Assembly: GCA_026129485.1 (NCBI GenBank)
Contig: JAHCHY010000005.1
Coordinates: 1 to 64,000, forward strand
Source of the DNA: Cyclobacteriaceae bacterium
GTDB lineage: Bacteria > Bacteroidota > Bacteroidia > Cytophagales > Cyclobacteriaceae
Length of the DNA: 64,000 bases
Direction of reading: 5' to 3'
Position 1 is the stretch's first letter. Each line of letters starts with the position of its first letter. Made by a program: the position numbers and the translations under genes. Below, in pieces: positions 1-64,000 of the stretch. The notes beneath the pieces are model-generated. The model did no database searches and was not told the DNA's origin. It saw only the letters and a list, made by a program, of their open reading frames with translations.

Positions 1-2781
1 CTTGATAGCCGCGACTTTGAATTGATAGAAATGATTGACGCCATGAGCCAGGATACCGTGCTCAGGCATTTCTCAAAGAAGACCATGAAGCCCGATGAGT
101 TTTTCAGCAAGGTTTTCAAAAAAGATAAAGGCGATGAGCTGCTACAGGAGCAGATTGAAGCCTTTATGGAAAAGCGCAGGGCTGCCGTGCTTGAGAAAAT
201 CAAAGGCAAACAGCTGTTTGAGATGGGGAATGATGGCGAACCTACCTGGAGAAAGATTGAAGTTTTGGAAAACCGCGCTAACATACAATTTCACTTCAAG
301 CGCAGCCCCGACAGCACGGTGTATTACCCTACTATTACCTACCAGGGTAAGAAGGTTGAAATCCCTAACCCGGGTGCATACCTGGTATGTAAACAACCCG
401 CATGGCTGGTTGTAAACGGGAAGCTGTATGGCTTTGATAAGCATGTTGATGGCCGGAAGCTGCAACCTTTCCTCGCCAAGAAAAATGTAGAGATTCCGAA
501 AAAACTGGAAGAGACCTATTACAACCGGTTTATCGGGCCGCTTATAGCGGCATTCGATGATATTGAAGCTCACGGTTTTGATATTAATAAAAATGAATAC
601 GACCCGCATCCGTTGCTGAGCATTTCAGAGCTACCACCGGCCAATGTTAAAAATGTGCCTTCGCTTTTTGGCAGTGCCGATGCACCCGATGGCCCGGGCG
701 ATGATGAGGCCGGCAAGATTGTATTCGACTTATCGTTTAAGTATGGTAAGCACCGCTTTCGCGGAGATGCCTTTGTCCCGGTAAGTGTAACCGTAGAGAA
801 AAAAGGAAACGATTATGTCTTTCATCGCGTTAAGCGCGATCTGGATTCCGAAAAAAAATATGCTCAAACCCTTACCAAGCTGGGGCTACCCTTACGCGGG
901 TTTCGCACTGCGGTTGAAAAGGCACAGGCATTTTCGTGGCTGAACGAAAACCGGGTTAACCTGCTTAACCTGGGCTTTGAAGTAAGCCAGCCGGAGAATC
1001 GCGACAAAAAATATTTTGTAGGTAAAGCCGTAATTGAGCTGGAGGTAAAAGAGAATATCGACTGGTTTGATATTCATGCCAAAATACGTTTTGGTGAATA
1101 TGAGATTTCATTCAAGGAATTACGGAAGCTCATCATCAAAAAGAAAGTGGAGTTTAAGCTGCCTAATGGCGAGATTGCCATTATACCGGAAACCTGGCTT
1201 GTGAAGTACAGCGACTTGTTTGCGTTAAGTGAAACGCATGGCAACAACGAAAAGCCTGTATTAAAGAAACACCACATCAGCCTGTTAAAGGAGCTTGAAG
1301 AAAGTAACCTGGCCAGGGTGCACATGAGCGAGCGCTTACGTAACCTGCAATCATTCAGTGGTATTAAAGATTATGCCTTACCCGAAAAATTCCAGGGAAC
1401 CTTAAGACCTTACCAGAAAGCCGGCTACAACTGGTTACGCTTTCTGAACGAGTTTCACCTGGGGGGGTGCCTGGCGGATGATATGGGTTTGGGAAAGACT
1501 GTGCAAACTCTCGCGCTTCTGCAGGCAGAAAAAGAAAAAGGCGATGCGGGCACATCGTTACTGATCATGCCTACTTCGCTGGTATATAACTGGGAGGTGG
1601 AAGCCGCTAAATTTACCCCCGATCTGAAAATACTTACATACACCGGAACGCTGCGCAACAAAGACATAAGCCGGTTCAGCAGGTACGATGTAGTGCTTAC
1701 CAGCTATGGCATCACAAGACTGGATATTGATTTGCTTAAGCAATTCTATTTTAACTACATCATCCTGGATGAATCGCAGGTAATTAAGAATCCCACCTCG
1801 AACATTGCCAAAGCGGTAATGGAATTGAAGTCGCGCTATCGGCTTACACTTACCGGAACTCCGCTCGAAAACACAACACTCGACTTATGGTCGCAGATGA
1901 CATTTATCAATCCAGGGCTTTTGGGCGGGCAAACATTCTTTAAGAATGAATACCAACAACCTATTGAAAAGAAACGGGATGAGGCAAAAACGAAAAAGCT
2001 CAATTCAATTATTAAGCCGTTTATCCTGCGCAGGCTAAAGTCGCAGGTTGCAACCGATTTGCCTGAAAAAGTCGAGAATGTTTACTATACGGATATGACT
2101 GCCGAGCAGGAGGCGAAATATGAAGAGGTAAAATCATTCTACAGGCATAAGATCCTGGATCAGATTGACAAGGAAGGGATCAACAACACCCGCATGATGA
2201 TCCTGGAAGGATTAACCAAGTTGCGCCAGATATCCAATCACCCTAAAATGGTGGATGCGCGTTACGAAGGAGCATCCGGCAAGCTGGAAGATTTTTCGCA
2301 CATGCTTGACAATGCATTGCTGGAAGGCCATAAGGTTTTGGTATTTAGCCAGTTTGTTAAGCATCTGGAAATCGTGAAAACCCTGTTGAAGGAACGCAAG
2401 GTTCCGTTTGCTTACCTGGATGGATCAAGTACCGATCGCAAGGAGCAGGTGGATAAATTCAACAAAGACGCCAACCTTCGTGTGTTCCTGATTTCGATCA
2501 AGGCGGGTGGGCTTGGCTTGAACCTTACCGAAGCTGACTATGTGTTTATCCTGGATCCGTGGTGGAACCCGGCTGTGGAGGCACAGGCTATGGACAGGGC
2601 GCATCGTATCGGGCAGAAGAAAAAAGTATTCAGTTACAAGTTCATAACCCGCAATACTGTCGAAGAGAAAATTCTCACCTTACAAAAGCACAAGCTCAAA
2701 CTTTCCGAGAACCTGATTCAATCGGAAGAGAGCGTGATCAAATCGCTTTCGCGCGAAGATATTGAGATGCTTCTCAATTAA
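1..2781 (+). CDS. SNF2-family DNA helicase/translocase (5' end outside window)
   Basis: ATP-dependent Swi2/Snf2-type helicase. The frame is open to the first base of the window, so the true start lies upstream; a TTG at 22 is only an arbitrary entry point. Counting from 22, the C-terminal half holds the helicase core: motif I DDMGLGKT (Lys about 492), motif II DESQ (583-586, a DEAH-box variant), motif III region LTGTPLEN, and motif VI QAMDRAHRIGQ (855-865). About 450 residues before the core form an accessory region whose fold I do not recognise; I see no SWIM zinc-finger cysteines in the visible part. The family remodels protein-DNA complexes, but the substrate cannot be told from sequence. 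It ends at the base next to the stop codon of a convergent acyltransferase gene. Confidence 0.93.
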   Translation, partial: LDSRDFELIEMIDAMSQDTVLRHFSKKTMKPDEFFSKVFKKDKGDELLQEQIEAFMEKRRAAVLEKIKGKQLFEMGNDGEPTWRKIEVLENRANIQFHFKRSPDSTVYYPTITYQGKKVEIPNPGAYLVCKQPAWLVVNGKLYGFDKHVDGRKLQPFLAKKNVEIPKKLEETYYNRFIGPLIAAFDDIEAHGFDINKNEYDPHPLLSISELPPANVKNVPSLFGSADAPDGPGDDEAGKIVFDLSFKYGKHRFRGDAFVPVSVTVEKKGNDYVFHRVKRDLDSEKKYAQTLTKLGLPLRGFRTAVEKAQAFSWLNENRVNLLNLGFEVSQPENRDKKYFVGKAVIELEVKENIDWFDIHAKIRFGEYEISFKELRKLIIKKKVEFKLPNGEIAIIPETWLVKYSDLFALSETHGNNEKPVLKKHHISLLKELEESNLARVHMSERLRNLQSFSGIKDYALPEKFQGTLRPYQKAGYNWLRFLNEFHLGGCLADDMGLGKTVQTLALLQAEKEKGDAGTSLLIMPTSLVYNWEVEAAKFTPDLKILTYTGTLRNKDISRFSRYDVVLTSYGITRLDIDLLKQFYFNYIILDESQVIKNPTSNIAKAVMELKSRYRLTLTGTPLENTTLDLWSQMTFINPGLLGGQTFFKNEYQQPIEKKRDEAKTKKLNSIIKPFILRRLKSQVATDLPEKVENVYYTDMTAEQEAKYEEVKSFYRHKILDQIDKEGINNTRMMILEGLTKLRQISNHPKMVDARYEGASGKLEDFSHMLDNALLEGHKVLVFSQFVKHLEIVKTLLKERKVPFAYLDGSSTDRKEQVDKFNKDANLRVFLISIKAGGLGLNLTEADYVFILDPWWNPAVEAQAMDRAHRIGQKKKVFSYKFITRNTVEEKILTLQKHKLKLSENLIQSEESVIKSLSREDIEMLLN

Positions 2782-3621
2782 TTATTTGCGGTCTTTCCAC
2801 CGGTTGTGAGACCACAACCACCCGGCAGGGTTCTCCTGTATAATTTTTTCGGTAGCTTTTGCATAAATATCCACCATCTGGTAAGCGTCCCTTTCATAAG
2901 GAGGATTATCTATCATGAAGTATTCGGCCTCATAGAAGCCTCGTTTCTTTTTGCGGATAGCCATGTATAAGATCGGATACTGGAGCCGTACGGCAAGCTG
3001 GCCGATGGCCTGGTAGAATGCCGTTTGCTGATGAAGAAAAGTAGTCCAGTATCTTTTGTCGCGCCCCTTACCGGGAAACTGATCCGCTACAAGGGCAATG
3101 CCGCGGGTTATACCTTTACGTGCTATGGATTCTCGTGCGACATGGTGTTGCTTAATCGGGTATGCACCAAACCGGGTACGGCCCGCAAGTGAGAAATCGT
3201 TAAAGAGCTTACTGCTTTGTTCCTGGTAAACAAAATCAAGAACAGGATAGTAGAACGAACCAGCCGCCAATAGCCATTCCCAGTTAAACTGGTGCGAAGC
3301 CAGCACGATTACAGGCTGATCTTGATCCATTAGCGTTTTCACCAACTCCGGGTTTGAAAACCTTACCCGTCTTTGTAAATCTTCTTTGGAAATGGTGAGG
3401 AGCTTGAGTGTTTCTACTGCATAATCACACAAATTCCGGTAGAACTGTTTTTCAATGGATCTTAGCTCTTTGCCAGTCTTTTCGGGGAATGAGTTTCCCA
3501 GGTTTTTCCGCACCAGCTTCAGACGATAGCGTACCAGGTAGTAGCTTACTAAAAAAAGAAAATCGGAAAACAGGTAGAGTACAGGGAGCGGTGTTCTGGA
3601 AAGCAGCTTGAGAAAAAACAT
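2782..3621 (-). CDS. Lysophospholipid acyltransferase family protein (LpxL/HtrB-like)
   Basis: Inner-membrane acyltransferase of the LpxL/HtrB superfamily, which transfers acyl chains to lipid A precursors; some Bacteroidota members act on other lipids. At 279 residues it is near the usual 290-310. A hydrophobic N-terminal segment (about 12-32) would anchor it. The catalytic HX4E motif is present as HQFNWE (His110, Glu115), and the conserved C-terminal patch PAGWLWSHNRWK is intact. The start is the ATG 45 bp from the divergent SDR gene. The stop abuts the stop of the convergent helicase gene with no spacer, leaving no room for a terminator. Acyl specificity is not visible. Confidence 0.88.
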   Translation of the reverse strand: MFFLKLLSRTPLPVLYLFSDFLFLVSYYLVRYRLKLVRKNLGNSFPEKTGKELRSIEKQFYRNLCDYAVETLKLLTISKEDLQRRVRFSNPELVKTLMDQDQPVIVLASHQFNWEWLLAAGSFYYPVLDFVYQEQSSKLFNDFSLAGRTRFGAYPIKQHHVARESIARKGITRGIALVADQFPGKGRDKRYWTTFLHQQTAFYQAIGQLAVRLQYPILYMAIRKKKRGFYEAEYFMIDNPPYERDAYQMVDIYAKATEKIIQENPAGWLWSHNRWKDRK

Positions 3622-3648
3622 GGTGTCAAAAATAGAACATTGTTTTAT

Positions 3649-3656
3649 TACTTTTG
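3649..3656 (+). promoter_or_regulatory. Putative -7 element of a Bacteroidota promoter
   Basis: TACTTTTG matches the TAnnTTTG consensus and lies 10 nt before the SDR start in the 45-bp divergent spacer. No TTTG -33 element stands at the expected 19-21 nt upstream, so this is weak support. Confidence 0.35.
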
Positions 3657-3666
3657 CTGACAGCGT

Positions 3667-4473
3667 ATGAAGAACAAGGTGGTGATAATTACCGGGGGTT
3701 CGTCCGGTATTGGTTTAGCATTAGCTGAGCGTTTTGGAAAAGCAGGCTCAAAAATTCTGATAACCGGCCGAAATGCAATTGAACTGGATAAGGCTGTTCT
3801 TAAATTAAGAGAACAAGGAATCACGATTTCCGGCTTTCAGGCTGATGTAAGCAAAGAAGAAGACAACAAGGCAATGGCCGAAGAAGCCATCCGGCAATAT
3901 GGTGCCATTGATATTTTAGTAAACAACGCGGGTATCAGCATGCGTGCGTTTTTTTCAGAAGTCGACCTGGAGGTAGTGAAGAAAGTGATGGATATTAATT
4001 TCTATGGTGTGCTTTATGCTACACGGTATTGCCTTCCGGAGATTACCAAAAACAGGGGATCGGTAGTGGGTATTTCGTCTATTGCCGGGTATAGGGGGTT
4101 GCCGGGGCGAACAGGCTATTCGGCATCCAAGTTTGCATTAAACGGATTCCTGGAAGTATTGCGAACGGAGTTATTAAAAACCGGGGTGCACGTGCTTACC
4201 GCATGCCCGGGATTTACGACATCTAATATTCGCATGCGTGCCTTAACAAAAGATGGAAGCGCACAGGGGGAATCGCCTCGTGCAGAAGAGAAGATGATGA
4301 CTGCCGAAGAATGTGCCGATTATATTTACAATGCCGTTGTAAAGCGTAAACGTGCTTTAGTTCTTACCACACAAGGTAAGCTGGCCGTATGGCTAAACAA
4401 ATGGTGGCCATCACTTGCCGATAAAATGGTTTATAATACGATGGCGAAGGAGATCAACGCCCCTATCCGGTAG
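3667..4473 (+). CDS. Short-chain dehydrogenase/reductase (SDR family)
   Basis: NAD(P)-dependent oxidoreductase of the classical SDR type, 268 residues. Visible motifs are the cofactor loop TGGSSGIG (9-16), the NNAG motif near residue 88, and the catalytic pair Tyr151/Lys155 in YSASK preceded by SSIAG. The Arg in the TGRNA stretch after beta-strand 2 hints at NADP preference. The C-terminal tail ends in a Trp-rich hydrophobic stretch (VWLNKWWPSLADKMVY), often seen in SDRs that sit on membranes or act on lipids. It faces the acyltransferase gene divergently and may share a lipid role, but that is inference. The substrate is unknown. Confidence 0.9.
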   Translation: MKNKVVIITGGSSGIGLALAERFGKAGSKILITGRNAIELDKAVLKLREQGITISGFQADVSKEEDNKAMAEEAIRQYGAIDILVNNAGISMRAFFSEVDLEVVKKVMDINFYGVLYATRYCLPEITKNRGSVVGISSIAGYRGLPGRTGYSASKFALNGFLEVLRTELLKTGVHVLTACPGFTTSNIRMRALTKDGSAQGESPRAEEKMMTAEECADYIYNAVVKRKRALVLTTQGKLAVWLNKWWPSLADKMVYNTMAKEINAPIR

Positions 4474-4474
4474 C

Positions 4475-6382
4475 TCAAGTCTTATTTACAAAAACAACCT
4501 TTGTGTTATCCGCTTTATTGATGTTCTTATAAAACTCTGCAAACTCATTGTATGATTCGGCCGGGAATTCGCCCTTGTTCATTCTTAGCTTGCGGATGTA
4601 AATAATCTTCCCCTGTTCGAGCTTATAGGAAGACTCGTACTCACCAAAACGCGATCTGATCCTGACGGGGTCTGGTACAAATTCAGGGTATATTGCCTCC
4701 GGAACAGCGTATTCAATTGTATCCAGGTCAATATAGGGCAACCGAAGTACAATATTGGTATTTCGTTTTTCAGTCTTCTCGGGGATATACGTACTCCGGT
4801 TCATCAAATTAGGTGTAAGAAAAATCCGTTTGCCATTTACAGTTGCCAACCGGCTTAAAATCAGCTCAGCCTCTACTTCGGCAGAGGGGATGATCGCTTT
4901 GTTGTTTTTAATAGTGAACTTACCCACATCAAAGCTTGGGATTTGCGTGGTTTTCTGAATCCACTTTTTGTGTTCTTCGGCCGGTTTGCTTACAATAAAG
5001 TTCAGATTATCATTTTCATATTGTAAGCCGCTATAAATAGTTTTTACAGTTGCTTTTGCATTTCCACTTATGTCTAATGTAACATGGGCTGTTCTAACCT
5101 GTGTGTTTACCTCAGCCGGGTAGGATGGAGTTTTTACCATTACCCCCCCGGTTTCCGTTACCATCATGGCGTAACGATCGCCCGTAAACCTGCCTGTCCA
5201 GCCGAAAGGGTTGGTTTGGCTTGTGCATTCCAGCCAAGTGGTATCCTGCTTGCTCGGTACAGCTACAACTACATGGTTAGCCTGGTCGCTTGGAAAATCG
5301 GGATCAACGGCAGATTCATTTGCTCCTGCCTGAATGGTGGTATAGTAGCCGGTTATACCCGCTTCACGCAAGAGCGCTACCATGTAGTTGGATAGCGCTT
5401 TACAATCACCATACCCGGTTGCATCAACCGTTGATGCTTCAAAAGGCTGGAGCCCTCCTATGCCTAACTGAATGCTTACATAGCGGGTTTTATTCTGAAG
5501 AAATTCGTACAGCAGCCTGGCCTTTTCTTCGTCTGATTTTGCATTTTTTACTAACTCCTGAACTTTTTGTTTCGTGCTTTCGGGCAACACATCCCGGCCT
5601 TTATTCAGGCTGGCTTGCCATAAGCCGTAATCTTTCCAGGTATCCATTCTGCCAGGGTAACCGCCAAACTCAAACTCAACCGGTGAAACCCGAATGTTCG
5701 CCACCGTGCTTTCAAAATTAGTAGTATGACGTTCAAATTTCTGTGGAATGATATTTTTAAACTGCCAGCTCATTTGCTCACGTCCGTCCTTGGTTTTGTC
5801 AAACACAGGCTCCTGAACATGAAAGAGCTTGTAGCGGGGCTTGAGATTGGCCGGATAAATAACGGAATAGGAAGATTCCATGAGGGAAATTTCATCATCA
5901 CGATAAACAAAAAAGTCCGGGGCGGAATACAAAAATTTGTTTTGAACTTCATATTCAAATTCGATGGTATACGGATAAACAGCCTGCCTCAGGTCTGCTG
6001 ATTTAGACCGGTTATCGCTTAGTAAAGAATATCCGTCAAACTCACTTTCGTCTTTGATATCGCTGCTTTTCATTTTTTTAATTTCTCTTCCCCAGGCATC
6101 GTAAACTGTTGCGCGAAACAATTTGATGCTGCGCAGCTTGTCATACCCCACGCCAATAAATGCATAATTTTTTGCACGGGCGTTCAGGATCGTGATTACC
6201 TCGCGCCTGTAATAGGAAGAACTGCTTTTCGATTGTATATCCAACCGGACTTCTTTAGACCGGATTACAGCATACATACCCTTTTTCATCTCATCAGCAA
6301 TTTCTGATACAGGGTATTTTATATCTGCACCAGGAAGGTTTATGGAATAGAATAATAAAAGACTAAGGCCGACCTGTTTCAT
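4475..6382 (-). CDS. DUF3857 and transglutaminase-like domain protein
   Basis: Exported protein of 635 residues with a short hydrophobic N-terminus, a DUF3857 beta-sandwich domain in the first half and a transglutaminase-like fold near the middle. The catalytic Cys is present (GYGDCK, Cys327) and so is the His (NHVVV, His370). The third position is Glu385 (WLECTSQ) where a classical transglutaminase has Asp. The C-terminal third is another beta-rich region. The family is common in Bacteroidota, and its substrate is not known. Its ATG shares one base with the stop codon of the upstream DUF3857 gene (TAATG), so the two are likely translated together. Confidence 0.85.
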   Translation of the reverse strand: MKQVGLSLLLFYSINLPGADIKYPVSEIADEMKKGMYAVIRSKEVRLDIQSKSSSSYYRREVITILNARAKNYAFIGVGYDKLRSIKLFRATVYDAWGREIKKMKSSDIKDESEFDGYSLLSDNRSKSADLRQAVYPYTIEFEYEVQNKFLYSAPDFFVYRDDEISLMESSYSVIYPANLKPRYKLFHVQEPVFDKTKDGREQMSWQFKNIIPQKFERHTTNFESTVANIRVSPVEFEFGGYPGRMDTWKDYGLWQASLNKGRDVLPESTKQKVQELVKNAKSDEEKARLLYEFLQNKTRYVSIQLGIGGLQPFEASTVDATGYGDCKALSNYMVALLREAGITGYYTTIQAGANESAVDPDFPSDQANHVVVAVPSKQDTTWLECTSQTNPFGWTGRFTGDRYAMMVTETGGVMVKTPSYPAEVNTQVRTAHVTLDISGNAKATVKTIYSGLQYENDNLNFIVSKPAEEHKKWIQKTTQIPSFDVGKFTIKNNKAIIPSAEVEAELILSRLATVNGKRIFLTPNLMNRSTYIPEKTEKRNTNIVLRLPYIDLDTIEYAVPEAIYPEFVPDPVRIRSRFGEYESSYKLEQGKIIYIRKLRMNKGEFPAESYNEFAEFYKNINKADNTKVVFVNKT

Positions 6383-8397
6383 TATTTTCTTTTTAAAACA
6401 ACCTGTTCACTTTCTTTCGCTACAACCTGGTTATAGAATTCTCTTAAGTTTACATATTCATCCTGGCTAAAGATGCTTTTGTTGATTTGCAGGTTACTGA
6501 TCACATTGAGCTTTTCCCCTATCATAGACACACTGTACGTATACTTTCCTGTATTTTCGGGCAGGGATATAACTTTGGGTTTAGGTAATTCATCTACCTG
6601 AAATCCTTCCGGTAAAGTTATTCTGCTTATGTATACCCGGTCAAACGCGCTGCTATAATCTACAGGATATTGCCGGTTTTCAAGTTTAAAGGGATTCTCC
6701 TCTATCCGATCGAATAAAATAGGATTGATATAAATAATATCACCGGCAACAGTAGCGGCTTCTGAGATGGTTATGTCGTAAGTTTCTTTTACGGGTAAGT
6801 GAATTTCTTTAGTGTTGCTTATTTCTTTTGACGATACTTCCCAGGGCCGCGTCCCGATAAAATCTTTTACATATTCATCTTCTGATTTAGAAAAATATTT
6901 TTTTCTGCTCCTAAGCCCATCAAAGCCGGAGCGTTCTACTACCAGCTTGCCATTTAGTATACCATCGTGCAAAAGAGAAAAATCGGAATTGCTAACACTG
7001 CGTGATTTTACACTTGCCTGAAGGGAAACCCAGCTATGACCTTTACCGGAAATCACCAGCCCGCTTCCATTAAGACAGCGTTCGGGCAAGGCCCCGGCAG
7101 GCAATAACTTTTCGGTAGCATCTAATAGAACAGGCTTATTATCTATCATTGCCATGCATACCACGTAATTAAACTGGGAAGAAACCGGAATTTGCTCCCG
7201 GACAAATCCATGATCTCGCGTGCTTATTAATACGGGATTAGCCGTAAGCCCGGCTTTATTCAGCATGGAAGCAAGCAATAAATTGATTTCGGCTGAGTTA
7301 CCCTTCTTTTCTTCTAAAACTTTGCGAAGAGGTTTAGTAGTAAACCTGCGGCTGTACCCATCCCATGTAATGTTTTGCTTTACATAGTTTGAAAGAGCGA
7401 CCAATTTTTTTTCCGGCTCTGTAACCCCTGCTGTTATTTCGTCAACAGTTTTGTTCAGGAATCCGTTACCCGTTACTTCGCCACCAAAATCCGAGCTTTC
7501 CCAATATTGCTTATTAATATCGGCCCATGATCCCATATAGATTTTAGAAGCCTGGTTAGGGAATTTAGTGGATGCCAGCTCGAAGTTTATTTTTGAAATA
7601 TAATTTCTTTCAGTAGTTATAAATGGTTCCGCCTTAAAAGCCGGAACATCTTTAGCTACCCACCTGTATCGGTTTTCGGTGTAGTCAATCTTATCATTGC
7701 TAAAGGTTGTTTGTGTTACACGCCCTTCGCTTCTTTCTTTAGAAGTAATATTTATCACTCCTGCTGCTTGCGTATGTTCATTTATATCAAAAACAACATA
7801 CCCCTGGGAGTATTTGTCATAATGAAAATACTCCGGTATCCGCGCCCGGTACTCACTCCATCTTTTTGGAATGCTTCCCTGAAATTCCCAATCCTGAAAG
7901 TTGAAAACAAAATCTGAATTGATGCCGTAAGCGATTTCGATTACTGAACCTTCCTTAACATTCGGTAGCGTAATCTTGGTAAGATTTACATTGGCATCCA
8001 GCTTCTCCTTAAGAATACCCTCTCCTTTCATTTTTGTTTCAACGACTTTGCCGTTCTCAAGATTATAGGTAACAGCTTTAAGCCCGGTCAGCTTTTCGTC
8101 ATTGGATCCGCTATGATAGAGTGGTATGGTAAAGTTGGCATAGTCAAGCCCGTCTTTGGTCAAAATCTTAATTCTCAGGATACGTTCAAATTTTAAAGTG
8201 AACCCGTCACTTTGAGAATAAATCAATGAAGATTCTCCATAGTCGGCAAGTACAACAGCCGCTGCCGAAGAATCTTTGGTATAACTTGTCATTTTAAGAT
8301 CTTCCATGGGAATGTCCCCAAATTTTATGGGGGGCTTTTGCGCTTGCGCGGTTTGCCCAAAAAAGATCAGAAAAAGCAATAGGGAGCAAAATCTCAT
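6382..8397 (-). CDS. DUF3857 protein with degenerate transglutaminase domain
   Basis: Secreted protein of 671 residues: signal peptide (1-19, ending AQA), DUF3857 domain, then a transglutaminase-like fold. The catalytic centre is lost: the nucleophile position reads KGNSAEIN (Ser368 instead of Cys) and the His position reads FNYVV (Asn410). The Asp region LLDATEK is kept. This degenerate form is, as far as I know, common in Bacteroidota, so it is probably a binding or structural partner rather than an enzyme. It is first in a two-gene unit with the catalytically plausible paralogue just downstream and coupled by a one-base overlap. Confidence 0.85.
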   Translation of the reverse strand: MRFCSLLLFLIFFGQTAQAQKPPIKFGDIPMEDLKMTSYTKDSSAAAVVLADYGESSLIYSQSDGFTLKFERILRIKILTKDGLDYANFTIPLYHSGSNDEKLTGLKAVTYNLENGKVVETKMKGEGILKEKLDANVNLTKITLPNVKEGSVIEIAYGINSDFVFNFQDWEFQGSIPKRWSEYRARIPEYFHYDKYSQGYVVFDINEHTQAAGVINITSKERSEGRVTQTTFSNDKIDYTENRYRWVAKDVPAFKAEPFITTERNYISKINFELASTKFPNQASKIYMGSWADINKQYWESSDFGGEVTGNGFLNKTVDEITAGVTEPEKKLVALSNYVKQNITWDGYSRRFTTKPLRKVLEEKKGNSAEINLLLASMLNKAGLTANPVLISTRDHGFVREQIPVSSQFNYVVCMAMIDNKPVLLDATEKLLPAGALPERCLNGSGLVISGKGHSWVSLQASVKSRSVSNSDFSLLHDGILNGKLVVERSGFDGLRSRKKYFSKSEDEYVKDFIGTRPWEVSSKEISNTKEIHLPVKETYDITISEAATVAGDIIYINPILFDRIEENPFKLENRQYPVDYSSAFDRVYISRITLPEGFQVDELPKPKVISLPENTGKYTYSVSMIGEKLNVISNLQINKSIFSQDEYVNLREFYNQVVAKESEQVVLKRK

Positions 8398-8501
8398 GAT
8401 TACAATGGTTTAGGTTGTATTCAAGGTAGCAACAATTATTCTAACGTGAAAATGCACCCTGCATCTACTTTTAGTTAAAATTGCAGACCAATTTTTATTC
8501 A

Positions 8502-9884
8502 GTGGCTAAATCAAAAACTTTATTCTTTTGCCAGTCGTGTGGCTACGAATCCCCCAAGTGGATTGGCAAATGCCCGTCATGCGGATCGTGGAATAGTTTT
8601 GTGGAAGAAGTGGTAAGTAAAGAAGACTCTGATCGCAACGATTGGCGACAGGATTCTTCGCGCAAGAGCAACAAGCCCAAAACCTTAAACGAAATTGAAT
8701 CTTCAGGTGAGGTACGCATTGCTACGCCTGACCAGGAATTAAACCGCGTGCTGGGCGGTGGTATTGTGCCGGGATCTTTGATTTTAATTGGCGGAGAGCC
8801 CGGTATCGGCAAATCCACGCTCATGCTTCAGTTGGGGCTTGCTTTACAAAAGGCAAAAGTGCTTTATGTATCGGGTGAAGAAAGCGAGCAGCAAATAAAA
8901 ATGCGGGCCGAACGACTGGCTGCAAAGCCGAAAGGCAGCTTTGAAAACTTTTATATGCTTGCCGAAACCGCAACCAAAAGTATTTTTCAGGCCGTTGAAC
9001 AATTGGAGCCCGGCCTGCTCATTATCGATTCCATTCAAACATTACATTCACATTTATTGGATTCTGCTGCCGGGAGCATTGGCCAGGTTAGACAATGTGC
9101 GGGTGAATTAATGAAGTTCGCCAAAGAAACCAACACGCCCGTTTTCCTGGTAGGCCACATTACCAAAGACGGTATGCTGGCCGGGCCAAAGGTTTTGGAG
9201 CACATGGTAGATACCGTATTGCAATTTGAAGGGGATCGCCATTTGGCTTATCGCATTTTGCGCACCACCAAAAACCGTTTTGGCTCTACATCAGAAATTG
9301 GCATTTATGAAATGTTAGGTAATGGGTTACGCGAGGTAAGCAATCCGTCTGAAATATTGATTTCACAAAAGGACGGGCAGGTTACAGGCGCTACCATTGG
9401 CGCCACTATTGAGGGTAATAGGCCCTTATTGATAGAAATACAATCTTTGGTAAGCCCGGCCTCTTACGGTACCCCGCAACGCACACCCAATGGCTTTGAT
9501 CATAAAAGATTAAATATGCTGCTGGCTGTTTTGGAAAAACGCTGTGGCTTTCGGGTAGGTACACAAGATGTTTTTGTAAACATGGCCGGAGGAATTTATG
9601 TAGAAGATCCTGCCATCGACCTGGCGCTTTGCGTATCGATCATTTCATCGATGGAAGAAATTTCAGTAAGCGATAAAATCTGTTTTGCGGCTGAAGTTGG
9701 TTTAGGCGGTGAGCTTCGTGCGGTTAACCGCATTGACCAACGCATTTCCGAAGCAGAGAAACTTGGTTTTGAAGAAATTTATATTTCAAAATACAGCAAG
9801 AAGTCGCTCGATCTCTCCAAAGCAAAAATCAAGGTAAAATCGTTTGGTAAGCTGAGGGAGGTGTTTGAAGATTTATTTGGTTGA
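8502..9884 (+). CDS. radA: DNA repair protein RadA
   Basis: RecA-like ATPase that helps process recombination intermediates. All hallmark parts are present: an N-terminal C4 zinc finger (Cys10, Cys13, Cys24, Cys27), Walker A GGEPGIGKST (Lys104), the RadA-specific KNRFGS motif, and the C-terminal Lon-protease-like domain. I place the start at GTG 8502 because the product then begins with the family's usual (M)AKSKT; a TTG at 8481 would add seven residues with no homology. The length of 460 is normal. It stands alone, divergent from the DUF3857 pair and convergent with the SusD gene across a strong palindromic terminator. Confidence 0.96.
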   Translation: MAKSKTLFFCQSCGYESPKWIGKCPSCGSWNSFVEEVVSKEDSDRNDWRQDSSRKSNKPKTLNEIESSGEVRIATPDQELNRVLGGGIVPGSLILIGGEPGIGKSTLMLQLGLALQKAKVLYVSGEESEQQIKMRAERLAAKPKGSFENFYMLAETATKSIFQAVEQLEPGLLIIDSIQTLHSHLLDSAAGSIGQVRQCAGELMKFAKETNTPVFLVGHITKDGMLAGPKVLEHMVDTVLQFEGDRHLAYRILRTTKNRFGSTSEIGIYEMLGNGLREVSNPSEILISQKDGQVTGATIGATIEGNRPLLIEIQSLVSPASYGTPQRTPNGFDHKRLNMLLAVLEKRCGFRVGTQDVFVNMAGGIYVEDPAIDLALCVSIISSMEEISVSDKICFAAEVGLGGELRAVNRIDQRISEAEKLGFEEIYISKYSKKSLDLSKAKIKVKSFGKLREVFEDLFG

Positions 9885-9900
9885 GCTCCTTTAAAGAAAA

Positions 9901-9924
9901 AGCCCTGACGGTACCGTCAGGGCT
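9901..9924. terminator. Bidirectional intrinsic terminator between radA and susD-like gene
   Basis: A perfect 24-bp palindrome (AGCCCTGACGGT and its complement) is flanked by A-rich sequence on the left and TTT on the right. It lies 17 bp after radA and 32 bp after the stop of the convergent SusD gene, as expected for a terminator used from both sides. Confidence 0.85.
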
Positions 9925-9955
9925 TTGAAGCCAACTAAGTGTTTAATGCTGAATT

Positions 9956-11434
9956 TTAATTGATCAATTTATTGTTCAATAGCTCATCGTTCGACATCGG
10001 CCAGATGTAATTAGGAGCATTTGGCTGCACCGTGGGTGTTGTATAAACAGTTCCTGCTTTCGCAGGGAAAGGTGTAACAAGCCTTAAGATGTCATTTGCA
10101 CGAAATCCTTCACCCAGCAATTCAATTCTCCGCTCAATCAAAATGGCGTCAATTAATCCGGCCTGATCTAATGCCGGGAAAGTATAGTCGGCATCTGACC
10201 GGCCATGCACCGCTTTCAAAAGCTCTTCGGCCAAAGCCAGGTTGCTGGCGCCACCTGCACGCGCAGCCGCTTCGGCATAATTCAGCAATACTTCTGAATA
10301 ACGGATTACCGGTACATAACGCAGGAAAGGTGCTGCTGTGCCAAACTTGTTCAGGTAATAACGGCCGCCTTTTGCTGCATCAAGATTTGCGTTGTGGTTC
10401 AGGAAGCCTCTGCGTGCATCGGTAGATGCCCATTGCGGCTCAGCAAATATTTCATCCCAGTTTAAGCAATAGTCGGGCGTGGCAACATACATATATCCCA
10501 GGGCGGATTGTCCTGCCAACATATCCAGGCTTGTAAACGGCATGGAGAAAACTGATTCCGTAGTAGTGTAATTGGTGGCAAACAAGTTAACGATGTTAGA
10601 CTGCAGCGCATGTGCTACCCCCGAAGTAGCCGAGAATGGAGCTGCTGCCTGGGGTACAATCTTTGCCGCTTCTTCAATTACCTTGGCATAGTCGCCCTGG
10701 TTCAGGTAAACTCTTGCCTTTAAAGCAATGGCCGCGTTTTTATGAGCACGGGTCGTGTTTAAAAGAGCTGTTGATCGGGTTGTTGGAAGAGCCGTTTCCG
10801 CATCATTCAGATCTTGTATAATCTGGGTATAAACCTGTGCCACTGTGCTGCGGGCCAGGTCGTTGTTTGCAGGAGTTGTCTCAGCCTGCAAACGCAAAGG
10901 TAAACCGGGCGATCCACCGTTATCCTTGTTATAAGGTTGCGCATACGCGGTTACCAGAGTGAAATACGAAAGAGCCCGTAAGAATTTCGCTTCAGCAACA
11001 TACTCTGAAGCCACGGCAGCATCTATAACTCCTGTATTTTGAGCAAGACCATCTATCAGGATGTTTGCCCTGTTTATAGTCGTGTAACCTACCGACCATA
11101 CATTGAGTATGTCTGCCGCCCCGGAATTATAGCTGTGGTTCCATGCATCAAACCCGGTAAAGGAGTTACCCCCGGTATTAATAAAGTCTTCTCCTGCAGC
11201 ATCCCTGAAAAGATGGAGGCGGCCTCCATAAAAATTGGCCCCCTTAAGAGAGCTGTATATGCCATTTACCAAACCCTCAATACGAGCTGGTGTGCTGAAT
11301 GCATCCGCAGCGCTGATCTGGGTAGGAGGAATCTTTTGCAAGTATTCATCTTCATCGCATGATGAAACCGTAAACAGAAGCGCCAGGCCAAGCAGGCCTC
11401 CTAATTTCCTGAAAGATTTATATGTTATGTTCAT
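9956..11434 (-). CDS. SusD/RagB-family outer-membrane lipoprotein
   Basis: Surface-exposed nutrient-binding lipoprotein that caps its SusC partner. The start at 11434 places a lipoprotein signal at once: basic N-terminus, hydrophobic stretch, lipobox VSSC followed by Asp-Glu-Asp, a typical Bacteroidota surface-export signal. An ATG 30 bp upstream (11464) would add ten polar residues. The usual features follow: N-terminal TPR-type helices (SusD-like 3 domain, with FLRALSYFTLV) and the C-terminal RagB region with RRIELLGEGFRANDILRL. At 492 residues it is of normal length. It lies 45 bp after SusC. No glycosidase or peptidase is nearby to reveal the ligand. Confidence 0.93.
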   Translation of the reverse strand: MNITYKSFRKLGGLLGLALLFTVSSCDEDEYLQKIPPTQISAADAFSTPARIEGLVNGIYSSLKGANFYGGRLHLFRDAAGEDFINTGGNSFTGFDAWNHSYNSGAADILNVWSVGYTTINRANILIDGLAQNTGVIDAAVASEYVAEAKFLRALSYFTLVTAYAQPYNKDNGGSPGLPLRLQAETTPANNDLARSTVAQVYTQIIQDLNDAETALPTTRSTALLNTTRAHKNAAIALKARVYLNQGDYAKVIEEAAKIVPQAAAPFSATSGVAHALQSNIVNLFATNYTTTESVFSMPFTSLDMLAGQSALGYMYVATPDYCLNWDEIFAEPQWASTDARRGFLNHNANLDAAKGGRYYLNKFGTAAPFLRYVPVIRYSEVLLNYAEAAARAGGASNLALAEELLKAVHGRSDADYTFPALDQAGLIDAILIERRIELLGEGFRANDILRLVTPFPAKAGTVYTTPTVQPNAPNYIWPMSNDELLNNKLIN

Positions 11435-11479
11435 GTTTATCGTAGTTGATAATTTAACATTCATTGAGTTTTTAACTTA

Positions 11480-14400
11480 TTACAGGCCAATGTTTACACC
11501 AACAGTAATCGTACGGCCATTACCCAGTGAGTTATACTCAATACCGGGAGATTGGTTCCTGTTACCATTAATAGATGACTCAGGCTCCACACCGGTATAT
11601 TTTGTGAACAGGAACACGTTGGTAGCCTGCACATAAACACGAGCTGAGCTCAGGCCTGCCTTGCTCAGGATAGTTCCGGGCAGCTTATATCCGGCCATAA
11701 CATTTTGCAAACGCACAAAATCTCCCTTTTCGATATAAGCAGAGATATTAGGGATGTTTGCACTGGCGAAGTTATCGCCATACACTAAGCGGGGAACATC
11801 GGTAACATCACCCGATTCTTGCCAACGATCCAGCACCTTTGTTGAGTTGTTGAAATAGCGTTGGTCTAACCATGTGCCCGTGTTCCCATTGAGTATATAG
11901 TTGCCCCCTGAGAAAGAAAAGTTGACCGCAAAATCAAAGTTGCCATACCTGAACGTATTGATAAAGCCACCATACCACTTAGGCAATGCATTGCCCAACG
12001 GCTGATAGTCTGCCGCAGTGATAGCGGCAGCCTGTGTTCCGTCTAAGTAAGACCATTGATACTCTCCGGCACCTACAACAAGAGAGTATTGTACTTCATC
12101 CCCATTCCTGTTAACATAAATCCTTCGTCCGTTTACGGGATTTACACCATTGGTAACCGCACCAAACAATGTGCCTACAGAATAACCTACCTGAGTCATA
12201 TTGAAAGGATTTCCTGAAGAAGCGTGCACCAAACGGGAGCCTTCTGTTGCCAATGATGTAACTTCATTCTTCAGTGTTGTTATGTTGAATGAGGCATTCC
12301 ACGAGAATTTCGATTTGCGTATTACTTCACCGCTAATGGCCAGTTCAATGCCACGGTTGTAAAGTGAGCCAATGTTAGCCCATATAGAGTTACCGGGAAT
12401 ACCTTTTGACGCAGCCTGCGGCACACTAAGGATCAAGCCGTTTACATCGTTATTGAAATAGCTGAAATCGACTTGCAGGCGATCATTTAATAACCCAAGG
12501 TCAAAACCAATGTTGGTTTGCTCTCCTGTTTCCCAGCCTAAGTTCGGGTTTGCGGCCTGGTTAATAGCAAGCGTGGGAGATGCTCCGTACAGACCTGCAG
12601 AGTACAGACCCAAGGAAGCATATGGATCAAGATTGCCGTTACCTACACGACCCCAGCTGGCACGCAGCTTCAAAGAGGTTAATGTATTGGAAAGACCTGA
12701 TGTCTTATAAAAATCTTCTTCAGAAATTGTCCATCCGCCAGATACCCCGCCAAAATTCCCCCATTTTCTATCAAAGCCCAGCGAAGAGTTTCCATCCCTG
12801 CGGAAATTGATGGTAAGAAAATACCGCGAGCTGAAATCATAATTCAAGCGGCCGAAGTAAGAAATAAATGCCCTGTCCCAAAGATTATTTCCGGTTGCGC
12901 TGATTTGTCCCCAGGTACCCTGGTAATTAACAAAGTAAGGATCAGCAGCCTGCTGCACGTTGGCTCCCCATGCATTTGTGCTGAATTCCTGCAAATCAGA
13001 ACCCACCAGGGCAGTTACATGGTGTGAGCCGAAACGAGTATCGTATTGCAGAGTATTGGAGAAATCCGTGTTATTTCTTGTCGAAGTTATATTCGAGATG
13101 GAACCACGTGTGCTATAACCGGATGAACCGGGAACAGGCTCGGCTACTATCCTGTTATTGATGATCAGGCGATCTACCGAGTAATTGGTGGTAAAGGTAA
13201 GACCCTTGGTAAAGGTAAGCGTAGCTCCCACATTTGCCAGGATACGATCGTTGGCAGAAGTTTCCCTGCGATGCTTAAATAAAGTTACCGGGTTATAATA
13301 CACGCTCACTACGGTATTTGCTCCGTTTCCAACGGTAGCGTTGGCATCATTATAATTTAGATGAGGTGTTCCATCGGCATTGTAAACAGGTACGTTAGGC
13401 TGGAGTGTCCAGGCCATGCGTGCCGCACCGATGATCAGCTGAGCGTTACCGTCCATCGAACCGGAGTTAGGCGCACGGTTTTCGGAATTGGTATAATTAA
13501 TACCACCGGTCAGCTTCAGCCAATCGTTCACTTCATGGTTAACATTAAGACGCATACCCTGGCGATCAAACTCGTTTGTTTGTAAAATACCCTGCTGGCG
13601 GCTCAGGTTTGTTGAGAAGAAGTAGGTGGTTTTAGCGCTTCCCCCGCTAATGCTCAACGCATGGTTGTGCGAAACACCAGTTTGAAATATATAGTCCAGC
13701 CAATTGGTATCAACCAAAGAGCCATCAGCATTATAGCTGGGGAAAAAAGCATCCGCCTGGTTGGCATTTCTCCTCGATTCATTTTTGATTTCCATAAACT
13801 GCTCGGCATTCAATAATTCAGGAAGACGAACAGGAGAGGTCCAGCCTACCCAGCCGTCATAGGTTACTTTTGCCTTACCTTCCTTGCCTCTCTTGGTGGT
13901 AACTAAAATTACCCCGTTGGCACCACGTGAACCATAGATAGAAGTAGAAGCAGCATCTTTCAATACGTCAATCGACTCAATGTCCGAAGGGTTGATGTCG
14001 GCCAACGGGTTGTTGGGTACAGAAGTGGTTCCCAGGTTATCACCTGCCGTTACCGGGATACCGTCAATCACGATTAACGGATAAGAGCTTTGTGTAATGG
14101 AGTTTACACCCCGCACACGAATTACCGGTGCATTATTCAATACACCATTGGGTAATGAAATTTGTACTCCTGCGGCACGGCCTATTAAAGCCTGATCGAA
14201 ACTCTGAACAGGAATCTCCTGTAAGCTGCTTGCTGAAACCCGGGTGGCAGAGCCGGTAAATTCTTGTTTGGATTGCGTACCATACCCCACCACAAGAACC
14301 TCGGCCATCAATTGCTGGTCAGCATCCAACGTAATGTTTATCGATGTTCTGTTTCCAACGGCTACCTCCTGGGTCTTGAATCCGATAAAACTGAATACAA

Positions 14401-14599
14401 GCACTCCATTGGGGGGAACTGTTAAACTGAAGGATCCTTCAGCATCGGTGGTGGTGCCCACAGTTGTTCCTTTTAACAATACGTTTGTTCCGGGAAGCGG
14501 GCCATCACTGCTTGTTACTTTTCCTGTTACCACCCGGTCCTGGGCAGCAACTGAAAAAGCAAACAGCAGAGTAGAGCATAATAGTAAAAGCTTACTCAT
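11480..14599 (-). CDS. SusC/RagA-family TonB-dependent outer-membrane transporter
   Basis: TonB-dependent receptor of 1039 residues. Order of parts: signal peptide (1-19), carboxypeptidase-D-like regulatory domain (about 23-100, VTGKVTSSDG to INITLDADQ), SusC signature and plug (VVGYGTQSKQEFTGS, later VIRVRGVNS and PLIVIDGIP), then a 22-strand barrel ending in Leu. With the downstream SusD it forms a bipartite importer for large nutrients. It is the first full-length gene after the SAM riboswitch, leader peptide and terminator array, with 113 bp between the short ATP-grasp-like frame and its ATG. I find no convincing promoter in those 113 bp, so read-through from the riboswitch promoter is plausible. 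Confidence 0.95.
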   Translation of the reverse strand: MSKLLLLCSTLLFAFSVAAQDRVVTGKVTSSDGPLPGTNVLLKGTTVGTTTDAEGSFSLTVPPNGVLVFSFIGFKTQEVAVGNRTSINITLDADQQLMAEVLVVGYGTQSKQEFTGSATRVSASSLQEIPVQSFDQALIGRAAGVQISLPNGVLNNAPVIRVRGVNSITQSSYPLIVIDGIPVTAGDNLGTTSVPNNPLADINPSDIESIDVLKDAASTSIYGSRGANGVILVTTKRGKEGKAKVTYDGWVGWTSPVRLPELLNAEQFMEIKNESRRNANQADAFFPSYNADGSLVDTNWLDYIFQTGVSHNHALSISGGSAKTTYFFSTNLSRQQGILQTNEFDRQGMRLNVNHEVNDWLKLTGGINYTNSENRAPNSGSMDGNAQLIIGAARMAWTLQPNVPVYNADGTPHLNYNDANATVGNGANTVVSVYYNPVTLFKHRRETSANDRILANVGATLTFTKGLTFTTNYSVDRLIINNRIVAEPVPGSSGYSTRGSISNITSTRNNTDFSNTLQYDTRFGSHHVTALVGSDLQEFSTNAWGANVQQAADPYFVNYQGTWGQISATGNNLWDRAFISYFGRLNYDFSSRYFLTINFRRDGNSSLGFDRKWGNFGGVSGGWTISEEDFYKTSGLSNTLTSLKLRASWGRVGNGNLDPYASLGLYSAGLYGASPTLAINQAANPNLGWETGEQTNIGFDLGLLNDRLQVDFSYFNNDVNGLILSVPQAASKGIPGNSIWANIGSLYNRGIELAISGEVIRKSKFSWNASFNITTLKNEVTSLATEGSRLVHASSGNPFNMTQVGYSVGTLFGAVTNGVNPVNGRRIYVNRNGDEVQYSLVVGAGEYQWSYLDGTQAAAITAADYQPLGNALPKWYGGFINTFRYGNFDFAVNFSFSGGNYILNGNTGTWLDQRYFNNSTKVLDRWQESGDVTDVPRLVYGDNFASANIPNISAYIEKGDFVRLQNVMAGYKLPGTILSKAGLSSARVYVQATNVFLFTKYTGVEPESSINGNRNQSPGIEYNSLGNGRTITVGVNIGL

Positions 14600-14712
14600 A
14601 ATTAATTGGGTTTAGGTTATTGATTAATATTTGAAATGTAGATAATCATGGTTTCAAAACCGACATGTTTTTTTGGATATAGATGCCGAAAACGATTTCA
14701 ATGGGCAAATTT

Positions 14713-14916
14713 TTACCCTGTATCTAAAAAATTTTGTTCAAAATCATGATTGTATGGTAATTTTTGATGCATCTTGGCCAACACAGGGAAACGAAGATGC
14801 TGTGCTGCATTAAGGCGCACAAAAGGAAGTCTGCGTTTTTCCAGTTTGGCAAGCAAGGGCTCGAACCACGCAGGGTGTTCATAATAAACAGCTACAGGTT
14901 TTATAGACCAGGTCAT
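14713..14916 (-). pseudogene. N-terminal fragment resembling an ATP-grasp (RimK/glutathione synthase-like) protein
   Basis: A 67-codon frame whose first ~45 residues (KPVAVYYEHPAWFEPLLAKL and the following RRLPFVRLNA) read like the N-terminal pre-ATP-grasp strand-helix-strand of a RimK/glutathione-synthase-type ligase, normally over 300 residues. The ATP-binding and grasp domains are absent: the frame stops and the next 113 bp lead straight to SusC. The sequence after HLRF no longer looks like the family. I read this as a remnant left by a deletion. A genuine small protein is possible, since the frame follows a regulated leader closely and its start sits in AT-rich DNA typical of Bacteroidota initiation regions. 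Confidence 0.55.
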
Positions 14917-14936
14917 GATTTGTAAAATTTTTATAT

Positions 14937-14968
14937 GGAAAAATATAAGGAGCGGCCCGGAAGGCCTC
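14937..14968 (-). terminator. Intrinsic terminator overlapping the leader-peptide stop codon (candidate attenuator)
   Basis: On the minus strand a GC-rich hairpin (GAGGCC, loop TTCCG, GGCC plus CTC with a short bulge) is followed by CTTATATTTTT. Its left arm begins inside the TGA of the 27-residue leader peptide. A competing pairing exists: TCAGGC at 15013-15018 in the leader coding sequence is complementary to GCCTGA at 14967-14972. Attenuation is inferred from this layout. Confidence 0.65.
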
Positions 14969-15050
14969 AGGCAAACAATGACTGACAACAACAAGACGAG
15001 TTGCTGTACTGAGCCTGAATGATTGATGCGTTGTGTAATGTAGCTTTCAT
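14967..15050 (-). CDS. 27-residue leader peptide with a Cys-Cys-Cys run
   Basis: A short frame starting 10 nt after the P1 helix of the SAM riboswitch. It encodes 27 residues: MKATLHNASII at the start, then an SSCCCQS segment with three consecutive TGT codons (20-22), then SLFA and TGA. The stop codon lies inside the left arm of an intrinsic terminator. The combination of riboswitch, short frame with a run of one amino acid, and terminator is the layout of an amino-acid attenuator, so I infer a cysteine-sensing leader peptide. There is no Shine-Dalgarno sequence, as usual in Bacteroidota. The alternative is a small Cys-rich functional peptide. The start is the only ATG in this frame. Confidence 0.6.
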   Translation of the reverse strand: MKATLHNASIIQAQYSNSSCCCQSLFA

Positions 15051-15060
15051 GGTACTGTTA

Positions 15061-15173
15061 ATTTATAATTCTTCCTGGCACCTTGCCGGAAGCAGGTTGT
15101 GGCACTTATTCAGTTTAACCTGAAAGTTGCCAGGGGTTCATAGAGCCTGTCTCTCCCCTCCTTCTGTATAAAT
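15061..15173 (-). promoter_or_regulatory. SAM-I (S-box) riboswitch aptamer
   Basis: The minus strand folds as a SAM-I aptamer. P1 is 7 bp, ATTTATA (15167-15173) with TATAAAT (15061-15067). P2 is AGGGG/CCCCT with an inner AGAG/CTCT helix and kink-turn ATGAA. The conserved GGCAAC follows, then P3 TTCAG/CTGAA, then the junction GTGCCA. The P2 loop CAGG can pair with CCTG after the junction, the expected pseudoknot, and P4 is CTTCC/GGAAG. No terminator overlaps P1. The 3' strand of P1 ends 10 nt before the leader-peptide ATG, so SAM binding probably blocks translation of that peptide. S-boxes normally turn expression off when SAM is plentiful and control methionine or sulfur genes. Confidence 0.92.
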
Positions 15174-15208
15174 GTGGTGTAAATGTACTATTGATTTTGT
15201 ATAAAACC

Positions 15209-15228
15209 ATAAAATCTATAGATTTTAT
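15209..15228. repeat. 20-bp perfect palindrome upstream of the SAM riboswitch
   Basis: ATAAAATCTATAGATTTTAT is a perfect palindrome between the stop of the secreted-protein gene (15232) and the riboswitch. It could be an operator near the riboswitch promoter. A terminator is less likely, since it is AT-only at the ends and no T-run follows. Confidence 0.6.
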
Positions 15229-15231
15229 ATA

Positions 15232-15684
15232 CTAATTATTTGAATCTCTTTCGTCCGTTGATGGGAACACATTATCTTTTTTGCTGTAGGCAATGTTTCG
15301 ATTTCTGATCTCTGCTTTGGCATTCTTAACTTCTTCACCTCCTCTATCGCTGACAGTAAAGAGCAGGTCGCGCTGGTTGTGGAGCAGGTGCAGTGAGATA
15401 TTGTTAACCGAAACCAATTCATAATGCAGCTTGTCGCTGATCGTTTTCAACACTAAGTAATGCCCGACCGGTAATTCATTTTGAAACCGGGCGGAATCGG
15501 TAGGATAAAGTGTGTGCAGCGAATGACAATACGCCTGCGAAGGCTTTTGATTCTTATGCAGCTTTTCCGCTTCTGGATTAGTTAGCTTATATACAAACGT
15601 GAAGTAGCTGCTGCGCCTTCCGGTAGTAAGATCTTGCGCATAGGAAATAGTCGAAACAAAAAGACACAGTAAAAGTAATCTCAT
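15232..15684 (-). CDS. Secreted protein, probably the truncated N-terminus of an alpha-2-macroglobulin-like protein
   Basis: 150 residues with a clear signal peptide (1-16, ending SYA before QD). The middle contains VGHYLVLKT and, further on, HNQRDLLFTVSDRGGEEV, an MG-domain-like pattern that I associate with the first domain of the very large alpha-2-macroglobulin-like proteins of Bacteroidota. Those proteins exceed 1,500 residues, so this would be only the N-terminal stump; the tail after residue 130 is polar and unstructured. The recognition is by eye and tentative; a genuine small secreted protein cannot be excluded. It follows the PLP enzyme by 15 bp on the same strand, and its stop lies next to a palindrome and the S-box. 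Confidence 0.5.
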   Translation of the reverse strand: MRLLLLCLFVSTISYAQDLTTGRRSSYFTFVYKLTNPEAEKLHKNQKPSQAYCHSLHTLYPTDSARFQNELPVGHYLVLKTISDKLHYELVSVNNISLHLLHNQRDLLFTVSDRGGEEVKNAKAEIRNRNIAYSKKDNVFPSTDERDSNN

Positions 15685-15699
15685 AGCAATCGGGTTTGG

Positions 15700-16599
15700 T
15701 TACCGAAAGCCCTGCAAACCCTGTAGTCCACCGGTGTGTAAAACCAGCACCGTGCTTCCCCGCCTGAATTTGCCTTTCGCGATCATATCCAGCACACCCC
15801 ACATCAGCTTGGCGGTGTAAACCGGGTCGAGCGGAAGATTATAGCTGGCGTTCATCTCATCCATAAAGGCAAACAGTTGCGGGTTGGTTTTTGCATAGCC
15901 TCCGTGATGATAGGATGTTTCGATGTGCCAGTTTCCATAAACCGGGTCTGAAAAATTTTTCAAATGACTTTTGATTTCGTCTGTAAGAAAGGTTCCGTCT
16001 TTTAAAGCCGAAATACCAATTACCTGCTGCTGTTTATCCAACCCCACAATCATCCCCGCCATCGTTCCGCCCGTGCCCACGGGCAGACACAAATAATCGA
16101 AAGAAGCTTCTGCTTTTAATGACTGAGCAAACTCAGCAACACCTTTCACAGCTAACGGATTGGTTCCGCCTTCCGGTATCAGGTAAAAATCACCAAACTT
16201 GTTTTGAAGTGATTCTATAAACGAAGGTTCTGTTTTGCTTCGATATGCTTCGCGCGAAACATAATGCAACCGCATGCCCTTGCTTTTTGCGAAAGTAAGA
16301 GTAGCGTTAAGCGGCAGTGTTTCTTCCCCGCGAATGATGCCAATGGATTTCAAATCCAGTTCATGCGCTGCGGCTGCCGTTGCATAAATATGGTTGGAAT
16401 AGGCACCGCCAAAGGTGAGCGGGGTTTTATGGTCTTGCCGTTGCGCAGCTTCGAGGTTGTACTTCAGCTTCCACCACTTGTTGCCCGACACAAACGGGTG
16501 GTTAAGGTCTTCGCGTTTGATGAGCAGGTTTATACCGGCCTGCCGGGTTTCGGGAGCGGTTATCTCCGTAATAGGTGTTTTGTTGTACTGCAAGGCCAT
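15700..16599 (-). CDS. PLP-dependent D-cysteine desulfhydrase / ACC deaminase family enzyme
   Basis: Fold-type II PLP enzyme of 299 residues. The PLP-binding Lys is in SGNKWWKLK (Lys41). The family's GGAYSNH motif follows, as do a phosphate-binding GTGGTMAG loop and a C-terminal LVLHTGGLQG. Members open 1-aminocyclopropane-1-carboxylate or release H2S from D-cysteine; sequence alone does not separate these, and D-cysteine desulfhydrase is commoner in bacteria. It lies upstream of a riboswitch-controlled unit on the same strand, so a sulfur link is attractive, but it is outside the riboswitch transcript. Confidence 0.87.
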   Translation of the reverse strand: MALQYNKTPITEITAPETRQAGINLLIKREDLNHPFVSGNKWWKLKYNLEAAQRQDHKTPLTFGGAYSNHIYATAAAAHELDLKSIGIIRGEETLPLNATLTFAKSKGMRLHYVSREAYRSKTEPSFIESLQNKFGDFYLIPEGGTNPLAVKGVAEFAQSLKAEASFDYLCLPVGTGGTMAGMIVGLDKQQQVIGISALKDGTFLTDEIKSHLKNFSDPVYGNWHIETSYHHGGYAKTNPQLFAFMDEMNASYNLPLDPVYTAKLMWGVLDMIAKGKFRRGSTVLVLHTGGLQGLQGFR

Positions 16600-16635
16600 A
16601 GTGAATTACTTATGGTAATCCGGAAGTTAATCTTA

Positions 16636-17052
16636 CTACAGTACGGGCACGGTTACTTCTATTCCTGTAATTTGCTGAAAATCACTTCGATTAAAAGTTG
16701 CAACGTTAAGCACATTGTTTACTAAAGCGATAGAAGCGATCTCAAAATCATGAACTCTAAGACCTTTGGGATGATACTTTTTTATGAGTTCGGATAATTT
16801 TTGATAGCTTAAGTATGACGGGAACAGAATGGTACAATACAAGGCAAACTCGGTTATATCATGAAGAGCCTCTTGTGGGGTCAGTAGCGGCTTTTCACCT
16901 TTGGTAACCACGGCATAATACTCAGATAAATTTTTTGAAGTTGTATAGAACTGATCATTTCCCTTAAATAGTTTGACAGATGCCCGGTGAAAAGCTGAGG
17001 ACGTATCTTTTAAATAAACAAGGACATTGGTATCAATCAGCAGTTTACTCAT
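16636..17052 (-). CDS. PIN-domain toxin (VapC-like)
   Basis: Putative endoribonuclease of 138 residues. The acidic PIN residues are in place: Asp7 (LLIDTNVLVYL), Glu44 (NLSEYYAV), Asp102 (VHDFEIAS) and Asp124 (FNRSDF). VapC-type toxins cleave tRNA or rRNA and inhibit translation. The gene overlaps its antitoxin by 8 bp and is second in the pair, the usual order. The cluster lies between an amino-acid enzyme and a PRPP-type regulator with no clear functional tie. Confidence 0.87.
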   Translation of the reverse strand: MSKLLIDTNVLVYLKDTSSAFHRASVKLFKGNDQFYTTSKNLSEYYAVVTKGEKPLLTPQEALHDITEFALYCTILFPSYLSYQKLSELIKKYHPKGLRVHDFEIASIALVNNVLNVATFNRSDFQQITGIEVTVPVL

Positions 17053-17227
17053 ATGCAGCAGGGCGAATGTCGGCTTGATCCAGCTTACCGTGGAAATCCC
17101 GGCTTGTCCATTTTTTATCTTCCTTTTTAGGAGGCAGGGTCAGGTTTTTTAATAAATCATAAACCGTTTCCAGCAAATTTTCTGGCAATTTGTCCACTTC
17201 CTTTTTTAGCTCTTCTTTGGTAACCAT
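17045..17227 (-). CDS. Antitoxin of the PIN toxin pair
   Basis: 60 residues beginning MVTKEELKKEVDKLPENLLE. The N-terminal half is a helical segment, and the C-terminal half is a basic/aromatic tail (KKWTSRDFHGKL) ending AAYE, as in antitoxins that wrap their toxin. The start is the ATG at 17227; a TTG 18 bp further up is in frame but unneeded. The stop overlaps the toxin start by 8 bp, which would keep synthesis coupled. Assignment rests on size, position and overlap. Confidence 0.75.
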   Translation of the reverse strand: MVTKEELKKEVDKLPENLLETVYDLLKNLTLPPKKEDKKWTSRDFHGKLDQADIRPAAYE

Positions 17228-17259
17228 AAAAAGCAATTTAGGCAATTTTTTAATGAACC

Positions 17260-18234
17260 TTACACATCCGTAATCACATCAAATCCTTTGAAGCTTCCTG
17301 TTATGGCCAATGCGGAAACCCGTTCAGCCACACCTTTCTTTTTGAGTTTCCCGGATATCTCATTTACGGTTGCGCCTGAACCCACGGCATCATCAATCAA
17401 CAGAACATGATTGAACTTCCGGGGTTCGGGTATTGAAAATGTTTGTTGCGCGTTAGTGATCCGTTCTTCCAGCTTGCCCAGCGATTTTTGGGGCACCGGA
17501 ATAATGCCGCTTGTTTTGTTGATTTTAACCAAAGGAAGGTTAAGCCCATAATGTGTTTGCAGGTATTTCATCAACTGAACTTCTCGCCTGATCGTAGGCG
17601 GCACAAAGCCAACGCCATCTGCGTTAATAATTCTGCACAACTCTTCTACTTTAGCTTTTGTTTCATTAACCAGCAATTTCATCAGCAATTTACTTTGCCC
17701 TTGTTTTGCATAATGAAGAATTGTGCCGAGCCGGGTTTTACCAAAACGCTCTATGGCATAAAAATCCAGGTAATAAAGACTGTCAAGGTGAATGGCCTCA
17801 TATCCTTTTGTTCCCTTTAGCTTTTCCATCCCATCAATAAAACCATTGGCATTAAAATAAGCCTGATATTTTTGGTTGGTACTGATGTATTCATTCACCG
17901 TCTTCTCAAACGGCAGTTTGTGTTGTGCACACCAAAGCTGAAAACCCTGTGGGCCTTCCTTCATTTCTCCCGTTTCGGTAATGAGAATAAAATTCTTCTT
18001 CAGGAATTCTTCCTGTGCCGATGGCAATGCAACTTCGATTAAACGGCTTTCTGCTTTTAACTGATAGACCGTTTTGGGTGGCTTGCCTATTCGCTGAATC
18101 AAGCCCATGTCTGTTAATTCGCGCAAGGCGAGGTGAATCATTTGCCTGGAAAGCATAAGATTATCTGCCAGCTCGCCTGCTGAAAGCGACCCCTGATCTT
18201 TCAGTAGCTCCAGAATAGTTTCCTTAGTAGTCAT
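17260..18234 (-). CDS. Winged-helix/phosphoribosyltransferase fusion, probable transcription regulator
   Basis: 324 residues with two joined parts. Residues 1-65 form a winged helix-turn-helix (ILELLKDQGSLSAGELADNL, then SRQMIHLALRELTDMGLIQR). The C-terminal part is a type I phosphoribosyltransferase fold with a PRPP loop, VLLIDDAVGSGATVNE (Asp281, Asp282). Known fusions of this logic, such as PurR of Gram-positives, use PRPP as signal; here the order and the long middle region differ. I infer a nucleotide- or PRPP-responsive repressor. Two palindromes with TTTAC/GTAAA arms lie between its start and the divergent radical SAM gene and may be its operators. The target genes are unknown. Confidence 0.8.
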   Translation of the reverse strand: MTTKETILELLKDQGSLSAGELADNLMLSRQMIHLALRELTDMGLIQRIGKPPKTVYQLKAESRLIEVALPSAQEEFLKKNFILITETGEMKEGPQGFQLWCAQHKLPFEKTVNEYISTNQKYQAYFNANGFIDGMEKLKGTKGYEAIHLDSLYYLDFYAIERFGKTRLGTILHYAKQGQSKLLMKLLVNETKAKVEELCRIINADGVGFVPPTIRREVQLMKYLQTHYGLNLPLVKINKTSGIIPVPQKSLGKLEERITNAQQTFSIPEPRKFNHVLLIDDAVGSGATVNEISGKLKKKGVAERVSALAITGSFKGFDVITDV

Positions 18235-18241
18235 TTTACAC

Positions 18242-18252
18242 TTTACAGTAAA
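18242..18252. promoter_or_regulatory. Palindrome TTTAC-A-GTAAA, candidate operator
   Basis: A short inverted repeat 8 bp upstream of the winged-helix/phosphoribosyltransferase start. Its half-sites TTTAC and GTAAA are the same as those of the larger palindrome at 18294-18314. The position suits autoregulation. Confidence 0.5.
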
Positions 18253-18293
18253 CTGTCAAATATAAAATTAAAGAATTGAAATCCAAAACAAGA

Positions 18294-18314
18294 TTTACTA
18301 AATATTTTAGTAAA
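18294..18314. promoter_or_regulatory. Palindrome TTTACTAAA-TAT-TTTAGTAAA, candidate operator
   Basis: Perfect 9-bp arms with a 3-nt centre, ending 7 bp before the GTG of the radical SAM gene in an 87-bp divergent spacer. It shares half-sites with the smaller palindrome at 18242, so one regulator could control both genes. Confidence 0.6.
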
Positions 18315-18321
18315 TAGAGGC

Positions 18322-19374
18322 GTGGAACAGGAATACTTCAAAGGCCGGGGTGCGCAGATAAAAACCAAAAACCGCTTTTTAAAAGCGCAGTACGTTACGG
18401 AGCACATCGAAGGGCTGGATGAACCCCTGCTCGAAGCTCCGCACACGCAAATCTTTATCGAAAATCCGAAGAAGATTGTAAACAAGGTGGAAAGCCCCGA
18501 CCTGGCCGGCATGTATTCCATGAATCCCTACCAGGGTTGTGAGCACGGGTGCATTTATTGTTATGCCCGCAACACGCATGAGTATTACGGCTTCAGCGCG
18601 GGGCTTGATTTTGAAAGCAAGATCATCATTAAGAAAAATGCACCGGCACTTCTTGAAAAACATTTGCTGAATAAAAGCTGGAATGCCGTGCCCATCATGC
18701 TCAGCGGCAACACGGATTGTTATCAGCCACAAGAGCGTAAGTTTGAGATCACGCGCGGTATGCTAAAGGTGCTGGCCAAATACCGCCACCCGGTAGGCAT
18801 CATCACCAAAAACAGCCTGGTAACACGTGATCTTGATTTATTAAAAGACCTCGCCAGCGACAACCTCGTGCATGTGTATATCTCCATTACCACACTCAAC
18901 GAAGAGTTAAGACGCATCCTTGAACCGCGTACCGCCAGCGCCATCAAACGGTTAAAAACACTCGAAGAGCTTTCCAAAGCAGGAATACCCACAGGCGTAA
19001 TGAATGCGCCTATTATTCCCGGATTAAATCATCACGAAATACCACAGGTATTAAAAGCTGCAGCCGGCCACGGTGCGTTGGGTTGCGGCATGACGGTGGT
19101 GCGGCTCAACGGAGCCATTGGTAAAATATTTGAAGACTGGCTGCGCAAAAATTTTCCTGACCGGTTTGATAAAGTATGGAACCAGATCTGCTCATTTCAC
19201 GGGGGTAATGTAAACGATTCGCAGTTTGGCAGGCGCATGCGGGGCGAAGGCAACATAGCCGATGTCATTCATCAGTTGTTTCGTGCTGCAAAGAAAAAAT
19301 ACTTTGCCAACCGCACACCACCCGCTTACGACCTTACAAAATTCAGAAAGGGCGGTAATCTTTCTCTCTTTTGA
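18322..19374 (+). CDS. PA0069-family radical SAM protein
   Basis: Radical SAM enzyme of 350 residues, of the type annotated as PA0069 family (related to spore photoproduct lyase-like proteins). The cluster motif is C-x3-C-x2-C (Cys73, Cys77, Cys80, in QGCEHGCIYCYA), followed by the expected LSGNTDCYQP and ITKNSLVTRDL stretches. The C-terminal NDSQFGRRMRGEG block is characteristic. The family's reaction is not established. The start is a GTG; no ATG lies in a sensible place. It is divergent from the HTH-phosphoribosyltransferase gene, and the two share a spacer rich in palindromes. Confidence 0.88.
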   Translation: MEQEYFKGRGAQIKTKNRFLKAQYVTEHIEGLDEPLLEAPHTQIFIENPKKIVNKVESPDLAGMYSMNPYQGCEHGCIYCYARNTHEYYGFSAGLDFESKIIIKKNAPALLEKHLLNKSWNAVPIMLSGNTDCYQPQERKFEITRGMLKVLAKYRHPVGIITKNSLVTRDLDLLKDLASDNLVHVYISITTLNEELRRILEPRTASAIKRLKTLEELSKAGIPTGVMNAPIIPGLNHHEIPQVLKAAAGHGALGCGMTVVRLNGAIGKIFEDWLRKNFPDRFDKVWNQICSFHGGNVNDSQFGRRMRGEGNIADVIHQLFRAAKKKYFANRTPPAYDLTKFRKGGNLSLF

Positions 19375-19401
19375 TTTTTCATCGATCCGGCCTTACCTTT
19401 G
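19370..19401 (+). promoter_or_regulatory. Bacteroidota promoter for the metal-efflux operon
   Basis: TTTG (19370-19373), a 20-nt spacer, then TACCTTTG (19394-19401): an exact match to the TTTG/TAnnTTTG promoter of the phylum. It overlaps the radical SAM stop codon and ends 4 nt before the GTG of the His-rich gene, so the transcript would be almost leaderless. Confidence 0.75.
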
Positions 19402-19405
19402 CCAT

Positions 19406-19795
19406 GTGAAAAAGTTGGTGGCTTATATATTAATGGGTGTGTTCCTTACGGGATCGGTGATTGACCTGCACGATCTTTCCAAGGTGCCTTATATGATCAG
19501 CCACTTTCAGCAGCATAAAGACAAGACCGATTCTTTTTCTATTACCGATTTTTTTGATTTGCATTACGGCTCTTTGGCCGAGCAGCACGACAAGCAGGAG
19601 CATGAGCAGCACAAAGGGCTTCCTTTCAAAGCGCACGATTGCACGGCTTCCCATGCCAGTGTGGTGCTGCCTGACTTCGAACCGAAGATCGAATCTTCGT
19701 TCAGCCTGATTATCCGCTACAATAATTTTTACGAATCAGCCTACTCGTCTGAATTCAGCCAATCCATCTGGCAGCCGCCAAGGCAACTGGTTTAA
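19406..19795 (+). CDS. Histidine-rich secreted protein at the head of a metal-efflux operon
   Basis: 129 residues starting at a GTG 4 nt after a consensus promoter; the open frame upstream belongs to other DNA. An N-terminal hydrophobic segment (LVAYILMGVFLTGSVID) should export it or anchor it. The next 80 residues hold about nine His, many near acidic residues (DLHYGSLAEQHDKQEHEQHK), plus a single Cys (HDC). I recognise no domain. The position ahead of an HME-RND pump suggests a periplasmic metal-binding or sensing role, by inference only. Similar short His-rich frames are common ahead of such pumps in Bacteroidota. Confidence 0.72.
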   Translation: MKKLVAYILMGVFLTGSVIDLHDLSKVPYMISHFQQHKDKTDSFSITDFFDLHYGSLAEQHDKQEHEQHKGLPFKAHDCTASHASVVLPDFEPKIESSFSLIIRYNNFYESAYSSEFSQSIWQPPRQLV

Positions 19796-19796
19796 A

Positions 19797-19848
19797 CCTC
19801 ACCCCCGGCCCTCTCCACAGGAGAGGGGTAGCCGAAGACCGGGTGAGG
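19797..19848. repeat. Intergenic hairpin of the CCTCACCC...GGGTGAGG type
   Basis: Outer arms CCTCACCC and GGGTGAGG enclose an inner CCCTCTCC/GGAGAGGG hairpin, so the element folds into a stable cruciform-like stem. It starts one base after the stop of the His-rich gene and 44 bp before the pump gene. Elements of this shape recur between genes in many bacteria. It could reduce read-through or protect RNA. Confidence 0.75.
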
Positions 19849-19891
19849 AGTACATCTCAAATCAGTTTTATTTTTCTAAAGTTTTTGTTTT

Positions 19892-22800
19892 ATGCTTCAT
19901 GGCATTATTTCCTTTTCAATAAGGAATAAGGTCATCGTTGGCATGCTTACGGTAGCGCTCATGATCTGGGGTGGCTATTCGTTAAAGCGATTGCCGATTG
20001 ATGCCATTCCTGATATTACCAGCAACCAGGTACAGATCATTACGGTTTCGCCCACGCTGGCGGCACCGGAGATTGAGCGGCTTGTTACGTTTCCGGTTGA
20101 GCAAACCATGGCCACCATACCGCACCGGACAGAGATGCGTTCCATCTCCCGCTTCGGCCTGTCGGTAGTAACCGTGGTATTCGATGAAGATGTTGACGTG
20201 TACTGGGCGCGGCAACAGGTAAACGAGCGGCTTAACCAGGCACAGGATCAGATTCCTGCCGGAGCCGGTACACCGGAAATCGGGCCGCTCTCCACGGGCC
20301 TTAGCGAAATTTATCAGTATGTGCTTCGTGCAAAGCCCGGCTACGAAAAAAAATACGATGCCATGGAGCTGCGTACTCTCCAGGACTGGATTGTGCGCAG
20401 GCAGCTGATCGGCACCGAAGGTATAGCCGATATCAGCAGCTTTGGCGGCTACTTAAAGCAATATGAAATTGCTCTTGATCCGGTGAAGCTGCGCGGCATG
20501 AATATCAGCATCAGCCAGGTGTTTGATGCGCTGGAAAAAAACAATCAGAACACCGGTGGCGCTTACATCGAGCGTAAGCCTAACACTTACTTTATCCGCA
20601 GCGAGGGCATGGTGCAAACGCTGGACGACATCCGCCAGATCGTGGTGAAGAACACTTCCAACGGTTTGCCTGTGCTGATGGAAGATGTAGGGATCATTCA
20701 GTTTGGCAGTGCTGCACGTTATGGTGCACTTACTTATAACAATGTGGGCGAAGCAGTTGGAGGTGTGGTGCTGATGTTAAAGGGGGCTAACTCCTCGCAG
20801 GTGATCAGCAACGTAAAAGACCGCATTGAACAGATTCGTGAAACGTTGCCGGAAGGCGTGGTGATAGAAGCGTTTCTTGATCGCACAAGATTGGTAAACA
20901 ATGCCATCAGCACCGTGGTAAAGAACCTGGCCGAAGGGGCGTTGATAGTAGTGTTTGTGCTGGTGCTGCTGCTGGGAAATTTCCGCGCAGGTTTAATTGT
21001 GGCCTCGGTTATCCCATTGTCTATGCTGTTTGCCATTTGCATGATGAACTTGTTTGGTGTTTCTGGCAACCTGATGAGTCTGGGGGCCATCGACTTTGGT
21101 TTGATTGTAGATGGTGCGGTAATCATTGTAGAAGCTACAATGCACCACCTCGGGTTAAGTTCGGTAATGAGAAAATTATCGCAAACCGAAATGGATGAAG
21201 AAGTAGAGCGTTCGGCCAGCTCCATGATGCGCTCGGCCGCCTTCGGGCAAATAATCATTCTTATCGTTTACCTGCCTATTCTTTCGCTGGTTGGTATTGA
21301 AGGAAAAATGTTTAAGCCCATGGCACAAACCGTATCGTTTGCTATTCTGGGCGCGCTCATTCTTTCGGTTACGTATGTGCCCATGGTGTCGGCCTTGTTG
21401 CTGAGTAAGAATACTGGCCACAAGCCCAACTTTTCCGATAAGATCATTGCGTTCTTTAAAAAGATATATCAACCCGTAATCCTGTCGGCACTAAAGCACA
21501 AAGTAATAACCGTGTCCATTTCGGTTATACTGTTTGTGTTCAGCCTGATTATCTTTTTGCGCATGGGCGGAGAGTTTATTCCTACGCTGGATGAAGGTGA
21601 TTTTGCTGTAGAGACCCGACTGATAACCGGAAGTTCGCTCAGCCAATCGGTGGAAACTAATTTGAAAACAGCCGATGTGCTCATTAAAAATTTCCCGGAA
21701 GTAAATGCGGTGATTGGGAAAATTGGAACGTCTGAAATTCCAACCGACCCCATGTCCATTGAGGTAACCGATCTCATCATCACTTTAAAGGAGAAAGACG
21801 AATGGACAACAGCCGAAACTCGCAAAGAGCTTGCTGAAAAAATGTCGGCCAAACTGGAAGAAGAAATTCCCGGTGTGATGTACGGCTTTCAACAACCCAT
21901 TCAGCTTCGTACCAATGAGTTGATGACGGGCGCGAAGCAAGATGTGGTAATAAAAATTTTTGGTGAAGACCTGAACCTGCTGGCACGCTATGGCGAACAG
22001 GTGGGTAAGCTCGCTCGTGAAGTAAAAGGAGCCGAAGATGTGTTTGTTGAACCCATTGGCGGCTTACCGCAGATTGTGGTAACGTGGAATCGTCAACGCC
22101 TCGCACAGTTTGGTTTAAGTATTGATGAAGTAAACAGAGTGCTGCGCACTGGCTTTGCTGGTGAATCTGCCGGGCTTGTATTTGAAAATGAAAAACGTTT
22201 TGAGCTGGTGGTGCGCCTTGCCAACCAAAACAGGCAAAGTATTGATGATGTTAAAAATCTTTTTGTTACCACTTCCACAGGATTGCAGGTGCCTCTTGAA
22301 CAATTAGGTAAAATAAGTCTTACCATTGGCGCCAACCAGATTCAGCGCGATGATGCCAAGCGAAGAATTGTAGTTGGCTTTAACGTGCGTGGCCGCGATG
22401 TGGAAAGCATCGTGAACGAGCTGGACGGGCTCATTTCTTCGCGGTTAAAATTTGAGCCCGGCTATTACCTGACATACGATGGATCATTCAAAAATCTGGA
22501 AGAAGCGAAGCAACGCTTGTCGGTAGCTGTTCCGCTGGCATTGGTACTCATCTTCCTGCTGCTTTATTTCACCTTTCATTCGCTTCGTTACAGCCTGCTC
22601 ATCTTCACAGCCATTCCGCTTTCGGCCATTGGTGGTGTGCTTGCGTTGTGGCTGCGCGGCATGCCGTTCAGCATTTCGGCCGGAGTAGGCTTTATCGCCT
22701 TGTTTGGTGTGGCCGTGCTCAACGGCATTGTGTTGATTGCCGAATTCAACAACCTGAAAAAACAACGTTCGCTTTCGCTGAACGAGGTGGTGATACAGGG

Positions 22801-23017
22801 CACACAAGTACGGCTGCGTCCAGTGCTCATGACTGCTTTGGTGGCTTCGCTGGGCTTCTTACCGATGGCGCTCTCGCGTGGTTCTGGTGCAGAAGTGCAA
22901 CGTCCGCTCGCCACCGTGGTGATTGGCGGATTGGTTACCGCCACGTTGCTCACACTGGTGGTGCTTCCGGTTTTATATACACTTTTTGAAAAGAAATCTC
23001 AACCTGCTGAGCTATGA
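19892..23017 (+). CDS. czcA: Heavy-metal efflux RND pump (CzcA/CusA family)
   Basis: Inner-membrane pump of 1041 residues that, with an adaptor and an outer-membrane channel, exports metal cations by proton antiport. It has the twelve-helix RND layout: N-terminal helix (KVIVGMLTVALMIWGG), the first large periplasmic loop, and a helix-4 motif AIDFGLIVDGAVIIVEA, the HME-type proton-relay signature. The second half repeats the pattern (VAVPLALVLIFLLLYF and ISAGVGFIALFGVAVLNG). The motif supports HME rather than drug RND; the metal (Cu/Ag or Co/Zn/Cd/Ni) is not settled. The stop overlaps the next start by 4 bp (ATGA). Confidence 0.94.
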   Translation: MLHGIISFSIRNKVIVGMLTVALMIWGGYSLKRLPIDAIPDITSNQVQIITVSPTLAAPEIERLVTFPVEQTMATIPHRTEMRSISRFGLSVVTVVFDEDVDVYWARQQVNERLNQAQDQIPAGAGTPEIGPLSTGLSEIYQYVLRAKPGYEKKYDAMELRTLQDWIVRRQLIGTEGIADISSFGGYLKQYEIALDPVKLRGMNISISQVFDALEKNNQNTGGAYIERKPNTYFIRSEGMVQTLDDIRQIVVKNTSNGLPVLMEDVGIIQFGSAARYGALTYNNVGEAVGGVVLMLKGANSSQVISNVKDRIEQIRETLPEGVVIEAFLDRTRLVNNAISTVVKNLAEGALIVVFVLVLLLGNFRAGLIVASVIPLSMLFAICMMNLFGVSGNLMSLGAIDFGLIVDGAVIIVEATMHHLGLSSVMRKLSQTEMDEEVERSASSMMRSAAFGQIIILIVYLPILSLVGIEGKMFKPMAQTVSFAILGALILSVTYVPMVSALLLSKNTGHKPNFSDKIIAFFKKIYQPVILSALKHKVITVSISVILFVFSLIIFLRMGGEFIPTLDEGDFAVETRLITGSSLSQSVETNLKTADVLIKNFPEVNAVIGKIGTSEIPTDPMSIEVTDLIITLKEKDEWTTAETRKELAEKMSAKLEEEIPGVMYGFQQPIQLRTNELMTGAKQDVVIKIFGEDLNLLARYGEQVGKLAREVKGAEDVFVEPIGGLPQIVVTWNRQRLAQFGLSIDEVNRVLRTGFAGESAGLVFENEKRFELVVRLANQNRQSIDDVKNLFVTTSTGLQVPLEQLGKISLTIGANQIQRDDAKRRIVVGFNVRGRDVESIVNELDGLISSRLKFEPGYYLTYDGSFKNLEEAKQRLSVAVPLALVLIFLLLYFTFHSLRYSLLIFTAIPLSAIGGVLALWLRGMPFSISAGVGFIALFGVAVLNGIVLIAEFNNLKKQRSLSLNEVVIQGTQVRLRPVLMTALVASLGFLPMALSRGSGAEVQRPLATVVIGGLVTATLLTLVVLPVLYTLFEKKSQPAEL

Positions 23018-24234
23018 TTTTTAAAGTTCAACTTTTTATGGTGTCGCTTTCGCTGATAAGCCTAACGACACACGCGCAGAAAATGAGTCGCGATGAAGCG
23101 GTGCAAATTGCATTGGAAAATAATGATCGCATCAAAGCGGCCGAATACCAAACCGAACAGGCACGGCAATTAAAAAAGACGCAGGCCGACCTGGGAAATT
23201 TTTCTGCCACACTGATGAAAGGGCAGTACAATACCATTCAGCAAGACAACAACCTTACGCTTACGCAAAGCATTCCCTTTCCCGCCACGCTGGCCGCGCA
23301 GGTTAAGCTGGGGAAAGAGCACATGCTGGGCGCAGAAAAAAACAGGACGTTAATACAAAACAATATTGTTTACGAAGTAAAGACAACCTATGAGCTGTTG
23401 CTTTATTATAATGCGCTGCATCGGCTCCTGCTTTCGCAGGATAGCTTGTTTACAGATTTTGCAAGGGCTGCATCGGTAAGATATAAAGCCGGTGAAGGCA
23501 CGTTACTGGAAAAAACCACAGCCGAAAGCCAGTTGCTCGAAGCTAAAAATCAACTGCAGCAAAACGAAGCCGGGATGTATATCCTTCAGACAAAGCTTCA
23601 GTTGCTGTTAAAGTCTGATGAGCCGGTTATTGCAGCCGATGAATTTAAAAGGCGAGCCGTTGCAGCCGGTGGCGTTGAAAACAATCCCCTGCTTCTCTAT
23701 GAAAAGCAACAGGCGAGCATCAGCAGGCAATCGTTGCGCGTGGAGCGAACCCGGTTTTTCCCCAACATAGAGATCGGCTATTTCAATCAAACCATCATCG
23801 GGTTTCAGAATACCACGGGCACGGAAGATTACTATGGAAGGAACGATCGCTTTCAGGGTTTCATTGTTGGTGTTTCTTTTCCGCTCTGGTTTGCTCCGCA
23901 GGCGGCACGATCAAAAGCGGTTTTTTATCAGCATGAAGCTGCACAAAAAAATGCACAGTATGCACAGGCGGCAACCAATCAGGAATACGATCAGGCGCAG
24001 CGCGAATTAAAAAAGAACGAAGCCAGCCTTTCGTTTTACGAAACATCGGCCTTAGAAAATGCTTCGCTTATGCTGACGCAGGCGCGCAAGTCGTTTCGTG
24101 CGGGTGAGATCGGCTATGTAGAATACCTGCAATCTTTACGCACCGCTATCGGCATCAAAACCAATTACCTCGTTGCCCTGCAGCAACACAATCTATCTGT
24201 TATTAAAATCGAATACCTCACCGGAAGCTATTAA
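23014..24234 (+). CDS. TolC-family outer-membrane channel of the metal-efflux system
   Basis: 406 residues with a signal peptide (1-21, ending THA before QK) and two repeats of the outer-membrane efflux protein domain: long coiled-coil segments (AESQLLEAKNQLQQNEAG and NQEYDQAQRELKKNEASL) between beta strands. It is the CzcC/CusC role of the tripartite pump. It is translated with the pump gene through an ATGA overlap and followed by the adaptor after one base, giving gene order pump-channel-adaptor. Confidence 0.9.
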   Translation: MIFKVQLFMVSLSLISLTTHAQKMSRDEAVQIALENNDRIKAAEYQTEQARQLKKTQADLGNFSATLMKGQYNTIQQDNNLTLTQSIPFPATLAAQVKLGKEHMLGAEKNRTLIQNNIVYEVKTTYELLLYYNALHRLLLSQDSLFTDFARAASVRYKAGEGTLLEKTTAESQLLEAKNQLQQNEAGMYILQTKLQLLLKSDEPVIAADEFKRRAVAAGGVENNPLLLYEKQQASISRQSLRVERTRFFPNIEIGYFNQTIIGFQNTTGTEDYYGRNDRFQGFIVGVSFPLWFAPQAARSKAVFYQHEAAQKNAQYAQAATNQEYDQAQRELKKNEASLSFYETSALENASLMLTQARKSFRAGEIGYVEYLQSLRTAIGIKTNYLVALQQHNLSVIKIEYLTGSY

Positions 24235-24235
24235 T

Positions 24236-25372
24236 ATGAAAAATATCCATTTATTATACATCGCTGTGGCAGCAATCACTTTGAGCTGCTCAGGCTCCAC
24301 ACAGGAGAACGCTTCACAAAATGAAAGCTCAGCGACAGATGAAGCTGTGCATCTTACGGATGAGCAGGTAAAAAATCTTGATATACAATTAGGCAAAATT
24401 GAAGTCAGGGAGATCAGCAGCCCCATTCGGGTGAATGGTATGCTGGATGTGCCTCCGCAAAACCTCGTAACCATTGCTGCCCCTCTTGGCGGCTTTGTCA
24501 AGCATACGGAATTACTGCAAGGTATGCGTGTTAAAAAAGGACAGGTGGTAGCTGTACTGGAGCACCCGGATTATATCCAGTTGCAGCAGGATTATCTCGA
24601 AAGCAAAACACAATTAGAATTTTTAGAGCTGGAATATAAACGTCAGCAGGAGCTCTCGGCCGAAAATGTAAATGCCGCTAAGGTATTGCAGCAATCCAAA
24701 TCGAACTACTTTTCTGCGAAAGCAAAAGAAGAAGGCTTGCGGGCCCGCTTAAAGTTGGTCAATCTTTTGCCTGAAAAAATTGAGCAAGAAGGGATCAAAA
24801 GCACGATAAACATTTTGACACCCATAGCAGGTTATGTAACAGAAGTAAATGTAAACCGGGGGGCCTATGTTAACAGCGCTGATACCATGTTTGAAATAGT
24901 AGATACAGAGCACCTTCATGCAGAGGCACAGGTATTTGAGAAAGATGTGATGCAATTAAAAGTCGGCCAGCCGGTTCGTTTGCGATTGGCCAATGAAGCA
25001 AAAGAGCGATTGGCCTCGGTCTATCTTATCGGCAAAGAGCTTTCGGCCGACCGTACCGTGCGCGTGCATTGCCACTTGGAAGAGGAAGATCATGAGCTGA
25101 TTCCGGGCCAGTACTTTTCTGCCGTTATTGAAACAGAAGGCAACCCTGTAAAAGCAGTGCCGCAGGATGCAGTGGTACGCTTTGAAGGTGTCAGCTATCT
25201 TTTCTATAGTAAATCAAATGGCAGCTTTGGCTGGGCGGAAGTTAATACAGGCGAAGAGCAGGACGGGTATATCGAAGTAAAGCTCCCGGAAGGATTTGAT
25301 GAAAAACTTCCTGTTGTTATAAAAGGATCATACATATTATTAAGCAAGCTGAAGAATGTAGAAGATCACTGA
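24236..25372 (+). CDS. Periplasmic adaptor (HlyD/CusB type) of the metal-efflux system, lipoprotein
   Basis: 378 residues. The start at 24236 puts a lipobox (ITLSC) 18-19 residues in, so it is a lipid-anchored membrane-fusion protein. The body has the biotinyl-lipoyl half-motifs (AAPLGGFVKHTELLQGMRVKKG, seen in part, and ITPIAGYVTEVNVNRGAYV, in part) around an alpha-hairpin, then a beta-barrel domain. It bridges pump and channel. The upstream in-frame extension overlaps the channel gene and lacks a signal, so I reject it. Confidence 0.9.
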   Translation: MKNIHLLYIAVAAITLSCSGSTQENASQNESSATDEAVHLTDEQVKNLDIQLGKIEVREISSPIRVNGMLDVPPQNLVTIAAPLGGFVKHTELLQGMRVKKGQVVAVLEHPDYIQLQQDYLESKTQLEFLELEYKRQQELSAENVNAAKVLQQSKSNYFSAKAKEEGLRARLKLVNLLPEKIEQEGIKSTINILTPIAGYVTEVNVNRGAYVNSADTMFEIVDTEHLHAEAQVFEKDVMQLKVGQPVRLRLANEAKERLASVYLIGKELSADRTVRVHCHLEEEDHELIPGQYFSAVIETEGNPVKAVPQDAVVRFEGVSYLFYSKSNGSFGWAEVNTGEEQDGYIEVKLPEGFDEKLPVVIKGSYILLSKLKNVEDH

Positions 25373-25455
25373 CATTTTTAATCATTTCTTAATCGGATTA
25401 GGGCTACACAACTGTTTTGGATTGCAAAATTTTTTGCTCTTTGCGTGGCTCGTTT

Positions 25456-26106
25456 ATGTTTCAACTATCGCCCCACGATTTGGCCATATACGCGCTGGGC
25501 TTTTTTGCGCAGTCGCTTTTTGGCACCCGTATTTTAATTCAATGGATTAAATCCGAACGCGAAGGCCGGGTAGTATCACCCACGGTGTTCTGGATTTTAA
25601 GCCTTACCGCATCGTTCCTGTTTTTGATTTACGGAGTCTTGCGCCACGATGCCGTAATCCTGTTCGGGCAAACTATTTCGTTTTACATCTACATTCGTAA
25701 TCTTCAGCTAAAAGGCTTTTGGGTTCGCATTCCGCGATTGATCCGGATTGTTATCTCTCCGCTTCCATTTGCGCTGCTGGGCTGGATGGCGGTTATGCAT
25801 CCGCAGTCGTTCCATACCATTGTGGGTAAAACCAACTTTGCAGATGCCATTATTGTGATCGGAACCATTGGCCAGTTGCTGCTCAATTTCCGGTATTTCT
25901 ACCAGTGGTATTTCTCCGAACGCGCAAACGAATCACTGTTACCTTTAGGATTCTGGCTCATCAGTGCATTTGCTTCCGTGCTGGTAGTCTATTATGCTAT
26001 TAACCGGCACGACCCGGTATTGCTGGTTTCACAGTCGATGGGTTTTGTAGCCTATGCCCGTAATTCATACCTCGCCTGGCGCAGCCGTGAAGTTTCTTCA
26101 CAATAA
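25456..26106 (+). CDS. Membrane protein with two tandem LAB_N (lipid A disaccharide synthase N-terminal) domains
   Basis: 216 residues, about six membrane helices in two similar halves. Each half carries the LAB_N pattern: FGTRILIQWIKSEREG in the first and FRYFYQWYFSERANES in the second, each followed by helix-rich repeats ending YARNSYL or YIRNLQL. The domain is usually found alone beside glycosyltransferases or fused to LpxB; here it is doubled and no glycosyltransferase is adjacent. It may move or modify lipid-linked sugars. The start at 25456 avoids an upstream Cys-rich stretch. The next gene begins 16 bp later. Confidence 0.85.
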   Translation: MFQLSPHDLAIYALGFFAQSLFGTRILIQWIKSEREGRVVSPTVFWILSLTASFLFLIYGVLRHDAVILFGQTISFYIYIRNLQLKGFWVRIPRLIRIVISPLPFALLGWMAVMHPQSFHTIVGKTNFADAIIVIGTIGQLLLNFRYFYQWYFSERANESLLPLGFWLISAFASVLVVYYAINRHDPVLLVSQSMGFVAYARNSYLAWRSREVSSQ

Positions 26107-26122
26107 GCCAGTATCTTGCGCC

Positions 26123-27328
26123 ATGTCGCAATGGTTAGAGCAGCTTTCAGGTAAACCCGTGCAGGATTTTGTTTTTGCAAATGAGCATGCCGATGAACGC
26201 GAATTAGTGTTGCAGCAGAAAACCATTCCGGGGTTGCCGGCAGCACGCATAGCGGAACAAATTGCCGGACGCAGAAAATCCAGGAAGAAACTACCGCTTT
26301 GGTATAGCACACCGGGCATTGTCTATCCGCCCTCATTGAACCTGGAACAATCATCTTCGCAGGCAACTGCAAAATTTAAAGCTTCATTTCTTAAAGCAGA
26401 AGCACAACTAAATACATTAGCTGATCTTACCGGTGGCTTTGGCGTGGATTCATTTTTCTTTTCAAAAGAATTTGAAGCTGTTACTTACGTGGAGCCGAAT
26501 GCAGATTTACTTGCGATTGTGCGGCATAACCATGTACAATTAGGTTCTGATAATATTCAGCACATTCATTCAACGGCAGAAGAATACATTGGGTCTGTAT
26601 CCGGTAAAGTTGTGTTTTATCTCGATCCCTCGCGAAGAGATGAAAACACCAGAAAGATTTTTCGCTTAAGCGATTGCGTGCCGGATATTACACAACTGCA
26701 AAAGTTTTTGTTTGATAAAAGCGAATTCATGCTACTGAAAGCTTCGCCTTTGCTGGATATTCAGCAAGGGTTGCGCGAAATAACGAATGTAAAAACGGTG
26801 GTAGCGCTTTCGGTTGAGAATGAAATGAAAGAATTGTTGTTTCTGTCGCAGAAAGGGTTTAATGCAGCGCCCCTGTGGATAGCCATCGACCTGGATCAGG
26901 AGGGGAACGTAAAATCAAAGTTCCCTTTCCTGTACGAACAGGAAGCAGCGGCAACCGCACAAATGAGCGAGCCGCAGCAATATCTCTACGAGCCCAACGC
27001 GGCAATCATGAAAACCGGGGCGTTTAAATTGACGGCAACCCTGTTCGGACTAAGCAAGCTGGCTGTCAATACACATTTATATACAGGCGCAGAATTGATA
27101 AAAGATTTCCCGGGCCGCATGTTTAAAATCGAAATGCTGAATCCTTCCGGTGATGATCTGAAAAAATCGTTACCTGACAATCGTGCGCATACTGCTGTAC
27201 GCAACTATCCCCTTACGGCACAACAGCTCATGAAAAAGCTCAAGCTGGAAGAAGGCGGAGATAAGTTTGTCTGGGGATTTGGCTCAGTCAAAAAAAAGCA
27301 TGTCGCTGTTTGCGAGCGCCTCTCATAA
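26123..27328 (+). CDS. Class I SAM-dependent methyltransferase with THUMP-like C-terminal domain
   Basis: 401 residues. An N-terminal helical region precedes a Rossmann methyltransferase fold with LADLTGGFGVDSFFFS as the SAM-binding motif and a YLDPSRRD motif (D-P-S-R-R) in place of NPPY. The C-terminal part contains LTATLFGLSKLAVNTHLY and KKHVAVCERLS, matching the THUMP-like domain of this family. RNA is the likely substrate, by family. The ATG follows the sequence TATCTTGC by only 4 nt, which resembles a leaderless promoter arrangement in this window. Confidence 0.85.
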   Translation: MSQWLEQLSGKPVQDFVFANEHADERELVLQQKTIPGLPAARIAEQIAGRRKSRKKLPLWYSTPGIVYPPSLNLEQSSSQATAKFKASFLKAEAQLNTLADLTGGFGVDSFFFSKEFEAVTYVEPNADLLAIVRHNHVQLGSDNIQHIHSTAEEYIGSVSGKVVFYLDPSRRDENTRKIFRLSDCVPDITQLQKFLFDKSEFMLLKASPLLDIQQGLREITNVKTVVALSVENEMKELLFLSQKGFNAAPLWIAIDLDQEGNVKSKFPFLYEQEAAATAQMSEPQQYLYEPNAAIMKTGAFKLTATLFGLSKLAVNTHLYTGAELIKDFPGRMFKIEMLNPSGDDLKKSLPDNRAHTAVRNYPLTAQQLMKKLKLEEGGDKFVWGFGSVKKKHVAVCERLS

Positions 27329-27339
27329 CCAACCGGGAC

Positions 27340-27415
27340 TTTAACCACACAGAAACATAGGGCACATAGAAAACATAATTCCACTATATGTGTTCTATGT
27401 GTCTGTGTGGTTAAA
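27340..27415. repeat. Intergenic palindromic repeat, copy A of three
   Basis: A near-perfect hairpin with outer arms TTTAACCACACAGA and TCTGTGTGGTTAAA and inner arms based on CACATAGAA/TTCTATGTG. It follows the methyltransferase gene by 11 bp. The same family occurs at 46989 and 50279, with arms of the type AACCACATAGGCACATAGAA. Confidence 0.85.
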
Positions 27416-27563
27416 AAACAAGCTGCGTCAGCCGTGGCAACCAAACCAACCATATCAACCGTTTTCGCTACTAAGCGTTAGCCCGTTTCAAAACTTTATT
27501 GGCACAGATGTAATAATTCCAAATACAATACCTGTAAATTGGAGGTTCACTTTACATTAATTT

Positions 27564-30500
27564 TTGAAGACTACTGTTTTGGAAAAGAAAACTTATCAGG
27601 TGTCAGGACTCTACCGCCCTGAATTTGAGAAAGACTCGTGTGGCGTTGGCTTCTTAGCCAACATGAAAGGCAACAAATCGCACCAGGTTATCAGCGATGC
27701 ACTCACTATGCTGGAACGTATGGAGCATCGCGGAGCTTGCGGCAGTGAGCCCAACACGGGTGATGGTGCAGGCATTTTAATTCAGGTGCCGCACGAGTTT
27801 CTCACCAGCGAGTGCAGCAAGCTCGGCTTCAAATTGCCTGAATTTGGAAGTTACGGTGTGGGCCTCGTGTTTTTTCCACGCGATGCCAAGGTGCGGGAAG
27901 AATGCCGCAAGGTAGTGGAGCGACAAATCAAAAAAATGAAAATGACGTTGTTGGGCTACCGGGTGTTGCCCACCAACAATGCCGACCTGGGCAATACCGC
28001 CAAAAGTGCTGAACCGGTAATGGAGCAGGTCTTTATCAAACGACCGGACAAAACTACCAGCCCCGATGATTTCGAACGTAAACTTTTCATCTTGAGAAAA
28101 TACACCACGCACATCATTACCGAATCGGTAAAAGGCGTGGACAACCAGTTTTACTTTTCATCGCTCTCTTATAAAACGATTGCCTACAAAGGCATGGTTA
28201 CGTCTGGTCAGTTGCGGCCTTATTTTGCCGACCTGGAGCACGAAGATGTAGTGTCGGCATTAGCCGTCATTCACTCCCGTTTTTCTACCAACACCTTTCC
28301 TTCGTGGCGGCTGGCACAACCGTTTCGTTACATCGCGCACAATGGCGAGATCAACACGGTGCGGGGAAACATCAACTGGCTTAACTCCAAAGAAGCCTTC
28401 TTTGCCTCGAAATATTTTTCGCGCGAAGAGCTCGACATGATTCTTCCGATCTGTAATCCCAAGCAATCCGACTCCTCCAACCTGGACAATACCATTGAGT
28501 TGCTGGTACATGCGGGCCGTTCGCTGCCTCATGCCATGATGATGTTGATACCGGAAGCATGGGACGGCAACGAAAGCATGAGCCAGGAAAAGCGCGACTT
28601 CTACGAGTATCATGCCAACCTGATGGAACCGTGGGACGGCCCGGCATCGATCACTTTTACCGATGGAAAAATTATTGGCGCTACACTCGACCGAAACGGG
28701 CTTCGTCCTTCGCGCTTTGTGGTTACCGATGATGATATGGTGATCATGGCCTCGGAAGTGGGCGTACTCGACATTGATCAGGCGCGGGTGATTACCAAAG
28801 GCCGCTTGCAGCCAGGCAAAATGTTTGTGGTAGATATGGAGCAGGGCCGTATCATCAGCGATGATGAACTGAAGAAAGAAATCTGCAACCGCCAGCCGTA
28901 CGGCAAATGGCTTCGTGAGAATAAAGTGCGCCTGCAGGATCTGCCCGAGCCAGGAGGAAGTTTTCACAAGTACGATCCGGTTACCTTCTTAAAGCGGCAA
29001 ATTTCTTTTGGCTATACTTCGGAAGATCTGCGCATTATCGTTTCGCAAATGTGCGAGACCGGTAAGGAGGCATTGGGATCGATGGGCAACGATACGCCAT
29101 TGGCAGTACTTTCCAAACAAGCCCAGCACCTGAGCAGTTATTTCAAACAATTGTTTGCACAGGTAACCAACCCTCCGATCGATCCGATTCGCGAGCGGTT
29201 AGTCATGTCGCTGGTGTCGCATGTGGGCGGTTCGTTAAACCTGCTGGAAGAATCCCCTGAGCATTGCATTACACTTGAATTGCCAACACCCATTCTCACG
29301 AACAATGAGATGGAAAAAATCCGGTACATCGATCACCGTCACCTGCAAACCAAAACGATTTACACTTACTTTAAAGCCGATGGCCAACCGGGATCGTTGG
29401 AAAAAGGATTAAATCGTGTTTGTCAATACGTTACCGATGCCATTGAAGATGGGTTTACCATTATCCTTTTATCCGACAGAAGTTTTGACAGCGGTCACGC
29501 ACAGATCCCTTCGTTGCTGGCGGTAGCGGCCGTTCATCATGATTTGATTCGTAAAGGCTTACGTGGAAAAGTAGGCTTGCTGGTAGAGGCTGGCGATGTG
29601 TGGGAAACACATCACTATGCTACCTTATTGGGTTATGGGGCTTCCGGCATAAACCCTTACCTCGTGTATCAGACCATACACGACATGAAGAAGAACAATC
29701 AGTTGAAAGATGATCTCTCTGAAGAGAAAGCCATCACCAACTATAAGAAAGCAGTGGCTGGTGAGCTGCTGAAGATCCTCAGCAAGATGGGTATCTCCAC
29801 ACTGCAATCGTACCATGGCGCTCAGATCTTTGAAGCACTCGGTATTGATAACAGTGTGATCGATATGTACTTTACCGGAACGGTATCCCGCATTGGCGGA
29901 CTAACCTTGGATGACATTGCCCGCGAAGCCCTGGCGAAACATCAACTGGCATTTCCTAAAACAGGTAATTGGTTACCACGCCTGGCGGTAGGCGGAGTGT
30001 ATCAATGGAAACAACGGGGAGAAGCACATTTGTTTAATCCACAGAGCATTCACCTGCTTCAGCATTCCACCAAAACAAACGACTATGCGCTGTTTAAAAA
30101 ATATTCAGCGTTAATGAACAACCAGAGCGAAAAGGCCATCACACTTCGCAGCTTACTGAAATTCAAAAAAGGGAAATCGATTCCGCTCAGCGAAGTAGAG
30201 CCGGTAGAAAATATCTTTAAACGTTTTGCTACCGGGGCTATGTCGTTTGGTTCGATTTCGTTCGAAGCGCACAGCACACTGGCCATTGCCATGAACCGTA
30301 TTGGTGGTAAAAGCAACAGTGGCGAAGGCGGTGAAGATGAGATGCGTTTTGAACGAAAAGAAAATGGCGACTGGGAGAACTCCGCCATTAAGCAGGTAGC
30401 CTCCGGAAGGTTTGGGGTTACGAGTCATTACTTATCCAACGCACAGGAGTTACAGATAAAAATGGCGCAGGGAGCCAAGCCAGGGGAAGGCGGTCAGTTG

Positions 30501-32147
30501 CCCGGTCATAAGGTAGACGACTGGATTGGTCGCGTGCGCCACTCTACTCCGGGAGTTGGATTAATCTCTCCGCCACCGCACCACGACATCTATTCCATTG
30601 AAGATCTGGCTCAACTCATTTATGATTTAAAGAATGCCAACCGCGAAGCGCGCATCAGCGTAAAGCTGGTGAGCGAAGCGGGCGTGGGTACCATAGCATC
30701 AGGTGTGGCGAAAGCACATGCCGATGTAATTCTGATTGCCGGGCACGATGGTGGAACGGGTGCATCGCCCTTGAGTTCTATCCGTCATGCAGGATTGCCC
30801 TGGGAGCTGGGTCTGGCCGAGGCACATCAAACCCTGGTAAGAAACAAACTGCGCGGTCGTGTGGTATTACAATCCGATGGGCAGATCCGCACGGGACGCG
30901 ACTTAGCCATTGCTGCTTTGCTTGGCGCGGAAGAATGGGGCGTAGCTACAGCGGCCCTGGTAACTACCGGTTGCATTATGATGCGCAAGTGTCACCTCAA
31001 CACCTGTCCGGTAGGTGTGGCCACACAGAACAAAGAACTGCGTGCGCTTTTTACCGGCAAGCCGGAATATGTAGTGAACCTCTTCACGTTCCTGGCAGAA
31101 GAACTGCGGGAGATCATGGCCGAGTTGGGTTACCGCACCGTTAACGAAATGGTGGGTCAGGCCGATCGCCTGGAAGTGCGCGACCTGAGCGACCACTGGA
31201 AATATCAAAACCTTAACTTATCAGCGCTGCTTTACAAAGAGCCGCTCAGTTTGGATACGGCCTTGTTTAAACAGGAAGAACAGGATCATGGCATTGAGCG
31301 TGTACTTGATAGAAAATTAATTGAACTGGCGCAGCCTGCTTTGCATAAGGAAGAGCACGTGCAGGCAGAGTTTGTTATCTCCAATCAGGATCGTGCCGTG
31401 GGTGCGATGCTCAGCAACGAGATTTCTAAAATCTATGCAGGCAAAGGCTTGCCAACCGATATGATTCACGTAAAATTTAACGGAACTGCAGGGCAGAGCT
31501 TTGGGGCATTTACGGCCAGTGGCGTAACGTTCGAACTGGAGGGTGATGCCAACGACTACTTTGGCAAAGGACTCTCGGGCGGGCGGTTGATTTTATATCC
31601 TTCTGCGCAAGCCACCTTCAATCCATCACGTAACATTATTGTGGGCAATGTGGCTTTCTTTGGCGCCACTTCCGGTGAAGCGTTTATTAAAGGAATGGCG
31701 GGCGAACGTTTTGCGGTGCGTAACTCGGGCGTGAAGGTAGTCGTGGAGGGCGTGGGCGACCATGGTTGTGAATACATGACAGGCGGCACCGTGGTAGTGC
31801 TGGGTGATACCGGAAGAAACTTTGCGGCAGGTATGAGTGGCGGTGTAGCGTACGTGTGGGATGTAAACAAAACCTTTGTTAAAAACTGCAACATGGAAAT
31901 GGTGCTGCTCGATACCCTCGATGACGATGACGAGCACCTGTTGCACCGTATGGTAGAGGCGCATCACAAAGAAACCAACAGCGAAGTGGCTGCGCATATT
32001 CTGGGATATTGGGCCAGCACATTCAAAAACTTTATTAAAGTAATGCCTATCGATTACAAGGCGGTGCTTGAAAAACAAAAGAGCGAAAAGAAAGCCGTGG
32101 TTAAAACATCGCTGGGCAATACGGATTTTAAATTTTCATCTAATTAA
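27564..32147 (+). CDS. gltB: Glutamate synthase (GOGAT) large subunit
   Basis: Reductive transfer of the glutamine amide to 2-oxoglutarate, giving two glutamates; works with GltD. At 1527 residues it is full length. The N-terminal amidotransferase nucleophile is Cys26 in KDSCGVGF, implying removal of a 25-residue leader. The central and FMN-binding domains follow, with the 3Fe-4S motif Cys1137-x5-Cys1143-x4-Cys1148 in CIMMRKCHLNTC. The C-terminal beta-helix has repeated G-x-x-G-x-x-x-G motifs. The best start is TTG 27564; another TTG at 27579 is possible. A palindromic repeat lies between the preceding gene and this one. Confidence 0.97.
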   Translation: MKTTVLEKKTYQVSGLYRPEFEKDSCGVGFLANMKGNKSHQVISDALTMLERMEHRGACGSEPNTGDGAGILIQVPHEFLTSECSKLGFKLPEFGSYGVGLVFFPRDAKVREECRKVVERQIKKMKMTLLGYRVLPTNNADLGNTAKSAEPVMEQVFIKRPDKTTSPDDFERKLFILRKYTTHIITESVKGVDNQFYFSSLSYKTIAYKGMVTSGQLRPYFADLEHEDVVSALAVIHSRFSTNTFPSWRLAQPFRYIAHNGEINTVRGNINWLNSKEAFFASKYFSREELDMILPICNPKQSDSSNLDNTIELLVHAGRSLPHAMMMLIPEAWDGNESMSQEKRDFYEYHANLMEPWDGPASITFTDGKIIGATLDRNGLRPSRFVVTDDDMVIMASEVGVLDIDQARVITKGRLQPGKMFVVDMEQGRIISDDELKKEICNRQPYGKWLRENKVRLQDLPEPGGSFHKYDPVTFLKRQISFGYTSEDLRIIVSQMCETGKEALGSMGNDTPLAVLSKQAQHLSSYFKQLFAQVTNPPIDPIRERLVMSLVSHVGGSLNLLEESPEHCITLELPTPILTNNEMEKIRYIDHRHLQTKTIYTYFKADGQPGSLEKGLNRVCQYVTDAIEDGFTIILLSDRSFDSGHAQIPSLLAVAAVHHDLIRKGLRGKVGLLVEAGDVWETHHYATLLGYGASGINPYLVYQTIHDMKKNNQLKDDLSEEKAITNYKKAVAGELLKILSKMGISTLQSYHGAQIFEALGIDNSVIDMYFTGTVSRIGGLTLDDIAREALAKHQLAFPKTGNWLPRLAVGGVYQWKQRGEAHLFNPQSIHLLQHSTKTNDYALFKKYSALMNNQSEKAITLRSLLKFKKGKSIPLSEVEPVENIFKRFATGAMSFGSISFEAHSTLAIAMNRIGGKSNSGEGGEDEMRFERKENGDWENSAIKQVASGRFGVTSHYLSNAQELQIKMAQGAKPGEGGQLPGHKVDDWIGRVRHSTPGVGLISPPPHHDIYSIEDLAQLIYDLKNANREARISVKLVSEAGVGTIASGVAKAHADVILIAGHDGGTGASPLSSIRHAGLPWELGLAEAHQTLVRNKLRGRVVLQSDGQIRTGRDLAIAALLGAEEWGVATAALVTTGCIMMRKCHLNTCPVGVATQNKELRALFTGKPEYVVNLFTFLAEELREIMAELGYRTVNEMVGQADRLEVRDLSDHWKYQNLNLSALLYKEPLSLDTALFKQEEQDHGIERVLDRKLIELAQPALHKEEHVQAEFVISNQDRAVGAMLSNEISKIYAGKGLPTDMIHVKFNGTAGQSFGAFTASGVTFELEGDANDYFGKGLSGGRLILYPSAQATFNPSRNIIVGNVAFFGATSGEAFIKGMAGERFAVRNSGVKVVVEGVGDHGCEYMTGGTVVVLGDTGRNFAAGMSGGVAYVWDVNKTFVKNCNMEMVLLDTLDDDDEHLLHRMVEAHHKETNSEVAAHILGYWASTFKNFIKVMPIDYKAVLEKQKSEKKAVVKTSLGNTDFKFSSN

Positions 32148-32197
32148 AAGCTAAATGCTTAAAGCCGAAAGCTTAACGAGCCGGCTTTGAGCTTTTT
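32146..32197. repeat. Imperfect inverted repeat between gltB and gltD
   Basis: Arms AAAAGCT and AAAGCC on the left match GGCTTT and AGCTTTT on the right, ending in a T-run. It fills the 68-bp spacer and may partly terminate transcription or set the GltB:GltD ratio. Confidence 0.6.
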
Positions 32198-32215
32198 ACT
32201 TTACAACTTTAAGAA

Positions 32216-33688
32216 ATGGGTAAACCAACCGGATTTTTAGAACAGGGGCGAGAGTTGCCAGGCAAGCGCGATGCTAAAAAACGTATCAGTGATTATAATG
32301 AAGTCGATCCTGTGATAGACGAGCGCACAACCGTGAAGCAGGCTTCGCGGTGTATGGATTGCGGCATTCCATTTTGCCACAACGGCTGCCCGCTGGGCAA
32401 CATCATTCCCGAGTTTAACGATGCCGTGTATCAGGAAAACTGGAAGCTGGCGTATGAGATACTCGTTTCCACGAACAACTTTCCGGAGTTTACAGGACGT
32501 ATTTGTCCGGCTCCGTGCGAGGCCTCGTGTGTACTGGGGATCAACAAACCACCGGTGGCGATCGAGTACATCGAGAAATCAATTATAGAAAGAGCGTTTC
32601 AGGAGGGATATGTGAAGCCACGGATACCTTCTTCTCGCACGAATAAAAAAGTGGCCGTGATTGGTTCCGGCCCTTCCGGGCTGGCCGCAGCCGCACAACT
32701 AAATTATGCGGGGCATTCCGTAACCGTGTTTGAGCGTGCCGATGAAATTGGCGGACTCCTTCGGTACGGCATTCCGGACTTTAAGCTGGATAAACAAGTG
32801 GTGGAACGAAGAGTGCACCTCATGACGGAGGAAGGGGTGAAGTTTCAGACCCATGCGAACGTGGGAGAGAATGTGCCGGTAGAGCAACTAAAAGAAGAGT
32901 TTGACGCGATCGTGCTTTGCGGAGGCTCCACCATTCCGCGCGACCTGCCCATCCCCGGAAGGGAATTGAAAGGCGTGCACGTTGCTATGGATTTTTTAAC
33001 CCAGCAGAACAGACGGGTATCCGGAAAAAAAGTAAGCGTGGAAGAGATCTGGGCCACCGGAAAAAATGTGGTGGTCATTGGCGGTGGCGATACGGGTTCG
33101 GATTGTGTGGGAACATCCAACCGACATGGAGCCAGGTCAGTAACACAGATTGAAATTATGCCCAAGCCACCCAAAGAGCGAACCGAGTCGATGCCCTGGC
33201 CGAACTGGCCGATGATATTACGGACATCCACTTCGCACGAAGAAGGATGTGAGCGCAACTGGTCGATTGTAACCAAGGCGTTTGTGGGCGATGAACAAGG
33301 CAACTTAAAAGGGTTGAAGATAGCCGAAGTGGAAATGAGGCAGGAGCCGGTCCCGATAGCTATCGGGACATTTGTTGAAGTGCCTGGCAGCGAAAAGGAA
33401 ATTCCATGCGAACTGGCTTTACTGGCCATGGGCTTTTTGCATCCGCAACATGCCGGGTTGATCGAGCAGTTAGGTGTGGACCGTGATGAGCGCGGCAATG
33501 TAAAAGCAACGCGATACCAAACTTCTGTGGAAGGCGTATTTGCTGCAGGGGATATGCGCAGGGGGCAGTCGCTGGTGGTATGGGCGATCAGCGAAGGCAG
33601 GGAAGCAGCGCGCGCGGTAGACGAATACCTGATTGGACAAACAACACTGGAAGCCAAAGAGAAAGGGATTTTGAGTTTGGCGGAGTAG
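32216..33688 (+). CDS. gltD: Glutamate synthase small subunit
   Basis: 490 residues. It passes electrons from NAD(P)H to GltB. The N-terminal 4Fe-4S ligands are Cys46, Cys49, Cys54, Cys58 and Cys97, Cys101, Cys105 (CPAPCEASC). Two Rossmann motifs follow: VIGSGPSGLAAA (FAD) and VIGGGDTGSDCVG (NAD(P)H). A 20-bp palindrome is embedded in the frame at 33350-33369 and encodes PIAIGT without breaking it. It lies 68 bp after gltB. Confidence 0.97.
   Translation: MGKPTGFLEQGRELPGKRDAKKRISDYNEVDPVIDERTTVKQASRCMDCGIPFCHNGCPLGNIIPEFNDAVYQENWKLAYEILVSTNNFPEFTGRICPAPCEASCVLGINKPPVAIEYIEKSIIERAFQEGYVKPRIPSSRTNKKVAVIGSGPSGLAAAAQLNYAGHSVTVFERADEIGGLLRYGIPDFKLDKQVVERRVHLMTEEGVKFQTHANVGENVPVEQLKEEFDAIVLCGGSTIPRDLPIPGRELKGVHVAMDFLTQQNRRVSGKKVSVEEIWATGKNVVVIGGGDTGSDCVGTSNRHGARSVTQIEIMPKPPKERTESMPWPNWPMILRTSTSHEEGCERNWSIVTKAFVGDEQGNLKGLKIAEVEMRQEPVPIAIGTFVEVPGSEKEIPCELALLAMGFLHPQHAGLIEQLGVDRDERGNVKATRYQTSVEGVFAAGDMRRGQSLVVWAISEGREAARAVDEYLIGQTTLEAKEKGILSLAE
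33350..33369. repeat. 20-bp palindrome inside gltD
   Basis: GTCCCGATAGCTATCGGGAC is a perfect palindrome in the coding region. It is in frame and reads as part of PVPIAIGTF. I recall this motif as frequent in Cytophagales genomes, but that is memory and not tested here. Confidence 0.85.
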
Positions 33689-33791
33689 CTGCGATTTGGC
33701 AGGAAGAAAACCACCAAGCTTTACCTGCATTCTAAGCAGAACGTTCCTGTTTCTGCATAACCCAAACATAACCGGGCAGACAGATTATTCC

Positions 33792-33799
33792 TACTTTTG
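33792..33799 (+). promoter_or_regulatory. Putative -7 element for the Crp/Fnr gene
   Basis: TACTTTTG, an exact TAnnTTTG match, ends 4 nt before the chosen ATG, giving an almost leaderless transcript. No TTTG -33 element is visible at the expected spacing. Confidence 0.5.
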
Positions 33800-33803
33800 T
33801 ATT

Positions 33804-34388
33804 ATGGATGAATTCGAACCGGTAATTAAAAATATTTCACGGTTTATAGACCTGACAGAGGAAGAAAAAGAAATTTTTATTTCGCATTTGCGTATGATCA
33901 CAGTCAAGAAGAAACAATTTGTTGTACAGCCCGACTTCGTTTGTCAATATCGTAGTTATATCCTGAGCGGTGCATTACAAACTTACTTGGTATGCCCTAA
34001 CCGGCAGGAACACACTATTGCTCTTTCAATTGAAGATTGGTGGACTTCGGATTTTGCAAGTTACATCAATCAGGAACCCGCAACTTTGTTTGTAGAGGCA
34101 ACAGAAGATTCTATACTCATTCAATTAAGCTACAAAGACGAGCAGGAACTTTATAAACAAGTTCCAAAATTTGAGCGATTCTTTCGTATTCAGGTAGAAC
34201 GCTCAGCTATTGCCATTCAAAAAAGAATGTTGTGGAGCATTAGCAAAACTGCAGAAGAAAGGTATGATGAGTTTGTAAAACGCTATCCCACTTTCTTACA
34301 ACGATTTCCGCAATATGTCATTGCTTCTTATTTGGGAATGACCACACAATTCCTTTCCAAAATACGCAATCAGAAAGCGAAAGGTTAA
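33804..34388 (+). CDS. Crp/Fnr-family transcription regulator
   Basis: 194 residues: cyclic-nucleotide-binding-like beta-barrel (about 20-110), a long dimerisation helix, and a C-terminal helix-turn-helix (YVIASYLGMTTQFLSKIRNQ). I start it at ATG 33804, because the 36 residues encoded before it lie upstream of the -7 element and look unlike any Crp N-terminus. No Cys cluster is present, so it is not an iron-sulfur FNR. Palindromes CGTCA-N4-TGACG before the next two genes have the 5-4-5 geometry of FNR-family sites and are good operator candidates. Confidence 0.88.
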   Translation: MDEFEPVIKNISRFIDLTEEEKEIFISHLRMITVKKKQFVVQPDFVCQYRSYILSGALQTYLVCPNRQEHTIALSIEDWWTSDFASYINQEPATLFVEATEDSILIQLSYKDEQELYKQVPKFERFFRIQVERSAIAIQKRMLWSISKTAEERYDEFVKRYPTFLQRFPQYVIASYLGMTTQFLSKIRNQKAKG

Positions 34389-34454
34389 CCTGCTTTCACC
34401 TCCTTTTGTAATGTAGTTGATTTTTTATCACAGTTGTCTGTAACACCTTTGCAT

Positions 34455-34468
34455 CGTCAGTTTTGACG
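34455..34468. promoter_or_regulatory. Palindrome CGTCA-GTTT-TGACG, candidate Crp/Fnr operator 1
   Basis: Perfect 5-bp arms with a 4-nt spacer, 3 nt after CACCTTTG (a -7-like element one base off consensus). The conserved block around it recurs before the SDR gene. The position over the likely transcript start would suit repression. Confidence 0.72.
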
Positions 34469-34593
34469 TATTTTTTTTACTACAAAAAATGCAAAAAGTA
34501 ATAGACACAAGTTCGGTTCTTGAACCACGCTTACAGAAAATCAGCGATTGGGTGAACACCAATTTGACTCCCTATTCAACTTCTTCGTACCGA

Positions 34594-35139
34594 ATGAAAA
34601 AAATAGGTCTGGGGATAATACCCCTGATGTTGTTTGTTCTGGGTGCTTGCAATCAAGAAAATAAAGATCAAATAAAAAGTATGGAAAATAATCAAACTGC
34701 AAAGCAGAAAAATGAACGGATTGAAATTGTGAAACAGAACACAATGCTTGTTCAGGGCAAGGGCGATTTTGAATTGTTTGAGAAAATATTCGCGGATGAC
34801 TACACCGACCATACCCCGCAAAAGGGCGGATTTGCTGCGGATAAAGACGGAACAAAATCCTTGTATAAAGCCTTACGCCAGGCCTTTCCCGATTTCCGTG
34901 CAGAAATCCATTGGCAAATTTGTGATGGCGATATGGTAACTACTTACAAAACTTATTATGGAACTCACGAAGGAGTGTTTCTTAATGTCGAACCAACACA
35001 TAAGAAAATAGAGTTTATAGCCGTAGATGTTATGCGGGTTCAAAACGGACAAATTACTGACCATTGGGGAGCGGGTGATTTACTATCGTTGTATAAACAA
35101 CTTGATTTAATTCCAGTTCTCAATAATAAAGCAGAATAG
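34594..35139 (+). CDS. SnoaL/NTF2-like lipoprotein
   Basis: 181 residues. The ATG at 34594 begins a lipoprotein signal (MKKIGLGIIPLMLFVLGAC) with a clear lipobox. After a polar linker the body is a SnoaL/NTF2-type fold (KGDFELFEKIFADDYTDHTP, FPDFRAEIHWQI, ending HWGAGDLLSLYKQLDL), a pocketed beta-sheet often used for small-molecule cyclases or hydrolases. An in-frame ATG at 34489 adds 35 polar residues that would bury the signal; it could be the first start, giving a non-exported product, or a leftover. The promoter region duplicates that of the downstream SDR gene. Confidence 0.75.
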   Translation: MKKIGLGIIPLMLFVLGACNQENKDQIKSMENNQTAKQKNERIEIVKQNTMLVQGKGDFELFEKIFADDYTDHTPQKGGFAADKDGTKSLYKALRQAFPDFRAEIHWQICDGDMVTTYKTYYGTHEGVFLNVEPTHKKIEFIAVDVMRVQNGQITDHWGAGDLLSLYKQLDLIPVLNNKAE

Positions 35140-35217
35140 TAAAAGGGTTAATCTACATTAACTGCATTTTTTAATATAGTTGATTTTTACCCGCAGCTAT
35201 CCGCAACACTTTTGCAT

Positions 35218-35231
35218 CGTCAATATTGACG
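35218..35231. promoter_or_regulatory. Palindrome CGTCA-ATAT-TGACG, candidate Crp/Fnr operator 2
   Basis: Perfect 14-bp palindrome, same half-sites and spacing as operator 1, again preceded by CACTTTTGCAT. It ends 21 nt before the SDR ATG. Confidence 0.72.
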
Positions 35232-35252
35232 TAATGTTTTAATCATAACAAA

Positions 35253-35999
35253 ATGCAGAAACTAAAAAACAAAGTAGCTGTTATCACAGGTGGCAGTAGC
35301 GGTATTGGATTAGCCACAGCAAAAAGATTTGCGGCAGAAGGAGCTTATATATTTATCACAGGCAGAAGGCAATCTCAATTAGATGCAGCCGTGAAAGAAA
35401 TCGGTTCAAATGTTACAGCCGTACAGGGCGATATTTCAAATTTAGACGACATAAACCGTTTGTATGAAGTTGTCGCAAAAGAAAAAGGCAAGTTGGATAT
35501 TGTGGTAGCCAACGCTGGAATTATAGAACGCACCTTACTGGAAAACGCTACACCTGAACATTTTGATAGCATTTTTTCGGTCAATGTCAAAGCCCCCTAT
35601 TTTACGGTTCAAAAAGCATTGCCTATACTGAATGACGGAGGGTCTATTGTACTTGTAGCCTCAACAGCACATCGTGTAGGAGTGCCTGAACATAGTACTT
35701 ACAGTGCTTCCAAGGCTGCCTTGCGTTCTCTTAGCCGGACATTTGCGGCTGAACTGAAAGGAAGGAAAATCCGTGTCAATACACTTAGTCCCGGCCCGGT
35801 GGATACACCCATTTTTGATGGTCAGGGTTCAAAAGAAGAAATTGAAGCAACCAAAAATGCGTATGCTCAGTGGATTCCGATGGGACGTTTAGGGAAACCA
35901 GAAGAATTAGCTTCGGCAGCACTTTTCCTTGCATCCGATGAAAGTTCATTCAGCACGGGAATAGACCTTGTTTCAGACGGTGGACAAACACAACTTTAG
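35253..35999 (+). CDS. Short-chain dehydrogenase/reductase (FabG-like SDR)
   Basis: 248 residues, a classical SDR: cofactor loop TGGSSGIG (12-19), an NAG motif, and catalytic Tyr150 and Lys154 in YSASK. The Arg-Arg of ITGRRQ points to NADP. The C-terminus SDGGQTQL is the normal short SDR end. It lies 113 bp after the lipoprotein gene and carries its own copy of the Crp/Fnr-type operator block, so the two genes form one small regulon as separate promoters rather than one operon. Confidence 0.9.
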   Translation: MQKLKNKVAVITGGSSGIGLATAKRFAAEGAYIFITGRRQSQLDAAVKEIGSNVTAVQGDISNLDDINRLYEVVAKEKGKLDIVVANAGIIERTLLENATPEHFDSIFSVNVKAPYFTVQKALPILNDGGSIVLVASTAHRVGVPEHSTYSASKAALRSLSRTFAAELKGRKIRVNTLSPGPVDTPIFDGQGSKEEIEATKNAYAQWIPMGRLGKPEELASAALFLASDESSFSTGIDLVSDGGQTQL

Positions 36000-36015
36000 A
36001 TAACAATCATTCGAC

Positions 36016-36046
36016 AAAGTGCATATCAGGAATGGTATGCACTTTT
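36016..36046 (+). terminator. Intrinsic terminator after the SDR gene
   Basis: Stem AAAGTGCATA/TATGCACTTT with a 10-nt loop and then TTTTCATTTT. It starts 17 bp after the SDR stop. Confidence 0.8.
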
Positions 36047-36050
36047 CATT

Positions 36051-36326
36051 TTAGTAAGTTAATGTTATGGCAGGGTTGCGGTAGATGTATTCCATTTTTT
36101 GATAGAACATGGTTGTATTTAAAATCTCAACCGGGTGATTGTGCTGCTGCCACAATTGCCAGTCGTGGTTATTGCTGTTTTGCATTCCGGATTTTTCCAT
36201 AAGATGCACGATCCGTTCCCGTTTGCTTTCAGCCGGGTGTTCACTTATTGCCTTCTCAAGCTGTACAGTTCGGGTTGTTTTAGACAACCGCAGTTGAGTA
36301 AAACATCGGTCTTTTGTTGTAACCAT
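36051..36326 (-). pseudogene. C-terminal remnant of a REP-associated tyrosine (IS200-like) transposase
   Basis: 91 codons that read like the end of a Y1-type transposase: SEHPAESKRERI, then WQLWQQHNHPVEI, then YQKMEYIYRNPAI, matching the usual WQ-x-NHPIE and KL-x-YIHNNP blocks. The catalytic HUH and Tyr parts are missing and the protein ends right after NPAI. An open stretch continues upstream to about 36424 but no longer resembles the family. It is a decayed fragment. REP-associated transposases are linked to palindromic repeats, three of which lie elsewhere in this window. Confidence 0.75.
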
Positions 36327-36528
36327 CCGTAATTTTTGAAGTTCCCTGCTTAACCCGTGGGGAAGTATGTAATTAACCAGTCCGCTATCGGACGGTTCTT
36401 GTTCGTTATTGAATAATGTGAACCCTCAATACGTGCAAAGGAGTACTAATTCGGTGTTTTTGAATATGGCAGAGAGTTTGACAAGGCAAAACGATTATGA
36501 AGCTGTTACCCTATAAACCCTGAATCCC
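36327..36528. other. Intergenic DNA before the FtsX gene
   Basis: About 200 bp between the transposase remnant and the permease gene. The first ~100 bp stay open on the minus strand, possibly more of the decayed frame. I see no convincing TAnnTTTG promoter, hairpin or other site. Confidence 0.5.
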
Positions 36529-38973
36529 GTGATACAGAACTACCTGAAAGTTGCCCTGCGTTCCATCTTCCGCAATAAGCTGACGGCCTTCATCAACATA
36601 GCAGGGCTTGCCTTTGCCATGATCTGCTCCCTGATGATCTATTTATTCATTAACGATGAGTGGCAATACGACCGTTATCACGATAAGGCCGACCGCATCT
36701 ACCGCGTTACGCGCAATTTCCTCTCGCCCGATGGTTCCGTGAACCTGCACCTGGGGCATGTAGCGCCTCCTTTTGGCCCGCTGCTTAAAAACGATTTCCC
36801 CGATTTTGAAGAAGTGGCGCGCACACTACAAAACCGTGCGCTTGTTGCTTACCGCGAACAGGCTGAAGAGCTGAAGTCGTTTAATGAAGACAACCTGTTT
36901 TATGCAGAGCCGGAATTGTTCGGGATATTCGATATTGACGTAACCGAAGGGAATGCTGAAAAGCTGTTGCGCGATCCGTTTACCCTTATGCTTTCAGAAA
37001 AAACCGCCCGGAAATATTTTGGCGATGAACCGGCCGTAGGTAAACAATTAAGGCTTGGCAACACCTACGACCTGGAAGTAACAGGAATATTTGAGGACTT
37101 CCCTCAGCAGTCGCACTGGCATCCGGATATTTTAATATCTTTCTCAACACTGAACGACAGCACCATCTACGGCAGGCGCAGGCTGGAAACCAACTGGGGC
37201 AATAATTCTTTCAGCACGTATGTACTGGTGAACGAACCTTTCGATCAGCAAAAAACCGAAGCGCAGTTCCCCGCCTTTGTGGACAAGCACATGGGCGTTA
37301 CAGCTTCAGCGAATAACGCCCCGATGCCTTCTACATGGACAACCCTGTTCCTGCAAAAAGTAACCGATATACACCTGCATTCGCACCTCGATTCGGAAGT
37401 GGAAGCAAACGGCAGTATTACCAGCGTGTATATGATGGGCGTGATCGGCTTGTTCATTGTGCTTATTGCGTGCTTTAATTTCATCAACCTGTCTACCGCA
37501 CGAGCTACCAAGCGTGCAAAAGAAGTGGGTATGCGAAAGGTATCGGGCGCATTAAAAAACCAATTGATTGTTCAGTACCTCGGTGAATCCGTACTGGTTT
37601 CTTTTTTCGCTTTAGTCTTTGCGTTGGGCTTCTCATGGGCGGCTGTTCAATGGCTTAACGATTTTACAGGCAAAGCCCTTGAACTGAACCTGTTTACAAA
37701 CTGGCCGCTGACGCTTGGGCTTGTGGTATTTGCGGTAGTGGTGGGCGTGCTTGCCGGCATCTATCCTGCTTTTGTTATATCGGGCTTTCAGCCGGTACTG
37801 ATACTCAAAGGTCAGCAGGGTTCTGTTCCCGGCAGGGGAGGGATGCGCAGAACCCTTGTGGTGGTTCAGTTCTCCATTTCAATTATCCTGATGATTGCCA
37901 CGGCTGTTACCTTTCAGCAACTCAGCTACCTGAACAACCGTGACCTCGGCTATGCCAAAGACCAGGTAGTTACCCTTCGCTTTTTCTATGACCTCGCGCC
38001 TGAATATGACGCTTTCTATAACGAACTTACAAAGTACGCCTCCATTAAAAATGTTTCCCGCTCCAGCCGTATCCCAACCGGACGCTTGCTGGATTCGCAG
38101 GGCGCTGCCCAAATTCAGCAGGGCGACTCGATGGCAGTTGCGGACGTGATTATCAAAAATATCCGGAGTGACCATGAATTTTTTGATACCTACGGAATCC
38201 CTTTTGTATCGGGCAGGAATTTTTCAAAAGAGATCAAGTCAGACGATTCGCTGGGCTTTGTGCTGAACGAAGCGGCCGTAAAAATGTTAGGCGTAACCAA
38301 CGAAGATGTGCTCACCCGCGATTTTCAGTATGGAAACGTAAAAGGCCGGGTGATTGGCGTGGTGCGTGATTTTCATTTTGAATCGCTGCACGAGGAAATT
38401 ATTCCTATGGTATTCCAGCCTTCATTAGGTTTCGGTTATGGCCGTATGTCGATGAAAATTGCAGGCAGTGATGTGCAGCAGGCCCTCGCGCACCTTGAAA
38501 AAACATGGAAGCAGTTTTTGCCTCACCGCCCGTTTGAATATGATTTTTTGAGCATGCAATACAGCCAGTTGTATGAAGCAGAGCAGAAACAGGGACAGTT
38601 GTTTACCATTTTTGCGGGGCTGGCCATTTTTATTGCCTGTCTTGGGTTGTTCGGCTTAGCTACATTCAATACCCTGCAACGGGTTAAAGAAATCGGGATC
38701 CGTAAAGTATTGGGCGCTTCCACCCCGCACATACTCGGGTTGCTTTCAAAAGAAATTGTTTCGCTGGTGCTGCTGGCCAACCTTATTGCCTGGCCTGCCG
38801 CGTGGTATTTTATGGGTCAATGGTTGAACGGCTTTGCCTATAAAGTCAACCTGAACGTAGGCATTTTCGTGCTGGCCACTTTGGCGGCATTGGCCATTGC
38901 TTTGATTACGGTAGGTTCACAAACCATAAAAGCCGCCCGTACCAATCCTGCTAACACGTTAAGGTATGAGTGA
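36529..38973 (+). CDS. MacB/FtsX-type ABC transporter permease
   Basis: 814 residues starting with GTG (MIQNYLKVALRSIFRNKL). The layout is the doubled Bacteroidota form: N-terminal helix (FINIAGLAFAMICSLMIYLF), MacB periplasmic domain, three FtsX helices (about 300-430, STARATKRAKEVGMRKVSGA between them), a second periplasmic domain, and a final FtsX set with RVKEIGIRKVLGA. It has no ATPase domain and no ATPase gene adjoins, so its partner is elsewhere. Substrate unknown; such proteins often couple to lipoproteins or efflux. Confidence 0.9.
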   Translation: MIQNYLKVALRSIFRNKLTAFINIAGLAFAMICSLMIYLFINDEWQYDRYHDKADRIYRVTRNFLSPDGSVNLHLGHVAPPFGPLLKNDFPDFEEVARTLQNRALVAYREQAEELKSFNEDNLFYAEPELFGIFDIDVTEGNAEKLLRDPFTLMLSEKTARKYFGDEPAVGKQLRLGNTYDLEVTGIFEDFPQQSHWHPDILISFSTLNDSTIYGRRRLETNWGNNSFSTYVLVNEPFDQQKTEAQFPAFVDKHMGVTASANNAPMPSTWTTLFLQKVTDIHLHSHLDSEVEANGSITSVYMMGVIGLFIVLIACFNFINLSTARATKRAKEVGMRKVSGALKNQLIVQYLGESVLVSFFALVFALGFSWAAVQWLNDFTGKALELNLFTNWPLTLGLVVFAVVVGVLAGIYPAFVISGFQPVLILKGQQGSVPGRGGMRRTLVVVQFSISIILMIATAVTFQQLSYLNNRDLGYAKDQVVTLRFFYDLAPEYDAFYNELTKYASIKNVSRSSRIPTGRLLDSQGAAQIQQGDSMAVADVIIKNIRSDHEFFDTYGIPFVSGRNFSKEIKSDDSLGFVLNEAAVKMLGVTNEDVLTRDFQYGNVKGRVIGVVRDFHFESLHEEIIPMVFQPSLGFGYGRMSMKIAGSDVQQALAHLEKTWKQFLPHRPFEYDFLSMQYSQLYEAEQKQGQLFTIFAGLAIFIACLGLFGLATFNTLQRVKEIGIRKVLGASTPHILGLLSKEIVSLVLLANLIAWPAAWYFMGQWLNGFAYKVNLNVGIFVLATLAALAIALITVGSQTIKAARTNPANTLRYE

Positions 38974-39099
38974 GATTTTGGCGGGGTGTTAAATTACAAC
39001 GCGAGGAATGATGTGAGTTAGCGGATTTAGAATTGCGATTGGTGATTCACCCCTTCGAGGTTCTGCTTTATGTTTCAAATTATTTCTATAATCTGAATT

Positions 39100-40827
39100 T
39101 CACAACTTAGGCGCCAGCCATAAAAACCCGGCAGCCAGCACAAACAAGAGAAAGAACCAGATCGGTTCGATTGCCCGGTAAGCGATACGCACGGTGCCAG
39201 CGTCAATATCCGGGCTACCCGTCAGTCGCATCTTATTGAGCTGATGAAGCTTTGCTACCCGCAACGCCTGCCAGGCACCGGCATCAAACGAATAAAAATT
39301 TAATGCAACAGAATCAGCCGGTGAAAGAACCTGGTGCCAGCCTGTTTCAGTTAACCATGTGGTGCCAGTCCAATACTGATCAATCACCGGGTGTTCGCGC
39401 AACGCCACATGAATACTATCCGCCAAAATCATGGGTGCTTCCAAAGCTGAAATTACTTTCAGCTCAAGCGGCTCTTCGTTGTAAACCGGAAATTCAGCCT
39501 GAAGCCGGATAACCGTTGTCTTTACATGGGTTCTCGCTACCGACTCCAGGATGCGCGTCCACATCGCGCCATAAGCTTCCGGCCGGCCATTGGTTATTAA
39601 CGGGTAGCTTTCTGCCAACAGGCTATATCCTGTTTTCCCAGCGCCTTTGCTTTTATATCCCATCAACGCACGTTTGGCATTGGCTACAACAGGCACAACC
39701 TTATCCTTACCTGCAAAAGGCCATGACGGAAAAACCGTAACAACGCCTTCGTATGTTACGTGTGCCGTGTCCGGTTCAATCTTGTTAAATGTAAATCCAA
39801 AAGGCGGTTTGGTAAATTCCGTTTCAGCAGGCAACCACAATACGCCAAGACCTTCCTGTACCGCCTGTTCAATAATCGAAGCTTCATTAGCAGCAGGGCT
39901 TGCTTCATTGGCCAGTACCAGCAAATCAAAATTATTCAGCAAATCGGGCGTGATGCGGCTTACCGGAACCTGTGCGTGATTGCCATATTCCAACCGGAAG
40001 TTGGTTTTGGAAATCTGCGTGCGCACCACAACCCGGTGTCCCTGTTCAACCAGGAAATTTTTCAGAAAACGGGTTTCTGCTGACGGATATTGCTGCCAGA
40101 TCAGCATACGGACAGGCTGTGGTTCCTGTACTTCTACGGGTAATTTTTCTTCCCAGCTTTTCTCCTCTGTACGGATGCTTATTGTATAAATATATTTTCC
40201 TGCCTGCCGCGATTTGAATTTCAATGCAAACGGCTGATTACTTTCAACCCGCGTGGAGTCTTCCTTTCCACCGGGGCCATTCAGCGCCAATGTTGCTGCA
40301 ACGCCATTCCACAAGCCCGTTACAGAAGCGGTTCGGTTTACGACTATCCGTTGCGGAATGTTCAATTGTATTATCCCGTCAGGAAGCCCTCCCTTTAAAA
40401 ATTTAGCGGCTGAAGGCAAAAAATATTCCGGCAAGCCATCGCCTGCTACAAACCGGATGTTGTCTTTCAGGTCCAGCACTTCGTTGTCGTTTGTCAAGCG
40501 TTCAGCATCTGCGTAAGGGGCAGCACCGGGTGCGGTTATAATTTTAACATGCGGATGTACGCGGTACAGGCTATCCACCACTGATTTTGCATAACGTGGT
40601 GTAAGCAGGATGACATCTCCCGATACGCTATCCGTAAGAAATGCCGGGCGCAGTAAAAAAGCTGTAAATGATACAATCGTTACAAGCACGGCAACCAACC
40701 GCAGTACAAGAAAGCGCACGTTGCGTTTCCATTCCAGCCAGCCAAACGCCAGCAATAAAATCAAAGCCAGCGCCAGCACGATGTTTACCGGCAATGTGGT
40801 TTCAAGCTGGAAAAAAGAATTACTCAT
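39100..40827 (-). CDS. Membrane protein with GATase1-like domain, BatA-cluster component
   Basis: 575 residues: two N-terminal helices (VNIVLALALILLLAFGWL, FLVLRLVAVLVTIVSFTAFL), a large extracytoplasmic body and a C-terminal helix (IWFFLLFVLAAGFLWLA). A Rossmann-like segment (ILIWQQYPS in related form, then NNFDLLVLANEAS and GLGVLWLPAE) looks like a class I glutamine-amidotransferase fold without obvious catalytic Cys. It is the last gene of the MoxR/DUF58 cluster, overlapping its neighbour by 8 bp. Function unknown. Confidence 0.7.
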   Translation of the reverse strand: MSNSFFQLETTLPVNIVLALALILLLAFGWLEWKRNVRFLVLRLVAVLVTIVSFTAFLLRPAFLTDSVSGDVILLTPRYAKSVVDSLYRVHPHVKIITAPGAAPYADAERLTNDNEVLDLKDNIRFVAGDGLPEYFLPSAAKFLKGGLPDGIIQLNIPQRIVVNRTASVTGLWNGVAATLALNGPGGKEDSTRVESNQPFALKFKSRQAGKYIYTISIRTEEKSWEEKLPVEVQEPQPVRMLIWQQYPSAETRFLKNFLVEQGHRVVVRTQISKTNFRLEYGNHAQVPVSRITPDLLNNFDLLVLANEASPAANEASIIEQAVQEGLGVLWLPAETEFTKPPFGFTFNKIEPDTAHVTYEGVVTVFPSWPFAGKDKVVPVVANAKRALMGYKSKGAGKTGYSLLAESYPLITNGRPEAYGAMWTRILESVARTHVKTTVIRLQAEFPVYNEEPLELKVISALEAPMILADSIHVALREHPVIDQYWTGTTWLTETGWHQVLSPADSVALNFYSFDAGAWQALRVAKLHQLNKMRLTGSPDIDAGTVRIAYRAIEPIWFFLLFVLAAGFLWLAPKL

Positions 40828-43066
40828 TTATGCTTTTCAAAAATTCCCGGTCGAGCGGGTGAATGGATTGATTTTGCCTGGCTGGTGTAGCCGGTTCTGC
40901 AGGCGCAACCTGCCAGAATACCTTACGCAAGATCATGAACGAGGCCTTGCGTTCGCTTGCCGGCAAAGACTGTTCGGTTAATTGTTTCAGTACGGTTAAG
41001 CCTTGCAAATATTTGCCCGGCTCTTCAATAGCCATTGCCGCCAGCTCGTTTCCGGCTTTTATAAATATACCTTTATCGGTCTCCGTTAGCGGGCTGTCTT
41101 CCTGCCACAGCTTTTCAACTAATTGTTGCGCCTCGCGGATAGCCGGGTATTTTTTTTCGGCTGGTGAATTTGATAACCCTGTACCTGATTTTACCTCTGA
41201 AAGATCTGCTGACAGTCGTTTTTCTTCTTTGAGCGGTGGCGGATCAAAACCCGTGCGATGCACATAAATACGCGAATCATTGCTGATCTCCTTCAACAGC
41301 TTCAAAGCAGTGTATTGGTAAGGCAATGATTTTTCGGGCTCGTACAACCGCAGGTAAAGCTCGGCATCCCACATTACCGTAAGCGCTGCCTTGAGCTTGG
41401 CGCGAATAGACTCAATAAAAAAAGTTGCCTGCTCACCGTCATCGTGCTGGTGCGCAAAGGCTGCCAGGGGGTCATCCTCTTTCTCTCCTTCTTTATGACT
41501 GTGGCTATGATTACCGGCTACCTGTTTTTTCTGTTCTACCAGGTTATGCTCATTCTCGGTATCATGCTGGTGCCCGAACCGTTTTACGGTTTCTTCAGCC
41601 GTTTCGTGTTCGTGGTCATCATCTATAGCAATAGCTCCACCGCCAATCTGGTCTTCAAACTCCTCACCCATAAACTGACCATAACGCAGGCGAAGCACTT
41701 TCTGATCGTAACCCAATTCGTTGCTGGTCGATTTAAACTGTTGTGTTGAAATCTTTTTCTTTTCGCGAAGCAGTTTTTCTGTATCGATTATAATCTGGCG
41801 CTGACTGCGAAAATATTCGGGCATCAGATCAACACCCAGACCTTCGTCTTCGACAGCCTGATATTTTGTGGTATCCTGTATAGCAATAAAAAATGTTTCG
41901 GTGCGATTATAATTCGGCTGAGGCGTTTTATTGTCGCGTGCTTCTACATAAAAATAAAGCTCATCTCCCGGCTCCATGCCCAGCTTTAGTAAATCTAACG
42001 TAACAGATGCATTTACCTGCTTACCGCTAATCTGACCCGGTGAGCTGAATGCCAGCTTCTCTTCACGAAATTTTACCGACTCGCCACTGCCTTTGCTCAC
42101 CGTTGCAACTACTCCTGCTTGCGTTAAGCCATAATCATCCTGCAAGGCAGCCTTTAGCAATACCTTTAAATCCGAACCAAAGGCAAGTCGTGTAAACTGA
42201 TCTAATTCTTTTATTTCAATCCGTGGCGGCTGGTCTTTTTGTATTTCGATCTTGTAATAATCCGAGCGTACCCAATGATTGTTTTCAAGCCAGGCCAATT
42301 GGTAAAAGCCTGTTTCACTTAATTTTTGATTTGTCTTATGAATTCCATTCTCATACGAGAATGCTACCGAATCCCGACCCGATAAAATCAACCGGCAATC
42401 TACCGGTTTGTTAAAGCGGGCTGTCCATATAACATTGCTGCCTTCCGGCAGATTTAATTGCAGGCTTTCCGATTTGCGCGATGGCAACGCAGTGTAGGCC
42501 GGTGGTGTTATGGTTACTTCAATAGATTCTAATTTAAGCTTGTCTGATTGTTGATTAATCTGACTGATCTCTTCCTTTAGCTGCGGGCTGACTTTCTGAT
42601 CCGCTCCGGGAGCAAAGGCCATCAGCATAAGCGCAACAAAAACCAAAACAGCAGCGATGCCCGAGGTAACACGAATGTTATTGGGCAGCTTAACCTCCGG
42701 GTAAAGTGTACTGAATCTTTCGCTCACACGCGCCTGTTGAATACGCTGAATCAGGCTCAACTCATTTTCGTTTGCAATAAACAGGTCTGCGCTTTCTTCC
42801 AGCTCAGGGTAACGGTTATTCAGGTAGCGAATCAGAAAGCTTGCATCAGGAGAAAACAATCTTCTGAAATAAGCCAACGCTAAGCCCACAATAATTACAG
42901 CAGCTATGGTTGCAACCCATTGTGCCATTTCGCTTATTCTGAACCACCCCAGTATCGCCCAAACCAACAGACCAACAGCAATGGCAAGCAATAATGCTTC
43001 CGTACTTCGCACCCATGTATAGCGAATGCTTAGTCGTTTAAGCTGATATGGAATGATAACACTCAT
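40820..43066 (-). CDS. DUF4175-like membrane protein with histidine-rich insert
   Basis: 748 residues from ATG 43066, which overlaps the upstream stop as ATGA. Two N-terminal helices (about 25-70), a third near 165, then a long extracytoplasmic region with beta-sandwich stretches (ITPPAYT, DDYGLT) typical of DUF4175 proteins. Residues about 475-545 form an Asp/Glu/His-rich insert with ten His (DHEHE, GHQHD, NHSHSH, AHQHDD). That insert is not part of what I know of the family and may bind metal. The gene is fourth of five in the MoxR cluster. Confidence 0.75.
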   Translation of the reverse strand: MSVIIPYQLKRLSIRYTWVRSTEALLLAIAVGLLVWAILGWFRISEMAQWVATIAAVIIVGLALAYFRRLFSPDASFLIRYLNNRYPELEESADLFIANENELSLIQRIQQARVSERFSTLYPEVKLPNNIRVTSGIAAVLVFVALMLMAFAPGADQKVSPQLKEEISQINQQSDKLKLESIEVTITPPAYTALPSRKSESLQLNLPEGSNVIWTARFNKPVDCRLILSGRDSVAFSYENGIHKTNQKLSETGFYQLAWLENNHWVRSDYYKIEIQKDQPPRIEIKELDQFTRLAFGSDLKVLLKAALQDDYGLTQAGVVATVSKGSGESVKFREEKLAFSSPGQISGKQVNASVTLDLLKLGMEPGDELYFYVEARDNKTPQPNYNRTETFFIAIQDTTKYQAVEDEGLGVDLMPEYFRSQRQIIIDTEKLLREKKKISTQQFKSTSNELGYDQKVLRLRYGQFMGEEFEDQIGGGAIAIDDDHEHETAEETVKRFGHQHDTENEHNLVEQKKQVAGNHSHSHKEGEKEDDPLAAFAHQHDDGEQATFFIESIRAKLKAALTVMWDAELYLRLYEPEKSLPYQYTALKLLKEISNDSRIYVHRTGFDPPPLKEEKRLSADLSEVKSGTGLSNSPAEKKYPAIREAQQLVEKLWQEDSPLTETDKGIFIKAGNELAAMAIEEPGKYLQGLTVLKQLTEQSLPASERKASFMILRKVFWQVAPAEPATPARQNQSIHPLDREFLKSINE

Positions 43067-44229
43067 TGTCTGCGTAAAAAGGCTACTGTTCGCTCTGCTA
43101 TCCAAACCATAACAAAAAAGATCAGCAACCCGGTATTGACAGGTGCATGTGTTATAAACGCTGCGTGTGCAGGTACCTTATCTTGCTGTTTCGGCATCTG
43201 CAACATTCTTCTGTCAACCGCATCTATTCTTTCCCTGACGGATTTGTTATCCGTTAAGAGATCCGCCAGTTGAATGGTAAAATTTTGTTGCAGCATGTTT
43301 TCGACTGATAGCTTGTTCAATCGCCAATGCATGGGCGCAACCTGTTCAATCAATTTGTCGGATGAAGTATGTTCTGCAAATAGAATTTTTGCCTGCACGT
43401 CCGGGAGTCTTTCTTTCGATAACCAGATTATCCAATCGGCCTTTGCCTGGTGGGTTACTATAACCTGAACCGGGAGCTTCTGTGCTGCCTTCAATGCAGC
43501 ATGGATCAATTTTTCTTCCTCTTCAAAATCTTTATCGGCCACAACAGCAACCCGAATGGAGTCAATCACAGCCCCATCGTTCAAAATAGCTTCAAGCGTA
43601 TCAGTTGTAAGTATTGTCTGTGCAGAAGAGGTTTTTACCTTTCTGGCCAGCGTCTTATCGTTACGACTGAGCTGGTAAACCATGCATGTGGTGTCTGGCA
43701 ATTCAAAGGTTTGCCAATCTACATATTCCGGCACCGGCACAATCTTTCCTTTAAAATCAACCACGCGATTAGCGGAAAGCACTACAGCATGTTCAAGGTA
43801 CAGTCCTCCTAATGCGGTTACCCGTTGCCAATAGTTTTTAATGGGCGTGGGCGTTTGCTCACGCGCGGGAAAGTTTTCGCTCAGCCAATGCCATTGATAA
43901 CCACGGGCGGTTAAGCTATCTGCCCACGCAAGCGCCAGTCGGTTGCTTTTTAACTGACTATCTACAATAACCCATTTTTCTTTTTCTGTTTTGTTCCGGA
44001 AAAGCCCGGCCAGCAGCAACACAAACAAGATAAGCAGCAACAGGCGCAAGGCAAGCAGGAAAATCTCGTTTAGCTTTATTCCCCTGAATTGTTGTGATGC
44101 TGTTTCCTGCAAATGACGCAAGCTGCCTATCGGTATTACTTTTCCCTCTTTGCGGCTGAGCAGGTGAATGGCCACCGGAACAGCGAGGGCCAGCAATGCC
44201 CAGAGATATATAGGGTTAACTAATTGCAT
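43063..44229 (-). CDS. BatA N-terminal domain membrane protein
   Basis: 388 residues. The start at ATG 44229 shares one base with the DUF58 stop (TAATG) and gives the right N-terminus: a BatA helix (PIYLWALLALAVPVAIHLL) and the PIGSLRHL motif, then a second helix (ALRLLLLILFVLLLAGLF). The rest is extracytoplasmic without the MIDAS Asp-x-Ser-x-Ser of von Willebrand A domains, ending in a C-terminal helix. In Bat systems this type anchors a complex with DUF58 and MoxR. An upstream in-frame extension would overlap DUF58 and is rejected. Confidence 0.82.
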   Translation of the reverse strand: MQLVNPIYLWALLALAVPVAIHLLSRKEGKVIPIGSLRHLQETASQQFRGIKLNEIFLLALRLLLLILFVLLLAGLFRNKTEKEKWVIVDSQLKSNRLALAWADSLTARGYQWHWLSENFPAREQTPTPIKNYWQRVTALGGLYLEHAVVLSANRVVDFKGKIVPVPEYVDWQTFELPDTTCMVYQLSRNDKTLARKVKTSSAQTILTTDTLEAILNDGAVIDSIRVAVVADKDFEEEEKLIHAALKAAQKLPVQVIVTHQAKADWIIWLSKERLPDVQAKILFAEHTSSDKLIEQVAPMHWRLNKLSVENMLQQNFTIQLADLLTDNKSVRERIDAVDRRMLQMPKQQDKVPAHAAFITHAPVNTGLLIFFVMVWIAERTVAFLRRQ

Positions 44230-45128
44230 TATCGCACCAAACGGCTTCGGGTTATCAAAAAATTCTGCAATACATTTTCTGCGCCATCCTGCAACGTAAC
44301 TACATGATAGCTGATGTCGCGTTCCAGCATCCACATGCGTGTGTCCTGCAACCACGAAGCCACACGTGCAGCATATTCTTTCCGTTGCATAACGGTATTC
44401 ACTTTTGTGCGTACTTTTGTTTCGAGGTCTTCGAATGTAAGCGAGCCTTCATACGCCAAATCCCGTTCCTGCTTTCCCACCAGGTGAAAAATCACCACTT
44501 CATTGCGGGAAGTTTTCAACCGGGAGATGAAGCGCAACAGATCTCCATCCGCATCATACATATCGGTAAAAAATACGATCATCTCTTTGCCGTGATGATC
44601 GAATAACCGTTCTTCGCTGCCGGAGCTTTCCCATTTGCCTTCGCTTTCTATGCTAATCAACTCCAGCAGAAAACGCATAAACTGTTGCTGTTCAAATCGC
44701 GGAAGCAAGGCTTTGATCTGCTTGTCGTTTACCGCAAACAATCCGAACGTATCGCTTTGCCTGCGCGCGAGGTAAGCCAATGCAGCCATCATTACTTTGG
44801 CAAACTGAAGTTTACTCAGGCCGTCTTCGGCATAGGCCATGGAACGGCTGGCATCCAGCATGAACTTGACGGTAATGTTGGTTTCGATTTCTGCCTCTTT
44901 AATGTAATAGCGGCCCGAGCGTGCAAACATTTTCCAATCCAATTGCCGTAAGTCATCACCGGGTTGGTAATTTTTATACTGACTGAACTCCTGACCCACT
45001 CCCACCGACTGGCTTTTATTGCTGCCGCTCATAAAGCCCTCCACGATTACACGCGCGATCAGCTCCAGTCCGCTGACCGTATTCAATACGGACGGATTGA
45101 GCAGTTCTTTGATGCGCTCGTCAATCAT
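44229..45128 (-). CDS. DUF58 protein (MoxR partner)
   Basis: 299 residues with the DUF58 signature GQEFSQYKNYQPGDDLRQLD, in part, near residue 45-65, followed by DWKMFARSGRYYIKE. A von Willebrand-like core follows: FMLDASRSM (D-A-S-R-S, MIDAS-type) and IVFFTDMYDAD-type strand. DUF58 proteins work with MoxR ATPases in cell-envelope or stress assembly. It begins 3 bp after the MoxR gene. Confidence 0.9.
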   Translation of the reverse strand: MIDERIKELLNPSVLNTVSGLELIARVIVEGFMSGSNKSQSVGVGQEFSQYKNYQPGDDLRQLDWKMFARSGRYYIKEAEIETNITVKFMLDASRSMAYAEDGLSKLQFAKVMMAALAYLARRQSDTFGLFAVNDKQIKALLPRFEQQQFMRFLLELISIESEGKWESSGSEERLFDHHGKEMIVFFTDMYDADGDLLRFISRLKTSRNEVVIFHLVGKQERDLAYEGSLTFEDLETKVRTKVNTVMQRKEYAARVASWLQDTRMWMLERDISYHVVTLQDGAENVLQNFLITRSRLVR

Positions 45129-45131
45129 ACA

Positions 45132-46136
45132 TTATGGATTTTGCCCGGGACGAATGGATTCGAGCAAATGCGTGGTTACATCATCGGATGTAATCCCTTC
45201 GGCTTCCGCTTTAAAGTTGGTGAGTACACGATGGCGCAGTACGGGATAAGCCACATGACGAATATCCTCCTGCGTAACAGCTAATCTGCCCGACAGCAAT
45301 GCGCGGGCCTTTGCAGTAAGAATCATGGCCTGACCGGCACGCGGGCCTGCTCCCCAACGTACCCAGTCACGTACATATTTTATGGATGTCTCTTTCGGAC
45401 GGGTGGCGCGAACCAGATCGCTCACCCAACCAATCAATTCAGCGTTGATGTGCACTTCGCGCACATAGCGTTGCGCTTCCAGAATTTTATCGCCTTCCAT
45501 TACACGTTCAATACCTGTACCCTTTCGACCTGTTGTGCCGGCAAGAATGGCACGCTCTTCATCGGAAGTTGGATAGTTAACTTTTATATACAATAAAAAC
45601 CGGTCGAGCTGCGCTTCGGGTAACGGAAACGTTCCGGCTTGCTCAATCGGGTTTTGCGTGGCAAGAATAAAGAAAGGCCGGTCCAGCGGATAGGTTACAC
45701 CGCCATAGGTAACTTCAAACTCCTGCATCGCTTCCAGCAAAGCCGACTGTGTTTTGGGTGATGTGCGGTTTATCTCATCGGCCAGGATAATGTTGGCGAA
45801 GATGGGGCCTTTATTGAATTTGAAAACGCGCCTGCCGGTACCGTGATCTTCTTCCAGGATTTCGGTTCCGATAATATCGGTCGGCATCAGGTCGGGCGTA
45901 AACTGGATGCGTTTAAACTTCAGGTCAATGGCTTCGGAAAGCGAACGGATCATTAACGTTTTGGCCAGACCGGGTACACCTTCCAGCAATCCATGTCCGC
46001 CCGCCAGGAATGTGATCAGCAGCTGATCGATGATCTCTTCCTGCCCCACAATGGTTTTGTGAATCTCCTGCTTGAGCTTAGCGAGGCTGGCGATTACTTC
46101 CTGTACGTTTTTTTCTGTGTTTGCTAATTCACTCAT
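45132..46136 (-). CDS. MoxR-family AAA+ ATPase
   Basis: 334 residues. Walker A GVPGLAKT (53-60) and Walker B ILADEINR (Asp120-Glu121) with sensor region ATQNPIEQAGTFPLPEAQ, in part. MoxR ATPases act as chaperones that mature partner proteins of the DUF58/BatA type. It is the first of five genes on the minus strand that run MoxR, DUF58, BatA-like, DUF4175-like and GATase-like, packed with overlaps of 1-8 bp or gaps of 3 bp, so they form one operon. Confidence 0.93.
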   Translation of the reverse strand: MSELANTEKNVQEVIASLAKLKQEIHKTIVGQEEIIDQLLITFLAGGHGLLEGVPGLAKTLMIRSLSEAIDLKFKRIQFTPDLMPTDIIGTEILEEDHGTGRRVFKFNKGPIFANIILADEINRTSPKTQSALLEAMQEFEVTYGGVTYPLDRPFFILATQNPIEQAGTFPLPEAQLDRFLLYIKVNYPTSDEERAILAGTTGRKGTGIERVMEGDKILEAQRYVREVHINAELIGWVSDLVRATRPKETSIKYVRDWVRWGAGPRAGQAMILTAKARALLSGRLAVTQEDIRHVAYPVLRHRVLTNFKAEAEGITSDDVTTHLLESIRPGQNP

Positions 46137-46154
46137 TTCAGTTAATCGTTATCT

Positions 46155-46222
46155 GTTGATAGTTAATAGTTGATTATCCGTTGATGTTTCCCACGAGTAA
46201 CGGATAACGATTAACTATCAAC
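46155..46222. repeat. Inverted repeat between the DUF4159 and MoxR genes
   Basis: Left arm GTTGATAGTTAAT...TTATCCGTT pairs with AACGGATAACGATTAACTATCAAC read as its complement, around a 16-nt centre. The right arm overlaps the last codons of the DUF4159 gene. A spare GTTAATCGTTATC precedes it. It is a hairpin-forming intergenic element, possibly RNA-stabilising. Confidence 0.7.
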
Positions 46223-46847
46223 TCGTTAATGCGTACATTACAATATTCACGCTAAAGCGTGTGTTATCTATTTTATAAAACCGTTTGTTGCGAAAATCAT
46301 AATCCCATTCGCAGCCGTAATCTTTGTTGCTGTATAAAACGCCAATCCGGTTTTTAATTTCTATTGCCTTTAAATAATCATGCACAATATCATCGCCCCA
46401 GCCGTTTAGTTCCTGTGCCGTAGTGGGCGGGCCATCGAACTTAAAGAAGGCTGAATAAAGCGGATGGTTATTGGAGATTTTTTTAAGCGCGCCATTGCCA
46501 AAAGTACGATCCATTTCTGCCTCGAATGATTTGGCAAAAAGCCCGTCTATGTCGTGGTTGCAATCATCTGCAAACACAAAGCCCCCATTATCCACATACT
46601 TCTTAAAATTCTCGCGCTCCTGTGCCGTAAACTCTACCAGCTTATGGCCGCTGAGATAGCAAAACGGGCAACGAAAAATTTCATCGCTGGAAAGCGGAAC
46701 AATATTTTCGTTTGTATCGATCTTTAGCGTGGTGTACTCAATAAGTGAGTTAAGCACATTTACGGGCATGCGCTGATCCACATCCCAATCGCCCGATTCG
46801 TACTGCAATCGCGTAAAGAAAAACTTGTTGCCCGGCCCCGGTTTCAT
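46218..46847 (-). CDS. DUF4159 protein
   Basis: 209 residues. The N-terminal block FFFTRLQYESGDWDVDQRMP and the following LNSLIEYTT are the DUF4159 hallmark. The body resembles a class I glutamine-amidotransferase-like fold (YVDNGGFVFADDCNHD, in part). No signal peptide is seen at the chosen start, unlike some relatives. It lies 81 bp upstream of the MoxR gene on the same strand and is a usual member of this cluster; function unknown. Confidence 0.88.
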   Translation of the reverse strand: MKPGPGNKFFFTRLQYESGDWDVDQRMPVNVLNSLIEYTTLKIDTNENIVPLSSDEIFRCPFCYLSGHKLVEFTAQERENFKKYVDNGGFVFADDCNHDIDGLFAKSFEAEMDRTFGNGALKKISNNHPLYSAFFKFDGPPTTAQELNGWGDDIVHDYLKAIEIKNRIGVLYSNKDYGCEWDYDFRNKRFYKIDNTRFSVNIVMYALTS

Positions 46848-46947
46848 AACAAAATCTCAATCTGCAAGTTTGGATTTTATACGATCAGATATTTAACTCC
46901 GGGCTGACATTTATATGAGCGGAAGAAAATGCTTCGCCCCATAAAAA

Positions 46948-46980
46948 ACAAAACCCCGAAATCGGTTCCGGGATTTGTTT
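46948..46980 (-). terminator. Terminator-like hairpin after the PmbA gene
   Basis: Imperfect stem CCCCGAA/TTCCGGG with ACAAA/TTTGT outer pairs and A/T-rich flanks. It lies about 80 bp downstream of the PmbA stop (minus strand) and just past palindromic repeat copy B. Confidence 0.55.
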
Positions 46981-46988
46981 AAAAATTC

Positions 46989-47056
46989 AAACCACAGGTA
47001 CATAGAACACATAGTATGTGCAAACCCTATGTGTTCTATGTACTTATGCGGTTAAA
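46989..47056. repeat. Intergenic palindromic repeat, copy B of three
   Basis: Arms ACATAGAACACATAG and CTATGTGTTCTATGT with the outer AACCACAGGT and ACTTATGCGGTT, ending 2 bp before the stop of the PmbA gene. It belongs to the same family as the elements at 27340 and 50279. Confidence 0.85.
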
Positions 47057-47058
47057 AA

Positions 47059-48393
47059 TCACACCGCATCCGATAAGCTGGAGAATGTAAAATCTCTCAC
47101 TTTCAGTGGCGGCAACAGGTAGTTCTGGTTAGATTCCACACTAACCGTACGCTCTACTTTACCCAGCTCTTCGAGGTTGTTAAGCATGATGATCGGGCTT
47201 TCGTTAAACCGGAAGTTTTTGACGGGGTATTGAATCTTGCCATTCTCGATATAAAAAGTACCATCGCGCGTAAGGCCGGTCAGCAACAAGCTTTGCGGAT
47301 CTACATCGCGGATGTACCAAAGGCGTGTTACCAATACGCCTTTTTTAGTACCTGCTATCAGCTCTTCCAATGATCTGGTACCCCCTTCCATAATGGCTGC
47401 ATCCGGGCCGGGTACTGCTTTTACACCTTTCTTCTCTGCCCAGTATCTTGAATAGGAAAGGTTTTTGATCACGCCTTTTTCTATCCACGAGATTTTTTCC
47501 TGCGGCCGCCCATCACCGTTCCACGTGCTGGTGGGTAAATCAGGATTCAGAGGATCGGAATAAATATTAACCCGTTCATCAACCAATTTTTCTCCCTGCC
47601 GCGTACCACCGCCTGCCTTGCTTAAAAAGCTTCGGCCTTCATCAGCCTGCCGTGCATCCAACCGGAAGAAGATGTTTTCCAGCAAAACAGCCACGGCTGC
47701 CGGTTCAAGAATTACGGTGTACTTGCCGGGCTCAATAGCTCGCGCCTTTACGGATTTGATGGCTTTCTCCGTAGCAATCTGCGTGGCCTTCTTTGTATCA
47801 AGTTTAATAATATCATTGTAGCCACGTGTAGCATAACCCGAGCCGGTTCCGTCTTTTGTGCGCACCGTTACCGAAAAGTTTGTATTGGTTGACGTGTTGT
47901 ACGCAAACAATCCTTTTGAGTTCATCATCGCGGCAAACCCAGCATTGTCTTCCAGAAAACCGGCAGCCTCAGCGCCTGCATCTTTCGCTACCTTAATGCT
48001 TTGCTCAACCAAATCCGATCTAAGCTTGGGCGTAATAGCCGCTGTTGCGGGAATATAGGTTTTTGCTTCGGCATACGTTTGCGGGCCGAGGAAAGGAACG
48101 TACTCCGGGTTTTCAGGAGCTAACCGCGCTAACTCTTCCGAACGCTCCACTACCTTTTTCAGCGAGGCATCATCAAATTCGTTAATGGTGGCAATACCTA
48201 ACTTCTTGCCGAATGCAGAAGAAACTACCAACTGGTGCTGGCTTACTCTTCCGCTGGTACTAACGGCATTGCGCGCATAACGAATATTACCACTATCGTT
48301 ACCGCTCAGATTTACTTCGCATTCGTCTGCCTTTGAATAGCTCAGCACTTTTTTCAATAAAGCCTGGGCTTCGTCTTTGCTCATGATGGGCAT
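47059..48393 (-). CDS. pmbA: PmbA/TldE-family protein 1
   Basis: 444 residues. PmbA partner of a TldD metalloprotease; in E. coli the pair matures microcin B17 and degrades CcdA. No HExxxH motif occurs here, as expected of PmbA. The N-terminal stretch NIRYARNAVSTSGR and the C-terminal GLTRDGTFYIENGKI mark the family. There is no signal peptide, while its TldD partner has one. The start is one base after the TldD stop, so the two are coupled. It shares the pattern with the paralogue at 50353. Confidence 0.9.
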   Translation of the reverse strand: MPIMSKDEAQALLKKVLSYSKADECEVNLSGNDSGNIRYARNAVSTSGRVSQHQLVVSSAFGKKLGIATINEFDDASLKKVVERSEELARLAPENPEYVPFLGPQTYAEAKTYIPATAAITPKLRSDLVEQSIKVAKDAGAEAAGFLEDNAGFAAMMNSKGLFAYNTSTNTNFSVTVRTKDGTGSGYATRGYNDIIKLDTKKATQIATEKAIKSVKARAIEPGKYTVILEPAAVAVLLENIFFRLDARQADEGRSFLSKAGGGTRQGEKLVDERVNIYSDPLNPDLPTSTWNGDGRPQEKISWIEKGVIKNLSYSRYWAEKKGVKAVPGPDAAIMEGGTRSLEELIAGTKKGVLVTRLWYIRDVDPQSLLLTGLTRDGTFYIENGKIQYPVKNFRFNESPIIMLNNLEELGKVERTVSVESNQNYLLPPLKVRDFTFSSLSDAV

Positions 48394-48394
48394 A

Positions 48395-50032
48395 TTATCC
48401 TATGTTTCGTGCTGTGTTAATTACGTTTACTCCATTAAAGCGGGCTGTTGAAGACCCGTGCGATACGGCATTGCTTTGCGGTGGCTGTCCTTTGCCATCG
48501 CCAAATGCACCACCCAAGCGATAATCATTTGCCCCTGCAATAGCCACGCACGAGTTCCAGAATTCCTGCGAGTTTGCCTGGTAGGCTACATCTTTCAGCA
48601 TACCGGCAATCTTTCCGTTCTTTATTTCATAAAACAACTGGCCGCCAAACTGGAAGTTGTACCGCTGCTGATCGATCGAGAACGAGCCATCGCCAATAAT
48701 GTAAATTCCTTTCTCCACATCTTTGATAAGGTCGTTTACGCTCTTGCCATCTTTACCCGGCTGCAGCGATACATTAGGCATACGTTGAAACTGCACGCTG
48801 CTCCAGCTATCGGCATAGCAGCAACCTTGCGATGCATTGAGCCCAAGTATGTGGGCCTGGTCGCGTATGGTTTGATAGTTCACCAGGATGCCATCTTTGA
48901 TAATATCCCATCGTCCGCATTGAACGCCTTCATCATCGTAGCCCACAGCGCCCAGCGAACCAACTTCGGTTTTGTCGGCCACCATGTTTACGATTTTACT
49001 TCCGTATTGAAATTTCTTCGACTCCCATTTATCGAGCGTAAGGAAACTGGTGCCTGCAAAGTTGGCTTCGTAACCCAACACCCGATCGAGCTCGGTCGGG
49101 TGGCCGGTTGATTCGTGAATGGTAAGCCACAGGTGCGAAGGATCAAGAACCAGGTCGTACTTACCGGCTTCCACCGATTTTGCTTTGATCTTTTCTCCGG
49201 CCTGTGCTCCGCCTGCCTTGGCGTCTTCCAGCATATCGTACCGGCCTTTATAAAGCGTGGTTACGCTTTGAATTTTGTCCTGCGGCCGAACATCTAAGTA
49301 TTCGTACCCCATGCCCATTGGCGCGCTCAGCGAATTGCGCGTTTCAAATTTGCCGGTGGCTGCATCGATCTTGGTAATAAAAAATGCCGGCCATATACGG
49401 TGAATATCCTGATCGATGTACGAACCATCGGTTGATGCAAAATACTTCTGCTCATTCACCATGAACAATAATGAAGTGATGTAGTTGGCACCGCTTTGCA
49501 TGGCTGCGCTGTTTACACCTAACAGCAAATCAACTTTTTCTTTCATCGGAACTCCAAAGGCATTCTTCTGAATGGGCGCTTTCCAGCTTACTTCACCATA
49601 GCCCTTTTGGGGCGCCAGACGGACGGGCTCCGTTAACAGGCGTGAGTTTTCTTTGGCAATAGCTACCGCCAGCTCGGCTGCTTTGGCAATGCTGTCGTTA
49701 TCCAGCTTATCGGTAGCTGCGAAACCCCAGCTTCCGTTAGCGATAACACGAACGCCCATACCGTACGACTCGGTGTTCACAATGTTCTGCACCTTGTCTT
49801 CGCGGGTAACCACAAACTGGTTGAGGTACCTGCCGATGCGCACATCGGTATAGGTAGCTCCCTTGCTTCGTGCCGCATTAAGGGCGACATCGGCCATGCG
49901 CTTTTTGAGCGCAACATCCACCGGCTCCAGCGCTTTGGCCGGATCGATGGGATTTCCGATTACCGGAATGGCGGGAATCATAGATGCTGCCGCACCCATG
50001 CCCGTGAGGTAAATAAAATCTCTTCGTTTCAT
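48395..50032 (-). CDS. tldD: TldD-family metalloprotease 1 with twin-arginine signal peptide
   Basis: 545 residues. The zinc motif HESTGH (His306, Glu307, His311) is intact. The N-terminus MKRRDFIYLTGMGAAASMIP is a twin-arginine signal with a hydrophobic core, so the protein is probably exported folded. E. coli TldD is cytoplasmic and has no such signal. It is coupled to PmbA 1 downstream and separated from the second set upstream by a terminator and repeat. Confidence 0.9.
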   Translation of the reverse strand: MKRRDFIYLTGMGAAASMIPAIPVIGNPIDPAKALEPVDVALKKRMADVALNAARSKGATYTDVRIGRYLNQFVVTREDKVQNIVNTESYGMGVRVIANGSWGFAATDKLDNDSIAKAAELAVAIAKENSRLLTEPVRLAPQKGYGEVSWKAPIQKNAFGVPMKEKVDLLLGVNSAAMQSGANYITSLLFMVNEQKYFASTDGSYIDQDIHRIWPAFFITKIDAATGKFETRNSLSAPMGMGYEYLDVRPQDKIQSVTTLYKGRYDMLEDAKAGGAQAGEKIKAKSVEAGKYDLVLDPSHLWLTIHESTGHPTELDRVLGYEANFAGTSFLTLDKWESKKFQYGSKIVNMVADKTEVGSLGAVGYDDEGVQCGRWDIIKDGILVNYQTIRDQAHILGLNASQGCCYADSWSSVQFQRMPNVSLQPGKDGKSVNDLIKDVEKGIYIIGDGSFSIDQQRYNFQFGGQLFYEIKNGKIAGMLKDVAYQANSQEFWNSCVAIAGANDYRLGGAFGDGKGQPPQSNAVSHGSSTARFNGVNVINTARNIG

Positions 50033-50233
50033 GTGTTAATATTTATTTTTTATGGTCACATGGAATTCGCAGGCAGATTAACATCCCGGTAGGTATAGTG
50101 CCCTTTATGCTCATTTCAAGTGAGTAGAAGTTTACATGATCTGGTTAATGACGAGCTAAACCCTCAAAAGGTTATCCCCCTAAATAGGGTATTTTGATGA
50201 TCGGTTCAAAATGAATGTCCGGTTTTGAAACAA
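50033..50233. other. Promoter-side spacer of the TldD 1 gene
   Basis: About 200 bp with no gene. A small CCCTA-AA-TAGGG hairpin near 50178 is the only visible structure. I find no convincing promoter match on the minus strand; one must exist here if the terminator at 50234 is effective. Confidence 0.4.
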
Positions 50234-50264
50234 AAAAGCCGTCCCGAAATCAAAGACGGCTTTT
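50234..50264 (-). terminator. Intrinsic terminator after PmbA 2
   Basis: Perfect AAAAGCCGTC/GACGGCTTTT stem with an 11-nt loop and a T-run on the minus strand. It lies about 90 bp after the PmbA 2 stop and separates the two TldD/PmbA units. Confidence 0.85.
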
Positions 50265-50278
50265 AATCAGGTGCAGAA

Positions 50279-50349
50279 TAAACCACATAGGCACATAGAA
50301 CACATAGCTTGTTCCAAACTCTATGTGCGCTATGTTTCTATGCGGTTAA
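50279..50349. repeat. Intergenic palindromic repeat, copy C of three
   Basis: Arms of the type AACCACATAGGCACATAGAA and TATGTTTCTATGCGGTT, ending 4 bp before the stop of PmbA 2. Same family as the elements at 27340 and 46989. Confidence 0.85.
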
Positions 50350-50352
50350 AAA

Positions 50353-51699
50353 TTACACCGCATCCGATAAGCTGGTGAAGGTAAAGTCGCGGATTTTCAT
50401 AGCCGGAACCAATGCGCTGCCACCACCACCGGGCCCGCCTCCACTGGCCACACGCATCTGCTTGCCCAGTGTTTCCAGGTTGTTCAGCATGATAATCGGG
50501 CTTTCGTTGAAGCGGAAGTTTTTAATCGGATGTTTGATCTTCCCGTTTTCGATGTAGAAAGTTCCATCGCGCGTAAGGCCGGTGTACAATAGTGTTTGCG
50601 GATCAACCGCACGGATATACCAGAAGCGGGTTACCAATACACCTTTTTTCGTGTCTTTGATCATATCTTCAATAGAAGCGCTGCCACCTTCCATTATTCT
50701 GTTTCCGGGAAAGGGCGTAGGCTCAACTCCTTTCTGCTGCGCCCAGTAGCGATCGTAAAAAAGATTAGACACTACTCCATTCTTGATCAGATCCATTCGC
50801 TTACGCGGCAACCCCCCGGCCTGGTTAGCTGTGGGAACTTCTTCATTCCACGGATCGGTATAGATGTTTACACGCTCATCCACAAGCTTTTCGCCCAGCT
50901 TGGTGCCGCCACCTTTTTTGGAAAGAAAGCTGCGGCCTTCATCAGCCTGCCGCGCATTGAAGTTGAGCATCAGCCCGAGTAAATCGGCTGCTGCGTTTGG
51001 CTCAAGAATCACGGTGTATTTGCCCGGCTCAATCGCTTTTGCATTACGCGATTGCAACGCTTTTTCGATAGCGATCTGCGAAGCTTCTGCCGTGTTAAGC
51101 TTGCTTACATCGTTAAAGTTACGGGCCACCCAACCCGAACCGGTGCCATCATTGTCGTTGGTGCGCATGGTAACGGTAAAGTTTACACCGGTAGCCTGGC
51201 TGTAGGTAAACAATCCCTTGCTGTTCATCTGCGCATTAAAGCCCCGGTTGTCTTCGAGGTAGCCTGCTGCCGTAATGTTCTTTTTGGTAGCCGGACCGAT
51301 GCTATCCGCAGCAGCCTGCGCGCGATATTCCGGTGTGATCTTCGAAGTGGCTTCAACAAAGGTTTTTGTTTCCGGGCCATAAGTCTGCGGATCGAGCGGC
51401 CCCATAAACTCGGGATTTTCGGGGGCAAGCTTTGCTAACTCTTCTGCACGCCTCACCACTTTTTCAAGCGAGGCCTCATCAAACTCGTTAATCGTAGCTG
51501 AGCCGGATTTCTTGCCGAAATTAACACTCACGCCAAGGCTTATATTGCTGTCTTCGCCCGCTGTGGATACACTGTTTCGCGCATAGCGGATATTGCCGCT
51601 GTCATTGCCTCCCAGGCCAGCCTCTATACCATCGGCCTTGGAAAAGCCTACCACTTTTTCCAAAATCCTTTTTGCTTCTTCTTTTGAAAGTATAGCCAT
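50353..51699 (-). CDS. pmbA: PmbA/TldE-family protein 2
   Basis: 448 residues, similar throughout to PmbA 1 (NIRYARNSVSTAG, ARQADEGRSFLSK, GLTRDGTFYIENGKI). It has no zinc motif and no signal peptide. A Gly-rich loop GGGPGGGG near the C-terminus is the main difference from PmbA 1. It follows two TldD genes on the minus strand and ends in a repeat and a terminator. Confidence 0.9.
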   Translation of the reverse strand: MAILSKEEAKRILEKVVGFSKADGIEAGLGGNDSGNIRYARNSVSTAGEDSNISLGVSVNFGKKSGSATINEFDEASLEKVVRRAEELAKLAPENPEFMGPLDPQTYGPETKTFVEATSKITPEYRAQAAADSIGPATKKNITAAGYLEDNRGFNAQMNSKGLFTYSQATGVNFTVTMRTNDNDGTGSGWVARNFNDVSKLNTAEASQIAIEKALQSRNAKAIEPGKYTVILEPNAAADLLGLMLNFNARQADEGRSFLSKKGGGTKLGEKLVDERVNIYTDPWNEEVPTANQAGGLPRKRMDLIKNGVVSNLFYDRYWAQQKGVEPTPFPGNRIMEGGSASIEDMIKDTKKGVLVTRFWYIRAVDPQTLLYTGLTRDGTFYIENGKIKHPIKNFRFNESPIIMLNNLETLGKQMRVASGGGPGGGGSALVPAMKIRDFTFTSLSDAV

Positions 51700-51702
51700 A
51701 GT

Positions 51703-51819
51703 TAATTCAAGATTTAAGATTCAAAATTTTTTAATTCGGGTTTCATTCTAATCACGCTATTTTAAAAATTCATTATCTCGGATTCCATTTTGAATTTTAA
51801 ATCCGAAATTTTTGAATTA
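51703..51819. repeat. AT-rich inverted repeat between TldD 2 and PmbA 2, copy 1
   Basis: Left arm AATTCAAGATTTAAGATTCA with AAAATTTTTTAATTC matches the complement of TTTTGAATTTTAAATC and TTTTTGAATTA on the right. A second, shorter copy lies at 53460. Confidence 0.65.
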
Positions 51820-53457
51820 TATGGTTCTTCCTGTATTAATCACATTTACCCCGTTAAACCGTGTTGTAGCCGAGCCGTGCGATACGGAGTTCGACTGGCT
51901 GGGCTGCCCCTTACCATCGCTGAAGGCTCCATTCAACCGGTAATCGCGCTCATCGCAAATAGCCACGCACGAGTTCCAGAACTCTTGTGTGTTGGCCTGG
52001 TAGGCTACGTCTTTCAGCATACCGGCAATCTTGCCTCCTTTAATTTCAAAGAAGAGTATTCCTCCAAACTGGAAGTTGTACCGTTGCTGGTCGATTGAGA
52101 ATGAGCCGTCCTTTACAATGTAGATACCCTTATCTACACCACTGATCATTTGCTCGGGCGTAAGCTGCTGCTTGCCCGGTTGTAATGATACGTTAGGCAT
52201 ACGCTGGAACTGCACATCGCCCCATCCTTGCGAATAGCTGCAACCGTGCGATTCGTTCTGGCCCAGAATACTTACCTGGTCGCGCGTGGCCTGGTAGTTC
52301 ACCAATATACCGTCTTTAATCAGATCCCATTTTTTGCACTTCACGCCTTCATCATCATAACCTACATTGCCCAGCGAGCCTACTTGCGTTTTATCGGCAA
52401 CAAAGTTTACGATATCGCTACCGAACTTAAACTTCTTCGATTGCCATTTATCGAATGTAAGGAAACTGGTTCCGGCATAGTTGGCTTCGTAGCCTAAAAC
52501 ACGATCCAGCTCGGTAGGGTGGCCAACCGATTCGTGGATGGTCAGCCACATGTGTGATGGCTCCAATACCAGATCATACTTGCCGGGCTCTACCGATTTG
52601 GCTGCAATCATTTCCTTGGCCTGTTCGGCAGCCATCGTGGCATCTTCTATTATATCGTACGATTTATTGTAGAGTATAATACCCCCCGGCCCCTGAATTT
52701 TGTCTTCTGCTTTTCCATCTAAGTATTCATAACCCATACCTACCGGTGCGCTGAATGCAGAGCGTGTTTTAAACGAGCCCGACTGCCTGTCCACCATAGA
52801 AACGGTAAAGCCTGGCTGAAAGCGATATACATCCTGATCGATGTACGAGCCTTCGCTGGAAGCAAAGTATTTTTGCTCGTTGATCAAGAACATCTGGCTG
52901 TTTACAAAGCTGGCTCCTTTCTCCAATGCTTTGGCATTGGCCGCAAGCAATAAATCTACCTTATCTTTAACCGGAACCTCAAATGCATTTTTTACAATCG
53001 GTGTTTTCCAGCTCACTTCTCCATAAGATGGATTAGGCGCCAGCTTAACCGGCTCCTTCTGAAATTTTGAATTTGCTTTTGCAATGGCTACCGCTCTTGC
53101 TGTTACTTTCTTTATTTCATCTGCTGTTACCAGATTGGTAGCTGCAAACCCCCAGGTGCCATTGGCAATTACCCGAATACCAATACCAAATGACTCGGTA
53201 TTGGTTACACCCTGTACGCGCCTTTCGCGTGTAGTAACAAACTGGTTCAGGTAGCGGCCAATGCGCACATCGGTATAGGTAGCGCCTAACGACTTAGCCG
53301 TGTTCAGCGCAATATCGGCAAGCTGCTTCTTTTGCTCTACATCCATGATGGGCGTTAGCAGCCCGGCCAGGTCTACCTCGTGGCCAAAGCCTGAAAACGG
53401 AAGCATCATTGCCCCCGCGCTCAGCCCGGCCATGTGAATAAAATCCCTTCTCTTCAT
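51817..53457 (-). CDS. tldD: TldD-family metalloprotease 2 with twin-arginine signal peptide
   Basis: 546 residues. Zinc motif HESVGH (His308, Glu309, His313) is intact. The N-terminus MKRRDFIHMAGLSAGAMMLP is a twin-arginine signal. A DERDYRLNGAF stretch occurs near the C-terminus where TldD 1 has a shorter counterpart. It lies 84 bp after TldD 3 and is joined to PmbA 2 by an AT-rich inverted repeat. It is more like TldD 3 than TldD 1 by eye. Confidence 0.9.
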   Translation of the reverse strand: MKRRDFIHMAGLSAGAMMLPFSGFGHEVDLAGLLTPIMDVEQKKQLADIALNTAKSLGATYTDVRIGRYLNQFVTTRERRVQGVTNTESFGIGIRVIANGTWGFAATNLVTADEIKKVTARAVAIAKANSKFQKEPVKLAPNPSYGEVSWKTPIVKNAFEVPVKDKVDLLLAANAKALEKGASFVNSQMFLINEQKYFASSEGSYIDQDVYRFQPGFTVSMVDRQSGSFKTRSAFSAPVGMGYEYLDGKAEDKIQGPGGIILYNKSYDIIEDATMAAEQAKEMIAAKSVEPGKYDLVLEPSHMWLTIHESVGHPTELDRVLGYEANYAGTSFLTFDKWQSKKFKFGSDIVNFVADKTQVGSLGNVGYDDEGVKCKKWDLIKDGILVNYQATRDQVSILGQNESHGCSYSQGWGDVQFQRMPNVSLQPGKQQLTPEQMISGVDKGIYIVKDGSFSIDQQRYNFQFGGILFFEIKGGKIAGMLKDVAYQANTQEFWNSCVAICDERDYRLNGAFSDGKGQPSQSNSVSHGSATTRFNGVNVINTGRTI

Positions 53458-53459
53458 AT

Positions 53460-53540
53460 TAATTCAACATTTAAAGTTCAAGATTCAAAACCGTTTTTCA
53501 CTTGTGTCGGATTCATTTTGAATTTTAAATCCGGAATTAA
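53460..53540. repeat. AT-rich inverted repeat between TldD 3 and TldD 2, copy 2
   Basis: Shares TTAATTCAA...ATTTAAAGTTCAAGATTCAAAA with the copy at 51703, and its right arm reads TTTTGAATTTTAAATCCGG. It fills the 84-bp spacer, so the two spacers derive from one duplicated element. Confidence 0.65.
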
Positions 53541-53541
53541 A

Positions 53542-55182
53542 TCATATCGTTCGTCCCGTGTTAATCACATTCACCCCGTTAAAACGCGAGGTTGAGCTGC
53601 CGTGCGATACAGCGCTTACCTGCGAAGGCTGGCCTTTGCCATCGAAGAATGAACCAAACAAACGGTAATCTTTTTCATCACAGATTTTTACGCAGCTGTT
53701 CCAGAACTCCTGCGTGTTGGATTGATAGGCCACATCATTCAGCATACCTACAACCTGGCCGTTTTTGATTTCATAAAACACCGTACCGCCAAACTGGAAG
53801 TTATAACGCTGCTGATCGATTGAATAAGACCCTCTCCCGGCAATGTAGATCCCTTTCTCTACATCTTTTATCATCTGATCTGCGCTGTACGGCTCTTTAC
53901 CCGGAGCCAATGATACATTGGGCATACGCTGGAACTGCACATCGCTCCAACTTTGAGCATAGCAGCAACCGTGCGATTCGTTCTGCCCCAGCATGTGTAC
54001 CTGGTCGCGAATGGCCTGGAAGTTTACCAGGATACCATCTTTAATTAAATCCCAGCGCCTGCACTTCACACCTTCATCGTCATACCCTACTGCGCCTAAC
54101 GAACCCGGCTGGGTTTTATCGGCAAAGATGTTTACCAGCTTGCTTCCGTAGTTGAATGTACCTGATTTGAGCTTTTCCACTGACGCAAAGCTGGTACCGG
54201 CATAGTTGGCTTCGTAACCCAGAATACGATCGAGCTCCAGCGGATGGCCCACTGATTCGTGGATCGTTAAGCCTAAATGATTCGGCTCCAGCACAAGATC
54301 ATATTTACCGGGCTCAACCGATTTGGCTGCTATCATTTCTTTTGCCTGGCGTGCTGCTGCTGCTGCATCTTCCAATATATCGTAGCTGTTGCGATACAGG
54401 TTCATTCCGAAAGGAGTAACTAATTTATCTTCACTTTTCGGGATCATGTATTCGTAACCCAACCCCATTGGGGCACTCAACGCATCGCGCGATTTAAACT
54501 TACCGCTGGCACGATCGGTAACCGAAACCGTAAAGGTTGGCCAGATGCGGTGTATATCCTGGTCGATGTACGATCCATCGGTAGAGGCAAAATACTTTTG
54601 CTCGTTTACCTGGAACAGGTTCGAGTTAACAAAGCTGGCCCCGTTCTTTAACGCTTCGTTATTAGCGGCCAGCAACAAATCGGCTTTTTCAGAAACCGGA
54701 ACTTCAAAGGCATTTTTTTGAATAGGCGTGTTCCAGGTTACTTCACCGTAGCCCTGCACGTACGCCAGCTTAACCGGTTCTTTCTGGAACTTGGAGTTTG
54801 CTTTGGCGATGGCCAGCGCTCTTTCAGCCGCTTTCTTAATACCCTCAGCCGTAACATCGTTTGTAGCCGCAAAGCCCCACGTGCCTTTGGCAATTACACG
54901 AATACCTACACCAAAAGATTCGGTGCTGGTTATACCCTGCACCCGTTTTTCGCGTGTGCTGATAAACTGGTTCAGGTAACGCCCGATGCGCACATCGGCA
55001 TAGGTAGCGCCTCCCGACCGGGCTGTATTCAAGGCAACATCGGCCAATGCTTTTTTCTGTACGGCAAGAAGCCCCGGCTCCAGCAGCGCTTCAACCGAAA
55101 CAGGGTTTCCGAACAAAGAGGCAGGCAAAAGCATACCCCCGATTCCTAACCCGGTGAGTTGAACAAAATCTCTTCGCTTCAC
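53542..55182 (-). CDS. tldD: TldD-family metalloprotease 3 with twin-arginine signal peptide
   Basis: 546 residues. Zinc motif HESVGH (His308 and His313) is intact. The N-terminus MKRRDFVQLTGLGIGGMLLP is a twin-arginine signal. It has no PmbA gene of its own: the next gene down is TldD 2. It is first in its unit, about 190 bp from the divergent proC. Most likely a duplicate whose product shares the PmbA 2 partner or works alone. Confidence 0.9.
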   Translation of the reverse strand: MKRRDFVQLTGLGIGGMLLPASLFGNPVSVEALLEPGLLAVQKKALADVALNTARSGGATYADVRIGRYLNQFISTREKRVQGITSTESFGVGIRVIAKGTWGFAATNDVTAEGIKKAAERALAIAKANSKFQKEPVKLAYVQGYGEVTWNTPIQKNAFEVPVSEKADLLLAANNEALKNGASFVNSNLFQVNEQKYFASTDGSYIDQDIHRIWPTFTVSVTDRASGKFKSRDALSAPMGLGYEYMIPKSEDKLVTPFGMNLYRNSYDILEDAAAAARQAKEMIAAKSVEPGKYDLVLEPNHLGLTIHESVGHPLELDRILGYEANYAGTSFASVEKLKSGTFNYGSKLVNIFADKTQPGSLGAVGYDDEGVKCRRWDLIKDGILVNFQAIRDQVHMLGQNESHGCCYAQSWSDVQFQRMPNVSLAPGKEPYSADQMIKDVEKGIYIAGRGSYSIDQQRYNFQFGGTVFYEIKNGQVVGMLNDVAYQSNTQEFWNSCVKICDEKDYRLFGSFFDGKGQPSQVSAVSHGSSTSRFNGVNVINTGRTI

Positions 55183-55368
55183 GATTCAAAAAGTTTTAGT
55201 GGTTCCCTAAAGTTGAAAAGTATAAAAAGATAACCGGGGGAATAAAATAAAATATGCAGGCCTGCCAAAAGTTGTTATCAACGGAAAAAACAGGGTTAAT
55301 GAGGCATTTCAAGATTACAGACTCACCCTTAATTGGTTAGCTTTAGGCATTATATTATTGTTGAGAAT

Positions 55369-56166
55369 ATGAAAGCGAACAAGATTGCCATTATTGGTGG
55401 CGGAAATTTAGGAACAGCCATTGCGGAAGGACTTTTAAAAAGCGGGTTTGCCACGCCTGCACAAATTACCGTTACCCGAAGAAACACAGAACGCTTAGCA
55501 GCACTGAAAGAAGCCGGGGTAACCGTTACCAGCAACAACCAGGAAGCCATTGAGAATAATGACGTGATCATTGTTGCACTTAAGCCTTATAACGTGAAAG
55601 AGGTGCTGGAAGAGTTAAAGCAATCGTTCGATGCCGGCAGGCATATTGTAATCAGCGTGGTAACCGGAATTTCGCTGAAAGACCTTGCTTCTGTTTTTAA
55701 CAACGATATACCTGTTTTCCGCGCCATGCCCAACACGGCTATTGCCATACAGGAATCGGTAACCTGCCTGTGTTCACTTCATGCCACCAATGCGCAGGTA
55801 AATTATGTTACTGAATTATTCAATCAGCTTGGTATTAGTATTCCTATTGATGAAAAGCTGATGGACGCTGCAACTGTATTAGGCGCCTGTGGTATTGCCT
55901 ATGCGTTGCGCTTTATTCGTGCGGCCACACAAGGCGGCATTGAAATTGGCTTCGATGCCAAAACGGCAAGCCTGATTGCCGCTCAAACCGTAAAAGGCGC
56001 TGCCGAGCTTCTGCTAAAAGGCAATCGCCACCCGGAAGAAGAGATTGACAAAGTAACCACGCCTAAGGGTTGTACCATTGTTGGTTTAAATGAAATGGAG
56101 CATCGCGGGTTCAGCTCATCGCTGATACGCGGTATCGGAGCTTCGTATCAAAAGATCGGCTCTTAA
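55369..56166 (+). CDS. proC: Pyrroline-5-carboxylate reductase
   Basis: 265 residues, near the usual 270. The Rossmann motif IIGGGNLGTAIAEGLL is at the N-terminus and the proC signature (FRAMPNTAIAI...) and C-terminal TPKGCTIVGLNEMEH block are present. Reduces pyrroline-5-carboxylate to proline with NAD(P)H. ATG 55369 is preferred over an upstream in-frame ATG that lacks homology. Confidence 0.95.
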   Translation: MKANKIAIIGGGNLGTAIAEGLLKSGFATPAQITVTRRNTERLAALKEAGVTVTSNNQEAIENNDVIIVALKPYNVKEVLEELKQSFDAGRHIVISVVTGISLKDLASVFNNDIPVFRAMPNTAIAIQESVTCLCSLHATNAQVNYVTELFNQLGISIPIDEKLMDAATVLGACGIAYALRFIRAATQGGIEIGFDAKTASLIAAQTVKGAAELLLKGNRHPEEEIDKVTTPKGCTIVGLNEMEHRGFSSSLIRGIGASYQKIGS

Positions 56167-56331
56167 AATTGTGATAACCGAATGAATTCTGCAGGAGTAT
56201 AAACCGGAGATCATACCGTGCTTGTTATCTTTTTTGCTGCGGGTAAAAACTAATTTTAATAGTATGGTAATGCTGCAACCGATTGTTTAACTCTTTAAAT
56301 CTCATCTGAATTTCCGGGCGTATATTGCAGC

Positions 56332-57501
56332 ATGCCTGATATTTTTACTGCATCCGGCCGCATGATCATCACGTGCAGCAAACGCCTCGCCCCTTACTTA
56401 GAGCAGGAAGTGCGCGAGCTGGGCTTTGAGCCCGAACGCACATTTGCAACAGGGGTAGAGTTAAAGGGTACCGTACAGGATTGTATTAAGCTTAATCTTA
56501 ACCTGCGCTGTGCCAGCCAAGTGCTGTATTCGCTTAAAGAATTTTATTGCAACGGGCCGGATGATTTATACGAAGCATTGATCCGCTACCCGTGGGAAGA
56601 ATTGCTCACCCCCGAAAGCTATATCTCCATTACCAGCAACGCACAACACTTTACCGTAAACAACGAGCTGTTTGTAAATGTAAAAGTGAAAGATGCCATT
56701 GCCGACCGTATGCGCAGGGAAACATTGCTCAGACCCGACTCCGGCCCCGATTTAACAGGCGCGGTTTTTCATTTATACTGGCATGATAACCGGGCAGAAA
56801 TTTTTCTCGACACTTCGGGCGAAACTTTAGCCAAGCATGGCTATCGTAAAATTCCCGGTAAGGCCCCTATGCTGGAAGCGCTGGCTGCCTCCACGGTTAT
56901 GGCTACAAAGTGGAATCGTAAATCAACTTTCATAAACCCGATGTGTGGGTCGGGTACGGTAGCGATCGAAGCAGCGTTGATCGCAACCAATCGCAGACCG
57001 GGTTTATACCGGAAGAATTATTCCTTCATGCATGTAACCGGTTACGATGCTTCTTTCTATGAGAGCGAAATCGAAAAACTAAAACAGCTAATCACGCAGG
57101 TGCCGGGGTTGCGCATCATCGCCAGCGACATCAGCGATGATGCCGTAAAAATTTCAAAAGTAAATGCCGGTATTGCCGGGGTTGAATCGCTGATAGAATT
57201 TAGCAAATGCGATTTTGAAGAAACTCCTGTGCCTGAAAATGGCGGTGTGGTTTACTTTAATCCTGAGTATGGTGAGCGATTGGGTGAAATTTCCGAATTA
57301 GAAAATACGTATTCACGAATGGGCGATTTTCTGAAAAAGAAATGCCAGGGGTATTACGGTTATATCTTTACCGGGAACTTAGACCTCGCCAAAAAAATAG
57401 GATTGAAAGCCAGCCGCAGAATTGAATTTTATACATCCAAGATTGATTGCCGGTTGCTGGAATACGAACTTTACGGAGGAAGCAGAAGAGAACTTAAATA
57501 G
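56332..57501 (+). CDS. THUMP-domain class I RNA methyltransferase (RlmL N-terminal type)
   Basis: 389 residues. THUMP domain (about 55-170), then a methyltransferase fold with NPMCGSGTV (202-210) and NPEYGERL (310-317). The latter has Glu where the motif is usually NPPYGERL; I have seen NPEYGERL in Bacteroidota copies, so this may be normal. Likely an rRNA guanine N2-methyltransferase. TATATTGC ends about 3 nt before the ATG, again close to the start. Confidence 0.9.
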   Translation: MPDIFTASGRMIITCSKRLAPYLEQEVRELGFEPERTFATGVELKGTVQDCIKLNLNLRCASQVLYSLKEFYCNGPDDLYEALIRYPWEELLTPESYISITSNAQHFTVNNELFVNVKVKDAIADRMRRETLLRPDSGPDLTGAVFHLYWHDNRAEIFLDTSGETLAKHGYRKIPGKAPMLEALAASTVMATKWNRKSTFINPMCGSGTVAIEAALIATNRRPGLYRKNYSFMHVTGYDASFYESEIEKLKQLITQVPGLRIIASDISDDAVKISKVNAGIAGVESLIEFSKCDFEETPVPENGGVVYFNPEYGERLGEISELENTYSRMGDFLKKKCQGYYGYIFTGNLDLAKKIGLKASRRIEFYTSKIDCRLLEYELYGGSRRELK

Positions 57502-57529
57502 TTTTTGTACTTTTAATCACAGAATTATT

Positions 57530-57769
57530 ATGGGCTCGATTGAAATAAAACGAAAGCTTTTTGATTACATCCGGAATGCCGACAGCCGGAAAGTAAAGGC
57601 CATTTACACCATTGTTGAGAAAGAAATCCAGGAAAACTCTGATGTCTGGACAGATGATTTTGTAAATGAGCTTAACCGGAGATCAGCCGAAGCTGAATCC
57701 AACCTCGATAAGCTCAGCTCATGGGAAGAAGTTAAGCTAAAGGCCGGAAAGGCCTCCAAAAAAAACTAA
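57530..57769 (+). CDS. Antitoxin of a RelE/ParE pair
   Basis: 79 residues, highly charged and helical (RRSAEAESNLDKLSSWEEVK), with a short basic C-terminus. It lies 3 bp before the toxin gene. The family is not named with certainty; assignment rests on position, size and partner. It starts 28 bp after the methyltransferase stop. Confidence 0.78.
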   Translation: MGSIEIKRKLFDYIRNADSRKVKAIYTIVEKEIQENSDVWTDDFVNELNRRSAEAESNLDKLSSWEEVKLKAGKASKKN

Positions 57770-57772
57770 TCC

Positions 57773-58072
57773 ATGTCATATACAATCCTTCTTCACCCTT
57801 TGGCTGAAAAGGATTTCATAGATGCCCGTAGCTGGTATGAAGAACGCCTTGCCGGTTTGGGCGTTCGGTTTGAAGAAAAGATTGACGTGCACCTCCAGCT
57901 TATCAGAAAATCGCCCCTGTCTTTCCCTAAGAAGAGAGGAACTTTCAGAGAAGCAAAGGTGCATACCTTCCCATACCTGATCGTTTATAAATTTCTGGCT
58001 AAAAAGAAGACCGTACTTATATTAGCATTTCACCACACCAGCAGAAATCCAAAAAATAAATTCAGAAGATGA
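57773..58072 (+). CDS. RelE/ParE-family toxin
   Basis: 99 residues with the RelE/ParE fold: N-terminal strand ILLHPLAEKDF, a helix-rich middle (ARSWYEERLAGLG, VHLQLIRKSP), and C-terminal strands FPYLIVYKFLAKKKTVLILAFHHTSRNP, in part. Such toxins cleave mRNA at the ribosome or poison gyrase. Its stop overlaps the next start as ATGA. That overlap with a housekeeping-type gene is unusual for a toxin. Confidence 0.87.
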   Translation: MSYTILLHPLAEKDFIDARSWYEERLAGLGVRFEEKIDVHLQLIRKSPLSFPKKRGTFREAKVHTFPYLIVYKFLAKKKTVLILAFHHTSRNPKNKFRR

Positions 58073-58833
58073 AAGAGCTTGCCTTTATGTTAATGTTGCT
58101 GTCGTTTTTTCAACCTGTTTCGCAACCTGCTACAACCAAAGTAATCGCTCATCGTGGCGCATGGAAAAACACCAACGTTCCTGAAAACTCCATTGCTGCC
58201 TTGCAACATGCCATTGCGTTGAAATGCTACGGCAGCGAGTTTGATGTGCACATGAGTGTGGATTCCGTTCCGTTTGTGCTGCACGATCATTCCATACAGG
58301 GCATTCTCATCGAAAAAACCACTGCCGCAGAGTTATCGAAAATGAAGCTAAGCAATGGCGAACCGTTGCCCACGCTTGAATCCTATTTGCTTGCCGGGAA
58401 AGACCAAACGCAAACACGGCTCATCCTTGAGATCAAAACCTCGCAAATCAGCAAGGAGCGTTCGCTGGCGCTAACCAAAAAATGTGTGGATCTGGTGAAC
58501 AAAACAGGCGTTGCTTCTATTACCGATTACATCGCTTTTGATTTTGATGTGTGCTTAGAAGTAAAAAAGCTGGCGCCCCGGGCACACGTTCAATATTTAA
58601 GCAGCGATAAAGCTCCCGAACAATTAGCTGCTGCCGGGTTGGACGGGTTCGATTATCATTACAGCGTGCTAAAGAAAAACGAAAGCTGGCTGGCTGATGC
58701 GCATCGCCTCAAGCTAAGCACCAACGCCTGGACGGTGAACGATGAAGAAACCATGCGCTGGCTCATCGACCGGAAAGCGGATATGATCACCACCAACGAA
58801 CCGGAGAAGCTGATTGAACTATTACGCAAATAG
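58069..58833 (+). CDS. Glycerophosphodiester phosphodiesterase
   Basis: 254 residues. N-terminal signal-like segment, then the GDPD motifs: His28-Arg29-Gly30 (IAHRGAW), Glu57 and Asp59 in SEFDVHMS, and His72 in VLHDHS. A TIM-barrel end follows with NAWTVNDEETMRWL, in part. Hydrolyses glycerophosphodiesters to glycerol-3-phosphate plus an alcohol, probably in the periplasm. Its start overlaps the toxin stop by 4 bp. Confidence 0.9.
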   Translation: MKELAFMLMLLSFFQPVSQPATTKVIAHRGAWKNTNVPENSIAALQHAIALKCYGSEFDVHMSVDSVPFVLHDHSIQGILIEKTTAAELSKMKLSNGEPLPTLESYLLAGKDQTQTRLILEIKTSQISKERSLALTKKCVDLVNKTGVASITDYIAFDFDVCLEVKKLAPRAHVQYLSSDKAPEQLAAAGLDGFDYHYSVLKKNESWLADAHRLKLSTNAWTVNDEETMRWLIDRKADMITTNEPEKLIELLRK

Positions 58834-58868
58834 AAAAGGGGCGCCTGTTCAGGCAGACGCCTCCTTTT
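58834..58868. terminator. Terminator between the phosphodiesterase and the convergent lipoprotein
   Basis: Hairpin AAAAGG..GCG / CGC..CCTTTT with an inner CCTG/CAGG pair in the loop, ending in TTTT on the plus strand. It sits between two convergent stops. Confidence 0.75.
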
Positions 58869-58876
58869 AATTATTA

Positions 58877-59374
58877 CTAATAGCGCTTTTGAAAATCTTC
58901 TTCCCGGATACCGAGGTTTTTCATGGTAGCATGATAATCTGCATAATTTGCCCTGCCCACCAGGTCGGCCGGAACAACCACCACCCTGAAAACCTGGTCG
59001 GTAACCCATTCGTTCCCCAGCAATGAAAGCGGAAACGTGGCATCCAAAAATATATTTACATCCACATCGGTAAAATCAAAATTGTATTGCATCAGGCCTT
59101 CTTCAAAAAAGACCTGTTGCGGAAGCAATCGCCAGATGTCCTTACCATTTTCTTTACCCCATAAAGCATACACCAACGTAACATCAGACGAGAGCACATT
59201 GAAACCATAAGGCTCAAGATGTGCATAGTTGTTTGCTTCGGTAAAATCTACCTGGATTTCGAACGCTTTGGACGCAATGATCGAACCATCTTCACCGGGA
59301 GGACCGGCCGGCCCTTCAGGGCCTTCGCATGCAGCCCCTAAAGCTAAAACCAAAAGGAACACTAACTTTTTCAT
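58877..59374 (-). CDS. Lipoprotein with a short collagen-like segment
   Basis: 165 residues. Signal peptide with lipobox GAAC, then a Gly-x-y run EGPEGPAGPPGEDG directly after the Cys, then a beta-rich domain of unknown function. Short collagen-like stalks of this kind are frequent in Bacteroidota surface lipoproteins. The start is ATG 59374 or 59380, which differ by two residues. Confidence 0.8.
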   Translation of the reverse strand: MKKLVFLLVLALGAACEGPEGPAGPPGEDGSIIASKAFEIQVDFTEANNYAHLEPYGFNVLSSDVTLVYALWGKENGKDIWRLLPQQVFFEEGLMQYNFDFTDVDVNIFLDATFPLSLLGNEWVTDQVFRVVVVPADLVGRANYADYHATMKNLGIREEDFQKRY

Positions 59375-59588
59375 ATGCATATAATTTAGATGAACACTTC
59401 ACAAATGTGATTCCAACTTAAGGTATATACGGCAAACGCACCGGTGGCCGGGTTTCTGGCATAACTACCAAACAAGATGGACTAAAATCCAGGCATTACT
59501 TCCTGTCGCAAAACATTTTATCCACTGAAATAAAGTGTGTTGGCAATCTTACCCGGGTTAGCGCATCTTGCCAGGAAAACATTTAACC

Positions 59589-61064
59589 ATGAACATTCGC
59601 TTCATACTTGCCTGGGTTGGGGTTTTCTGTGCCTTTATTGCATTCTCCCAAACTGAAAGAATTCTTCCTGCCGAATCTGCCGTAACCTCCACCGGCCAGG
59701 TAACCATTAAAGGGAAAGCTGTTCCGTATAAAGTAACAGCCGGAACACAACCCGTTTGGAATGCCGAAGGCAAACCGAGCGCATCCTTGTTTTACACCTA
59801 TTATGAGCGCACCGATGTAAGCGATAAAAGTCGCAGGCCGTTGGTCATTTCATTCAATGGCGGCCCCGGCTCTGCATCCGTATGGATGCACGTGGCTTAT
59901 ACCGGCCCCAAAGTATTAAACATCGACAGCGAAGGTTATCCCGTTCAGCCTTATGGCGTAAAGGACAACCCGCATTCCATTCTTGATGTAGCCGACATCG
60001 TATATATCGACCCGGTTAACACGGGCTTTTCGCGCATACTTGATCCCAAAGCAGAGAAGTCAACCTTCTTTGGCGTGAATGCCGATATTAAATACTTAGG
60101 CGACTGGTTAGATAATTTTGTTTCGCGTGTCGGTCGCTGGACTTCCCCCAAATACCTGATTGGCGAAAGTTACGGAACAACCCGCGTGTCCGGCCTTGCG
60201 CTCGATCTGCAAAACAACCACTGGATGTACCTGAATGGCGTTATCCTTGTTTCACCTACCGGGCTCGGCATCAGGCGCGAAGGCCCCGTAGGAGATGCCC
60301 TTTCGCTGCCTTACTATACTGCAGCAGCATGGTATCAAAAAGCACTGCCGGCCGATCTGCAACAGAAAGATTTGTTACAGGCACTGGATGAATCGGAAAA
60401 GTTTACGGTGAATGAGTTTATTCCTGCTTTAACCTTAGGCGGTTTTATTGATGATGCTAAACGAAAAGAGATAGCTAAAAAAGTAGCACGCTATTCCGGC
60501 TTGTCGGAAACAACCGTACACCATCACAACCTTGCAGTGCCTGTTAATTATTTTTGGAAAGACCTGCTTCGCGAAAAGGGTCTTACCATTGGCCGGTTAG
60601 ATTCACGCTACTTGGGTATCGACAAACAACAAGCCGGCAGCAGCCCCGATTACAATGCCGAGCTTACCTCGTGGCTGCATTCCTTTACACCTGCCATTAA
60701 TTATTACTTGCGTGATGTGTTGAAATACAAAACCGATCTGCAATACAACATGTTTGGCCCGGTACGCCCGTGGGATAACTCTAATGATAACACGGGCGAA
60801 AACCTGCGCCTGGCCATGGCCGAAAATCCTTATTTGCATGTCATGATCCAGTCGGGCTATTACGATGGCGCCACTACCTATTTCGGGGCCAAATACTCTA
60901 TGTGGCAGCTTGACCCGAGCGGCAGGATGAAAGATCGCTTACGCTTTGAAGGTTACAGAAGCGGCCACATGATGTATTTGCGTGCCGAAGACCTGGTAAG
61001 CTCTAACGAGCACATCCGGGATTTTATTAAGAAGTCAACTCCGGGCGGGTCTGCCAAGTATTGA
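59589..61064 (+). CDS. S10-family serine carboxypeptidase
   Basis: 491 residues. Signal peptide (1-20, ending FAFSQ region), then an alpha/beta-hydrolase with the S10 triad: Ser194 (GESYGT), Asp426 (YYDGATTY) and His460 (SGHMMYLR). The oxyanion-type FNGGPGSASVWMHV block is present. Removes C-terminal residues from peptides, probably in the periplasm. The in-frame TTG at 59568 is rejected in favour of ATG 59589, which gives the signal peptide. Confidence 0.94.
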   Translation: MNIRFILAWVGVFCAFIAFSQTERILPAESAVTSTGQVTIKGKAVPYKVTAGTQPVWNAEGKPSASLFYTYYERTDVSDKSRRPLVISFNGGPGSASVWMHVAYTGPKVLNIDSEGYPVQPYGVKDNPHSILDVADIVYIDPVNTGFSRILDPKAEKSTFFGVNADIKYLGDWLDNFVSRVGRWTSPKYLIGESYGTTRVSGLALDLQNNHWMYLNGVILVSPTGLGIRREGPVGDALSLPYYTAAAWYQKALPADLQQKDLLQALDESEKFTVNEFIPALTLGGFIDDAKRKEIAKKVARYSGLSETTVHHHNLAVPVNYFWKDLLREKGLTIGRLDSRYLGIDKQQAGSSPDYNAELTSWLHSFTPAINYYLRDVLKYKTDLQYNMFGPVRPWDNSNDNTGENLRLAMAENPYLHVMIQSGYYDGATTYFGAKYSMWQLDPSGRMKDRLRFEGYRSGHMMYLRAEDLVSSNEHIRDFIKKSTPGGSAKY

Positions 61065-61088
61065 TTTGTTGTTAACTTAAAACAGGGC

Positions 61089-61108
61089 ACCTGACTTTAA
61101 AGTCAGGT
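61089..61108. terminator. Palindromic hairpin between convergent genes
   Basis: ACCTGACTTTAAAGTCAGGT is a perfect 20-bp palindrome between the peptidase stop and the convergent permease stop. It lacks a T-run, so terminator activity is uncertain. Confidence 0.5.
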
Positions 61109-61122
61109 AATCAACCTTCCCG

Positions 61123-63732
61123 CTACTCATTCCGTAAGCTATCCACCGGGTTAGCATTAGCTGCGCGATAGGTTTGAATGCTGATGGTGATTAACGCTAC
61201 CGCGATTAACACGATACCGGCCATGAAAAACGTCCATGTGCTTAACGAAACCCGGTAAGCAAAAGAGTTCAGCCACCAGTTCATGGCAAACCATGTTGCC
61301 GGGCTGAACACGATAATAGCGATGAAAATGGGTTTCAGCGAACTCATGCTTAACAGCTTCATTATGCTTAACACCGATCCGCCCAAAACTTTTCGTATGC
61401 CGATCTCTTTTACCCGTGCTTCAATCAGGTAAGTGGACAAGCCCAGCAGGCCGAGGCACGCGATGAAAATAGCAATGGAAGTAAATACAGTTGTGATGGT
61501 GAGCGTGGCTTCGAGGTTGGCGAACTTGCGGGCATACTCCACATCGGCAAAATGATATTCAAACGGATAGTCGGGGTTGTATTTTTTTGAGAGACCGGAA
61601 AGCATTGCAAGATTTTCCTGAACGGTATTCTCTGGGTTTAATTTTATGTAAATCTCATTGAAAGCATTTCTCAACTTGGTTCCTCCAAATAACACAATGG
61701 GTTCTATTTTCTGAAAAGGTGAAGTGAACACAAAATCTTTCATCACACCGATCACGTGCCATTCCATGCGGTTGTCTTTGATGATTTCCCCGATGGGGTT
61801 TTCAAATCCCATAACCTTCAAGGCAGTTTCATTTAACAGTACCCCAGTTGAATCGTTGGCAAATTGTTGCAGGTCGAAGTCGCGCCCTTTTAGTATAGTA
61901 AGGCCAAAAGTAGCGGATGGATGATCGTCCATATAGATGCGCTCGAAATCGGTGCGGTCTTCCGGATTTTTACCGCTCCATTGGATACCACCGGTGCTGC
62001 TCCATTGCTCGGTGATAGGTGCGCTGGTTTTAGTTACCGATACCGCTATGCCCGCTTGAAGCAATTCATTTTTGAATGTCGGATAGTTTTTACCGAGATC
62101 ACCCGTAAGGGGAATGTAAACCAGGTTATCTTTGACATAACCGGATTCCCTGTTTTGCACAAAATCAATTTGTTTGCGAACAACTATCACGGAAATGATC
62201 AGCATGACTGCAAAACCAAACTGGAACACTACCAGCAGGGTGCGCAGCGTATTGCGGTTAGCCGAAGAAACAAGCGCCCCCTTTAAAATCCCGACCGGGC
62301 GAAACGATGAGAGGTATAGTGCCGGATAGCCGCCAGCTAATAAGCCTGTCAGCAAAACGAAACCCAAGGCAGCAGCCCAGAAAGTTATGTTTCCGAAATC
62401 CAGCACAAGCTGTTGCTGTACCAGCACATTGAAGAAAGGAAGCACTAAATAGACTGCAAACAAGGAAAGGACACCGGCTCCCAATGCAACCAGAGCCGAT
62501 TCGCATAAAAACTGCATGACGAGCGAATGACGAAAAGCGCCCGTTACTTTTCTTACAGCCACCTCTTTCGACCGCCTTTGTGCGCGGGCAGTGCTCAGGT
62601 TAATAAAATTGATGCAGGCAATGGCGATCAGACAAACGCCCAGTATGCCCAGCATACGAATGATTTCGATTCGCCCCCCGGCTTGTACTCCGTTTTCAAA
62701 GCGCGAATAGAGCCTCATCTTTGTTAGCGGGTACAGGAATATTTCAATGTGCTGGCCATCGGCATAGTGTTTCTTTACAATGCCTTTTACCTGCTCATCA
62801 AATGAAATCAAATCCGTCCCCTCTTTCATCTTCACAAATGTGGCTACCGAATTGTTTCCCCAGAATGTATTCTTCTCGCCCAGGCTTTCGAGGAAGCTAA
62901 ACGGGATCAGGTATTCAAAATTAAAATCCGTATTGGAAGGCAGGTCTTTTAATATCCCCGATACAGTGAATTCAAAACTATGGCCGGACTGACTGACCGT
63001 TACCGCCTCGCCAAACGCTTCCCTGCTGCCGAACAACTGCCGGGCAAAGCTTTCAGTCAGCACAATGGAGTTCGGGCTCTCCAGCGCTTTTGCAGGATTA
63101 CCCTCTAACAAGGGAAACGAGAATATAGTAAGGAGTGCAGGATCGGTAAACACCCCGGAAGTTTTAAGCAGCCGGGTTTCGCCAACCGTGAACAGGTGTT
63201 TGCTGTCCCACCGCGCATAGCTTATGGCTGCTTCAACAGGAGAAAATTCTTCTTCCAGCGTAGGGGCTAATATGCGGGGCGTGGTGTCCCAGCAATTGAC
63301 CTGGCCGTTTTCAAGCGCCCGGTTCCATGCTTTGTAGATGCGGTGCTTGTCGGCATGAAACTGTTCGTAGCTGAATTCGTGGGCAATCCAGAGAAAGAGT
63401 AAAATGGCCCCCGTCATTCCAAGCGCAAGCCCGGAGATATTAATGAATGAATATGCCTTGTTGCGAATCATAATCCGCGAAGCAACTTTGAAATAATTGG
63501 TTATCATATAAAAAGCAGTTAATGACAATTTTGTTTGATTGCGAAGAATAATCCCCGGCCTGAAAAATCGGATTACATTCCAGGTCAATCTTCGCTTTGC
63601 CTTCCTTTCCCCGTAAGCCTGCACATCACGATGAAATTTTTGGATCAGGTCGCCTTCAATTTCTTCATGTAAATGTTCCGGGCAGAACCATTTGAGGAAA
63701 CGTAAAGCAGATGCTGGCTTAGGATTACTCAT
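61123..63732 (-). CDS. FtsX-type ABC permease with prefix domain
   Basis: 869 residues. An N-terminal cytoplasmic prefix (FLKWFCPEHLHEEIEGDLIQ) occupies about residues 10-70, then the usual MacB/FtsX arrangement: helix near 95, periplasmic domain, FtsX helices with RRSKEVAVRKVTGA between, a second periplasmic domain, and a final set with RVKEIGIRKVLGG. No ATPase adjoins. It overlaps the upstream permease by 8 bp on the minus strand, so they form a pair. The prefix form is common in Bacteroidota. Confidence 0.92.
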   Translation of the reverse strand: MSNPKPASALRFLKWFCPEHLHEEIEGDLIQKFHRDVQAYGERKAKRRLTWNVIRFFRPGIILRNQTKLSLTAFYMITNYFKVASRIMIRNKAYSFINISGLALGMTGAILLFLWIAHEFSYEQFHADKHRIYKAWNRALENGQVNCWDTTPRILAPTLEEEFSPVEAAISYARWDSKHLFTVGETRLLKTSGVFTDPALLTIFSFPLLEGNPAKALESPNSIVLTESFARQLFGSREAFGEAVTVSQSGHSFEFTVSGILKDLPSNTDFNFEYLIPFSFLESLGEKNTFWGNNSVATFVKMKEGTDLISFDEQVKGIVKKHYADGQHIEIFLYPLTKMRLYSRFENGVQAGGRIEIIRMLGILGVCLIAIACINFINLSTARAQRRSKEVAVRKVTGAFRHSLVMQFLCESALVALGAGVLSLFAVYLVLPFFNVLVQQQLVLDFGNITFWAAALGFVLLTGLLAGGYPALYLSSFRPVGILKGALVSSANRNTLRTLLVVFQFGFAVMLIISVIVVRKQIDFVQNRESGYVKDNLVYIPLTGDLGKNYPTFKNELLQAGIAVSVTKTSAPITEQWSSTGGIQWSGKNPEDRTDFERIYMDDHPSATFGLTILKGRDFDLQQFANDSTGVLLNETALKVMGFENPIGEIIKDNRMEWHVIGVMKDFVFTSPFQKIEPIVLFGGTKLRNAFNEIYIKLNPENTVQENLAMLSGLSKKYNPDYPFEYHFADVEYARKFANLEATLTITTVFTSIAIFIACLGLLGLSTYLIEARVKEIGIRKVLGGSVLSIMKLLSMSSLKPIFIAIIVFSPATWFAMNWWLNSFAYRVSLSTWTFFMAGIVLIAVALITISIQTYRAANANPVDSLRNE

Positions 63733-64000
63733 TTTTCAAAGAGTTAACTGGATTGGAAGTTGCCGCACGCAAAGTCTGAAAACCAATTGTACACATAGCA
63801 GTAACAAGCAGTAAGAATAACGGAATCAAAAACAAATCAAATGACAACTTCATTCGGTAAGGAAATTGTTCCATCCACTTATTTACGCCCCACCATATAA
63901 CAGGAAAGGCAATCAAACTACTAACCATGATTGGTCGTAAAAACTGACGAGTGAGCAGCATTACTATTGAGTTCACTGTAGCGCCCAACACTTTACGAAT
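63725..64000 (-). CDS. FtsX-type permease, C-terminal part (start outside window)
   Basis: The last ~91 residues: the motif IRKVLGATV, two membrane helices and the family end NPVNSLKNE. The frame is open at the window edge. It overlaps the downstream permease gene by 8 bp. Confidence 0.9.
   Translation of the reverse strand: MRKVLGATVNSIVMLLTRQFLRPIMVSSLIAFPVIWWGVNKWMEQFPYRMKLSFDLFLIPLFLLLVTAMCTIGFQTLRAATSNPVNSLKNE

Follow-up and report, generated by a model that had tools for sequence, protein, structure and literature searches.

A SAM-I riboswitch joined to a probable cysteine-codon leader peptide before sulfur genes of a Bacteroidota genus, with a rearranged copy upstream of a SusC/SusD pair

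The leader locus and its rearranged surroundings

The window analysed here is a whole 64,000-nucleotide stretch of a Cyclobacteriaceae genome (contig JAHCHY010000005.1, positions 1 to 64,000), in which a leader region on the minus strand precedes a SusC/SusD gene pair. The leader opens with a SAM-I (S-box) riboswitch aptamer at 15060..15174, which a preliminary description had called complete and which the covariance-model search confirmed as such (RF00162, full length 1-108, 71 bits versus a cut-off of 44.4, E 1.3e-14); this copy is one of five S-boxes in its 4.08-Mb genome. Bacteroidota promoters follow the consensus TTTG/TAnnTTTG, and a promoter-like site of this type (TATG, 20 nt, TACATTTA, with 8/10 consensus positions) lies just 5′ of the aptamer at 15180..15211 on the same strand, in a window of which 249 of the 64000 minus-strand positions score 8 of 10 or better. 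Nine nucleotides 3′ of the aptamer, an ATG starts the 27-aa leader-peptide frame MKATLHNASIIQAQYSNSSCCCQSLFA (14967..15050, minus strand), which contains the cysteine codon triplet TGT TGT TGT at 14985..14993 and ends at a TGA stop (14967-14969). Four of the 781 ATG frames of 15-60 aa in the window bear such a CCC run, and the peptide has no NCBIfam match. Further along the minus strand are a truncated 67-aa ORF (14713..14916), with no Pfam or NCBIfam family match, a SusC/RagA TonB-linked outer membrane protein (11480..14599; TIGR04056, 823 bits) and a SusD-family lipoprotein (9956..11464; PF14322 and PF07980), the pair having solved-structure matches to a SusC/SusD homologue, RagA/RagB and similar proteins only. 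Thus the cysteine frame shortly after the aptamer and the SusC/SusD pair were both found where they had been described; the truncated 67-aa ORF, a truncated neighbour at 15232-15684 and a second leader in this genome, closely paralogous over its full extent, had been overlooked.

This second leader, hereafter the C4 leader, is 80% identical (355/442 positions) to the window segment 14801..15239 (minus strand), which covers the leader and the start of the following gene. The C4 gene order is leader, 332-aa RimK-like ATP-grasp protein (domain assigned by profile search), AhpC/TSA-type protein, 260-aa ORF, and an S-box with a metB/C-type gene. The C4 leader has its own promoter-like site (GTTG, 20 nt, TACGTTTA), likewise agreeing in 8/10 consensus positions. 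Nine substitutions and two gaps separate its aptamer from that of the window, and two compensatory pairs (alignment columns 22/32, G-C to A-U, and 54/63, A-U to G-C) account for four of these substitutions. The first 39 residues of the 67-aa ORF are 33/39 identical to the C4 ATP-grasp protein, and a second piece weakly matches C4 residues 128-141 (9/14); the step from residues 1-39 to 128-141 indicates an internal deletion, whose junction lies within the ORF. Among the 40 codons shared with C4, 20 are the same, 13 have silent differences and 7 encode another residue, and this excess of silent over residue changes suggests that, since it parted from C4, the window copy probably functioned as a gene most of the time. 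By protein comparison, the cistron that once followed the window leader was of the RimK-like ATP-grasp type, paralogous to the C4 gene, and it now appears internally deleted and cut short.

The peptide itself also bears marks of change. The C4 peptide ends in TGT TGT TGT TGC followed by CGG TAA, and the window frame has TCT at the first of these cysteine codons and TCA at the TAA stop, so that it reads on to the TGA. Its last cysteine is consequently five residues from the stop, which makes it an outlier of its class, since this distance is 0 in 55 of 63 frames; because cysteine runs end at the stop in those frames, the window state is suggested to be the derived one, and the peptide seems partly decayed. 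On the other side of the leader, a 150-aa ORF (15232..15684, minus strand) corresponds to the N-terminus of an MG2-type (alpha-2-macroglobulin-like) gene: its first 140 residues are 65% identical to a protein of a related genome, G172, with a frame of 1961 codons, whose first 641 aa match MG2 (PF01835) at 29.1 bits, below the curated cut-off of 32.8. The remnant breaks off at the edge of the leader segment, the full gene being nearly 2000 codons long in some relatives. The truncated MG2-type neighbour and the truncated ATP-grasp cistron together indicate that the locus was rearranged on both sides. Note that a PLP enzyme of the D-cysteine desulfhydrase / ACC deaminase family is encoded directly upstream at 15700-16599; it scores below the cut-offs of all listed families and is a possible candidate for a link to sulfur.

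Recurrence of the aptamer and cysteine-run frame

Relatives were searched for the same arrangement using 140 S-box hits in 62 genomes of the genus, of which 138 were read, two hits of one genome (G183) being left out as below the cut-off. A cysteine-run frame was counted when an ATG within 15 nt of the aptamer opened a frame of 15-60 aa with adjacent cysteine residues, and gene classes were set with short motifs occurring within the first 900 nt, an assignment checked by profile on one example each of metY, metH, metB/C, metX, ATP-grasp, OsmC and YceI. Such frames precede metY in 41 of 46 cases, OsmC in 9/9, YceI in 7/7, ATP-grasp in 6/6 (the window being counted here by virtue of its remnant) and metX in the single case (1/1). 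In contrast, by the same criterion they are absent before all 56 metH and all 12 metB/C S-boxes of the genus, which are an internal negative control. The pairing of aptamer and cysteine-run frame is beyond chance, and is a recurrent arrangement across the genus; in this respect, the earlier suggestion to look for it in relatives led well past the window. The five metY leaders without adjacent cysteines comprise one lacking a cysteine frame (L144), one masked by N within the peptide (L159), one with the peptide in another reading frame (L187) and two with cysteines but no CC (L175 and L180). One leader sorted as 'other' (L102) is of the YceI type by translation and has cysteine without CC, and another counted under metY (L176) has a peptide resembling those of OsmC leaders.

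Altogether, 64 cysteine-run frames, the window included, directly follow an aptamer in the genus (63 of them distinct); the peptides are 23-50 aa long, and each of the 64 has its AUG 1-13 nt beyond the aptamer. Cysteine accounts for 204/315 of the last five residues of the 63 distinct frames, and for 99/315, 56/315 and 15/315 in the successive five-residue bins upstream, falling to 7/619 at residues 21-30 from the end and 3/686 at residues 31-60; in long ORFs of the window, its share is 0.55%. The final residue is cysteine in 55 of the 63. The spacers between cysteines vary while the cysteines stay (e.g., CTCTCCCC, CICICCCC and CCNICCCMRCCC), and both codons are used (TGT 242 versus TGC 117, compared with 34:64 in long ORFs), which points to selection acting on the codons. 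Moreover, the N-terminal parts of the peptides diverge between gene classes and only the cysteine tail is kept, as for an attenuator peptide whose remaining sequence is free to vary. Conserved codons at a fixed place within an otherwise free sequence are the expected look of a leader peptide that reports a charged tRNA, and the run of codons expected of an amino-acid attenuator is seen both as CCC in the window frame and as the cysteine runs before metY and the other genes.

The coupling also extends beyond the genus, to metY leaders in three further families of the class. In a class-wide sample of 44 genomes, all 38 S-boxes outside the window's own genome were read, and a cysteine-run frame follows four of the five metY S-boxes (families f1, f2, f40 and f41, with f39 lacking it) and none of the 33 others. 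In a family-level sample, for which the 29 best-scoring loci outside the window's own genome were read, the eight metY leaders comprise four with a cysteine run at or near the C-terminus, one with an internal CC and three without any. A cysteine peptide before metY is common, not universal.

Folding around the peptide and the expression platforms

The short distance between aptamer and AUG, only 1-13 nt, brings the 3′ strand of P1 into the start region, and this strand overlaps the last 18 nt before the AUG by 5-17 nt in all 64 leaders scored. With P1 formed, the modelled accessibility of the AUG region drops in 56 of the 64, an outcome partly built into the model by construction, and is not reduced in the other 8, the C4 copy included. 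Ribosomes of Bacteroidia do not rely on Shine-Dalgarno pairing, according to the relevant part of PMC9976891, and an unpaired start region should therefore matter for initiation. From these models, we infer that SAM would damp translation of the leader peptide.

Downstream of the peptide, the mechanism drawn in the preliminary description did not hold in the window. It had placed an intrinsic terminator here, with its left arm beginning in the stop codon of the peptide. A hairpin, GGCC-UUCC-GGGCC, is indeed present at 14954..14966 (minus strand), directly 3′ of the stop, although the scan tool recognised no intrinsic terminator, such as an amino-acid attenuator would have, within 14590-15260 (shuffle mean 0.6); GCUCC comes next to the stem, and five consecutive U begin only 10 nt later, in a U-rich stretch at 14939-14948. 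The placement relative to the stop codon describes the displaced-stop state of the window. The segment UCAGGC at 15013..15018, 5′ of the cysteine codons, had been proposed to compete with the terminator by pairing with GCCUGA at 14967-14972. This pairing does occur in the folds (its C4 counterpart being UCAGGC with GUCUGA), but it lies beside the hairpin and both form together, so no mutually exclusive terminator and antiterminator were seen in the window with the crude ribosome masks that we used. With the same masks, the closing pair of the hairpin has a probability of 0.84-0.99 with no ribosome, with a ribosome at the AUG or with one at the cysteine codons; in the fold model, it takes a ribosome at the stop codon to open the hairpin, and the hairpin of the C4 leader persists even then. 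No cysteine-dependent fold switch is visible in the modelled window leader, which argues against the switch by ribosome position that had been suggested there. With no terminator recognised by the scan tool and with the folds coexisting, terminator-centred attenuation in the window was rejected as it had been drawn, and control via translation or via Rho is possible instead. A possible alternative for the C4 and window leaders, based on two sequences, is seen in the fold of the C4 leader, where UCAGG of the peptide frame pairs with the ATP-grasp gene at its start region.

A looser script of our own did report a terminator-like site in the window, inside the peptide frame and over the TGT repeats, which we took as an artefact. 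Indeed, TGTTGT mimics a U-rich tract, and this script is confounded in cysteine-run leaders, so that its counts against shuffles are not evidence for metY (31/46 vs 25/100), OsmC (9/9 vs 8/36), YceI (6/7 vs 3/28) or ATP-grasp (3/6 vs 4/24, one of the three sites being that of the window copy within the peptide frame). For S-boxes without the peptide, the script found a terminator-like hairpin before metB/C in 11/12 leaders vs 3/48 shuffles and no excess before metH (6/56 vs 13/100). Among relatives, it scored a strong terminator after the cysteine frame of one ATP-grasp leader (L193), and the same hairpin is seen by eye in two others (L148 and L164).

Expression platforms after the cysteine peptide differ by downstream gene. 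In 36 aligned metY and OsmC leaders, a conserved element follows the peptide stop, with a small hairpin, GCAACAA and a second hairpin whose loop has an invariant GUG.C; it is placed, for example, at L005:1247-1331 (minus strand), with 35 more loci in the alignment (A1). Its motifs run in the order GCAACAA, CUARCCUAYGG, UGCCRGGUGACAGGYA and GGUUAYG. The 36 were taken from 42 motif-picked leaders, two being left out as near copies of L053 (L097 and L099), two because they looked unrelated (L103 and L140) and two because the picker had taken an earlier motif (L119 and L138). The structure was proposed by eye and its pair counts were tested on the same alignment, a procedure that leans towards the proposed structure; changes on both sides occur in 13 of 19 pairs (shuffle mean 7.8, a value reached by 1 of 500 shuffles), 85.3% of cells pair (77.0 in shuffles and at most 43.9 in slid versions), and the covariation score is 0.349 (0.210 in shuffles, at most 0.150 slid). 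RNAalifold returned only three pairs for the element, and in our own script an energy of 0. Three metY leaders (L138, L143 and L185) retain the second hairpin though their peptide and the preceding spacer are strongly divergent.

A model of the element detected one copy each in 6 of 88 family genomes (5 of 84 genera); in the class sample it had hits in 2 of 198 genomes, both of this genus. All six copies of the family search lie downstream of an S-box, and the four copies outside the genus follow cysteine-run frames (G015, G074, G084 and G024), the run of G074 not being at the very end of the peptide. A search of 12 loci, seven of them bearing the element, against Rfam 15 at E up to 1 returned SAM only and no match to the element, and the model found none in the window, in the five other ATP-grasp leaders or in the two YceI leaders searched.

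Readings of the leader and the position of SusC/SusD

Our preferred reading, to which we give a probability of about 70%, is that the window holds one copy of a recurrent two-layer leader, composed of a SAM-I aptamer and a leader peptide with C-terminal cysteines ahead of a gene-specific platform, and that the ATP-grasp cistron of this copy was internally deleted and cut short. The preliminary description had three layers in series; the aptamer and the cysteine frame stood, and the terminator did not. It was largely right, and what it saw is more general than it first appeared, even though its mechanism for the window is not supported. SAM and charged Cys-tRNA as two inputs are the best reading of the anatomy, and the recurrence of aptamer and cysteine frame together before sulfur genes upholds this part of the attenuator proposed earlier. 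Under such a scheme, SAM binding would close P1, the 3′ strand of which lies within the ribosome landing site of the peptide, and high SAM would lower peptide translation. Scarce charged Cys-tRNA would then make the ribosome pause at the cysteine codons and change the folding of the downstream RNA or its cover by the ribosome, and the outcome would set expression of the next cistron, with sulfur genes answering to both SAM and cysteine supply. In the window, deletion of the ATP-grasp cistron would have left the leader upstream of SusC/SusD with no other visible promoter, and the pair may have been captured. The full claim, namely that Bacteroidota have a two-input leader computing SAM and Cys-tRNA, that varied platforms are grafted onto it, among them, in metY/OsmC leaders, an RNA element absent from Rfam so far, and that SusC/SusD captured one such leader by deletion, is tentative and falls a little short of even odds.

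Methionine-pathway genes are the usual targets of S-boxes, and tandem riboswitches combining SAM and AdoCbl aptamers exist. Sherlock et al. reportedly described tandem riboswitch logic gates in 2018; these share the two serial inputs, but both of their layers are aptamers, whereas here the second is a translated leader peptide. S-box targets of the methionine pathway are treated in the part of PMC9971707 relevant here, and our aptamers are likewise full-length members of RF00162, the difference being the cysteine-codon leader peptide 1-13 nt after the aptamer. In Salmonella, the mgtA leader joins an Mg2+-sensing riboswitch to the proline-codon frame mgtL, as described in the relevant section of PMC6460261, which likewise gives an RNA sensor plus an amino-acid-codon leader peptide and two inputs in one leader; its inputs are Mg2+ and proline and mgtL overlaps riboswitch bases, whereas here the inputs would be SAM and cysteine and the frame follows a complete aptamer. 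Mycobacterial polycysteine short ORFs (Canestrari et al. 2020, as cited in PMC9094748) are reported to be Cys-responsive operon attenuators with similar short cysteine-codon frames, but they are leaderless and belong to a different phylum, and the passage citing them mentions no riboswitch. Since the window frame starts 124 nt after the first aptamer base, a transcript bearing the aptamer would not be leaderless. The metL peptide of Streptomyces lividans (29 aa, before metNIQ, having Cys as well as Met codons close to the end) is also a cysteine-codon leader peptide ahead of a sulfur amino-acid gene set, although it is read as a methionine leader on a leaderless transcript, with no aptamer in front in the section concerned (PMC8079986). 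Strong signs of attenuation by leader peptides were reported ahead of amino-acid operons in the text of a flavobacterial transcriptome study (PMC9723704). A SAM riboswitch with a cysteine-codon leader peptide was not found described in the open-licence full texts searched, a body that mostly excludes subscription papers and also the supplements of PMC9723704, in line with the earlier remark that no description of the tandem in Bacteroidota was known. Riboswitches and amino-acid leader peptides are usually seen as separate solutions, and here the spacing that couples them is nearly fixed throughout a genus in which the metH and metB/C S-boxes without the peptide provide a natural control, making the two-input question directly testable. 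For a phylum that has been little studied, the arrangement also hints at the signals to which leaders of metY, OsmC, YceI and ATP-grasp genes respond.

Other explanations of the cysteine run appear improbable to differing degrees. The last residues of a peptide are still within the ribosome exit tunnel once translation has arrived at the stop codon, and cysteines placed at the very end, as in 55 of 63 frames, would be inside it; this placement, the unfixed cysteine spacing and metY as the commonest target all make it unlikely that the run acts as a metal or thiol sensor in the nascent peptide with no report on Cys-tRNA. Such a sensor has a precedent in CruR, an upstream frame that contains cysteine, as ours does, in a CXXC motif and controls the TonB-dependent transporter lying after it, and redox- or metal-looking genes do occur in the gene runs of relatives (a di-haem MauG/MbnH-like enzyme, YceI and an AhpC/TSA-type protein). 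However, CruR is a 145-aa copper sensor working by Rho-dependent termination, and the passages on it in PMC9426467 mention no riboswitch. It is somewhat less likely still that RNA pairing, rather than coding, explains the conservation of the UGU repeats: by eye, the GCAACAA after the stop could pair with UGUUGU in metY and OsmC leaders, and TGT is favoured (242:117 vs 34:64), but the frame stays open from the aptamer-adjacent AUG in 64 leaders, the spacers between cysteines vary in RNA sequence, and the window, five other ATP-grasp and two YceI leaders keep the cysteines without the downstream element. We consider least probable of all a functional small Cys-rich peptide, such as a metal-binding or modified product; in six leaders the frame has an ATP-grasp gene, or what is left of one, as its neighbour, yet the same type of frame stands before metY, metX, OsmC and YceI, the N-terminal parts differ between gene classes although the Cys tail stays, and the window peptide matches no NCBIfam family.

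A different doubt concerns the window copy only, which could be a dead remnant of the ATP-grasp gene deletion, leaving SusC/SusD under neither SAM nor cysteine control; we rate the chance of this as slightly under one half. The internally deleted cistron, the truncated MG2-type neighbour, the displaced peptide stop with one cysteine codon fewer than in C4, and the lack of any other S-box read with SusC as first gene are all in keeping with it, and the 13 silent against 7 residue changes imply a copy probably working until recently, in which an intact aptamer need not mean present use. Against this, the aptamer is intact at 71 bits with compensatory changes, the promoter-like site is retained, the frame and its cysteine run are intact, and no other promoter above background precedes SusC. 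Indeed, the best promoter-like site in 14590-14830 (8/10) lies within the ATP-grasp remnant and is no better than background; a separate SusC promoter, which would have spoken against the earlier proposal, was thus not seen in that interval.

Returning to the two-layer leader, control of SusC/SusD by the window copy is weakly supported by these sequence features, at roughly even odds, and the gene deletion may have handed the leader to an outer-membrane importer. The proposal that the pair imports a sulfur nutrient is weak: no promoter of its own was seen, but a SusC-type ORF is the first gene after none of the other genus S-boxes among the 138 read (135 + 3; first gene only), and no link through orthologues emerged. 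The 20 other SusC homologues listed in the genus (E up to 1e-150) do not exceed 48% identity (46-48% for the best), share a contig with a listed S-box in five genomes only (G157, G161, G172, G182 and G200), and in none of the 20 cases lie within 100 kb of one on the same contig, a reach limited by short contigs. A sulfur link of SusC/SusD via orthologues was accordingly rejected for these 20, and the SusC/SusD part is a testable by-product of the rearrangement.

A parallel in relatives speaks for the importer link: an S-box/Cys leader of G172 heads a run of genes that includes a TonB-dependent receptor besides YceI and a di-haem MauG-like enzyme, and the gene order in G182, judged by length and start, is the same. 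At L272:3888-16900 and L273:4706-17724, with protein families profile-tested in L272 only, an S-box/Cys leader is followed by YceI, proteins of 420, 426 and 146-147 aa, a MauG/MbnH-like di-haem enzyme and, as the last of the run, a TonB-dependent receptor. Next come a second S-box/Cys leader with the ATP-grasp gene and a third S-box with a metB/C-type gene.
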